Positions 1 to 38,793 of a stretch of 38,793 bases of DNA are shown piece after piece. The notes under the pieces are model-generated. The model was not told the DNA's origin and did no database searches. It saw nothing but the letters and a program-made list of their open reading frames with translations. The DNA is from an uncultured Lachnospiraceae bacterium (lineage in GTDB: Bacteria > Bacillota > Clostridia > Lachnospirales > Lachnospiraceae): positions 1 to 38,793 of the forward strand of contig CALWLK010000057.1 in NCBI GenBank assembly GCA_944381505.1. The letters run 5' to 3'. The translations under genes and the position numbers were made by a program. Positions within the stretch are counted from its first letter, which is position 1; every line of letters begins with the position of its first letter.

Positions 1-55
1 TTGAACACCTTCAGTATAGTACCGGAAAGGTGATTTTTGTATAACTTTCGTCGCG

Positions 56-99
56 CACCCGCATAGCGGGTGGTTTATATCTCGCACGCTTCTGCGTGC
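56..99. repeat. Two adjacent perfect hairpins
   Basis: Two short perfect inverted repeats follow one another. The first, 56-72, has a 7-bp GC-rich stem (CACCCGC / GCGGGTG) and a 3-base loop. The second, 84-99, has a 6-bp stem (GCACGC / GCGTGC) and a TTCT loop. Neither is followed by a clear T-run on either strand. They may be the tail of an upstream transcript or an intergenic structured element. I see no gene in bases 1-134. Confidence 0.45.
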
Positions 100-134
100 T
101 CGACACGGGCTTATCCAGCCCTATAATCAGATTT

Positions 135-178
135 AAAGGCCGCCGCCTGACGGGCATAAGCCCGGGGCAGCGGCCTTT
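135..178 (-). terminator. Probable terminator of the zinc-ribbon operon
   Basis: A two-part hairpin lies 9 bases past the stop of the last gene of the minus-strand operon. The outer stem is 9 bp (AAAGGCCGC / GCGGCCTTT) and the inner one 5 bp (CGGGC / GCCCG) around an ATAA loop. On the minus strand the stem ends in TTTAAAT, a weak U-tract. The position at the operon end supports the call; the poor U-run lowers confidence. Confidence 0.55.
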
Positions 179-186
179 ACAGTGTC

Positions 187-837
187 TTAGCCTACCATAC
201 TGAAATCAATATCTGCCGTTCTTGTGTAAGTTCCCTCAAATCCATAGAAAAACATTCCACCCGATACTTTGGAATATAAAACATTAACCGTATTTTCTCC
301 GTCATACGAAAACATCACTAATTCACCAAACTCATTTGAAGCAATATAGTTCCCGTCTTCCGATCTTATGATCGTTCCCGAGAATTCGGCCATACCTCTG
401 CCGTCACTTGTCGCACCGCTCATATTTATATAATCCATTCCGCTGTCACTGTATACCCCTATGTCTATAACAGCATCCAAATAACCGTCATGGCACTCAA
501 ACGAACCGTAAATAGGCTTATTTTCAGAAGTGGATTTATTTACTTCTTGCGTTTGAACTGTTCCGTCTTGCACCCAAGCCCCGTCAGAGTTTACATTGTA
601 CCCGTCAGGCGTAGTTGTGTCCGAGAGCATATATCCCTTATCATTAAAATAATAGCATTCGGCTGTTCCGTCATTATTTCCGTCAAGCCATTGCCAAGTA
701 TTAACAGGATATGTCCCGTCATCATTCTGCCACCACCATCCTGTTGCATCACTCTGCCATTGTCCCGCCATGACGGCTGTTATAGATGAAAAGCTCAGCA
801 GCATCGTAAAAGCCAACCCGAAAATCTTCTTTTTCAT
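187..837 (-). CDS. Secreted protein with glucan/choline-binding-like repeat and duplicated C-terminal domain
   Basis: This is an exported protein of about 216 residues. The ATG start is followed by KKK, a hydrophobic stretch and a likely cleavage after AVMA; a TTG three codons upstream is a possible alternative because the AGGAAAGG motif fits it better. Tryptophan- and tyrosine-rich sequence just after the signal (GWWWQNDDG, CYYFNDKGYM) resembles cell-wall/glucan-binding repeats. The last ~100 residues resemble the end of the 589-residue protein in the same operon: both have a Y-S-D-[ST]-G-x-D-Y-I motif and end with GGM-[FY]-F-x-GFEGTY. It is the last and only ribbon-free gene of the operon, 30 bases after the YbjQ-like gene. 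A role at the cell surface is inferred; no enzyme motif is visible. Confidence 0.75.
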   Translation of the reverse strand: MKKKIFGLAFTMLLSFSSITAVMAGQWQSDATGWWWQNDDGTYPVNTWQWLDGNNDGTAECYYFNDKGYMLSDTTTPDGYNVNSDGAWVQDGTVQTQEVNKSTSENKPIYGSFECHDGYLDAVIDIGVYSDSGMDYINMSGATSDGRGMAEFSGTIIRSEDGNYIASNEFGELVMFSYDGENTVNVLYSKVSGGMFFYGFEGTYTRTADIDFSMVG

Positions 838-876
838 ATCTTCCAATTTCCTTTCCTGAAAATTTTACTGTCATAT

Positions 877-1482
877 TTACTTTATCTTTACTGCGGTTCC
901 GTAAGCAAGCACTTCCATTGCTCTCCCCTCCGCGATAAGGGTCGATACAAGCCGCACCCCCATTACCGCATCGGCCCCAAGGGATTTTGCTTCATTTTTC
1001 ATTTTTTCAAGCGCCGTGTCTCTTGCGGCCGAAGTCACCTCTGTATAGTCCTTGATTTCCGCTCCTTCCAAATTTTTCAAGTCCTCACTACAATCCTCAC
1101 CGATATTTTTCAGTATTACAATGTTACCTTTAACCATCCCTAATATTTCAGATTTCTTATCACCAAATGTTTCAAGAGTAGACAGAATAATTTCTTTCGG
1201 CTGTTGTATTTGAGGCTGCACAGAAACTGTTTCAGTCTGCTGAGCAGTCTCGGTTTCCGCAGGCAGACGCTCCCCACAGTTGGGACAAAAAATAGTTCCT
1301 TCAGATACCCGAGTCCCGCAATTATTACAAAACGCGAATTTATGAGTCTGTTGTAGTCTTTGCTGTGTGGCAGTTGTTTCCTTCTGCTGTCCGGCTACAG
1401 CCTCCACAGGTAACCTTACTCCGCAATTAGGACAAAATATACTTTCTCCGGACACCTGAGTCCCACAATTATTACAAAACAT
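877..1482 (-). CDS. Double zinc-ribbon protein with YbjQ-like (UPF0145) domain
   Basis: The 201-residue protein has two CxxC-x10-CxxC zinc ribbons (Cys 3, 6, 17, 20 and Cys 52, 55, 66, 69), separated by a Gln/Thr-rich linker. Residues ~95-200 match the YbjQ/UPF0145 family: the segments ARDTALEKMKNEA, LGADAV and AYGTAV are typical of it. This family forms oligomeric rings in known structures, and its function is unsettled. No signal peptide or membrane segment is seen, so the protein is probably cytoplasmic. It is the fifth gene of the zinc-ribbon operon, 46 bases after the TM2 gene. The ribbons are near-duplicates of each other, which points to recent internal duplication. Confidence 0.88.
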   Translation of the reverse strand: MFCNNCGTQVSGESIFCPNCGVRLPVEAVAGQQKETTATQQRLQQTHKFAFCNNCGTRVSEGTIFCPNCGERLPAETETAQQTETVSVQPQIQQPKEIILSTLETFGDKKSEILGMVKGNIVILKNIGEDCSEDLKNLEGAEIKDYTEVTSAARDTALEKMKNEAKSLGADAVMGVRLVSTLIAEGRAMEVLAYGTAVKIK

Positions 1483-1528
1483 TATTTCGCTCCTTAAATA
1501 ATCTCAATGTTCACAGTCAGCTGATTTT

Positions 1529-1909
1529 CTATACAAGAGGCACGCCATGTCCGTCGACACGTATTTTTCCGGCCAAAATCATAATTCCCTCTACAAATCC
1601 CCAAATAGCCGAAATAACAGGCCCTATAAGAACTATAATACCGACAGTCCCCAGCAGAAGCTGTATGATTGCCTTTCCTTTATACCCCATATAAAAATTA
1701 TGTATCCCCAAGCCTCCTAAAAATATTCCGAGGAGTCCTGCCGCCATTTTGGACTTTCCCTCTCTCTCAGGCTCCGCCGGTGTACTACTAACGGTAACCT
1801 CATTGCTTGGCGAGGTGTTTGTTCCTCCGGTTAAATTCTTCCCACAGAGCGGGCAAAACTTGCTTCCGTCAGGGATCTCTTTACCGCAATTACTACAAAA
1901 CATGTTCAT
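1529..1909 (-). CDS. Zinc-ribbon TM2-domain membrane protein
   Basis: A 126-residue protein has one N-terminal zinc ribbon (Cys 5, 8, 19, 22), a Ser/Thr-rich linker, and a TM2 domain at ~53-112. The TM2 domain shows the usual paired helices: KSKMAAGLLGIFLGGLGIHNFYMGY, in which GIHNFY-x-G is the family signature, then a second hydrophobic helix ending in an EGIMIL segment. The ribbon should face the cytoplasm. TM2 proteins are small membrane proteins with no settled bacterial function. The gene lies 48 bases after the 589-residue gene and 46 before the YbjQ-like gene, in the same operon. Confidence 0.88.
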   Translation of the reverse strand: MNMFCSNCGKEIPDGSKFCPLCGKNLTGGTNTSPSNEVTVSSTPAEPEREGKSKMAAGLLGIFLGGLGIHNFYMGYKGKAIIQLLLGTVGIIVLIGPVISAIWGFVEGIMILAGKIRVDGHGVPLV

Positions 1910-1957
1910 TTCCTCCTACTATTTCAGATTTATAAAATTATCCTATTTCTTTTATTT

Positions 1958-3727
1958 CTAATAATCCTGTGTCTTCACATATGTGCCTTCGAAGCCCGGG
2001 AAATACATCCCCCCGGTATTGACGGCATTCGTAATTTCAATACTGTCAATACCATTGTAAATAAAGTCCACCTCATTTCCATATTCATCCATCGCTGTAT
2101 AACTATTTCCATCAGATGATACAATAACCCCGTCAAAGCTGCCGGCGCTGTCTGCATACGAACCATTGAGCGCAATATAATCTGCGCCGGTATCGCTGTA
2201 ATAGCCGACTTCAAGTTCAATTCCTCCGGCATCCATATCCATATAATACTTTCCATAAACCCAATCGGCTTTAAATCCGTTTGTACTATCGGACATCCCG
2301 TCTCTTATTGCCGCAAGGAATTCTATATTTTTCTTCTCGTAGTCATTGAAAACAGAACTCTCCATCGGAGCAAATTCATCTGCCGAATACATCGGTGTGT
2401 ACCATGATTTCGAAGAAAAATACTCATTCAAGTCCACTGTCTCAAAGGCTCTGCCATGTCTGGCATATATTTCGTTGATACCGAGCCTTATTGTAGCCTT
2501 ATCCATTCCTGCCACATCGGAATCTGTGAGATAGCGTGTATTGCTGTCGGGGAAGATATATTCACCATCATTTGAGGTTGTCTCAGGCTCATTTACCACA
2601 GGAGTTGCGTCGCTTTCATTGTAAATATATTCTCCATTGAGGTTAATATACATCGTTTCCATGCCTTCCGCAGGATGCGTTACGACTGAAAATCCACCAT
2701 CTGTAAGAGTAATTGTCATTGTCCCGTAATCGTTGTCATCAAAACATATATAGACGCCATTTCCCAAAGCATTTAAATAGCCGCCTCCGACACCTTGCTG
2801 ATGTCCTCCATAACCCATAGATTCTATATCTATCCGTTGACCTGTTTCATCTTCGCTTACAATCGCTGTATTATAAACAGAGCTTCCATCATCATAAATA
2901 TATGTTCCGTTTTTTAATTCATTATCCTGATTTTCATATGATGATTCCACAGTTTCAGTGATGCTATTGTCATATGCGGAGCTGTAGTTATCCTCCTCAT
3001 AGTCGTTATATATCTCATAATCCTCATAATCAGTTCCGCCTCCTATGCCCGAAAGCATAGCAAGGCTGAATGCAGTCACAGCAGCAAAAAATGATATTCC
3101 TGTCGCAATGCTGACGGCCAAGGTCACTATGACAGCTCTTCCCACAGAGGGATCAGCTTTGAAGTCTCCGGCTGCAGCCTTTTTTTCGACATGCCTGTAA
3201 TAGACCTTGTTAAATTTAAGCGAGAACAAAATCTGCTTTACCGTATATATTATCCCGAGGATGAGCGCTATCAAAAAAGCTGCAAATATTATGATGGCCC
3301 CTACCGCTAAGTTACCCGCCTGAAACAGTCCCAGGCAGCCTAAAGAGCCTATGAGAATGACTGCATACATGGCTATGAAAAATTTTCCTGTATCTTTCAT
3401 CCAGTCTTTCCAAACATTGCGGTAAGCGGCATGAATCAACCCCAAGAAGAAGGAGGCAAGGTTGATCCTTGATCTTCCCTCTTTTTTTATCCGCTCAAAT
3501 TGTTTGAGGTAGTAAGCGATGTTTTTCGATATTATCTGCCGCAATGACGCATCCGAGCTTTCAGGCTCCGCCGGTTGCGGGGTCGGCTCCGAGGGAGCCT
3601 CCGCTTTCACAGCAGCGCTTACATTTTCCGTCTGCTCAAAGGGCGTCCCGCAATTAGTGCAGAATTTAGACGATGCGGGAACCTTCGCACCACACTGCAT
3701 ACAAAACTTATATTCCTGTTCTTCCAT
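1958..3727 (-). CDS. Zinc-ribbon membrane protein with extracellular YARHG domain
   Basis: The 589-residue protein has one N-terminal zinc ribbon (Cys 9, 12, 23, 26), a Pro/Glu-rich linker, and hydrophobic segments at ~115-133, 141-168 and 198-227. An Asp/Glu/Tyr-rich acidic stretch (231-270) follows, then a large C-terminal part. Residues ~399-473 hold a YARHG domain (NEIYARHG, then SWYTP). The final 100 residues (~488-587) match the C-terminal domain of the secreted protein at the end of the operon. An odd number of membrane segments would place the ribbon inside and the YARHG and C-terminal domains outside, so it may sense or bind something at the wall. It is the third operon gene, 21 bases after its upstream neighbour. 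Confidence 0.85.
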   Translation of the reverse strand: MEEQEYKFCMQCGAKVPASSKFCTNCGTPFEQTENVSAAVKAEAPSEPTPQPAEPESSDASLRQIISKNIAYYLKQFERIKKEGRSRINLASFFLGLIHAAYRNVWKDWMKDTGKFFIAMYAVILIGSLGCLGLFQAGNLAVGAIIIFAAFLIALILGIIYTVKQILFSLKFNKVYYRHVEKKAAAGDFKADPSVGRAVIVTLAVSIATGISFFAAVTAFSLAMLSGIGGGTDYEDYEIYNDYEEDNYSSAYDNSITETVESSYENQDNELKNGTYIYDDGSSVYNTAIVSEDETGQRIDIESMGYGGHQQGVGGGYLNALGNGVYICFDDNDYGTMTITLTDGGFSVVTHPAEGMETMYINLNGEYIYNESDATPVVNEPETTSNDGEYIFPDSNTRYLTDSDVAGMDKATIRLGINEIYARHGRAFETVDLNEYFSSKSWYTPMYSADEFAPMESSVFNDYEKKNIEFLAAIRDGMSDSTNGFKADWVYGKYYMDMDAGGIELEVGYYSDTGADYIALNGSYADSAGSFDGVIVSSDGNSYTAMDEYGNEVDFIYNGIDSIEITNAVNTGGMYFPGFEGTYVKTQDY

Positions 3728-3748
3728 TTCTTACAATCTCCTTTTTAT

Positions 3749-4420
3749 TTAATATGAAAAGATGGCGTCCCATAAAGCCAGCCCCATATCTGTGTAAAGC
3801 TTATCCAAATTTCCTGTATAGACATAATCCAATAAATAATATATGACCGTATCATCATAGTGAACCTCTCCGTCTATACTGATCGAATCGACTTCAAACC
3901 AGTCGTCCTGAGAATAAAAGGCAACTTCCCAATGTGTGTTCATAGCAGTATCGTCGCCGCTGAAATATACATTGTGGGCCCCGTCAACTATCGAGCTGTC
4001 GGACGAAGACCACTTGCAGTTATCAAACCTGTTTTCGAAGGCTTCTCCAACTGTTATTGTCGAACTGTATTGGGTCAGACAGCCGTTTTTGACTCCCTCT
4101 ACAGAAAAGTCCCAGAGGCTTGCCACGATAAAAAAGCCTACCAGCAAGACCGCTCCTATTGCTACGAGCCAAGGCCACATTTTCTTTTTCTCGCCTGCCT
4201 GCAAAGATTGGGCGGACGCCATTGAAGCCTGAGCACTTACAGTTTGGTCTATGGGATTCCCGCACTTTTCACAAAATTTTGCCCCTGCTGCATATTCGGC
4301 TCCACAGATATGACAGAATAGCTTTGGCGGTGGAGCTTCCTGCAAAGGAGCACCGCATTTCTCGCAAAATCTCGCATTGTCCGCCAATTCGGCGCCACAG
4401 TTGCCACACCACTTACTCAT
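3749..4420 (-). CDS. Double zinc-ribbon single-pass membrane protein
   Basis: The 223-residue protein begins with two zinc ribbons (Cys 5, 8, 19, 22 and Cys 36, 39, 50, 53). A Ser/Ala/Gln linker, a basic KKK stop and one transmembrane helix (~82-104) follow, then an outside domain of ~115 residues. That domain has no motif I recognise; it is rich in Ser, Asp and aromatic residues. The layout matches the Firmicutes pattern of a cytoplasmic ribbon on a membrane-anchored extracellular domain. It is the second operon gene, with 21-base gaps on both sides. Confidence 0.82.
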   Translation of the reverse strand: MSKWCGNCGAELADNARFCEKCGAPLQEAPPPKLFCHICGAEYAAGAKFCEKCGNPIDQTVSAQASMASAQSLQAGEKKKMWPWLVAIGAVLLVGFFIVASLWDFSVEGVKNGCLTQYSSTITVGEAFENRFDNCKWSSSDSSIVDGAHNVYFSGDDTAMNTHWEVAFYSQDDWFEVDSISIDGEVHYDDTVIYYLLDYVYTGNLDKLYTDMGLALWDAIFSY

Positions 4421-4441
4421 ATAGAAATCCCCCCTTTTCTT

Positions 4442-5065
4442 TTAGCTCAACTTCATCCCGCAGTTATCACAGAACTTATCTGCTGCCCCGCACTCTCTGC
4501 CGCAATTAGGACAAAAGACCTTCTTTGCAATTATGTCCTCAAGCCTTACCCCGCATTTCTCGCAAAACTTTGCATTGATCTTCAATGGCGCTCCACATTG
4601 GGGGCAAGTAAGATCTGAATAGCTCGCGGCTTCCTCTGCCATTTTTTTCTCTTCATCAATCCTTTCCTCAGCTTTTTTCAATTTTTCATTGAAATAATCC
4701 GCAATTACCATACCGATAAAATAGACAATATAACCCACCTGCGGCTTAAGGGGATTTAATCCCATCGTAAAATCATCTATATAAGGAAGAAGAATTATAA
4801 ATCCGATAAGTGAAAGTATGTTTATCCCATAGCTGATATACTTCCATTTGGTATTTACAAAAGAGATCGCTATCATCAATGCAGGCAATATAAGAAGCAA
4901 TACCCTTGACATTTCGCCCTCTATTCCAAAAGCAATATCTGCAAATGAGAAGGAATATCCCCCAAATTCTCCAAGATCCACTTTCATTGCAGGCAAAAAG
5001 AAGCTTACCAACAAAACCACACAGCAGATCCTATATAAGATTTTCCATAAGCTAACTTTTTCCAT
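4442..5065 (-). CDS. Multi-pass membrane protein with C-terminal double zinc ribbon
   Basis: The 207-residue protein has the reverse order of its neighbours. Four membrane segments come first (~8-26, 52-70, 76-95, 110-125), then a charged helical linker (126-150), then two zinc ribbons (Cys 154, 157, 168, 171 and Cys 185, 188, 199, 202). It is the first gene of the operon. A good ribosome binding site (GGAAGAGG, 7 bases before ATG) supports the start. The promoter probably lies in or beside the 32-bp palindrome at 5114-5145. No family-specific function is visible. Confidence 0.82.
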   Translation of the reverse strand: MEKVSLWKILYRICCVVLLVSFFLPAMKVDLGEFGGYSFSFADIAFGIEGEMSRVLLLILPALMIAISFVNTKWKYISYGINILSLIGFIILLPYIDDFTMGLNPLKPQVGYIVYFIGMVIADYFNEKLKKAEERIDEEKKMAEEAASYSDLTCPQCGAPLKINAKFCEKCGVRLEDIIAKKVFCPNCGRECGAADKFCDNCGMKLS

Positions 5066-5113
5066 ACATATACCTCTTCCGATATATCTTTTTTATGAAA
5101 GAATCCTTTTCAT

Positions 5114-5145
5114 CTATATTTGCAATGTATACATTGCAAATATAG
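5114..5145. promoter_or_regulatory. Perfect 32-bp palindrome: operator between XRE gene and zinc-ribbon operon
   Basis: All 16 base pairs of this inverted repeat match; the centre is GTATAC at 5127-5132. The core is TTTGCAA-N8-TTGCAAA (5119-5140). Being symmetric, it presents a TTTGCA -35-like element and a TATAG -10-like element about 16 bases apart on both strands, so it may overlap both divergent promoters. It lies 53 bases before the XRE GTG start and 48 bases before the first zinc-ribbon gene. Autoregulation by the XRE protein is an inference from position and symmetry. Confidence 0.8.
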
Positions 5146-5198
5146 CACAACTTTTCTGTATTATCAACTTATAGAGCTCTCACAGGGGACTGCAAGTT

Positions 5199-5435
5199 GT
5201 GAAGATCCGTAATGATAAATTCTTGGGAAACAATATAAAGAAAGCCCGTGTCTCCTCCCATCTCACACAGGAGGAGGTCGTTCTTCAGTTGCAGTTAAAA
5301 GGCCTCGATATGTCACGCTCAATCTACAGTCAGATAGAATGCGGTACATATAACATTCGCGTCTCCGAGCTCATGGCTCTGAAGGAGATCTTTTCTCTTC
5401 CGTCCTTCGATATTTTCTTTGACACAGACAAATAA
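5199..5435 (+). CDS. Small XRE-family helix-turn-helix regulator
   Basis: The 78-residue protein is almost entirely one Cro/C1-type HTH domain (~9-62). It has the pattern LGNNIKKAR, then LTQEE, then a recognition-helix region SRSIYSQIECG and a closing LMALKEIF helix. The GTG start is supported by AGGGGA nine bases upstream. The gene is divergent from the zinc-ribbon operon and separated from it by the 32-bp palindrome, so it probably represses that operon and itself. A matching palindrome upstream of the WYL gene suggests a second target. There is no sensor domain, so any signal would have to act through another protein or through degradation. Confidence 0.88.
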   Translation: MKIRNDKFLGNNIKKARVSSHLTQEEVVLQLQLKGLDMSRSIYSQIECGTYNIRVSELMALKEIFSLPSFDIFFDTDK

Positions 5436-5443
5436 GACATCAC

Positions 5444-5845
5444 TTATGTTTCGGCTTTGTCTTTTTGCCTCAGCACTGTTAAAAGGATCCTTATATACCC
5501 AAGACTGTAAAATATCAAAATGATGCCTGCTGTGCATAGGACAAATGATATGGGCCCTATTATCTTGAATTTTGAAACCTTATAAGCATATACTGTGACT
5601 GCAAAGGCTATCTCCATCATCAGCCCAAGAATGATCCATATCTCTATGGCAACAGCCTTCTTCAATAAGGCGCGAAAATCTTTGGGAACAGGAATTTGTA
5701 TTTTAAGGCCCGCATATTTTTCCTTTAACTGTGATATACGGCTATTTATCCTGCGCTTTGTTTGAATGCGCATACGGGCGCCGGATAGGATGATTAAAAC
5801 ACTTATGAGGGAGAAAATAATTAAAGCGTACTTTTGAATTTCCAT
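5444..5845 (-). CDS. Small hypothetical membrane protein
   Basis: The 133-residue protein has one N-terminal membrane helix (~5-22), a basic cytoplasmic-type linker with several Arg/Lys, and two further helices (~66-88 and 94-118). It matches no family I recognise. It converges with the XRE gene, whose stop is 8 bases away, and is separated from the AAA+ gene by about 256 AT-rich bases, so it is probably its own transcript. Base composition is intermediate between the zinc-ribbon operon and the AAA+ cassette. Confidence 0.6.
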   Translation of the reverse strand: MEIQKYALIIFSLISVLIILSGARMRIQTKRRINSRISQLKEKYAGLKIQIPVPKDFRALLKKAVAIEIWIILGLMMEIAFAVTVYAYKVSKFKIIGPISFVLCTAGIILIFYSLGYIRILLTVLRQKDKAET

Positions 5846-6004
5846 TTCTCGAATTCCTTTGCTTTGTAATAATGAAATTTATTTAACCCCAGTGTATCAA
5901 TTTGCCCCGACAAAAGATGTCATTGTAGAGATTTCACTAAAAAACTTATTAATATTTGCAACGTAGCTGGAAACATATTATTACACTTGTTAATAAATTA
6001 AATA

Positions 6005-6041
6005 GATGGAAGAAGCTGCTTACTAAACAACATCCTCCATC
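6005..6041 (-). terminator. Possible terminator of the AAA+ cassette
   Basis: About 60 bases past the AAA+ stop, the minus strand forms an 11-bp stem (GATGGAGGATG / CTTCTTCCATC) with one mismatch and one G-T pair, followed by TATTTAATTTATT. The stem is moderate and the T-run broken, so this is tentative. Otherwise I see nothing in 5846-6101. Confidence 0.4.
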
Positions 6042-6101
6042 CAAATTTAATTATTTTTCTTAGCAACAATCTAAGAACATACTGTTTTTGAAAAATCAAC
6101 T

Positions 6102-7226
6102 CTACAGTATCATTCCAGTTTCATCAGATGCAAAAATAAAGTCTTCTACTTTAATCGTTGACAACACTGAAATTCCCGGATCGTCAATATTTACCACTCG
6201 TCTTGCATGATTCATAACCAAATCGTCATAAATATTTCTCACCAATCTACCGTTTGCAAAATTTTCATCCTTTGACGCTACCTTCTGTTCAAAATATAAA
6301 TGAATTTTCTTTTTCACTTCATTCTCTAATGTATAATCATTTTTCTCACACATAGAGGTCAGAATCTCATCCAATTCGTCAGGACTGTAATCATCAAATT
6401 CTATAAATGTATTAAATCGAGATTTCAATCCTGGATTAGATTCGAAAAACTTTTTCATGGGCTCCGTATATCCGGCAACAATTACAACCAGATCTTCTCT
6501 GTAGTCCTCTAAAGCCTTAGTTAATTCTGTCAAACATTCTCTACCATAAGAATCCGAATGGTCATTTTCTGTGATGCTATAAGCTTCATCAATAAACAAA
6601 ACTCCACCCTTAGCTCGTTCAATTACTTTTTTCACTTTAAGCGCTGTTTGTCCTTGGTATCCGGCAATCAAGTCAGTTCGTGAAACTTCTACAAAATGTC
6701 CCTTTGAAAGCAAACCGATACGCTTATAAATCCTACCTACAATACGAGCCACTGTTGTTTTTCCTGTTCCTGGGTTCCCAGTAAAAGCAAGATGTAATGT
6801 ATTTTTTACTAAATGTAGGTTTTTCTCACAACGCATTTTCTGAACTTTTTGATATGCGATCAAATCATTCACTCTACTTTTAACTTTTTCCAAACCTACA
6901 AGTGAATTCAATTCATCTAACAAATCTTGAAGTGATCTTGTATCATTATCAGTTTCCTCATTCAGATTACAGATTTCTTGTATAGTCGTGTAACCATAAA
7001 ACTCAATCAAGCTGGAATTAAGAGCTTTTGCTGCCCTTTTTGCCTCAACATTATAGTTGGAATTGCTAACAACCTCTGAAATTTTTCTAAGAAGTACAAT
7101 TGTAGCTTTTTTACTTTTGTCCTCTACAATCGCTATGGCCAACTTAAGTATTTCTCCACAATCATCTATGGTCGCATCTAACTTAGTTGAATTATTTATT
7201 AATATTTGTCCATACTTATCCATCAT
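6102..7226 (-). CDS. AAA+ ATPase of the CbbX/SpoVK/EccA type
   Basis: The 374-residue protein has a helical N-terminal part (~1-105) and one AAA+ module. Visible motifs are Walker A GNPGTGKT (150-157), a pore-type loop YQGQT (190-194), Walker B GVLFIDEAY (208-216), sensor 1 VIVAGYT (248-254), the arginine finger in NPGLKSRF (264-271) and sensor 2 in NGRLVRN (325-331). These are typical of the CbxX/CfqX group, which includes SpoVK, the Rubisco activase CbbX and type VII secretion EccA. Members remodel protein partners in an ATP-dependent way. Its start overlaps the stop of the coiled-coil gene by four bases (ATGA), so the two are translationally coupled. The expected substrate is one of the three cassette proteins. 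SpoVK itself is unlikely given the context. Confidence 0.9.
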   Translation of the reverse strand: MMDKYGQILINNSTKLDATIDDCGEILKLAIAIVEDKSKKATIVLLRKISEVVSNSNYNVEAKRAAKALNSSLIEFYGYTTIQEICNLNEETDNDTRSLQDLLDELNSLVGLEKVKSRVNDLIAYQKVQKMRCEKNLHLVKNTLHLAFTGNPGTGKTTVARIVGRIYKRIGLLSKGHFVEVSRTDLIAGYQGQTALKVKKVIERAKGGVLFIDEAYSITENDHSDSYGRECLTELTKALEDYREDLVVIVAGYTEPMKKFFESNPGLKSRFNTFIEFDDYSPDELDEILTSMCEKNDYTLENEVKKKIHLYFEQKVASKDENFANGRLVRNIYDDLVMNHARRVVNIDDPGISVLSTIKVEDFIFASDETGMIL

Positions 7227-8437
7227 AACATATTCACAAAAAGTAAAATCAGCTCAAAAATTGCAAGTCCTACTGCCCCTCCGGCTATCCAAGATACATA
7301 CTTAATTCTCTTTGCCAATGACTCAACCGCAATATTAGAATTCTGTATTGCATCTGCAATATTTTTGTCTACTTCGTCCTTGTTTTTTGAAATTATAGTG
7401 AGAAGCTCTTTACTTCTTTTTTTATCTTCAATAAGCTGAAATGTATGTTCTTCAACATCTTTCCATATACTATCAATGTCACTTAAATGATATAGACCAT
7501 CTAATTTATTCTTATACTCTTTCAGACTACTGATGTCATGCGTATTTGAATCTATGTCTTTGCGCATTTTATCATCAACCAACATCAATTCATTCAGTTT
7601 ATTCGTATGAACACCACAATTTTTTTCCACATTTTTTATACGAAGCTGATAGTCTTTAACCTGTTCCCAGATTTCATCAACTTTCATCAAATGGTTAAGT
7701 GCAGATATTTTTTCCCTAAAAGCTTCCAGCTTTACAATTAAATTTCTACTGGTTATTGCATATACTTCTGCATCTGCAACGCTTTTATACAAAGCATTAA
7801 TAGATTGTTTATTTTCATCACCTGTCGTAGTAAGTATATCCAATTCTTTTTGGTGTATTTGGATGTCTTCACTTACCTTATCAATACTTGTCTTGATAAT
7901 ATTTAAATAATCCCATATATTGTCAATATCTTGCAAATGAGTATATCCTTCGAGTTTTTCTTTAAAATCCTTTAAAATTGTAACAATTTTCGAGATATTC
8001 TCTACACTTTTCTCTATTTCAACTTGATGCACGTCTAATTTGCTTTGTTGTTCAACAAGTGTATCTTGGTGTTGCTTTAATGTTCCTTGTTGCACTCTAA
8101 CATCATTACTTGTTTTTTCTATAGCTTTAAGATTACTTACAATGCTCGTTATATAGTCTTTATCAAGCGCATCAAGCGCGTTATATATCTCTCGAAATTC
8201 TTTAATGATTTTGTTGCTTGATGTATTAAGAACGATAAAATTCTTTTGAATACTTTCCAGTCTATTATTCAACTCATTTCCTGTAACTTTATGATCACCC
8301 AGTCCAAAAAAGAATCCCTCAGTTTGAACTTTTTCTATCTGAAGATCACCTTCTTCTTTTTCGGAGAACTCTTTTAATCGTTCCTTTGCTAAATTAAAAT
8401 TATGTCTTTTAATTTCTATCTCATTCATAGTATACAC
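7223..8437 (-). CDS. Tail-anchored coiled-coil protein with three internal repeats
   Basis: The 404-residue protein is mostly predicted helix and coiled coil, with one C-terminal membrane helix (~381-403), so the bulk should face the cytoplasm. A GLGDHKVTG segment (~45-53) precedes a helical stretch. Three repeats share the pattern L-x-x-[FY]-[KR]-x-K-[LI], then HL, then [IV]-D-x-IW. They lie at ~155-175, 237-257 and 305-325. No enzymatic motif is seen, so a scaffold or sensor role is a guess. GTG at 8437 is used as the start; the ATG three codons later has better spacing from upstream AGG. The gene begins 2 bases after the 136-residue gene stops and overlaps the AAA+ start by four bases. Confidence 0.8.
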   Translation of the reverse strand: MYTMNEIEIKRHNFNLAKERLKEFSEKEEGDLQIEKVQTEGFFFGLGDHKVTGNELNNRLESIQKNFIVLNTSSNKIIKEFREIYNALDALDKDYITSIVSNLKAIEKTSNDVRVQQGTLKQHQDTLVEQQSKLDVHQVEIEKSVENISKIVTILKDFKEKLEGYTHLQDIDNIWDYLNIIKTSIDKVSEDIQIHQKELDILTTTGDENKQSINALYKSVADAEVYAITSRNLIVKLEAFREKISALNHLMKVDEIWEQVKDYQLRIKNVEKNCGVHTNKLNELMLVDDKMRKDIDSNTHDISSLKEYKNKLDGLYHLSDIDSIWKDVEEHTFQLIEDKKRSKELLTIISKNKDEVDKNIADAIQNSNIAVESLAKRIKYVSWIAGGAVGLAIFELILLFVNML

Positions 8438-8439
8438 GC

Positions 8440-8850
8440 CTAACTAAATAAATTATCTATTTCGTTTGAAATTGAATCAAACTCTTTCATAACCGAATCA
8501 TTTCCGTTATCAATGTCAAAATTTCCAGTCTCTTTTTTCCCATTAGTGATATTTATTTTGGAAAAGTCATCGACAAAATCCTCCATAATATTACTGTACG
8601 CATCTTTCATTATTTCTCCAGCGACAGTATGCCTTTCAAATACAGCTTGTGCTCTTTCACTCTTAGATTGATACATATCTTCAACAACGCTTGAATTTGA
8701 AAAAGCCTTCTCCTCTTGAAGACTGTATTCACAATTTTTTTTCATTGATTTAAATGCAGTAGTATCATCCTTTAGCTTCTCATACAGAAAATATATAATT
8801 CCCACAGCCAAGGCGGCCGTCGAAGTATAAATAAATATTTTTTTCATCAT
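8440..8850 (-). CDS. Small membrane-anchored protein sharing a C-terminal motif with the HNH-like protein
   Basis: The 136-residue protein has an N-terminal membrane helix (~4-23) and a charged, helical remainder. Residues ~71-97 (ERH at 72-74, then IM, AY, NIMEDFV and DFS) closely match residues ~506-532 of the 567-residue neighbour. The match continues loosely to both acidic C-termini. AAGGAG seven bases before ATG supports the start. It lies 11 bases after the 567-residue gene and 2 before the coiled-coil gene. The shared tail suggests that both proteins present the same docking element, perhaps to the AAA+ ATPase or the coiled-coil protein. It matches no named family I recognise. Confidence 0.78.
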   Translation of the reverse strand: MMKKIFIYTSTAALAVGIIYFLYEKLKDDTTAFKSMKKNCEYSLQEEKAFSNSSVVEDMYQSKSERAQAVFERHTVAGEIMKDAYSNIMEDFVDDFSKINITNGKKETGNFDIDNGNDSVMKEFDSISNEIDNLFS

Positions 8851-8861
8851 CTTTCTTCTCC

Positions 8862-10565
8862 TTAAACTAAACCTCCAATTAAATCATTTAAATCATCACT
8901 TTCCCTATCTATCTCTTTGTTGATTCTTACATCTTTTTCATCAATTATAAGCGATGTATTTGCATTTTCAGAAAACTCGCTAACAAAGTCTTCCATGATA
9001 TTTTCATATGCCCCGTTCATTATAGAAGCTGCACGCTTATGTCTTTCCAAAATATCAGCTTGACTTTTCACTTTATCCCTCTCAAGTAAATAGTCGCTTA
9101 CAATTTGAATTTGATGTTGTTTGGCGATAACTTGGTTCCCTTTTTCTATTACAGCTTCTTGCGCATCCGCTTTTTGTTTTTTTACAATCAATTTATCAAT
9201 AAGATTTATGATAACGGCACCAACAAGTCCACTAACTAAACTCGCCAGGAACATACCTATTATATTTGCCAAAGAACCCAACAAAGGCAATTGTATCTGC
9301 ATTCCAGGCACCGATAATAAAATCTTCTCAAACAGTTCGCCTAGGAAAATTGCACCACCCGAAAACAAACTGGCTGTAATTATCTTACCTACTTGTGCAA
9401 CTTTAATTGCAAAGGGTTTATTTATATTCCCCTTATCGGTAAGATATCTTACTGCATCTATCCAAGATGAAACTCCCTGCTTGATAAGGCTAGCCAGCCT
9501 TTTAAATGTACTTACAATCGGCCCGAAAATTTCAGTCACTACGGTTCCAACAGCAGAAGTAACTCCTGTATGTAAAATATTGTTTATTTTAGCAAAAAAC
9601 GATTTAATTGCCTCCTTCATTTCTTCTAGGAATTTTTTAAATGATTTCGCCTGACTCTTTAAAAATCTTACAAAACCATTCATAACTTCCTTAAGTAATG
9701 AAAATAATGCTGTTATTGCCATTTGCTTCAAAGCATCTTTTCCAGCTTTTTTCGTAGTCTCCTTAGCCACCCCTCTCACAATATCTTTATTGATTGCCTT
9801 TCTAGCTTCTTTATCGGCCTTTTTCATAAACTCATTATCTGCATCTAGTTTATCCTGTAAACGCTTGTTATTCTTCTCTTTCGCCTTTTGTTTTTCAACC
9901 TCAGACATATCTGATTCATCAATCTTTTTATTTGCTCGTTCAGTTTGCGCTCTAAGATCTTTTTCCCTTTGTTCTCTACTACTGAGATAGTCATCAACGC
10001 TTTTTTCCTTTTTGCTCTTATTTAAAGACTCATTTGTAGCTTTAAGGTTTTCATCTTTATTAGCAAGATCCCCTGTATTTATTCCCGCTTGCCTCCTACG
10101 TTGATTTTCATACAATTCTTTTCTGGAAACAACATGATCTAAATTTGCTTTATCATTTTGACTAAGTTTTTTTCCTGTATATTCATCTTTCAAATTGCCA
10201 GATTGTTGTTTTTCTTTCATGGCTTTGTTGGCCTTTTTGTATTTTGGGTCTTGCATTACCTTTTTTCCAGCTTCTTCATATGTTTCACCTTGATGCTCTC
10301 TCTCATATTTCTGATTTAAAGTTTCATTGGTCATATCTAAACCAATTTGCTTTCCGAATTGTTCCCAAACTTCATCCAGTATCACCTTTCCCAAAGCGTC
10401 CGGATTCCCGATTTTTTCTTTTTCTTCTTTCAAAAAATCAAAATCCGAGAATTCTTCTTCTAATTGACTTTGAAGTTTTTCCTCCAGTTCATCAAAATCA
10501 AATGATTCCGTCAACTCTTCATTATAATTTTCTTTCTTATTTAAAATAGCATTTTCCGTTGCCAT
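8862..10565 (-). CDS. Membrane protein with HNH/HNN-like motif
   Basis: The 567-residue protein has an acidic N-terminus, then at ~127-188 a pattern resembling HNH nucleases: YTGKKL, NLDHVVS (Asp143-His144), then ENLKATNESLNKSK with Asn173, Asn178 and Asn182. The zinc-binding cysteines found in many HNH enzymes are absent. A long Lys/Glu-rich helical region (~190-275) follows, then amphipathic and hydrophobic segments, with likely membrane helices at ~388-412 and ~427-456. The C-terminal ~60 residues hold the ERH...IMEDFV motif shared with the 136-residue neighbour. It is the first cassette gene, with AGAGGG ten bases before ATG, and starts 50 bases after the WYL gene ends. Nuclease activity is inferred from the motif only. 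Confidence 0.78.
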   Translation of the reverse strand: MATENAILNKKENYNEELTESFDFDELEEKLQSQLEEEFSDFDFLKEEKEKIGNPDALGKVILDEVWEQFGKQIGLDMTNETLNQKYEREHQGETYEEAGKKVMQDPKYKKANKAMKEKQQSGNLKDEYTGKKLSQNDKANLDHVVSRKELYENQRRRQAGINTGDLANKDENLKATNESLNKSKKEKSVDDYLSSREQREKDLRAQTERANKKIDESDMSEVEKQKAKEKNNKRLQDKLDADNEFMKKADKEARKAINKDIVRGVAKETTKKAGKDALKQMAITALFSLLKEVMNGFVRFLKSQAKSFKKFLEEMKEAIKSFFAKINNILHTGVTSAVGTVVTEIFGPIVSTFKRLASLIKQGVSSWIDAVRYLTDKGNINKPFAIKVAQVGKIITASLFSGGAIFLGELFEKILLSVPGMQIQLPLLGSLANIIGMFLASLVSGLVGAVIINLIDKLIVKKQKADAQEAVIEKGNQVIAKQHQIQIVSDYLLERDKVKSQADILERHKRAASIMNGAYENIMEDFVSEFSENANTSLIIDEKDVRINKEIDRESDDLNDLIGGLV

Positions 10566-10615
10566 AACATATATTCCCTCTATCTACAGTAAGCCCTTTT
10601 ATACTTTCCCTCTCC

Positions 10616-11557
10616 CTAATCGTTTATAAAGCCAACATATTCCCCCTGACTCCTCATCCACATCTCCAACCCCAATTCTCCGTACACCTCCACAGTCACG
10701 TCCCAGCTTCCGTCCTCTCGCCTGGTGGCCTTTGCCGTAGGCAGTCTGTCCAGCACCGCGTCTATATCAGGTCCTTTATATACAAAGCTCTTTTTCATGA
10801 GCTTACCGGTAAACATAAAAGGGATCCTTTTTCTGAATTCTCCCTCCTCAAACCTGTCCTTATAAGGAATATGAAAATGTTTTCCCGTGTCCTCAAAGCC
10901 CTCTATTCTGTCCACTCTGTAGACCGTGGGATAACCCGTATGCTTTATGTCCGCATCTCCCACATATGCAATCAGATAAAAATAATACTCCGAGCACATT
11001 ATTCCCAGAGGCTTTACCAAGGCAGCTGTGATCTCTCCGTTGGTCTTTTTGTATTTGAGCTTTAGGATTTGGCAGTTGTGTATACAGTTTCCCAGCTTCC
11101 AAATCACATCAGCCAAGTCCTTATGATGTCTCGGCTCCACATAATTAAACAGCTCGTTCCCTATAAGCTCCCTCATTATATTCCTGTCAGAATAGGGGAG
11201 ACACCTTTTGAGGAGTTTTTCGCATATCGCTGTCGCCTCCTTTTTTGACAGTGAGCGGCTGTCGAGGATAGTCTTTATCACTGCAAACATCTCGGCATTT
11301 CCGAGAAAATCCCCCTCGCTCTTTGTTAACTTAAATCCTCTTTCTTTTCTGTCATACCTTACGTCGGATATTCCTCCGCCTGAGGCGGCTCTGTCGGAGA
11401 GATACTCTCTTATCTCATCAATATCTCTCTGTATAGACCTCGGGTTTACGCCAAATTCGTCTGCCGCTTTTACCTTATTTACCACATCACCGGCAATCAG
11501 CCTGTCATATATCCTAAGTATCCTTCCCGCCTTATCTCTTCCCTCATACTCTCCCAT
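10616..11557 (-). CDS. WYL-domain transcriptional regulator
   Basis: The 313-residue protein has an N-terminal winged HTH (~10-55, with the pattern AADEFGVNPRSIQRDIDEIREYL) and a WYL domain at ~150-222. The core reads YYFYLIAY in place of WYLIAY, followed by YRVDRIEGF. A C-terminal extension (~235-313) is also typical. WYL proteins sense ligands, often nucleic acid or nucleotides, and several control phage-defence loci (BrxR and CapW are named examples). It sits 50 bases upstream of the AAA+ cassette on the same strand, but its base composition is less AT-rich than the cassette. It could be a resident gene or the cassette's own regulator. Confidence 0.9.
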   Translation of the reverse strand: MGEYEGRDKAGRILRIYDRLIAGDVVNKVKAADEFGVNPRSIQRDIDEIREYLSDRAASGGGISDVRYDRKERGFKLTKSEGDFLGNAEMFAVIKTILDSRSLSKKEATAICEKLLKRCLPYSDRNIMRELIGNELFNYVEPRHHKDLADVIWKLGNCIHNCQILKLKYKKTNGEITAALVKPLGIMCSEYYFYLIAYVGDADIKHTGYPTVYRVDRIEGFEDTGKHFHIPYKDRFEEGEFRKRIPFMFTGKLMKKSFVYKGPDIDAVLDRLPTAKATRREDGSWDVTVEVYGELGLEMWMRSQGEYVGFIND

Positions 11558-11663
11558 ATATGCATCGTTTTCCTTTGTTTTTTTAATTATCTTAAGCCAT
11601 TACAATGACACATAATGTCTTTCAAATAATTAATGCACTTTTTACGAACTATATATTGATAAG

Positions 11664-11692
11664 TATATATTTTTTGTTAGTTTTTGGCAATA
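11664..11692 (-). promoter_or_regulatory. Predicted promoter of the WYL gene
   Basis: On the minus strand, TTGCCA (11692-11687) and TATACT (11669-11664) are spaced by 17 bases, which fits a sigma-A promoter. It lies just over 100 bases upstream of the WYL ATG and may also drive the cassette behind it. Confidence 0.55.
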
Positions 11693-11702
11693 AAAATATA
11701 AT

Positions 11703-11724
11703 TTTGCAAGTATATCATTGCAAA
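11703..11724. promoter_or_regulatory. Second TTTGCAA-N8-TTGCAAA palindrome
   Basis: Both 7-base half-sites are identical to those in the core of the 32-bp palindrome at 5119-5140, with the same 8-base spacing; only the spacer differs. It sits 11 bases upstream of the predicted WYL -35 element. The likely reader is the XRE protein at 5199-5435, though this is inferred from the sequence match alone. Confidence 0.6.
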
Positions 11725-11798
11725 CCTTTTTATATCCGATATTGGAAATTCCCCATATCTTCCAAGCTTCCCAAAACCCCCGATAAATTAATTTCCTA

Positions 11799-11828
11799 TT
11801 GACAAATAAATTTCCTATATCTTATATT
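11799..11828 (+). promoter_or_regulatory. Predicted promoter of the PHP gene
   Basis: A consensus TTGACA (11799-11804) is followed after 18 bases by TATATT (11823-11828). The ATG is about 33 bases further on, with a GGGAG ribosome binding site between them. Confidence 0.65.
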
Positions 11829-11860
11829 TTAGATAAATTCAGCATGGGAGACGACTTCAG

Positions 11861-12484
11861 ATGTTTATAGATATGCATATGCACGAGAAAACTTTCTCCT
11901 CGGACAGTTTTCTCTCCCTTGACGAGATAGTGCGCGAGGCCAAAAAGAAGGGCCTTGACGCCGTATGTATAACGGATCACGACAGCATGGGCCTGAGAGA
12001 TGTGGCCGCAGCCTACACCGAGAGGACAGGTTATCCTGTTTTCGTCGGCATAGAGTTCTACTCCCTGCAGGGAGATATCCTTGCCTTCGGCATAGACCGG
12101 TATCCCAAGGAGAGGATAAGCGCTCAGGACTTTATAGATATGGTGAACGAGCAGGGTGGCATCACCATAAGCGCCCATCCCTTCCGAAATAACCGCAGGG
12201 GCCTTGAGGGGCATTTGGATATAGTCAAGGGCATCACAGCCATAGAGGTGTTAAACGGAAGCACGCTTCCCGACGCGACAAAGCTCGCCGAGGATTATTC
12301 CAAAAAGCTCTGCCTTCCCGCCACAGGCTCAAGCGATTGCCACGTCACCGAGAAGGTCGGTGTCTACGCCACCTACTTTCCCGACGAGATACATTCTATA
12401 AGAGATCTTGTGGAGGCGGTAAGATCGGGAAGGTGTAAGCCCGCCTACTACAAAGACGGCACTTACAAGATTTATGAATTCTGA
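11861..12484 (+). CDS. PHP-domain metal-dependent phosphoesterase
   Basis: The 207-residue protein is a compact PHP domain. Metal ligands are visible in order: MHMH (His6, His8), TDHD (Asp39, His40), Glu65, AHPFR (His106) and SSDCH (Asp159, His161). Related single-domain proteins hydrolyse phosphate esters such as nucleoside bisphosphates or histidinol phosphate; the substrate here cannot be told. At 207 residues it is shorter than the YciV/RNase AM group (about 280-290), lacking their insert. It is transcribed alone, with a consensus promoter and a strong terminator. Confidence 0.9.
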   Translation: MFIDMHMHEKTFSSDSFLSLDEIVREAKKKGLDAVCITDHDSMGLRDVAAAYTERTGYPVFVGIEFYSLQGDILAFGIDRYPKERISAQDFIDMVNEQGGITISAHPFRNNRRGLEGHLDIVKGITAIEVLNGSTLPDATKLAEDYSKKLCLPATGSSDCHVTEKVGVYATYFPDEIHSIRDLVEAVRSGRCKPAYYKDGTYKIYEF

Positions 12485-12490
12485 ATTTTT

Positions 12491-12525
12491 AAGGGCACGG
12501 CTCCTGTCAAAAAGCCCTGCCCTTT
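12491..12525. terminator. Intrinsic terminator shared by PHP and lipid kinase genes
   Basis: A 7-bp outer stem (AAGGGCA / TGCCCTT) with an inner GGCT / AGCC stem is followed on the plus strand by TATTTTTATTT. It begins 6 bases after the PHP stop. It also lies just beyond the end of the converging lipid kinase gene, with AATTTTTAAG-type sequence on the other side, so it may work in both directions. Confidence 0.8.
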
Positions 12526-12538
12526 ATTTTTATTTCTG

Positions 12539-13444
12539 TTATGCCTGTTCGCTTTGCCTTTCCCCTATCCGAAGCTTAAGCTTCTTTCCGGTCACCTTGG
12601 CCAGGCTCTCAAGATAGCTTCCCCCGTACTCACCGTCAAGGGTCCATGAAAGTTCCTCACCCTCAAAGAGAAAGCTCTTACCCTGCCTGTAGACAATAAG
12701 CGGCGAGTTGGTGTTTCCCGCCATTACGGAGTTCAGAAGCGTGCTCAGCTCCCCTATATTGGAGACCTTTCTCAAAAGCAGCATCTCAAACCTTCCGTCG
12801 TCAAGCCTCGTGTCCTTCCCGGCTACTGATTTCATCCCGGCAACGGACATGGAGTTAGTCACCATCCCCAGTATGAACTCCCCCTCTATGACCTCCGAGG
12901 AGTCCACCGTGATCCTCAACCTGTAGAGCTTGAACTCCGCCATGGACTTCGCCCCCTCCAGCACATAGGCGAGATAGCCGAAGGCGTTTTTTGCCTTCTG
13001 AGGCGTCTTGTAGGAGACGTCGGTAAAGAGCCCGAAGCCCGCCACGTAGACAAAATTCCTGCCGTTAAGGATCCCCGTGTCCGTCTCTATGATCTCGTCG
13101 GAGACGGAGGCCGACAGGGCCCTCTTGAAATCATGAGGGATGCCTATGCTCTTTGCAAAATCATTGGTAGTCCCCTCGGGGATATATCCGAAGGGCATGA
13201 GCAAGTCATTTTTTATCATGGCATTTGCAAGGAGATTTATCATCCCGTCCCCGCCCATACATACGATGTGAGAGTCTTCATTGCGGGCCGTCTCCAATAT
13301 CTCCCTGAGATCGTCGTCCTTCCTTGTAAAATATATCTCAGGCAGAAAGCCCTTCTCTGTAAAAAATCTCACTTCCTCTAAGAGCCTCTCCCCTGAAAGG
13401 CCCTTCCCGGCATGGGGATTCAATATGAGCGTAAGCTTTCGCAT
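12539..13444 (-). CDS. Diacylglycerol kinase-family lipid kinase
   Basis: The 301-residue protein is a DAGK-catalytic-domain lipid kinase of the DgkB/YegS type. It phosphorylates diacylglycerol or a related lipid at the inner membrane face. Motifs: NPHAGKG near the start (9-15), the nucleotide-binding GGDG (64-67), and EGTTNDFA (90-97); family members usually show GTxNDFA. After GGDG the common Thr is Met, a conservative oddity. The ribosome binding site GGAGGG, 7 bases before ATG, fixes the start. The flippase gene lies upstream on the same strand with about 100 bases between, so the two may be cotranscribed. Confidence 0.9.
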   Translation of the reverse strand: MRKLTLILNPHAGKGLSGERLLEEVRFFTEKGFLPEIYFTRKDDDLREILETARNEDSHIVCMGGDGMINLLANAMIKNDLLMPFGYIPEGTTNDFAKSIGIPHDFKRALSASVSDEIIETDTGILNGRNFVYVAGFGLFTDVSYKTPQKAKNAFGYLAYVLEGAKSMAEFKLYRLRITVDSSEVIEGEFILGMVTNSMSVAGMKSVAGKDTRLDDGRFEMLLLRKVSNIGELSTLLNSVMAGNTNSPLIVYRQGKSFLFEGEELSWTLDGEYGGSYLESLAKVTGKKLKLRIGERQSEQA

Positions 13445-13505
13445 CTCTGTCCCTCCTTTTCCTCCCGACTCTCGCTTTTGATGCCCGGCTCTTTTCCCTG
13501 AATTC

Positions 13506-13565
13506 CTGCTACATAAATTGAAGTCCTACTGCATGAATCGAAGTCCCGTTACATGAATCTGAGCA
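13506..13565 (-). repeat. Three degenerate 20-bp tandem repeats at the flippase 3' end
   Basis: Three imperfect copies of a 20-bp unit (pattern [AG]CAT[GA]AAT[TC][GT]A) begin at about 13511, 13531 and 13551. The third covers the last codons and stop of the flippase gene, so the others look like decayed duplications of that gene end. Confidence 0.5.
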
Positions 13566-15189
13566 GCAGCCTTCCCATGGGCATCTTTTTTAATTCCTCC
13601 CTGCTGACCGCCTTCAGCTTTATGAGAAGAAAGCCATAGAGCACCGCCCCTGTGGCCGCGCATAAAAGCACAGCCACGGCGTTTAAGAGGCCGCTTTGCT
13701 TTACGTGAAGCAACATATCCACAAGGGCATATAAGAGCCACGCGTAGGCTCCCATTATCATTGACGCCAGAAGAGGCAGCAGAAACGTGGTCTTTACCTC
13801 CTGCTTGTAGGAGAGCTTTTCCCCTATGGATATCCAATTCAGTATGCAGACCACGAGGGCGAAGGTCACGTTTCCTATCACGAGGCCGTAGGCCCCCATG
13901 TCGAGCTTTTCAAGCATTACATAGACCAGAGCTATGTGTATGACTAGGGATATGGCAGAGTGGGTCACAGACTTTCTCATCTCGTCTATCCCCTGCAGCA
14001 CTGCGTTCGTCACAGTAGAGAGGGAGAAAAACACCACCGCCGGAGCTCCCGTCATCAGAAGCCGCGCGGTAAACTCCCTGCCGTCCCCGAACACGAGCCT
14101 CATAAGGGGCGAGGCTATTGCGAACATCCCTGCGGCGCAGGGTATGGCGAGGAGCATGTTGAACTTTACGGTCATATAGATCTTTTCCTTTACCTCGCCA
14201 TTCTCGCCTCTTATGCGGGACATTACTATGCTGGGTATCATGGAGGCTCCAAGGGAGGAGGCTATTGCCACGGGAACGTTTGTGAGCAGCCTGTATTTTC
14301 CCCCGTATATTCCCAAAAGGGAGAGCCTCTCGCTCTCGGAAAGCCCCTTTCCTCCCATTATGAGGCCGAACATGGAATTGTCCACGGAGCCGCTAAGCTG
14401 ATATACGAACTGGCTAAGGATTATGGGGATAAAGGTGAGTATGAGAAGCCTCATGAGCTTTCCGTAATCAGAGGGGGCTCTCTCCTCCCTCCCATCCGTA
14501 AAGCCCTCCTTGAGGGAGCTTTTCTTTTTATACCCGGCCATGACCGCAGCCAAGAAGGCGAAGGCAAAAAGAGCTCCCACCAGAGTGCCCAGAGTGCCTC
14601 CCGCCGCCCCGTAGGAGGCGGGGTTATCGCTTCCCGCAAACCTTCTCATGAAATCATAGGAGGCCCATATGCTGACTCCCGCATGAACAAGCTGTTCTAT
14701 TATCTGAGATATGGAGGTGGGCACCATGTTTCCGTGGCCTTGAAAAAAGCCTCTGAACACGCCCATCACCGCAAACACGAATATGGTGGGAGCCATCACC
14801 TTGAGGGGCAGGGCGCTTCCCGGGCTGTTGAATATGCTCACGGCTATCCTGTCCGCCCCCAATATGAGGAGCACGGACATGATACCCCCTGCAAATACTC
14901 CCACGGCTATACCGCAGTTGAATACCCTCCTCGCGTCGGTGCGCCTTCCCTCCTGCTCCTTTGCGGCTATTAGCTTCGACACCGCAAGGGGGAGGCTGTA
15001 GGAGGACAGTATGAGGCCTATGTTATATATCTCGTAGGCCGTGTTGTAGTAGCCTATGCCCTCGTCCCCCAGTATCCTTGTCATAGGGATCTTGTAAAGA
15101 AGGCCTATGAGCCTTACTATGAGGCCCGCTGCGGCCAATATGCTTCCCTGAAGGAGGAAATTGCTCCCTGAATTTTCCCTTTTTTCCAC
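13549..15189 (-). CDS. SpoVB/MurJ-like polysaccharide flippase
   Basis: The 546-residue, multi-pass membrane protein (about 14 hydrophobic segments) belongs to the MOP superfamily, polysaccharide-transport branch. Typical early motifs are LLQGSILAAAGLIVRLIG, LLYKIPMTRILGDEGIGYYNTAYEIYNI in pieces, and FRGFFQGHGNMVPTSISQIIEQ. Family members carry lipid-linked sugar precursors across the membrane for wall or spore-cortex synthesis. Length is normal. The start is GTG, with GGAG seven bases upstream. The sequence is too generic to choose between SpoVB, YtgP/MurJ-like and exopolysaccharide roles. Confidence 0.88.
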   Translation of the reverse strand: MEKRENSGSNFLLQGSILAAAGLIVRLIGLLYKIPMTRILGDEGIGYYNTAYEIYNIGLILSSYSLPLAVSKLIAAKEQEGRRTDARRVFNCGIAVGVFAGGIMSVLLILGADRIAVSIFNSPGSALPLKVMAPTIFVFAVMGVFRGFFQGHGNMVPTSISQIIEQLVHAGVSIWASYDFMRRFAGSDNPASYGAAGGTLGTLVGALFAFAFLAAVMAGYKKKSSLKEGFTDGREERAPSDYGKLMRLLILTFIPIILSQFVYQLSGSVDNSMFGLIMGGKGLSESERLSLLGIYGGKYRLLTNVPVAIASSLGASMIPSIVMSRIRGENGEVKEKIYMTVKFNMLLAIPCAAGMFAIASPLMRLVFGDGREFTARLLMTGAPAVVFFSLSTVTNAVLQGIDEMRKSVTHSAISLVIHIALVYVMLEKLDMGAYGLVIGNVTFALVVCILNWISIGEKLSYKQEVKTTFLLPLLASMIMGAYAWLLYALVDMLLHVKQSGLLNAVAVLLCAATGAVLYGFLLIKLKAVSREELKKMPMGRLLLRFM

Positions 15190-15295
15190 TGTTTTTCTCC
15201 GTATATACCTGACTTATCGGCTTTTGCCGTAATTTTTTCTCGTGACAGCTTTATCCGCCGGATATATTATACCGGCTTTCCCATAACATGAGGAG

Positions 15296-15320
15296 ACCCC
15301 GGTCAAATTCCGACCGGGGT
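15296..15320 (-). terminator. Perfect 9-bp hairpin after the molybdenum hydroxylase gene
   Basis: The stem ACCCCGGTC / GACCGGGGT has a 7-base loop and no mismatches. There is no T-run on either side, so terminator function is uncertain; it could also be a regulatory or mRNA-stabilising hairpin. The rest of 15190-15448 shows a TATAAT (minus strand) between GCCGG and CCGGC arms near 15260-15280, a possible -10 for the flippase gene. Confidence 0.4.
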
Positions 15321-15448
15321 AATTATGAAAAATCTATGTGCAATTTTTACTAAACAGCTGGTTTATCAATCAACTTTTATGTGCTGATTATAAAAATTCT
15401 TTATGAACAGAATATGAATAATCGGTAAATATAAATAGAACTTTTTAT

Positions 15449-17323
15449 CTATTTCTGTGAAAATGCACATTTTACGTCCTCAGGCCTTGCAGGAAGGCGC
15501 CTTATCTGACAGCCCACAGCGTTGGAGATCGCGTTTATTACAGCGGGAGCCACAGGCACTACCGCGCACTCTCCCACGGACTTTGCCCCGAAGGGTCCGG
15601 TCTCCTCCTTTGAATCTATGAAGTCTGTCTTTATGGGAGGCATCTCCGCCGCGTTGAACATGTGGTAGGCCTTGAAATTCGAGCTTGTGCATCTGCCGTT
15701 TTCGGCTATCTTCATCTCCTCGGTAAGGGCGTATCCGAGGCCCATGGATATTCCACCCTCAAGCTGTCCTGATACTCCCATGGGGTTTACCACCTTGCCC
15801 ACGTCGTGGACAGCTGCGTAGTCAAGGATCTTAACCTCTCCTGTCTCTGTGTCCACGCTGACCTTTGCAAAGTGAGCTCCCGAGCTCATGGGTCCCTCAG
15901 TGGAGTGGAACATATATGAACAGCTCAGGTCCTCCTGCAGCGTCTCTCTGGCATATTCGGCTATCTGCGACATATCCACGGACTTTTCTCCCGCCCTGAC
16001 CTTGTTTTCAGAGAATATGAGCTCGTTCCTGTCGGCCTCAAGGAGCTTCACCGCTATATCGGCGATCTTTTCCCTCATTATCTCCGCAGTCTTTAAGGCG
16101 GCGTGTCCGCTGGTGTAGGTTCCTCTGGAGGCGTAGGCTCCCAGATCCGACATTGCCGCGTCGGTGTCTGTCTTTATATAAGTGATATTCTCCAAGGGTA
16201 TTCCCAGTACCTCCGATATCATCATGCACTGGGTGGTGACGGAGCCGTTTCCCATGTCCGAGGTACCTGTGGTAAACACTATGGTACCGTCCTCGTTCAT
16301 CTTCATGGTGATGCCTGTCACGTCGGGCATGAAGGGGAACATGGAGGTTCCGTGGGAGCCGCAGGCCATGCCCACTCCTATCCTCACTCTGTCATTCCTC
16401 TCGGCGCTCTCCTTCATCTCCTTTACGGCCTCATCCCAGCCTATGAGCTCCTTGCCCCTTACCACGCAGTCCTTGAGCTTGAAGTTTCCGAAGGACTCTC
16501 CGTCGCAGCAGGCCTTCTCATAAGGGTCCGCCAGATTTTTGAGGAACACCTCGCTTGCGTCCATTCCCAATATATCGGCTATCTCGTTTATCATGGAGGA
16601 GACAGGGAAGAACTGCTGGGGAGAGCCGAAGCCTCTCATGGCCGAGGCCACAGGGGTGTTAGTGTACACAGGTATACCCTTAAATCTCATATTTCTCGTC
16701 TTGAGGAGCTTGAAGAATTTTCCTCCCGCCGCCCAGCACACGGACATGGTGGCGGAGGTCTGAGCTCCCGCGTTCAGTATCATGGTCTCGTCGGCCCCCG
16801 TTATGGTGCCGTCGTTCATGAAGCCCATGGTGAGCTTCACCTTTGCGGCGTGGCGGGTGCGGGCCGAGGCAAACTCCTCCTGTCTGCCGTAGACTATCTT
16901 TACCGGCCTTCCGGTCTTCATTGCCAAAAGAGCGGTCACAGGCTCGGTCACAAGGTCTATCTTTCCGCCGAAGCCTCCTCCCATGACGGGGCTTATGACC
17001 CTTATCTTTGACATGGGCAGTCCGAATATGCGGTGGAGATTTATCCTCTGGCCGAAGGCGTCCTGGGTGGGAGTCCATACCGTGAGCTTTCCTGTGGCGT
17101 CAAACTCCGATATGGAGGCGTGGGTCTCTATGGGGCAGTGGTTTACCGCAGGCATAAAGTACTCCCTCGTTATGACGTGGTCCGCCTCCTTTATAGCCTT
17201 ATCCGGATCTCCTCCCACGGTCTCGGAGGGCATTATGATATTCCCTCCCTCGTGTATGGGGTAGGCGTCCTCCTTCAAGGCCTCCTCCGGGTCAAAGTAA
17301 CAGGGAAGCTCCTCGTACTCCAC
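15449..17323 (-). CDS. Molybdenum hydroxylase large subunit, C-terminal fragment (frameshifted)
   Basis: This open frame encodes ~624 residues of the molybdopterin-binding subunit of the xanthine dehydrogenase/aldehyde oxidoreductase family. It continues the fragment at 17275-17706. Cofactor-binding stretches are visible: VMGGGFGGK, SAMRGFGSPQQFF, QLEGGISMGLGYALTEE and SVGECAVVPVAPA, which carries the likely catalytic Glu. It reads from a GTG inside the upstream fragment; VEYEELP, typical of the middle of the protein, shows the frame was once continuous. Together the parts give ~765 residues, the normal size. The expected AAGGTGG reads AAGTGG, so one G is missing. The pair is nonfunctional unless this is a sequencing error. 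Substrate is unknown. Confidence 0.85.
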   Translation of the reverse strand: MEYEELPCYFDPEEALKEDAYPIHEGGNIIMPSETVGGDPDKAIKEADHVITREYFMPAVNHCPIETHASISEFDATGKLTVWTPTQDAFGQRINLHRIFGLPMSKIRVISPVMGGGFGGKIDLVTEPVTALLAMKTGRPVKIVYGRQEEFASARTRHAAKVKLTMGFMNDGTITGADETMILNAGAQTSATMSVCWAAGGKFFKLLKTRNMRFKGIPVYTNTPVASAMRGFGSPQQFFPVSSMINEIADILGMDASEVFLKNLADPYEKACCDGESFGNFKLKDCVVRGKELIGWDEAVKEMKESAERNDRVRIGVGMACGSHGTSMFPFMPDVTGITMKMNEDGTIVFTTGTSDMGNGSVTTQCMMISEVLGIPLENITYIKTDTDAAMSDLGAYASRGTYTSGHAALKTAEIMREKIADIAVKLLEADRNELIFSENKVRAGEKSVDMSQIAEYARETLQEDLSCSYMFHSTEGPMSSGAHFAKVSVDTETGEVKILDYAAVHDVGKVVNPMGVSGQLEGGISMGLGYALTEEMKIAENGRCTSSNFKAYHMFNAAEMPPIKTDFIDSKEETGPFGAKSVGECAVVPVAPAVINAISNAVGCQIRRLPARPEDVKCAFSQK

Positions 17324-17706
17324 TTTATGAGCTTCAAAGCCTTGAGCGCCGTCTTCTCCGAATCCGCTGCCACTGCCGCCACCCTGTCTCCCACAAATCT
17401 CACTGTATCGGAAAATATCATCTCCGTGTCGGGAAGCTTATTTTCAATAAAGCGCACCGCACTGTTGTACTTCACCGAGGGGGTGTTGAAGCAGGTGGCT
17501 ATGGCCCTGACCCCGGGAAGCGCCATGGCCTCGGAGATGTCGATGCTCTTTATCCTGCCGTGAGGGCAGTCCGACAGCAATATCTTTGCGTGGAGCATTC
17601 CGGGAAGCGCCATGTCGTCTACATACACCTTTTGCCCTGTGACTTTAAGGGCCGCGTCGCTTATGGGCCGGGACTTTCCCACTATGCTGAAAACCTTATC
17701 CATCAT
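17275..17706 (-). pseudogene. Molybdenum hydroxylase large subunit, N-terminal fragment (frameshifted)
   Basis: This frame encodes the first ~128 residues of the large subunit and then ~15 out-of-frame residues after LKALKLIK. The start of the family is normal: ISDAALKVTGQKVYVDD, then LHAKILLSDCPHGRI, and FVGDRVAAVAADSEK before the break at ~17321. It overlaps the 2Fe-2S subunit gene by 11 bases, as usual for cotranscribed subunits. No canonical slippery heptamer is present at the break, so programmed frameshifting is unlikely. Confidence 0.85.
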
Positions 17707-18178
17707 ATCTCTCCTTTCCGAGCTTTTCGGCTGCGAGCAGTATGGCCTTGACTATGTTTTCATATCCCGTGCAGCGGCAGAGGTTATGGTCTATGGCCGT
17801 TCTCACCTCATCCTCCGTGGGGTTGGGATTCCTGTCCAAGAGTGCCTTCGCCGACATTATCATCCCGGGTATGCAGAAGCCGCACTGCACAGCTCCCGCC
17901 TCTATAAAGGCCTCCTGTATGGGGCTTAAGTGCTCTCCGTCTCCCACTCCCTCTATGGTCCTGATCTCCTTGCCTTCAAGTTTTACGGCTCTCACCAGAC
18001 AGGAGCGCACGGCCTCGCCGTCTATTATCACCATGCAGGCTCCGCAGTCTCCCGTCTCGCAGCCGCATTTCGTGCCGGTAAGCCCCAAGCCTTCCCTGAG
18101 GGCCCGAAGGAGCGTCCAGTTATTTTCGACCGGAGTCTCCCTCACCACTCCGTTTACATTTAGTTTCACAATCTCCAT
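17696..18178 (-). CDS. 2Fe-2S subunit of a molybdenum hydroxylase
   Basis: The 160-residue protein is the small iron-sulfur subunit (CoxS/XdhC type). It transfers electrons from the molybdenum centre. The plant-type 2Fe-2S cluster cysteines are at Cys40, 45, 48 and 60 (GCETGDCGAC...C; Cys38 is an extra). The C-terminal cluster uses Cys99, 102, 134 and 136 (QCGFC, LCRCTGYENI). Length is normal. GGAGG ten bases before ATG supports the start. The usual third subunit, the FAD-binding CoxM, is not next to it. The promoter and leader hairpin upstream imply regulated expression. Confidence 0.92.
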   Translation of the reverse strand: MEIVKLNVNGVVRETPVENNWTLLRALREGLGLTGTKCGCETGDCGACMVIIDGEAVRSCLVRAVKLEGKEIRTIEGVGDGEHLSPIQEAFIEAGAVQCGFCIPGMIMSAKALLDRNPNPTEDEVRTAIDHNLCRCTGYENIVKAILLAAEKLGKERYDG

Positions 18179-18228
18179 CCCGCAACATCCTCCGGAAAAT
18201 CGTTATTTTTGTGAAAAAACAATAAAAA

Positions 18229-18282
18229 AAGGACTATATAGTATAGCCGTTTAACTCAAAAACGACAAACCATATAGTCCTT
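18229..18282 (-). promoter_or_regulatory. Leader hairpin with T-run: attenuator or riboswitch candidate
   Basis: On the minus strand the transcript can form an outer stem AAGGACTATAT / ATATAGTCCTT and an inner stem GTCGTTT / AAACGGC around TTGAGTT, with internal loops GGTTT and TATACT. The outer stem runs straight into seven T's. It begins only a few bases after the predicted start site of the molybdenum hydroxylase operon, so it could terminate that transcript early. It also could serve as the RNase Y terminator. I cannot match it to a named riboswitch class. Confidence 0.55.
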
Positions 18283-18292
18283 AGACACTTAG

Positions 18293-18322
18293 ATTATAGC
18301 AAATGTGTCAAATTTCAGTCAA
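18293..18322 (-). promoter_or_regulatory. Predicted promoter of the molybdenum hydroxylase operon
   Basis: On the minus strand TTGACT (18322-18317) and a perfect TATAAT (18298-18293) are 18 bases apart. Transcription would begin near 18286, just before the hairpin at 18282-18229. Confidence 0.6.
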
Positions 18323-18361
18323 TGTTTTTTACAGGTACAAATTTTCGAAAATTAACAGCAA

Positions 18362-19918
18362 TTATTTCGCCGTGTCAGTCACCCTGGTCTCCCTTATGAC
18401 GTTTACCTTTATCTGTCCGGGATAGGTCATCTCGTTCTCTATCCTCTTTGCAACGTCATGGGCGAGTATAGTCATATCGTCCTCGCTTATCTGCTCGGGG
18501 ATGACCATGATGCGTACCTCACGCCCCGCCTGTATAGCGTAGGACTTGTCACCTCCCTTGTAGGAGTTGGTTATATCCTCAAGCTGCTTCAGCCTCTGGG
18601 TATAGGTCTCCACCGACTCCCTTCTGGCTCCGGGCCTTGATGCGGATATAGCGTCCGCGGCAGCGACTATGCAGGCTATCATGCTGGTGGGCTCCACGTC
18701 CCCGTGGTGAGACTCCACGGAATTGATGACTACGGCGGGCTCGCGATACTTCTTGCAGAGCTCCACTCCGAGACTTATGTGAGTTCCCTCCTTCTCGTGG
18801 TCCACGGCCTTTCCTATGTCGTGGAGGAGTCCTGCTCTCTTTGCCATTCTGGTATCAAGCCCCAGCTCCGACGCCAAAAGCCCTGATATATGAGCAACCT
18901 CTATGCTGTGCTTGAGAGCGTTCTGGCCGTATGAGGTCCTGAATTTCATCCTTCCAAGAAGCTTCACAAGCTCCGGATGGATACCGTGTATTCCCACCTC
19001 AAGGACTGCCGACTCTCCGGCCTCCTTTATGGCGGCGTCAACCTCCTTCTTGGCCTTCTCCACCATCTCCTCTATCCTTGCGGGATGGATACGCCCGTCA
19101 ACTATAAGCTTCTCCAAGGCTATCCTCGCCACCTCTCTCCTTATGGGATCGAAGCCCGAGAGGACTACCGCCTCGGGAGTATCGTCTATTATAAGCTCTA
19201 TGCCCGTGAGGGTCTCAAGAGTCCTTATGTTCCTGCCCTCACGTCCTATTATCCTTCCCTTCATGTCATCGTTGGGAAGCTGTACCACAGATACCGTGGA
19301 CTCCGCCACATGGTCCGCGGCGCAGCGCTGTATCGCGTTTACGATGTATTCCTTGGCCTTCTTGTCGGCCTCTTCCTTGGCTATGTTGTCATACTCTCTG
19401 ATGATCTTTGCGGTGTCGTGCTTTATATCCTCGCGCACCGATGAGAGAAGCTCCTCCTTGGCCTGATCGGCTGTGAGCCCTGAAATGCGCTCAAGCTCCT
19501 CCACCTTCTTCTTGTGGAGTTCTCTGACTTCCTCGTCCTTTCTTGTGAGCTCCTGCTCCTTGGAATTCAGCTCCTTTTCTTTCCTGTTAAGTGCGTCCTC
19601 TTTTCTGTCCGAGTTCTCCTCCTTCTTGAGGAGCCTCTTCTCAAGATCCTGAAGCTCCTTACGCCTCTCCTTCGATTCTCTCTCGAATTCGTTCTTATGC
19701 TTTAAGGCCTCCTCCTTTGCCTCCAAAAGGGCCTCTCGCTTTTTGGTTTCCGCTGTCTTTACAGCATCGTCTATTATCGATCTTGCTCTGGTCTCTGCCG
19801 TGCCTACCTTGTCCTCGTAGTCCTTGATCCCCTTGTTTTTGCCGCAAAAAAAAGCCACGATCGCAGCTACGCAGGCAACGGCAATGACCGCCGCTACTGC
19901 AACTAACGGTGACAACAT
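18362..19918 (-). CDS. rny: Ribonuclease Y
   Basis: The 518-residue protein is the membrane-bound endonuclease that starts mRNA decay in many Firmicutes. It has an N-terminal membrane helix (~4-24), a long Lys/Glu-rich coiled coil (~30-190), a KH RNA-binding domain ([15 protein letters not shown], ~210) and an HD domain with [11 protein letters not shown] (~363). Length matches the family. AGGAGG six bases before ATG and a TTGACA-N17-TAAAAT promoter support the start and independent transcription. It follows recA-recX, a common Clostridia arrangement. Confidence 0.97.
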
Positions 19919-20029
19919 CTCCCACCTCCTGACTTATTGAATTTTCATAGTACACTATAACATATATGTAAAATATCAATAAAAATTTAATTAAAACTTA
20001 TATGCCGATAGTAAACACTATAATGTTCA

Positions 20030-20058
20030 ATTTTAATTGTTTTTGTGAATTATGTCAA
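20030..20058 (-). promoter_or_regulatory. Predicted promoter of rny
   Basis: On the minus strand a consensus TTGACA (20058-20053) and TAAAAT (20035-20030) are 17 bases apart, just after the recX stop. A long AT-rich leader of about 110 bases follows before rny. Confidence 0.6.
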
Positions 20059-20068
20059 CAATTCTCTG

Positions 20069-20770
20069 CTATATGGAGGCTTCCTCCCGGAGATCAAGGC
20101 ATTCTCTTATAACGTCGCCTGAAAAACCCTTTCTGCAAAGATGCGCATAGAGCTTCGAAACAGCTCTTTTGTCTCCGCTTCCGAGAAATTCTGAAAGCTC
20201 CTTTGCTCCCGAGCCCCTTCCGAGCTTTTTGTATATAACTTTTTTGCAGGCCTCAAGCTGCATATCCCTTAAAGAGCTTTCGGAACTCTCATTTTCTCCA
20301 AGGGCCGCCTCTTCAAAGAGCCCTTCTGCGGCCTCCTCCATGCACTCTCCTATAAGGTCGCGGCCTACGCCCTTTTTGAGGAGCTTTTCTCTTATATCCC
20401 TCTCCCCGGCCTTTTTGATGCGGGAGGCGATATAGTCCCTGCAATATCTTCTGTCGTCGCATAAGCCGTACTCTCTCAAAAATTCCAGAGTCCTCCCGAT
20501 GATCTCCTCGGGATATCCCCCTCTTAAGAGCCTGTCCGACAGCTCCCTCTCTGTCTTGTCCCCGCTTTTAAGAAGGTGCAGGGCCCTCTCCTTGGCCCGC
20601 CTTAAAAGTATATCGTTCTTTATGAGCTCCGCCTTCTTTGCCTCAAGCTCACATCCCTCATTAAGTCCAAGCCTTTTTATCTCTCCTCTGTACAAAACAA
20701 AGGCAAAGTCCTCATCAGTAAGGACTTTGCTCCTCATTTTGTCGAGAGGCTCGATCTTTGTTATCATCAT
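20069..20770 (-). CDS. recX: RecA regulator RecX
   Basis: The 233-residue protein has the RecX pattern of repeated three-helix units: RAKERALHLLKSGDKTERELSDRL in pieces, then GYPEEII, LREYGLCDDRRYCRDYI and a second KLLKKGVGRDLI unit, and a third GFSGDVI unit at the end. RecX binds RecA filaments and limits RecA activity. It begins 25 bases after recA ends, on the same strand, so the two are likely cotranscribed. Either of the first two ATG codons may be used. The protein is a little longer than Gram-negative RecX, as is usual in Firmicutes. Confidence 0.92.
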   Translation of the reverse strand: MMITKIEPLDKMRSKVLTDEDFAFVLYRGEIKRLGLNEGCELEAKKAELIKNDILLRRAKERALHLLKSGDKTERELSDRLLRGGYPEEIIGRTLEFLREYGLCDDRRYCRDYIASRIKKAGERDIREKLLKKGVGRDLIGECMEEAAEGLFEEAALGENESSESSLRDMQLEACKKVIYKKLGRGSGAKELSEFLGSGDKRAVSKLYAHLCRKGFSGDVIRECLDLREEASI

Positions 20771-20795
20771 ATCTGCGCTCTCTCAATATATAGAT

Positions 20796-21833
20796 TTATT
20801 CCGAGGCCTCGCTCTCCTCGGAGGTCTGCCCTCCGGAAAGGCCGTATTTTTCTCTTATCTTCGCTTCCACCGCCTCGCACACGTCGGAGTGCTCCGCAAG
20901 GTACGCCTTGGCGTTTTCGCGGCCCTGGCCTATCTTGCTCCCGTCATAGGAGAACCAAGCCCCTGACTTCTCTATGAAGCCCTCCTTCACCGCCAGATCA
21001 AGGACATCTCCCTCTCTTGATATGCCCTTCCCATACATTATGTCGAACTCCGCCTCCTTGAAGGGAGGAGCTATCTTATTCTTTACTATCTTTACCCTGA
21101 CCCTGTTGCCCACGGGCTCGTTGGCCACCTTGAGAGTCTCCGTCCTCCTTACGTCCATGCGCACCGAGGCGTAGAACTTGAGGGCCCTGCCTCCTGTGGT
21201 GGTCTCAGGATTTCCGAACATCACGCCCACCTTTTCTCTGAGCTGGTTTATAAATATAACTATGCAGTTGCTCCTGCTGATACATGCCGTGAGCTTTCTG
21301 AGGGCCTGAGACATAAGCCTCGCCTGAAGTCCCACATGGCTGTCTCCCATCTCCCCGTCTATCTCCGCCTTGGGCACCAGAGCCGCCACAGAGTCCACGA
21401 TTATAATATCCACGGCTCCGGAGCGCACCATGGTCTCCGTTATCTCAAGGGCCTGCTCCCCGTTATCGGGCTGGGAGATATAGAGATTGTCCGTATCAAC
21501 TCCTATGTTCTTTGCGTACACGGGATCCAAAGCGTGCTCCGCGTCTATGAATCCGGCTATTCCGCCTCTCTTCTGCACCTCCGCCACCATATGAAGGGCC
21601 ACGGTGGTCTTTCCCGAGGACTCGGGGCCGTATATCTCCACTATCCTTCCCTTCGGAACTCCACCCAAGCCAAGGGCAATATCAAGGCTTATGGAGCCTG
21701 TGGGAACGGTCTCTATGTTCATGTTCTTTCCGGAATCTCCAAGCTTCATCACAGAGCCCTTGCCGAAGCTCTTCTCTATCTGGGAGAGGGCCATGTCCAG
21801 GGCTTTAAGCTTATCCTCTTTATTCATCTGCAT
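20796..21833 (-). CDS. recA: Recombinase RecA
   Basis: The 345-residue protein is a full-length RecA. It forms filaments on single-stranded DNA for homologous recombination and SOS induction. Walker A is GPESSGKTT (69-77). DNA-binding loop regions ([33 protein letters not shown] in pieces) and the acidic C-terminal tail are present. AAAAGGAA about six bases before ATG marks the start. It lies 66 bases after the TolC-like gene, and I see no GAAC-N4-GTTC SOS box in that gap. Confidence 0.98.
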
Positions 21834-21899
21834 TTTTTATTCCTTTTCCTTTGTAATAATCTTTATCTTGACCATTGGAATTTTTGACACAGATAAATT

Positions 21900-23165
21900 T
21901 TACTCTAATGTCACCACTCCGTCAACAGCCCATTTGTATGTATTTATGGAGGAAAAGAGATTGAGCTTCGCAAGCTCGTAGGAGGCCTTGGCCGATATAC
22001 AAGCGGTCTGCTGCGCCTCGTACTCGGCGTTTCCGAGAAGGCCAAGGCTGTATTGCCTGTCCGCCGAGGCCTTTAGAAGCTCCGCCCTCTCATTTCCTGT
22101 GGCGGCCGCTCTGTAGAGGGCAAGCTTGTTTTTCATATCCGCATAGAGAGAGTCCATCTTCACAGAGAGCTTTCCTCTATATTCATTAGCCCTTTTCTCG
22201 GCCACCTCCCTCTCAGCCGTGCCTCCGCTCAATTTTTCCGCCGTCTTCAACTCGGAGTTGTGCATAAAGGCTGCGGTCTTGTCCGCCTCAGGGTTCGTGG
22301 TGTCGGGGAAAGTGATATCAGGCTCCGGAAGCTCCCCTATTTCGGGAAGGCTGTCCGCGCTCCAACCAAGCTGCAATCCCATGCTGCGCCTTATGGTCTC
22401 AAGTGCCGAATCCGTCTGCTGAAGCTGAAGCCTCGCCTGCTCCAGATCGTTTTCGGCTGCAAGTCTCTCGGTCTCCGTCTGAAGCCCCTGCCTCTCTCCG
22501 GTCTCGCTTGCCGAGAGCATGGCAGTATATAGCTCCACCTGCTTTTCAAGTATGCCCCTTGTTATGAGGAGCTGATGATATTGGATAAAAGCCGACTGCA
22601 TGCCATATTCCAGCTGCCTTTTGACAGGCCTTAAGCTTATCTCCACTTTCTTTTCGGTATTTCTCACAGTTTGAGAGAGTTCTCTCACTGTCTTTGACAG
22701 AGTGTTCCTTGTGGCCTCGGCTGTAGCAAGCCCCACGTTAAGCTGCATAAGCTCCGAGGCATACTTTTGTCTTGCCTCCTCCGAGAGCCCGGGGGCCGAC
22801 ATGGCGGATTCAAGGTTTGAGACAGCTGTCTTCGTGCTGTCTATGGTATCACCCAAGTTGAGTCCTCTGTAGTATGCGGAAAATTGATCCACCGCAGAGG
22901 AAAGGGTCATTGTGGAGGAGCCTGCGGTATCCATTGCCTGAGTGTATGCCGGGTTGAAATACTGCACCAGATCCCCCAACTCATCGTACTCTATCACATT
23001 GTCATTGAGGCTCTCCCACCTCTCCTCGCTGACTCCCTCGGGTATATTGTCGAGGGGAGGAGCCCCGAAGGCATTGAAAAGTGTCGAGACTGAAAATCCC
23101 GCCGCAAGGAGGGCCCCGAGGGTTCCCTTTGCTGTTTTATTTTTTAAATATCTCTCCCGTACCAT
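21900..23165 (-). CDS. TolC-like efflux protein (second copy)
   Basis: The ~421-residue exported protein is of the TolC/outer-membrane-factor type: long helical hairpins with Leu, Ala, Glu and Gln heptads, e.g. LAAENDLEQARLQLQQTDSALE in the first half and SYELAKLNLFSS near the end. An N-terminal signal-like segment (LGALLAAGFSVSTLFNAFGA) precedes a short ERWESLNDNVIEYDEL motif shared with its neighbour. The ATG at 23165 fits AGAGGA ten bases upstream; GTG at 23174 would be too close to it. It is probably an efflux partner of the RND pump, yet the host looks monoderm, so its surface location is unclear. Confidence 0.8.
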   Translation of the reverse strand: MVRERYLKNKTAKGTLGALLAAGFSVSTLFNAFGAPPLDNIPEGVSEERWESLNDNVIEYDELGDLVQYFNPAYTQAMDTAGSSTMTLSSAVDQFSAYYRGLNLGDTIDSTKTAVSNLESAMSAPGLSEEARQKYASELMQLNVGLATAEATRNTLSKTVRELSQTVRNTEKKVEISLRPVKRQLEYGMQSAFIQYHQLLITRGILEKQVELYTAMLSASETGERQGLQTETERLAAENDLEQARLQLQQTDSALETIRRSMGLQLGWSADSLPEIGELPEPDITFPDTTNPEADKTAAFMHNSELKTAEKLSGGTAEREVAEKRANEYRGKLSVKMDSLYADMKNKLALYRAAATGNERAELLKASADRQYSLGLLGNAEYEAQQTACISAKASYELAKLNLFSSINTYKWAVDGVVTLE

Positions 23166-23182
23166 CTGTATCACGTCCTCTT

Positions 23183-24364
23183 TTATGCCGTAGCTCCGGT
23201 GGAGGCTGTGCCCGCCACTGCAGAGTTATAGCTGCTAAGCGCCGAGAACAGCTCGTATTCCTTGAGCTTAAGGCTGTCCTCCATAGAGCTTACTGTGAGC
23301 TCTGCGCTCCTCAATTCATTTACGCTTATGGTCCCAAGACTCGCCTGAGCTCTCTTTGTCTCAAGATCTCTCCTCTGAAGCGCGAGAGCGCCGGCAGCCT
23401 GATCATATCCGCTCTTTGCAAGCTTCACTGCGGAAGCCTTCTGCTTTATGTCGGAGGCTATCTGCTCCCTGTCATTTGCACAGGTCTCCTTGTATTTTTG
23501 CTTTATTGAGTAGGAGGGAGCATTCTCGAGCTTCCTCTCATCCGCTTTTAAGGTGTAGTTGTTCTGAAGGGCTTTCTCTATATCCTCCTCTATATTCATG
23601 TCGTCCGAGGACTCTATGTCGAAGGAGGGCATCTCTTCTATCTCGGGGGATGCGGTGTAATCCCAACCGCACAGAACCATCATGTTCACCTTCGCCGAGG
23701 CGATGTTTGAATCGTCGGTTATGGCAGCTGCCTGTGCGGTCTGCAGAGCCTCCTCTGCGGAGAGCACCTCAAGCTCCGTGGCCATGCCCACGTTCTTCTT
23801 ATTTAGCGTGCTGTCATAGGCTATCCTCGCGAGCTCCGCCTGCTTCTCGTCATAGGCCTTCTGAACGATAGCGCTGTGGTAACTGATGAAATAGCTTCTC
23901 ACACTGTCGGAAAGGGACGCCTCCACAGCCTTATATTGGAGCCTTAAGACCTCCGAGTCGCTGACGCTGTCCTGTGCCGACTGGCGAAGCTGTTCCGCCT
24001 GCATCCTGTAGGTGGCCGCGGTCATGCTGCCGCCGTCCGTGCTGTCAGCCTCCGCCGCCAGATCGTCAAGCTCCCCCGCAGAGTCCAGAAGATCGTTCCT
24101 TATGTCCTCGGCACTTTTCCGGGAGTTGTCTTCAAGGTCCATCCTGTTATTGATTACAACGTAATTGTATTCGTTTACAAGGCCGTCTATCTCCTCCCAC
24201 TCCAAGCGGTCGTCTCTTAGCCTCGCCCACTCCTCCTCGCTCCTTGCAAACTCCGGCGAGGCCAGGGCCGTAAGGGGAGAGGACAGTGCGAACAGAAGGC
24301 AAAGCGCCGACGCTCCAATATGTATTTTCATATTTTTCTTCTTATTTTTTGTCATTTTCATCAT
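23183..24364 (-). CDS. TolC-like efflux protein (first copy)
   Basis: The 393-residue exported protein has a basic start, a hydrophobic signal segment and a likely cleavage after LTALA. A long coiled-coil, helical-hairpin body follows. The early EWARLRDDRLEWEEIDGLV motif resembles ERWESLNDNVIEYDEL in the next gene, so the two are diverged tandem duplicates. Residues near the end (SVNELRSAELTVSSMEDSLKL) are typical of the OMF hairpin. It lies 87 bases after the RND pump and 17 before the second copy. A TTGAGA-N18-TATAAT promoter precedes it, so it can be expressed without the pump. TolC proteins normally span an outer membrane. Confidence 0.8.
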   Translation of the reverse strand: MMKMTKNKKKNMKIHIGASALCLLFALSSPLTALASPEFARSEEEWARLRDDRLEWEEIDGLVNEYNYVVINNRMDLEDNSRKSAEDIRNDLLDSAGELDDLAAEADSTDGGSMTAATYRMQAEQLRQSAQDSVSDSEVLRLQYKAVEASLSDSVRSYFISYHSAIVQKAYDEKQAELARIAYDSTLNKKNVGMATELEVLSAEEALQTAQAAAITDDSNIASAKVNMMVLCGWDYTASPEIEEMPSFDIESSDDMNIEEDIEKALQNNYTLKADERKLENAPSYSIKQKYKETCANDREQIASDIKQKASAVKLAKSGYDQAAGALALQRRDLETKRAQASLGTISVNELRSAELTVSSMEDSLKLKEYELFSALSSYNSAVAGTASTGATA

Positions 24365-24390
24365 AGCAGCTCCTCTTTTCCTACATAATG

Positions 24391-24420
24391 ATTATACTTT
24401 GGATAGGAGCATCATCTCAA
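24391..24420 (-). promoter_or_regulatory. Predicted internal promoter of the TolC-like pair
   Basis: On the minus strand TTGAGA (24420-24415) and TATAAT (24396-24391) are 18 bases apart, in the 87-base gap between pump and first TolC-like gene. Confidence 0.5.
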
Positions 24421-24451
24421 CTTACATTATCCTTACTAATTTGTTACGCGT

Positions 24452-27400
24452 TTATTCCGGGAGCCCTTCCTCGGATTCCTGCCTTCCGAATTTTCCGGGC
24501 TTCTTCCTGTACATGAGCATAAAGTAAATGGGAAGTATCAGCAGGGCAAGGACAGTGGAGGTGCAGAGGCCTCCCACGTCTACCAGCGCAAGGCCCTGCA
24601 TCAGGGCTCCGTTGTCCCCATAGCCAATGGCCATGGGAACCATGGAGACCACGGTGGTGAGAGTCGTCATGAGTATGGGCCTTAAACGTATGGCTCCCGC
24701 CTCTATGACCGCAGTCTTGAGATCTGTATTCTCCGCCCTCAGCTGGTTTGCCGTGTCCACATAGAGTATTCCGTTGTTTACGACGGTTCCCACCAGCATC
24801 AAGAATCCTATCATGGCCGGCATGGAGATGGATACGTCAAACAGCCACAAAAGCCCGAAGGAGCCTATCAGAGCGAAGGGTATGGTTGTCATTACCATGA
24901 AGGAAAATCTGTAGGACTCGAACTGGGCCGCCATCACGACAAACACCAGGAACACGGCCACCAGAATAGCCATGAAGAGATTTCCCAGCTCCTCGTTCAT
25001 CATCTCCACCATGGCGTTTTCCTCCTCGGAGATGCCTCCCGTTATATTGGGCCTCACTATGTCGTTGTAGAGGGCCATGGCCGTATCGTGGCCCGCCGCC
25101 TCGGTGTACTCCGCACTTATCTGCACCTGATACTGCTTGTTCTCTCTCACTATGCTCTTGGGGCTGTCCTCAAACCTTATATCCGCAACATCCTTTAAGA
25201 GTACGCTGTGGCTTGTGGAGCTTCTCACCATGATGTTTTCAAGGCTGTTTATGTCGCTGTATCTGTCCTTGGGGAACTCCACCATGACAGAGTACTCCTT
25301 GCCGTCTATCTCCATGGCGTCGTCAGCCTCCACTCCGCTGACCATGGCGTTTACGGACTGTGCAAGCTGTGCGGGCACAAAGCCCTCCGCAGCGGCCGCC
25401 ACAGGATCTATGTTTATCTTCACCAGAGGAGACGAGTTGGCGAGAGTCGATCCCACGTCAGTCACCTCGGGGCGGAGCATGAGAGCGTCGGTTATCCTCT
25501 GAGAGGCCTTGGAGAGCTCGTCATAATCCGCAGACAGAAGCGTAACATTAAAGTTTGTATCCACAGCCATTGAGGCCGTAGTGGAGGATTCCTCCACGGT
25601 GATGTCGCAGTTGTCCACCGCCTGAAGCTTATCTCTCCAGAGCCTTGCCGTCTCCTTCGTGGACTTTACCCTGTCATCCTTCAAATAAGCAGTGAGGCTT
25701 GAGGTCGTTCCCGAGGAAGTCCCCATGGAAAGTCCGCCTCCGGAGGTGAGCATATAGGAGTCCAGATCAGGGTCCTCCATTATTATCGCCTCCACCTTCT
25801 TAAGGGTCTCGTCCGTCTCCGAGAGCTTAAGGTCGGGCTTTGTGACTATGGAAACGCTTATGGTCCCCTCGTCCGTCATAGGCATCATCTCCACCCTTAT
25901 GCCTGAAAGCAGGCTTACGGAGAGCACAAAGAGCGCTATTGTGGTGGCCATAGCTGTAAATTTGTGCCTGAGTATCTTCTCCATGAGGTGTCTGTAGCCG
26001 TTTTGCAGAGCCCTTATGAACTTATAGGCGGGAGACTTCACGTTCTCCTTCGGCCTGTAAAATACATAGCAGAGAGGCACTATTGTGACCGCCGATATGA
26101 GGGAGGCGACCATACAGAATACTATGGTCATTCCCAAAGGTTGGAAGAACTGGCCTGAAAGGCCGCTCAAAAATCCCAGGGGAAGGAATACCACGCAGGT
26201 CGTAAGGGTAGAGCCCAAAACCGACGATCCCACTATATCCGTGCCCAGCACTGCCGCGTGGACATATCCGTTAAAGCTCCTGTCCGCCTTCATGGCCCTG
26301 AAGCAGCTCTCTATAACGACTATAGAGTTGTCCACCATCATTCCCACGCCCAAGACTATGGAGCTCATGGTTATGACGTTTAGGGAATATCCCATGGCCC
26401 ACATCATGATGAAGGCCGTGAGTATGGATATGGGGATGGAGGTCCCCACTATGAGGGAGGCCTTTATATCCCCGAAGAAAAGAAACAGTATCACCATGGA
26501 GATAACCACAGCCATTCCCATGGTGGACATTACGGACTCCAGAGAGGCTACTATGCTCTCGGAATTGTCGTTTATCACGTTTACCTCAAGATTGGGATCC
26601 TCTGCCAATAGCTTCTCTATGGCGGCTGTAACCTGGCGGGACACGTCCACGTCCGTGTACTCCTGATTTCTGTTTATCCCGAGCATCACGGTATCCTGCC
26701 CGTTATAGCGGCCTATGGCCGTGGGGTCCTCCTCCTTTTGGGAGACCATGGCTATATCCTCCAGATATATGATATCCCCGCTTCCCACGGTAATGGGTAT
26801 CCTCTTAAGCGCCTCGGCATCCGCGTACTCCACGCCCGAGGACACATTCAGATCCACCGAGCCGACGGAGGTGTCTCCCGAGGGCATGGTGAAGGAGGAT
26901 GAGCCCACAAGGCTCGCAACCGTGGTTATGTCCAGGTTGTATTGGCTGAGCTTTTCAGGTATCAGCTCTATGCTTATGTACTCGGAGGAGCCTCCGCTCA
27001 CGTCCACGGAGGCCACGGAGGAAAGCTTCTCGAGCTCTGGCTCCAGAGTATCCGTGGCATAGTTATATACGTTATCGACAGCCTTGTTGTTGACGTTTAA
27101 GTACATGGAGGCCATCTGATTTATGTCCATCTCTATGATGGTGGGATCCTGAACATCCTCGGGAAGCCCCGAGAGCACCAGATCCAGCTTCTTTCTCAGA
27201 TCCGTGTAGGCGTTGTCCATGTCCGTGCCGTAGTCATATTGCAGGAGCACCAAAGACATGTTGTCGGAGGAGGAGGACGTCATCGTGTCCACGCCTCCGA
27301 GAGTGTTTACTTCCTCCTCTATGGGCTTTGTCACAAGCTCCGCCACGTCCTCGGGGCCCGCCCCGGGATATACAGTGGTGACTATGAGCATGGGCATGTT

Positions 27401-27523
27401 TATCTCCGGTATCAGCTCAAGCTTCTGATTTATAAGGGACATGCCCCCGAAAAATATAAGACAGAGCACCGCAAGGACGGTGGTCACAGGTCTTTTTAAG
27501 ACTTTATCAGCAAGTTTTCCCAT
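24452..27523 (-). CDS. RND efflux pump (HAE-1/AcrB type)
   Basis: The 1023-residue protein is a proton-driven RND transporter. It has the usual layout: membrane helix at ~10-30, large outside loop with porter motifs (VYPGAGPEDVAELVTKPIEE in the first part), a helix block with VLGVGMMVDNSIVVIES holding the transmembrane Asp, a second outside loop, and a final helix block. The start used, MGKLADKVLKRP, is preceded by GGAGG nine bases upstream and lies 4 bases after the adaptor stop; an in-frame extension exists upstream but is not real. Substrates cannot be told. Confidence 0.95.
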   Translation of the reverse strand: MGKLADKVLKRPVTTVLAVLCLIFFGGMSLINQKLELIPEINMPMLIVTTVYPGAGPEDVAELVTKPIEEEVNTLGGVDTMTSSSSDNMSLVLLQYDYGTDMDNAYTDLRKKLDLVLSGLPEDVQDPTIIEMDINQMASMYLNVNNKAVDNVYNYATDTLEPELEKLSSVASVDVSGGSSEYISIELIPEKLSQYNLDITTVASLVGSSSFTMPSGDTSVGSVDLNVSSGVEYADAEALKRIPITVGSGDIIYLEDIAMVSQKEEDPTAIGRYNGQDTVMLGINRNQEYTDVDVSRQVTAAIEKLLAEDPNLEVNVINDNSESIVASLESVMSTMGMAVVISMVILFLFFGDIKASLIVGTSIPISILTAFIMMWAMGYSLNVITMSSIVLGVGMMVDNSIVVIESCFRAMKADRSFNGYVHAAVLGTDIVGSSVLGSTLTTCVVFLPLGFLSGLSGQFFQPLGMTIVFCMVASLISAVTIVPLCYVFYRPKENVKSPAYKFIRALQNGYRHLMEKILRHKFTAMATTIALFVLSVSLLSGIRVEMMPMTDEGTISVSIVTKPDLKLSETDETLKKVEAIIMEDPDLDSYMLTSGGGLSMGTSSGTTSSLTAYLKDDRVKSTKETARLWRDKLQAVDNCDITVEESSTTASMAVDTNFNVTLLSADYDELSKASQRITDALMLRPEVTDVGSTLANSSPLVKINIDPVAAAAEGFVPAQLAQSVNAMVSGVEADDAMEIDGKEYSVMVEFPKDRYSDINSLENIMVRSSTSHSVLLKDVADIRFEDSPKSIVRENKQYQVQISAEYTEAAGHDTAMALYNDIVRPNITGGISEEENAMVEMMNEELGNLFMAILVAVFLVFVVMAAQFESYRFSFMVMTTIPFALIGSFGLLWLFDVSISMPAMIGFLMLVGTVVNNGILYVDTANQLRAENTDLKTAVIEAGAIRLRPILMTTLTTVVSMVPMAIGYGDNGALMQGLALVDVGGLCTSTVLALLILPIYFMLMYRKKPGKFGRQESEEGLPE

Positions 27524-27527
27524 TTGT

Positions 27528-28730
27528 CTATTCCTCCGCGTCCGGACCCTTGGTGTCGGTCTCCATTTCGTCGTTTTCCATAGCGTCGGTCTCCACGGCC
27601 TCCACATCCTCTCCTGTCATGAGGAGTTGGACCTGGGCCCCCTCGTAGAGCTGCTGAGTCCAAGTGAGTATCACGTCATCGTCAGCGCTTACCCCCGACA
27701 ATATCTCATAATATTCCCCGTCATTTATTCCGGTCTTTACCTCGACCTTGTGTACCGTTCCCGTGTTGGAGCTCATCTCCTCCACAGCTTCAAAAATATA
27801 GACGTAGTTCTTTCCCCCGTCATGATATACCGCGTCCATGGGAAGGAGGACAGCGTCCTCGGCCTTGTCGGAGACAAAGGATACCTGCACTCTTGCGCCC
27901 TGAGGTATGGCGCCGTTATCAGCCACTGAGGCCTGAATCTCATAGAGCCCTGTCTGAGGGTCAGGCATGCCCGCTATCTCTGTGACGCTTCCCTCATACT
28001 CGCTCCCCTGCTTGATCACAGTTACGGGATCACCTTGGGAGAGGGCCCCTATGAGCCTGTCCGTCACGCCGAAGCTTACCTTCTTTGCTCCGTCTCCCGA
28101 TATGACGCAGAGCTGTGAGCTCTGGGAGACCATGGCGTTTAAGTCCATGCTCTCGGACTCCACTGTTCCGTCCACAGGAGATTTTACCGTGGCGTTCTCC
28201 ACCTGCGTGTCATACTGGAGCTTCGCCGCATCATACTGGAGCCTTGCGCTCTGAAGGGCTGTCTGAGCCTGCTCATAGCTCTGGGCGGAGACATCTCCCG
28301 CCTGATAGAGGGGAGTCATCCTGTCCAATGACGACTGGGCGGAATTCAAGGCCACCTGCGCGGAGTCAAGGCTTATCTTTGCAGCGTCGATCTGAGTGTC
28401 GTTATCGATCTTGCAGATAGGATCTCCCTCCGATACCTGCTGCCCCTGCTCCACATATATCTCCTCTATCTCTCCGGCCACCTTGGGGGTGACGTAATAT
28501 ATATCCGAGGCCTCCATGCTCCCTATGAGCTCTGTGGTGACCCTTATGTCCCCCGACTCTACACGAGTCACCGAAACCGTGGGAAGGGGCACAGTCTCTA
28601 TCTCCTCCGCAGGCTTCGTGAGCCTCCTGTAGATCAAAAAGGCAAGGATCAAAACGCATATGATGAGCAATGCTCTCCATATGCCTCTTCCTCTGTGGCT
28701 GTTGTCTTTGTTCGTCTTTTCCGTCTGCAT
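27528..28730 (-). CDS. RND periplasmic-type adaptor (HlyD family)
   Basis: The 400-residue protein is a membrane fusion protein: N-terminal membrane anchor (~18-35), beta-barrel and lipoyl half (VAGEIEEIYVEQGQQVSEGDPI), a Gln/Ala/Ser-rich coiled-coil hairpin (~115-170), then the second lipoyl half (VKSPVDGTVES) and barrel. There is no lipobox, so it is held by the helix. Its C-terminus is acidic (Asp/Glu rich). AAGGAG lies about 11 bases before ATG. It sits between the TetR gene and the pump and is translated with the pump (4-base gap). Confidence 0.94.
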   Translation of the reverse strand: MQTEKTNKDNSHRGRGIWRALLIICVLILAFLIYRRLTKPAEEIETVPLPTVSVTRVESGDIRVTTELIGSMEASDIYYVTPKVAGEIEEIYVEQGQQVSEGDPICKIDNDTQIDAAKISLDSAQVALNSAQSSLDRMTPLYQAGDVSAQSYEQAQTALQSARLQYDAAKLQYDTQVENATVKSPVDGTVESESMDLNAMVSQSSQLCVISGDGAKKVSFGVTDRLIGALSQGDPVTVIKQGSEYEGSVTEIAGMPDPQTGLYEIQASVADNGAIPQGARVQVSFVSDKAEDAVLLPMDAVYHDGGKNYVYIFEAVEEMSSNTGTVHKVEVKTGINDGEYYEILSGVSADDDVILTWTQQLYEGAQVQLLMTGEDVEAVETDAMENDEMETDTKGPDAEE

Positions 28731-28763
28731 CTTTCATCATCTCCTTGAAATTTCTAATGTTTT

Positions 28764-29387
28764 CTATCTTTTCTCGGCTCCCTCTCGTATGAGCCTTATC
28801 ATATTTTCGTAGGAAGCTCTGGCGATACCCGGATCCTCTCCCTTTCCCACCAAAAAGCAGTAGCCCACCACTGTCGCCATAACGGCCGCCATGGTGAGAA
28901 GCACGAGGCTGGAAAACTCCCTTAAGCTCTTTACCTTGAGCTTTGATCTGTCCGCATTTTCTCTCACCCACTCGCCCAGCTCATCAAGGTTCTTTATATA
29001 CTCCCTGTCGTCAGTTGTAAGCGGGGAGGACAGTAAGCCCTGATCCATCATGGCCTTTATGAATCTGAAAATGTCCTCCTCCGTAAAATATTTCACGTAT
29101 AGATCAAACAGAAGATCGCAGGCCTTGAAATAATCTCCGTCAGCCTTCTTTATGCTGTACCTTATGAGCTCGTCCTCTTTTTTCCGGGAGTCGTCCAAAA
29201 GATACTTCAGCAGATCTCTTTTGTCGTCAAAGTAGGTGTAAAAGCTCCCCCTTGATATCCCCGCGTTTTTTACTATCATATTTATGGAGACAGACTCCAA
29301 GGGCACCCTGCAGAATTCCTCTATGGCGGCCTTCCTTATGGACTCCTTTTTTTCTTCCGGGAGCTTAAAAAATCTCTTGCTCGGCAT
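28764..29387 (-). CDS. TetR-family repressor of the efflux operon
   Basis: The 207-residue protein has an N-terminal TetR HTH (~10-60): RKAAIEEFCRVPLESVSINMIVKNAGISRGSFYTYFDDKRDLL in pieces, where SRGSFYTYF is the recognition helix. The rest is a helical ligand domain, with hydrophobic patches in its last third (LVLLTMAAVMATVVGYCFL). It is the first gene of the operon and the divergent-free promoter upstream carries paired operators, so it should repress itself and the pump until a ligand, probably a substrate, binds. The operon promoter is at 29444-29472. Confidence 0.94.
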   Translation of the reverse strand: MPSKRFFKLPEEKKESIRKAAIEEFCRVPLESVSINMIVKNAGISRGSFYTYFDDKRDLLKYLLDDSRKKEDELIRYSIKKADGDYFKACDLLFDLYVKYFTEEDIFRFIKAMMDQGLLSSPLTTDDREYIKNLDELGEWVRENADRSKLKVKSLREFSSLVLLTMAAVMATVVGYCFLVGKGEDPGIARASYENMIRLIREGAEKR

Positions 29388-29425
29388 CTCTCATGTTCCC
29401 CCTTTCGCCACTCTTTTACACAAAA

Positions 29426-29472
29426 AGTGACAAGCTGTCACTCATTATAGATGACAGCTTGTCACTAGTCAA
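29426..29472 (-). promoter_or_regulatory. TetR-controlled promoter with paired palindromic operators
   Basis: On the minus strand TTGACT (29472-29467) and a perfect TATAAT (29449-29444) are 17 bases apart. Operator 1 (TGACA-AGC-TGTCA, 29452-29464) sits in the spacer. Operator 2 (AGTGACA-AGC-TGTCACT, 29426-29442) is just past the -10. The two also form a larger 15-bp inverted repeat (29426-29440 with 29452-29466) around the -10. Repression by the TetR protein downstream is the likely reading. Confidence 0.85.
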
Positions 29473-29505
29473 TATCCGCTGTTTCACTTTATATTTTTTT
29501 AATAT

Positions 29506-30249
29506 TTATCCGTTCTGCTTTGAGGACCGGCTGCGGCTCTTCTCCCCGGAGGCCGCCTCCTTCTTGGCATAGGCCTTCTCGTTTTCCTTGAGCTTTGCCA
29601 TGACGACCTTCTCCTGATTGTCTATGTGGCCGTCCATTATCCTCACAGCCTCCTCCACGTCGTGGGCCTTTATGGCCTCGACTATGCCCTTGTGCTCGCT
29701 TATAAGGCGCTGTCTGGCCTCCTTGTTTTTGAGGTACTCCAGCCTGAATTGGTACATATTTTCCTTGAGGTTTGTCAGTATCTGCTGAAGCTTCTCATTG
29801 TCGGCGGCGTCATATATAAGAAAATGGAACTTCTCGTCCGCCTCCGCCATGACAACCAGATCCTCGCTCTCTATGGAGTCCCTGAATTTTTTCTCGGCCT
29901 CCTCAAGCCCTGACACGGCCTCCGGCTTCATCCTGCTGCAGGCGAGCCTTATGGCAAGAGCCTCCAGATTCTTCCTCACCTCCAGCACGTCCTTAAGCCT
30001 TTTTTCGGATATGGCCGCCACCTCGGCTCCGCGCCTCGGTATCATCAGCACCAAGCCCTCCAGCTCAAGCTTTCTTATGGCTTCCCTTATGGGCGTCCTG
30101 CTGACCCCAAGCTTTTCGGCAAGCTGTATCTCCATGAGCCTCTCTCCCGGCTGCAGCTCTCCCTTAAGGATAGCCATCCTCAAAACATTGAATACCAAAT
30201 CTCTGAGCGGAAGATATTCGTTCATATTCATGGTAAAATCAGAAGTCAT
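29506..30249 (-). CDS. GntR-family regulator with FCD domain
   Basis: The 247-residue protein has an N-terminal winged HTH (~14-75): ILKGELQPGERLMEIQLAEKLGVSRTPIREAIRKLE in pieces. A helical FCD domain (~85-215) follows. Its likely metal-binding residues are in EADEKFHFLIYDA, SEHKGIVEAI and DGHIDNQ. A lysine/serine-rich tail ends the protein. FCD regulators sense small acids or sugars. It follows ispE with a 93-base gap on the same strand, and may be cotranscribed. No target is clear. Confidence 0.92.
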   Translation of the reverse strand: MTSDFTMNMNEYLPLRDLVFNVLRMAILKGELQPGERLMEIQLAEKLGVSRTPIREAIRKLELEGLVLMIPRRGAEVAAISEKRLKDVLEVRKNLEALAIRLACSRMKPEAVSGLEEAEKKFRDSIESEDLVVMAEADEKFHFLIYDAADNEKLQQILTNLKENMYQFRLEYLKNKEARQRLISEHKGIVEAIKAHDVEEAVRIMDGHIDNQEKVVMAKLKENEKAYAKKEAASGEKSRSRSSKQNG

Positions 30250-30342
30250 AAGTCACTCTCCTCGTCCGGGCAAGCTCCGGGTCACATTATAAAAACCTAC
30301 AGTTGATTCTATAGTTTACCAAATTTTGCAATAAGTTTCAAG

Positions 30343-31245
30343 CTACAGCCCCCGTATCCTGTAAAACTCCGTCCTTATAGGGGTCTCTGTATCAAGCTCT
30401 CTCATCACAGCCTCATCGGAAAAATACAGAGCCGCCTCCTCCAAAAGGCCGGGATCCGAATACAGTCCGAATACTGTGGGACCGCTGCCTGACATCATTG
30501 CCCCCAAGGCCCCTCTCTCAAGCATCCTTTTTTCTATCTCACCTATCTCGGGCATAAGCTTTGCCGTCACAGACTCAAGGATGTTTCCCATGGAGCCCGC
30601 AAGGCTTTTCAGGCTCCCGTTCTCTATGGCCTCACATACCTTCTTCGTATCGGGAGAAGGGACGAAATGTCTGTCCGAGGAATCCACTCTCTCGTAGATC
30701 TCACGTGTCGACACGGCCCTTCGAGGCTTCACCAAAAGGACTCTGCAGGCGGGAGCCGCCTTGAGCCTTGTGAGCCTCTCCCCTATGCCCTCAGCAAGGG
30801 CGGTACCTCCCATAAGGCAGAAGGGAACGTCCGCCCCTATCTCCTTTCCGAGCCTCATCAGCTGTCCCGGGCCAAGCCCCAGATCATACATATCGTTTAA
30901 GCCTCTTATGACGGCTGCTGCGTCCGAGGAGCCTCCGCCCAGTCCCGCCGAGTGAGGTATCCTCTTTGTGAGCCTTAGGACGAAGCCATCCTCTATGGCG
31001 AACCTGTCCTTCATGAGCATGGCGGCTCTGCACACAAGGTTATCCTCTCCTGTGGGAATGTCGGAAAAGCCCTCCTTACAGTCCACGAGCTCGGCCCTGA
31101 CAGAGCCGTCGTCAGTCCTTACTATCTCTATAGAATCATGGAGGGCGAGGCTCTGCATCACCATGCTCACCTCATGGTAGCCGTCCTCCCTTTTTTTCAG
31201 CACATCAAGACTCAGATTTATCTTTGCATAAGCTTCCACGTTCAT
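30343..31245 (-). CDS. ispE: 4-diphosphocytidyl-2-C-methyl-D-erythritol kinase
   Basis: The 300-residue GHMP-type kinase performs the ATP-dependent fourth step of the MEP isoprenoid pathway. Motifs: AYAKINLSL near the start (Lys8), the ATP-binding PHSAGLGGGSSDAA (97-110), the GADVPFCLMGG segment with catalytic Asp139, and the late MMSGSGPTVFGL. Length is normal. A TTGCAG-N17-TACGAT promoter lies upstream. It indicates a bacterial-type isoprenoid route. Confidence 0.95.
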   Translation of the reverse strand: MNVEAYAKINLSLDVLKKREDGYHEVSMVMQSLALHDSIEIVRTDDGSVRAELVDCKEGFSDIPTGEDNLVCRAAMLMKDRFAIEDGFVLRLTKRIPHSAGLGGGSSDAAAVIRGLNDMYDLGLGPGQLMRLGKEIGADVPFCLMGGTALAEGIGERLTRLKAAPACRVLLVKPRRAVSTREIYERVDSSDRHFVPSPDTKKVCEAIENGSLKSLAGSMGNILESVTAKLMPEIGEIEKRMLERGALGAMMSGSGPTVFGLYSDPGLLEEAALYFSDEAVMRELDTETPIRTEFYRIRGL

Positions 31246-31375
31246 ATTTTATTCACGATTCCTTCAAAAACTTTTTACAGCCGGCACATATTTTCGTAAA
31301 ACTCGGCCTTTATACTGACATCGTAGACAGTTGATACTGTTACTGCAATGCTAATAAGATTTTTTCATAATACTT

Positions 31376-31401
31376 GGGCTGATAATCGAGATTATCAGCC
31401 C
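31376..31401 (-). terminator. Perfect 11-bp hairpin after the transpeptidase gene
   Basis: GGGCTGATAAT and ATTATCAGCCC pair without mismatch around a 4-base CGAG loop, 11 bases past the L,D-transpeptidase stop. The stem is strong, but the T-run on the minus strand is weak (AAGTATTATG), so termination is likely but not certain. Confidence 0.6.
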
Positions 31402-31411
31402 TCCTCCCTTT

Positions 31412-32272
31412 TTATAGGGAAGCTCCCGCAGATGGAGCATATATCACCCTGACCGTGTTTTCCACAGGAATCTCGGGCATTTCAGGCGTCTCGATTTCAG
31501 GGAGGCTTTCAGCCTCATCCTCCGCAAAAGCCCTGTAATACTTCTCAAAATTTCCCTCTGTATCAAGGAGTATCCACGTTCCCCCCTCCACATAATTTCT
31601 CATGACGGTTGTCATGTCCGCTTCGGGAATTGCTATACATCCACCCGTGTTAATGCCCATGGAGCAGTGAAGGAATATGGCTGAGCCGAGGCCCGGAGTC
31701 CCCTCGAAATTATATCCCGTGTCTATACAATAATTGTAATATCCGCCGTAGTCGGAGAGGTGCTCGGAGCTTCCTCTGTTAAAATCCGTGTAGGAGCTCG
31801 TGCTCACAAGCTTGTTGTACATAGGAGAGGCGCTGTCTCCGTTCCAATAATATGAGCCGTCAACCTTCAGATAATTCTCGGGAAAGCCCTCCATGGGATC
31901 CGATATCCCGAAGGGGGTGTTCATCTTAAAGAGGCCGCAGGGGGTCTTCTCATCTCCCTCCACAGTCTTTCCCATGCCCTTCCTTCCTATAAGGCCCTCG
32001 TCAGTTGACATGATAAGGGAGCATGCCCTTTGGCCGCTCTCATCAGCGGAGACATCAAACATACTCACCTTGGCCGAAAGCCCGCGAGCCTCCACCGTCA
32101 CAAGCCTCACGGCCTCCTGAGGAAGGTCAAGACGGGATACGTCCACGCTTCCGTTATATACGGGAGTCTCTGAGCCTTCTGCGGCGGAGCCTGCCGCGGC
32201 AAAGGCTGCGCAGGGGGACAAAAGCGCGCATGAGAGCAGAGCGCATACAAATGACAATATTCTTCTCTTCAT
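31412..32272 (-). CDS. Secreted L,D-transpeptidase (YkuD domain)
   Basis: The 286-residue protein has a cleavable signal peptide (MKRRILSF..., likely cut after AAFA). Its YkuD domain (~55-238) should form 3-3 peptidoglycan crosslinks or attach proteins to the wall. The catalytic pattern is His202, Ser204 and Cys212 in SAIFLHCSMGINTGGCIAI; the EKTPCGLFKM motif (108-117) is typical. The usual Arg after the Cys is replaced by Ala. The C-terminus is rich in Glu and Pro. GGAGG ten bases before ATG and a TTAACA-N18-TACAAT promoter give its own transcription. Confidence 0.9.
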   Translation of the reverse strand: MKRRILSFVCALLSCALLSPCAAFAAAGSAAEGSETPVYNGSVDVSRLDLPQEAVRLVTVEARGLSAKVSMFDVSADESGQRACSLIMSTDEGLIGRKGMGKTVEGDEKTPCGLFKMNTPFGISDPMEGFPENYLKVDGSYYWNGDSASPMYNKLVSTSSYTDFNRGSSEHLSDYGGYYNYCIDTGYNFEGTPGLGSAIFLHCSMGINTGGCIAIPEADMTTVMRNYVEGGTWILLDTEGNFEKYYRAFAEDEAESLPEIETPEMPEIPVENTVRVIYAPSAGASL

Positions 32273-32343
32273 AAATGAAAACCCTCCGAAAAATGTAAAT
32301 CGCCGCTTAAGGCAGCGTTAAATTCATCTCAAAGTCTTTTTTC

Positions 32344-32373
32344 ATTGTAGCATATTTCATGCGCTTATGTTAA
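32344..32373 (-). promoter_or_regulatory. Predicted promoter of the L,D-transpeptidase gene
   Basis: On the minus strand TTAACA (32373-32368) and TACAAT (32349-32344) are 18 bases apart, about 70 bases upstream of the ATG. Confidence 0.5.
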
Positions 32374-32422
32374 GATTAATCCAAGATTTTTTGAGAAAGG
32401 AAAGCAGCCGCTTAATTATAAA

Positions 32423-33418
32423 ATGCCCGGATTTACCACACATTACATCATGGGGATGAAGGCCTTCAACGACTTTCGGACCTCGTCTCTGAAGCTCATC
32501 ATCGCCAAAAACAGGTACATATATCAGCTCGGCCTTCAGGGCCCGGACATCTTCTTTTACAATCTCCCCCTCATAAGGCACAGAAACCACAAAAACGTGG
32601 GAATGTACATGCACGAGACCCATGTGAATCTTTTCTTTGAGAATTACATGAAGCGCATAGGGGAGCTGTCCTCGAAGCGCCAGCGGGAGATGGCCTGCGC
32701 GTATTTTGCGGGAGCCATGTGCCATTACATAGGCGACTCTATATGCCACCCCTATGTATACGGGCGTATAGGCCACGATCCGAAGCTTCGTTCCGGGCGT
32801 CAGAGAGATACTCAGGCTCTCCACGCCTCTCTGGAAAACGACATAGACGCCATACTTTTATTCAAATACAAAAAAAAGCGGCCCTCCCAATTCAATCAGG
32901 CGGCCACTATCTCCCTGAGCGGACTTGACACTCAGTTCATCTCAAGGTTCCTCTCAAAGGTCATAAATGACACCTACTATTCGCCCTCAAAGCCATCATC
33001 GAGGACAAACTACAAGGTGACCCAGCAGCTCGTCTCAAGATCCATCTGGGCTATGCGCATAGGCTGCCGAGTCATCTCGGACCCCGAGGAGAAGAAGAAA
33101 AGGAAGATAAATTTCTTTGAGCGCCATGTTTTAAAGGCCCCTGTCATATCCAGCAAGCTGGTGACAGACGTGATATCCGACATGAAGTGGGCCTTAAACT
33201 CCAACCATGAGACCTGGACAAATCCCTGGGACAACGCCTACGCCTCTAAGGCCTCGTTTCCCGAGCTCTTCATGCGCTCCCTCGCAAAGTGCAGCGAGTG
33301 CTACTATCTCTTCAACGAGCTCACGGAGAAAAATTTCCCTTGGGCGAGGGATGATATGTCCCCGCTTCTCTCCGCGCTTGGCAACTTCTCCTACCACAGT
33401 GGCCTTGACGTAGGATAA
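32423..33418 (+). CDS. Zinc-dependent phospholipase C-like protein
   Basis: The 331-residue protein resembles the zinc-dependent phospholipase C/S1-P1 nuclease fold. Likely metal ligands are in TTHYIMG (His7), GPDIFFYN (Asp42), MHETH (His64, His67) and the CHYIGDSICHP segment (His101, Asp105, His109). No signal peptide is seen, so this family member is probably intracellular. Length fits. The ribosome binding site is weak, AAAGGA about 20 bases before ATG. The C-terminal half, with KTNYKVTQQ-like basic patches, is unassigned. Divergent from the transpeptidase gene. Confidence 0.82.
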   Translation: MPGFTTHYIMGMKAFNDFRTSSLKLIIAKNRYIYQLGLQGPDIFFYNLPLIRHRNHKNVGMYMHETHVNLFFENYMKRIGELSSKRQREMACAYFAGAMCHYIGDSICHPYVYGRIGHDPKLRSGRQRDTQALHASLENDIDAILLFKYKKKRPSQFNQAATISLSGLDTQFISRFLSKVINDTYYSPSKPSSRTNYKVTQQLVSRSIWAMRIGCRVISDPEEKKKRKINFFERHVLKAPVISSKLVTDVISDMKWALNSNHETWTNPWDNAYASKASFPELFMRSLAKCSECYYLFNELTEKNFPWARDDMSPLLSALGNFSYHSGLDVG

Positions 33419-33427
33419 AAAAATCAA

Positions 33428-33495
33428 AAGCCTCATAAACGCCCTGCTCAGTCAGAACGCAGGCTAAATTCCTTCGCAGAGCGTTTATGAGACTT
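33428..33495. terminator. Large branched palindrome between convergent genes
   Basis: An 11-bp perfect outer stem (CTCATAAACGC / GCGTTTATGAG, 33432-33442 with 33481-33491) extends, with one mismatch, to 14 pairs. Inside it is a CCTGC / GCAGG stem (33443-33447 with 33459-33463). On the minus strand the outer stem is followed by GGCTTTTGATTTTTTT, so it probably ends the radical SAM/BCCT transcript; it may also serve the phospholipase gene. Confidence 0.6.
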
Positions 33496-33527
33496 ATTTA
33501 TATCCCTTTCCATTTTTTTAAGCTTGT

Positions 33528-34457
33528 TTATATCCCCTCCAAGTCAAAGGGCGGTGTGTACTCCTCCTTTGCGCTTTGGCGCTCCTGCATATATCCCTCT
33601 GTGAGACCGAGCCTCACAGCCTCCTTAACCACGCTGTCGTACTCAAAGCTCGTGACTCTTCTGTTCAGCTCTCTGTATTCTCCCGCCTTGTGGAAGGGAG
33701 TGTACTGGCTCATGAGGCTTATGAGGTATCTGCCCCTCGGAAGCCGCTTTGCCATATGTCTCAGGATCTCTATGGAGTCCTTCCTGTGGGAGGGGAGCAC
33801 CATGTGTCTCACTATCACTCCTCTTTTTAAGGTCTCTCCCTCAGGAGGGGTCTTCATATTTTCCGATCCCTTCTGCTCTATCATGCAGGCTATGGCCTCC
33901 ATGGCTGTCTCAAAGTAATCCCTCGCCTTTGAATACTTTTCGGAAAGCTCCCGGCTGTAATACTTAAGATCGGGAAGATATATATCCACATAATCCTTAA
34001 GCCTCTCTACAGTCTCAACTCTCTCATAGCCTCCGCAGTTATATACGACAGGTATGTGCAGCCGGTCCTTTGCAAGGTCGAGGGCTCTCAAAACGCCCTC
34101 GAGATAATGGGTGGCTGTCACAAGGCTTATATTCTCCGCTCCCTTTTCCTGAAGCTCAAGGAATATCTCCGAGAGCCTCTCGGGGCTTATCTCCCTGCCG
34201 AAGCCCTCGGCGCTTATTTTATAATTTTGACAGTAGCAGCATTTGAGGGTGCAGCCGGAGAAAAACACCGTGCCGCTGCCGCCCTTTCCGCTTATGCAGG
34301 GCTCCTCCCACATGTGAAGGGCCGCTCTCGCCGCCTTTATCTCCGTCCCCGCATTACAAAACCCTCTCTCACCAAGGTTCCTGTTTACTCTACATCGCCT
34401 CGGGCAAAGCTCGCAGCTTTCGTAATACCTGAATTGCTTTTCCCCGGATCCCGTCAT
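33528..34457 (-). CDS. PflX-like radical SAM protein
   Basis: The 309-residue protein is of the pyruvate-formate-lyase-activase-like COG1313 group. It has N-terminal cysteines (Cys15, 18, 22, 34) and the radical SAM CxxxCxxC motif (Cys69, 73, 76) in FFSGCTLKCCYCQN. Relatives lack a proven substrate; activation of a glycyl radical enzyme is a guess and no such enzyme is nearby. The ATG overlaps the BCCT stop by four bases, so translation is coupled. The end is marked by the large palindrome. Length is normal. Confidence 0.9.
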   Translation of the reverse strand: MTGSGEKQFRYYESCELCPRRCRVNRNLGERGFCNAGTEIKAARAALHMWEEPCISGKGGSGTVFFSGCTLKCCYCQNYKISAEGFGREISPERLSEIFLELQEKGAENISLVTATHYLEGVLRALDLAKDRLHIPVVYNCGGYERVETVERLKDYVDIYLPDLKYYSRELSEKYSKARDYFETAMEAIACMIEQKGSENMKTPPEGETLKRGVIVRHMVLPSHRKDSIEILRHMAKRLPRGRYLISLMSQYTPFHKAGEYRELNRRVTSFEYDSVVKEAVRLGLTEGYMQERQSAKEEYTPPFDLEGI

Positions 34458-35974
34458 TTCCCGCTCTCTCCGTGATCTGTATATTTTTTTCCGTCCTTAA
34501 AAAAGCTCGCTGTTATGAGGATTATCACTATAGCTATGGGAAATGCGGCTATTATGGAGACCGTCTGAAGGTTCGCCATCCCCGACTCCGAAAAAATGAG
34601 GGCTATGGGAAGCATTATGAGGAGTATGGCCCAAAAGAGCTTCATTCCGGAGGAGGCGTCCCCGTCCTCCCTCATCTCCTTATAGGAGTAGGCCGAGGCC
34701 ACCAATGTTATGGAGTCAAAGGAAGTGGCGTAAAATGCCACCATTGACACAAGGAGTATGACGTACACTATCTGAGGAAGCGGCAGTGTGTTTATGACCG
34801 CTATTATAGTTTGATAGAGATCTCCTCCCGCCGCATATATCCCCATCACGTCAAGCCTTCCGTGTACCTCAAGCCCCAGAGAATAGTTTCCGAGGACTAT
34901 GAAGGATATGAAGGTGGAGCACAGCCCGAAGATATAGGCCCCGAGCACCACCTGCTTTACTGTCCTTCCTCTCGATATGTTTCCCATGAAAAAGGGAGAG
35001 GCCACGCACCACACCATCCAGTAGCACCAGTAAAAAATAGTCCAGTTCTGAGGGAAGGAGGAGCTCCTTAAGGGGTCTGTCCTCGTGCTCAGAAAAAGGA
35101 AATTCTGAGCGAGGTTTCCCACAGCGGAAAATCCTGTCTCAAGGATATATCTCGCCTCTCCCCCGAACAAAAACACATATATCAGAAGAGCGAAAAAGAC
35201 GTACATACATATCTCCGCCAAAAACTTCACGCCCTTCATGCCCTTTAAGACCGAGACAGTGTACACAAGGCAGGTGACTACAAGTATAAGTATGGTAAGC
35301 CACGTCCCTCCCTCTATTCCTGTGAGCTCCGATATGGCCTCGGACATGAGGGGAGTCGCCAGTGAAAATGTGGTGGCCGTCCCCGCCAAAAGCGCAAACA
35401 CCGCAAGTATATCAATGAGCTTTCCCGGAAGCCTGTCTGTGTACTTCCCGAGAACGGGCCTTACGGCCTCCGAATATTTCTGCTTCCTGCAGCCCCTCAC
35501 GTGCAGCATGAAGCCGAAGCAGGCGGCCAGAGTGGCGTAGAAGCTCCATGGAATGGGGCCCCAGTGGAAGAGCGGTATGGTGGAGGCCCAATCCTGCACC
35601 GAGCCCAGCTCCGATATGTAGGGCTCATTGGCGTAGAGTATCCACTCGCACAGGGAGTAAAAGAGTATGTCCGCGGCAAGGCCCGAGGTAAACATCATTG
35701 CCCCCCAAGTAAAATTGGAGTAAGCGGGCTTCTCCTCAGGCTTTCCCAGCTTTATCCTCCCGTATTTGGAGAAGGCGATATACATGGATACCAAAAACAC
35801 ACCCAAGCCCACTATGAGATAATAAAGCCCCAGCTCGTCCCCCAGAAATCCTCTTATATAGGAAAGGACGGCTCCCGAACCCTCCGGATCCACAACAAAC
35901 AGGATGCAAAGTATCAGTATTATGGCAAAAGGTATGGCCGTGGTAGCCGGATCTATGTTTCCGAATCTCTTCAT
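34454..35974 (-). CDS. BCCT-family betaine/carnitine/choline transporter
   Basis: The 506-residue membrane protein has about 12 helices and BCCT signatures: HWGPIPWSFY (~147), a WTIFYWCYWMVWC segment and NISRGRTVKQVVLG (~320). BCCT carriers import quaternary ammonium compounds by Na+ or H+ coupling, or exchange them. The usual GIGIGLMFW-like early motif is diverged (TSGLAADILFYSLCEW), so the substrate may differ. GGAGG seven bases before ATG supports the start. A promoter with an 18-bp inverted repeat drives it together with the radical SAM gene. Confidence 0.92.
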   Translation of the reverse strand: MKRFGNIDPATTAIPFAIILILCILFVVDPEGSGAVLSYIRGFLGDELGLYYLIVGLGVFLVSMYIAFSKYGRIKLGKPEEKPAYSNFTWGAMMFTSGLAADILFYSLCEWILYANEPYISELGSVQDWASTIPLFHWGPIPWSFYATLAACFGFMLHVRGCRKQKYSEAVRPVLGKYTDRLPGKLIDILAVFALLAGTATTFSLATPLMSEAISELTGIEGGTWLTILILVVTCLVYTVSVLKGMKGVKFLAEICMYVFFALLIYVFLFGGEARYILETGFSAVGNLAQNFLFLSTRTDPLRSSSFPQNWTIFYWCYWMVWCVASPFFMGNISRGRTVKQVVLGAYIFGLCSTFISFIVLGNYSLGLEVHGRLDVMGIYAAGGDLYQTIIAVINTLPLPQIVYVILLVSMVAFYATSFDSITLVASAYSYKEMREDGDASSGMKLFWAILLIMLPIALIFSESGMANLQTVSIIAAFPIAIVIILITASFFKDGKKYTDHGESGK

Positions 35975-36045
35975 CTCTCTCCTCCCCGCGTCTGTATTTT
36001 CAGCTCGTCTTGTTCAATTTTTAAATATTTTTATAAATTTTGAAC

Positions 36046-36074
36046 ATGATAGCACCGAAGCTATCTGATGTCAA
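36046..36074 (-). promoter_or_regulatory. BCCT promoter with operator-like inverted repeat
   Basis: On the minus strand TTGACA (36074-36069) and TATCAT (36051-36046) are 17 bases apart. A perfect GATAGC-N6-GCTATC repeat (36048-36065) overlaps the -10 and spacer, a classic position for a repressor site. The repressor is not identified. Confidence 0.65.
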
Positions 36075-36350
36075 GTTTATTTACACTTTTGAGTACGATT
36101 AAATAAACAACTAAAAAAGAAATGATTCGGAAAGCTCCGACCGGAAAAGCTTCGATCCTCTCTTCATTAATCCGGAGCTTAAATATTACGATATTATGAT
36201 ACATACATTTATTTATATATGTATGCATTAAATATTTGTAGTCAATAATATGTATATTTTTATATAAAATATACTATATTTTGTATCTTTTTAAGCCTGT
36301 TTTTGTGATTTTTCTATAAAAAATTTTTGACATTTTGTTGAATATTGGTC

Positions 36351-36379
36351 TTGAAAACAGGTCCGCAAATTCATATTAT
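36351..36379 (+). promoter_or_regulatory. Predicted promoter of the permease operon
   Basis: TTGAAA (36351-36356) and TATTAT (36374-36379) are 17 bases apart, 46 bases upstream of the ATG. Confidence 0.6.
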
Positions 36380-36424
36380 GTACCCACAAATAAATCGGCA
36401 ATTTCATTTGAAAGGAGTACGAGT

Positions 36425-37984
36425 ATGAAAAGATTGGCAATTGTAGGCTCCAGCGGCGGCAATCTCTACAATCAGGGCGGAAACGACCCCCATGGCATGA
36501 TGAAGGAGATATTTACCCAGGCAAAGGCCGCAGGAATTGAAGTGGGCTACATTCAGTTCATAGGGACCACCGGTTCCATGGACACCATCTCGGAGGACGC
36601 CAAGGCAAAGCTCTACTACCTCGAAAACGGCGAGGTAAAGGAGTCTCCTGAAGCAAGCCTCAAGGAGATAAACGAGCTCTCCGCAAAATATGACGAGGAG
36701 CTGGCATCCCTCATAAGAGACGGAAAGATCGACGGAATGATGCTCATGAGCTGCGATCCCAAGGGAGTGAACAACAAGGCTCTCACAGCGGCAGCAGAAA
36801 AGCAGATACCCATCGCAGGTACCGGCGGAACCTCCATAGCGAACACACAGGCTCTGGGATGTAAGGTAATTGCGGCCTCAGGAACCACAGGAACCACAAA
36901 CAGGACAAGAGCCATCTCCGCAGTGGCTGCTCTCTCAAAGGAGTGGGGACTTAAATTCAGCCCCGTCATCGGTTCCTCCGGAAAGGACAAGGTTCAGGAA
37001 GGCAATGTGTGGAAGAGGATCAATTTCAGGGGTATAATGATGGCGTCGATGCCGGGCTTCATAGCCATGGCCCTCTGTCTTGCCTTAAGCAAACTTCCCG
37101 GCCTTGCAGGCCTTGAGGACGTATTCAACAACCTGGTAAGCATCCTTCCCATAATCCTCGGCGCCATAGCGGCAAAGCAGATCTCGGGACTTGACGAGGT
37201 GGGAATCGTTGCAGGTATCGTTGCGGGAAGTATGTCCACAGACGGCGGCATCATCGGCGGCTTGGCAGCAGGTATAATCGCAGGTGTTCTGGCCTACTAC
37301 ATCATAAACTTCTGCTTCAAGCATAACGTGCCCGGCACCACTGCAAACATAGCGGCAGGCGGTCTTTCGGGACTTATAGCAGGCTTTGTGGGAATGTTTG
37401 CCATAGCTCCCGTTGCCCTTCTCATAGGAAACGGAATAAAGTCAGCCATAGACATGGCCCTTGCATTCAACCCCGTACTTGCGGGAGCGGTATCAGGCTT
37501 TGCCATCTGGTTTGCCATCATGGGAGGCGTTTACCACGCGGCCATACTCCCCATAGTGCTCCTTGAGATGGAGTCGACAGGCTACAGCTTCCTCGGAAGC
37601 ATAGATATGATGTGCATGGTAATGGTCTGCGCAGGCATACAGCTTGCAAACATAATAAAGCCCAAGAAGCAGTCCGACAGAGTGGCCTGCATACCCAACC
37701 TGTTTATAAACCTTGCCTTCGGAACCTTTGTTGAGGCGGCTTATCCCTTCATGTTCTCCAGCAAAAAGGTCTTTGCGGGAACCATAGCGGCAGCCACCAT
37801 ATCAGGCCTCCTCGTAGGTCTTCTGGGAGTAAGGGGAACAGCCTATGTACCCTCTTTCATGGCCCCTCTTATGGCAAATGAAGGTCATGCCGTTCAGACC
37901 GTCATCTGCATGGTAGCTGCAGTGGCTCTGGGCTGTGTATTCACAATGGTTGCAAATGCGACAGATAAGTCAAAGGAGGAATAG
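36425..37984 (+). CDS. EIIC-like sugar permease fused to an unassigned N-terminal domain
   Basis: The 519-residue protein has a soluble N-terminal ~200 residues that looks like a Rossmann-type fold (start RLAIVGSSGGNL, later GTGGTSIANTQALG and ASGTTGTT), then ~310 residues of about ten membrane helices. The membrane part shows PTS-EIIC-like spacing: GLAAGIIAGVLAYYI, then FGTFVEAAYPFMF (compare the EIIC LGITEPI), then GVRGTAYVPSF. No EIIA or EIIB phosphorylation domain, with its His or Cys, is seen. AAAGGAG seven bases before ATG fixes the start; an upstream TTG start would be spurious. The N-terminal domain may bind a nucleotide or phosphosugar; this is a guess. Confidence 0.78.
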   Translation: MKRLAIVGSSGGNLYNQGGNDPHGMMKEIFTQAKAAGIEVGYIQFIGTTGSMDTISEDAKAKLYYLENGEVKESPEASLKEINELSAKYDEELASLIRDGKIDGMMLMSCDPKGVNNKALTAAAEKQIPIAGTGGTSIANTQALGCKVIAASGTTGTTNRTRAISAVAALSKEWGLKFSPVIGSSGKDKVQEGNVWKRINFRGIMMASMPGFIAMALCLALSKLPGLAGLEDVFNNLVSILPIILGAIAAKQISGLDEVGIVAGIVAGSMSTDGGIIGGLAAGIIAGVLAYYIINFCFKHNVPGTTANIAAGGLSGLIAGFVGMFAIAPVALLIGNGIKSAIDMALAFNPVLAGAVSGFAIWFAIMGGVYHAAILPIVLLEMESTGYSFLGSIDMMCMVMVCAGIQLANIIKPKKQSDRVACIPNLFINLAFGTFVEAAYPFMFSSKKVFAGTIAAATISGLLVGLLGVRGTAYVPSFMAPLMANEGHAVQTVICMVAAVALGCVFTMVANATDKSKEE

Positions 37985-37987
37985 ATT

Positions 37988-38793
37988 ATGATATACAATG
38001 ATATGAAGAGAAAGATGGAAGCAAGCATGGCAAAGGTCCACAGGGCCCTTGAGAAGGGTCACGGACACACCATATTGAGCACCGGCATCACAGGAGATGA
38101 CTCAAGGCTTGCAAAGGCTGTGGTTGACGCAGGCGTAACCATGCTCGAGCCCAATCACCCCGCTTTAGTCCTTGCAAGAGGATACAAGGGCATCACCTCA
38201 ATGCATGAGGCGGAGCAGGTGAGACACGAGATAAGAGTCGAGCAGATGGCGGAGGTCACAAGAGGCGTGAGAGCCGTATGTGGAAAGGACGTATATATAA
38301 CAGTGGGCATACCCGGAGGCTTCACTGAGGTGGTTCCCAAGATCATCACAGATGAGGAGTTTGAGCTCATGTCCACCAGCGGCGCCGACGGACTCCACAC
38401 ACACAAGTCAAGCCTTAAGGACCTTGAGGAGCTGGTTAAGAAGGCTCACTACTACGGTCTCTGCGTTGACGCCTACATCGGTCTCCCCACAGACCTCCAC
38501 ACCTTCGGAATATCCGCTGAAAAGCCCGAGGAGGTTGCAAAGGTTGCAAAGCAGATGGAGGAAGTGGGAACTGACATGATAGGCCTTATGACAGGAATGA
38601 GCTACGAGGGAGTCGAGGCAGGACAGATACCCGCAGTCCTCAAAGAGCGTCTCTGCGCAATGGTGGAGGCTGTAAAGGTTCCCACTCTCGCAGAGGGCGG
38701 AATCAACCTCACAAACTATGAGGCCTTCAAGGATACCGGAGTAAACATCCTTGTAATAGGAACATCCATCGACAAGATGGTGGAGAAGGCCGC
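37988..38793 (+). CDS. TIM-barrel-like protein, cut by window end
   Basis: The first 268 residues are visible and the frame is still open at the edge. It lies 3 bases after the permease, with AAAGGAGG inside that gene's end as the ribosome binding site, so the two are coupled. It has a TIM-barrel look: GITGDDSRLAKAVVDAGVTMLEP, TVGIPGG, LHTHKSSL, and the phosphate-binding pair EGGIN (~236-240) and VIGTSI (~256-261), as in phosphosugar epimerases and related enzymes. The substrate is probably a phosphorylated sugar imported or made near the permease. Family not identified. Confidence 0.8.
   Translation, partial: MIYNDMKRKMEASMAKVHRALEKGHGHTILSTGITGDDSRLAKAVVDAGVTMLEPNHPALVLARGYKGITSMHEAEQVRHEIRVEQMAEVTRGVRAVCGKDVYITVGIPGGFTEVVPKIITDEEFELMSTSGADGLHTHKSSLKDLEELVKKAHYYGLCVDAYIGLPTDLHTFGISAEKPEEVAKVAKQMEEVGTDMIGLMTGMSYEGVEAGQIPAVLKERLCAMVEAVKVPTLAEGGINLTNYEAFKDTGVNILVIGTSIDKMVEKA

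Follow-up and report, generated by a model that had tools for sequence, protein, structure and literature searches.

The window analysed here, a stretch of 38,793 nucleotides from an uncultured Lachnospiraceae bacterium, contains a WYL gene followed by four packed, AT-rich genes, as described in the initial annotation, all five open reading frames lying on the minus strand. The first gene of the cassette (10616..11557) encodes a WYL regulator, whose PF13280 domain scores 28.7 bits for a Pfam cut-off of 21.8. It is followed by the genes for an HNH-membrane protein of 567 amino acids (8862..10565), a small membrane protein of 136 amino acids, SM (8440..8850), a tail-anchored coiled-coil protein, CC (7223..8437), and an AAA+ ATPase (6102..7226). 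The WYL and HNH genes are separated by 50 bp, HNH and SM by 11 bp and SM and CC by 2 bp, while CC and AAA+ overlap by 4 bp. The tight spacing first reported (11 and 2 bp, overlap of 4) therefore holds for the genes as annotated, but the residue that matches the ATG at 8428 is the start in most CC homologues; the true CC start is probably 8428, and the SM–CC gap then becomes 11 bp. The GC content of the four cassette genes is about 30–36% and that of the WYL gene about 44%, with flanks mostly at 46–55% beyond 12 kb (falling to 42% around 36 kb) and at 41–47% ahead of 4.5 kb. Hydropathy places membrane segments in HNH, SM and CC and none in the AAA+ protein, in agreement with the count of three membrane proteins proposed earlier. 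A homologous WYL gene lies immediately upstream of the cassette at loci L019, L020 and L085, and none adjoins it at L021, L030, L074, L078 and L084, so that the WYL gene is a cassette member in the window but an optional one overall (four of nine loci).

The HNH-membrane protein is composed of a conserved N-terminal region, an HNH core (residues about 106–200; 9966..10250, minus strand), a coil, a membrane segment and a C-terminal tail (8865..9095, minus strand). The core carries D143 H144 ... N173 ... N182. In an alignment of 23 HNH homologues the sole invariant columns are H144, N173 and N182, and D143, A168, N169, L174, P420 and G430 are conserved at 90% or more; the motif described at first as nuclease-like is thus the H-N-N catalytic pattern of HNH enzymes, present in all 23 relatives. 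The strong hydrophobic membrane segment predicted at residues 426–462 is in the middle of the protein, and hydropathy showed no hydrophobic segment at the N-terminus. Curated Pfam profiles, HNH included, gave no family for the window protein, and among its 23 relatives the matches were weak: GmrSD_C in two (best 0.00097), GH-E in one (0.0013) and the transporter membrane family BPD_transp_1 in seven (best 0.0002). The AlphaFold model has a mean pLDDT of 53.2 (11-row alignment) and is too weak for interpretation; as regards the beta-beta-alpha metal fold of HNH nucleases, it places strands at 140–144 and 174–178, with block pLDDT values of 47–85 over residues 101–180. Foldseek with this poor model returned nothing at E 0.001 or better among the best 50 of 59 matches (E up to 10); the best of those listed (E 0.52) is not a nuclease, and TasH (E 7.0) was rejected as a fold relative, being at chance level. 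Solved (PDB) sequences gave no match to the protein at E up to 1, and a secretin alone (0.29) when the HNH alignment was used.

Comparison of the HNH proteins between loci revealed an uneven pattern of conservation. The window and L021 proteins are 75% identical over residues 1–60 and 20% identical in the core, and those of L021 and L074 share 21% of the core and 78% and 81% of the flanks. The nuclease core thus appears, from these alignments, to be exchanged inside a conserved chassis, an unexpected feature. Low core identity could alternatively stem from fast evolution, and in the most distant pair, window and L078 (N-terminus 40%, core 22%, membrane part 26%), the mosaic is not visible.

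SM has one N-terminal transmembrane segment according to hydropathy, followed by a tail that is a second copy of the HNH protein tail, with its RHxxA motif and terminal acidic-leucine motif. In the window the two tails align with a local score of 102, a value reached by none of 1000 shuffles (33.1 +/- 6.1), and a homology search also found this similarity (39% identity, 1.8e-5). The duplication is present in 7 of 7 loci tested, with 0 of 1000 shuffles in each, and we conclude from these comparisons that the tail is duplicated between the HNH protein and SM, a second unexpected feature. Neither the core exchange nor the tail duplication figured in the initial annotation. SM is a separate gene in nine of ten CC records; L074, which has no separate SM, has a merged tail, and there the type of HNH tail and the type of CC change together. 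Docking of the HNH tail on CC may be suggested by this joint change and is kept as a lead only, because plain linkage can co-exchange neighbouring segments.

CC ends in a single C-terminal transmembrane segment (hydropathy), varies from 244 to 442 amino acids across the compared loci and carries recurring HLxDIDxIW-like segments, identified by eye. Its AlphaFold model (mean pLDDT 49.2, 6-row alignment) is too weak for interpretation. In PADLOC the window CC matches JetC, PbeC and LmuB (2e-4 to 0.09), the L030 CC matches LmuB (9.7e-6) and the L021 CC matches JetC (7.6e-13); these hits were judged to reflect coiled-coil similarity, and identity with the proteins concerned was set aside.

The AAA+ gene directly follows CC in all ten CC records found. 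The protein matches Pfam AAA (PF00004, 1.1e-19) and AAA_lid_6 (4.5e-15), its nearest solved chains are CbbX (3syk, 4.3e-68) and EccA1 (9lur, 7.1e-55), and the original description of a CbbX-type ATPase is borne out. The top NCBIfam matches, spore_V_K, CbbX and EccA, all score below their equivalog cut-offs (272.5 bits for 422.95, 244.3 for 459.25 and 223.3 for 466.65, respectively). Walker A, Walker B, the YQGQT pore loop, VAGYT and NPGLKSRF are intact in the nine AAA+ proteins examined. By its AAA core, lid and the GY in sensor 1, traits taken from excerpts of PMC10659427, the predicted protein belongs to the SpoVK/CbbX/EccA clade; those of its members that have been characterised act as dedicated chaperones and have no peptidase partner (PMC10659427, excerpts). 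The window AAA+ also has the pore loop in common with these chaperones, but is set apart from them by a distinct N-terminal region (about 100 amino acids) and by the constant association of its gene with that for an HNH membrane protein. Matches to IetA (4.3e-9) and DolB (3.4e-8) in PADLOC, and to PHROG 4339 of unknown function (2.6e-36), were taken as general AAA+ relatedness.

The order HNH–SM–CC–AAA is found in the window and at L019, L020, L021, L030, L078, L084 and L085, and at L074 with the merged tail. It is conserved in other genera, in another family, on two Lactococcus plasmids and in two viral contigs; the co-occurrence that the initial annotation proposed to look for is therefore real, and recurrence of the order in such distant hosts makes the linkage more than chance. 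On the Lactococcus plasmid pUC073A the four genes are LLUC073_14710 to LLUC073_14725. The distribution is patchy: CC occurs in 4 of 392 genomes of the order, the window's own included, the cassette is absent from the same-genus genome G117, and near-universal presence at a fixed place in a clade was not found. A scan of genome contigs for homologues yielded a single relative, L003. Searches of 50,697 phage records with the window HNH, the Lactococcus CC and the L074 core found no homologue, nor did a plasmid search with the L074 core; viral-contig scans with the window HNH, the window CC and the Lactococcus HNH returned nothing, and the L021 HNH found just the two cassette-bearing contigs already known. 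CBASS and AbiLi are located near the L030 cassette and type I restriction-modification genes near that of L078. Proximity to known defence loci, anticipated at the outset, was thus observed in two of nine contexts but not in the other seven, where no defence gene could be placed, a raw, uncontrolled count.

The full gene set, not recognised as a named system at first, matches none of the known systems compared here as a whole, but the HNH protein is distantly represented in PADLOC by component B of PDC-M40, a guilt-by-embedding candidate (6.5e-19; best stretch residues 202–496, outside the HNH core). PDCs are predictions, with validation pending for most in the core set (PMC12988326, excerpts). 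No PDC-M40 model is hit by the window SM, CC or AAA+ protein, and a scan of ten window proteins (E up to 1) turned up none of the system's other models. The HNH proteins of sister operons match PDC-M40B better, for example at 6.4e-35; six matches of a sister HNH protein to solved sequences were discarded as chance level. About 85 amino acids at the C-terminus of the sister HNH proteins are shared with BnzB-type proteins found in the sister loci, and the six BnzB-type proteins scanned all match BnzB at 1e-118 or better. Several of these Bunzi/PDC-M09A operons have an adjoining WYL gene and include Cys-cluster and Gly-rich partners, whereas the window cassette has neither partner and contains SM, CC and AAA+ instead; CC is not homologous to the Gly-rich sister protein (hhalign probability 3%), and BnzB was not matched among the ten window proteins (PADLOC). 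Restriction or anti-phage genes are annotated in five of eight annotated sister contexts. In E. coli, a close relative of the sister HNH gene covering at least 80% of its length is present in 370 of 5,426 complete genomes; of the 15 rows listed, 12 name it a cobalamin adenosyltransferase, so that a wrong name conceals what are likely defence genes.

Zorya type II combines the ZorA/ZorB motor with the HNH effector ZorE. It resembles the cassette by analogy only, as a membrane complex with an HNH nuclease, and differs in that the cassette nuclease itself carries a membrane segment and the cassette ATPase is CbbX-like; ZorA, ZorB and ZorE models were not among the PADLOC matches of the ten window proteins. 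CoCoNuTs (coiled-coil nuclease tandems) likewise combine coiled coils with a nuclease, and their extended forms add SpoVK-like proteins (PMC11090510, excerpts), but they are McrBC systems; no McrB or VWA family is over its Pfam cut-off in the window cassette, and neither "HNH" nor "tail-anchored" occurs in the text of PMC11090510. The available parts of PMC10952713, PMC10659427, PMC11090510, PMC13092281, PMC12988326, PMC11811056, PMC11514479 and PMC12409345 do not describe the window gene set. In the open-licence PMC literature we found no paper on PDC-M40 and none combining CbbX, HNH, membrane and anti-phage; the PDC-defining preprint (cited in PMC12988326) lies outside this coverage and may describe the set.

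On sequence grounds we regard the cassette as a probable mobile immune system, directed at phages or other invading elements and built around an HNH effector that is tethered to the membrane, can be interchanged and is under the control of a CbbX-type chaperone. The defence function initially read from the gene layout is in this sense supported, as a putative one, by the conserved order, the H-N-N pattern and the defence loci near two of nine cassettes. The mobile immune reading draws on the four-gene order with AAA+ after CC in every record, the invariant catalytic pattern and the PDC-M40B match. It draws further on the BnzB-type C-terminus of the sister proteins, the defence neighbours at L030, L078 and in sister contexts, carriage on plasmids and viral contigs, serine recombinases and patchy distribution, as well as on the core exchange, the tail duplication and the chaperone precedent of the AAA+ clade (PMC10659427, excerpts). 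Counted against it are the seven contexts without a placed defence gene, the lack of a curated HNH profile match, the BPD_transp_1 matches, the poor AlphaFold model without a useful fold match, the fast-evolution alternative for the core, the invisible mosaic between window and L078, and the negative phage records. We infer the defence activity, its trigger and the target of the AAA+ protein. HNH, SM and CC would form a membrane complex in which the nuclease would be held off at rest; once released, it would cut the DNA of the invader at the membrane, or else act on DNA generally with arrest of the infected cell, and WYL, where present, would set expression. A more specific and tentative proposal is that the Rubisco-activase-type AAA+ acts as the arming switch of the membrane-tethered nuclease by pulling on the tail duplicated on the effector and on the small membrane subunit, with the nuclease core exchanged as a cartridge, which would be a previously unrecognised design.

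An addiction or stabilisation module, with HNH as a toxin restrained by SM and CC, AAA+ keeping the arrangement active and loss of the element killing the cell, would account for carriage on plasmids and viral contigs and for the intact nuclease pattern, and the SM copy of the HNH tail fits an inhibitor competing for a partner. We find it unlikely, since the L020 cassette lies on a contig of 2.3 Mb and its identified neighbours include neither plasmid nor phage genes, four genes with an ATPase are heavy for such a module, and the HNH protein has relatives among both candidate and known defence families. A role in secretion or interbacterial competition, where an EccA/CbbX-like chaperone would feed an HNH DNase toxin with an exchangeable core to an export path, is less plausible still. 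EccA1 is the best solved AAA+ relative after the CbbX entries, core exchange recalls polymorphic toxins and bacteriocin and immunity genes lie near the L084 cassette, but neither an EssC/FtsK-type ATPase nor WXG100 figures in the Pfam matches listed for the scanned window genes or in the 25 of 67 families listed for 61 neighbours, and the mid-protein position of the HNH membrane segment and the negative hydropathy result at the N-terminus also argue against it. Control of a mobile element's own transfer or integration would fit the large serine recombinases directly upstream of the cassette at L021/L076 and L074 and the tyrosine recombinase about 8.5 kb from that of L078; the four Resolvase members listed for the 61 neighbours are accounted for by L074 and L076, so none is evident beside the window, L019, L020, L030 and L085 cassettes, which makes this explanation improbable. 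Lactococcus does not sporulate, and a SpoVK-related module for housekeeping or sporulation, suggested by spore_V_K as top NCBIfam match, is very hard to reconcile with the cassette on Lactococcus plasmids, the score far under the cut-off, the rarity of CC in the order and the absence from G117.

Should the mobile immune reading hold, immunity would be regulated by a chaperone from the CbbX/SpoVK clade, with a membrane chassis that stays fixed and a nuclease that can be replaced on it, an arrangement that would point to selection by counter-defence.

All five genes placed by the initial annotation were recovered, on the minus strand. In transcription order they encode a WYL regulator (313 aa), an HNH-membrane protein (567 aa), a small single-TM protein (SM, 136 aa), a tail-anchored coiled-coil protein (CC, positions 7223-8437; 404 aa, or 401 from the ATG favoured by relatives) and a CbbX/SpoVK-type AAA+ ATPase (374 aa). 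The genes are separated by 50, 11 and 2 bases and then overlap by 4 bases, and the last four have a GC content of ~30-36%, versus mostly 46-55% from 12 kb onward. In G117, a genome of the same genus, nothing matches the HNH protein; it keeps the far-side genes (three window proteins, 76, 77 and 95% identical) and the gene adjoining WYL (11861-12484, read as PHP-like, 84% identical), these being separated by ~7.5 kb of other genes, and its genes past the PHP-like gene, where the cassette lies in the window, match nothing in the window. The cassette site is therefore variable. Zinc-ribbon and YARHG genes lie in a row beside the cassette (187-5065), and zinc-ribbon proteins resembling the window's also occur close to the HNH genes of L024 and L025.

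The HNH protein was matched in 10 of 200 genomes of the family, the PADLOC candidate defence model PDC-M40B in 5 of 246 of the order, an 11-row HNH profile in 17 of 397 of the family and 6 of 341 of the class, and CC in 4 of 392 of the order, with the window's genome included in every count and some overlap between samples. Sorted by gene content, the 17 family genomes comprise four with the window-type cassette, called type I here (G000, G005, G038, G127), one with a truncated HNH gene (G035), five with a sister operon (G012, G162, G192, G195, G432), and seven in which only the C-terminal part of the profile is matched, in short proteins or proteins of the type of BnzB, a component of the Bunzi defence system. 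In ten CC records, one per organism (window, L019, L020, L021, L030, L074, L085, L003 and the Lactococcus plasmid copies L078 and L084), CC is always followed by AAA+, SM is a separate gene in nine, HNH precedes in 9/9 (L003 starts too near for judgement) and WYL adjoins in 4/9 (window, L019, L020, L085; L003 outside the count). The HNH protein of a viral contig (L075/L076) is 100% identical to that of L021. Remnant or truncated HNH genes occur in two genomes, at L024:7899-8552 and, near a WYL gene, in L027 near 778-944.

The ATPase carries PF00004 and AAA_lid_6 (Pfam), and its closest solved proteins are CbbX (3syk, 4.3e-68; 3zuh) and EccA1 (9lur, 7.1e-55); its score does not reach the equivalog cut-off for SpoVK, CbbX or EccA. 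The WYL protein passes its Pfam cut-off, and no Pfam family was above cut-off for HNH, SM or CC. SM and CC had no convincing family match in Pfam, NCBIfam, PADLOC or PHROGs. The HNH protein matches PDC-M40B (6.5e-19, best stretch residues 202-496); its family is already represented among PADLOC candidates. CC has recurring segments around HLxDIDxIW, the number of which appears to vary by locus (proteins of 244 to 442 aa).

An alignment of 23 HNH homologues including the window's, from Clostridia, Lactococcus and Gram-negative plasmids (truncated or split L024, L027, L031, L066 and L077 set aside; L078 and L084 mutually close), has exactly three invariant columns, H144, N173 and N182, which are the positions that catalytic residues occupy in HNH nucleases, for example in the Cas9 HNH pattern. 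D143, A168, N169, L174, P420 and G430 are at least 90% conserved. Curated profiles detect this family poorly: the 23 members gave weak matches to GmrSD_C (2), GH-E (1) and BPD_transp_1 (7), and the window's member matched none of them.

In three pairs of loci the HNH core (residues ~106-200) diverges far more than its surroundings. Identities over residues 1-60, linker, core and membrane part are 78, 68, 21 and 81% between L021 and L074 (AAA+ 84%), 65, 57, 21 and 79% between L074 and L085 (AAA+ 73%), and 75, 36, 20 and 41% between the window and L021 (AAA+ 79%). One core type is common to the window, L019 and L020 (72-79%), a second to L021, L030 and L078 (46-59%), with L085 joining more loosely (30-41%), and a third is that of L074 (21-30% to the others); H, N and N are kept in all. 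From these alignments the core appears to have been exchanged between loci with alike flanking parts. Counting against exchange, the window and L078 lack the contrast (N-terminus 40, core 22, membrane part 26%), and very fast core evolution could also produce it.

A second feature is a C-terminal tail duplicated between HNH and SM. The two tails of one locus are alike in 7/7 loci tested (alignment scores of 65-120 against shuffle means of 29-37, with 0/1000 shuffles reaching the score at each locus), while HNH segment 206-290, used as control, scores 24-51 against the same SM tails. RHxxA is found in 6/7 HNH tails (L030 lacks it) and 7/7 SM tails, and both tails terminate in a short acidic-leucine motif. 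L074 (HNH gene 5862-7625) has no separate SM gene, and therefore one tail can suffice. Its HNH tail is 43% identical to the window's and 36% to L021's, and its membrane part 81% to L021 and 42% to the window; the tail is thus nearer the SM/window kind, and this gene is an apparent merger or deletion between duplicated tails.

The sister operon combines an HNH homologue with a Gly-rich protein matching candidate model PDC-M09A and a YkgJ-type protein bearing CxxCxxCC, often together with WYL. BnzB-type proteins lie in the same kind of operon and have a C-terminal ~85 residues common to sister HNH proteins; all six that were scanned, a set excluding L056, L057 and L067, hit BnzB with E-values no higher than 1e-118. 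Operon partners and shared C-terminus thus link Bunzi to an HNH family. The BnzB-type operons of L058, L059, L061, L062, L063 and L068 have a PDC-M09A-like Gly-rich protein and mostly YkgJ, which L059 lacks. PMC10952713 lists a TerB domain for Bunzi. On a Vibrio plasmid, WYL is followed by one run of TerB, Gly-rich, HNH and YkgJ genes; HNH relatives occur in 45 of 72,556 plasmid records (tblastn). Out of 5,426 complete genomes of E. coli, 377 carry a close form of the sister HNH gene (examples: L104:7743-9314, L105:12001-13572, L106, L107), always at chromosomal sites, the match covering at least 80% of the gene in 370. The name cobalamin adenosyltransferase or similar, given in 12 of the 15 matches listed, does not fit the context of a WYL or HTH regulator and, in some, YkgJ. 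L060:5035-8163 contains a further HNH protein, shorter at 405 aa (PDC-M40B match 2e-10), beside two uncharacterised genes, possibly a third arrangement, in a genome that also carries the sister operon.

Of 93 ORFs in type I neighbourhoods, 61 were scanned with PADLOC (30 on two annotated plasmids and 2 others set aside), the results resting on 25 of 72 matching families, with placement followed up for 10/61. L030 has CBASS (oligonucleotide cyclase, E2, 4TM effector) ~3-6 kb and AbiLi ~6 kb from the cassette; L078 has type I R-M genes at ~3-8.5 kb with an IS element intervening. At L084 the neighbours are instead a bacteriocin and IS elements. One strong PDC-S05 match (another candidate model) was not assigned to a locus. 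Defence genes were thus placed in 2/9 type I contexts (L030, L078), an uncontrolled rate that backs the defence reading as support and not as a test. A terminase-like gene lies near L019 and serine recombinases near L021 and L074. Restriction or anti-phage annotation lies within the stretch in 5/8 annotated sister contexts (L079 AbaSI, L080 DUF262, L083 AbpA, L106 type I R-M, L107 a restriction endonuclease at the edge) and is absent within those of L081, L104 and L105. The three E. coli chromosome stretches in this set are closely related to one another. L064 adjoins RE_endonuc, methylase and helicase genes.

According to PMC10659427, members of this AAA+ clade are dedicated chaperones that act on a narrow range of targets and lack peptidase partners; CbbX is described there as seizing its target by the C-terminal tail. 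In all nine cassette AAA+ proteins examined, the pore loop and the ATPase motifs are intact. In the simplest model, the ATPase would act on the duplicated HNH/SM tail, switching a membrane HNH complex. The sequences themselves establish the component genes, their order, the tails and the contrast in the core, and beyond these the model is a prediction: such a complex would be off at rest, a trigger would lead to tail pulling, and the nuclease may then act on DNA. The initial annotation was right in considering these genes an unnamed set; we infer, as it did, that the cassette is probably defence-related.
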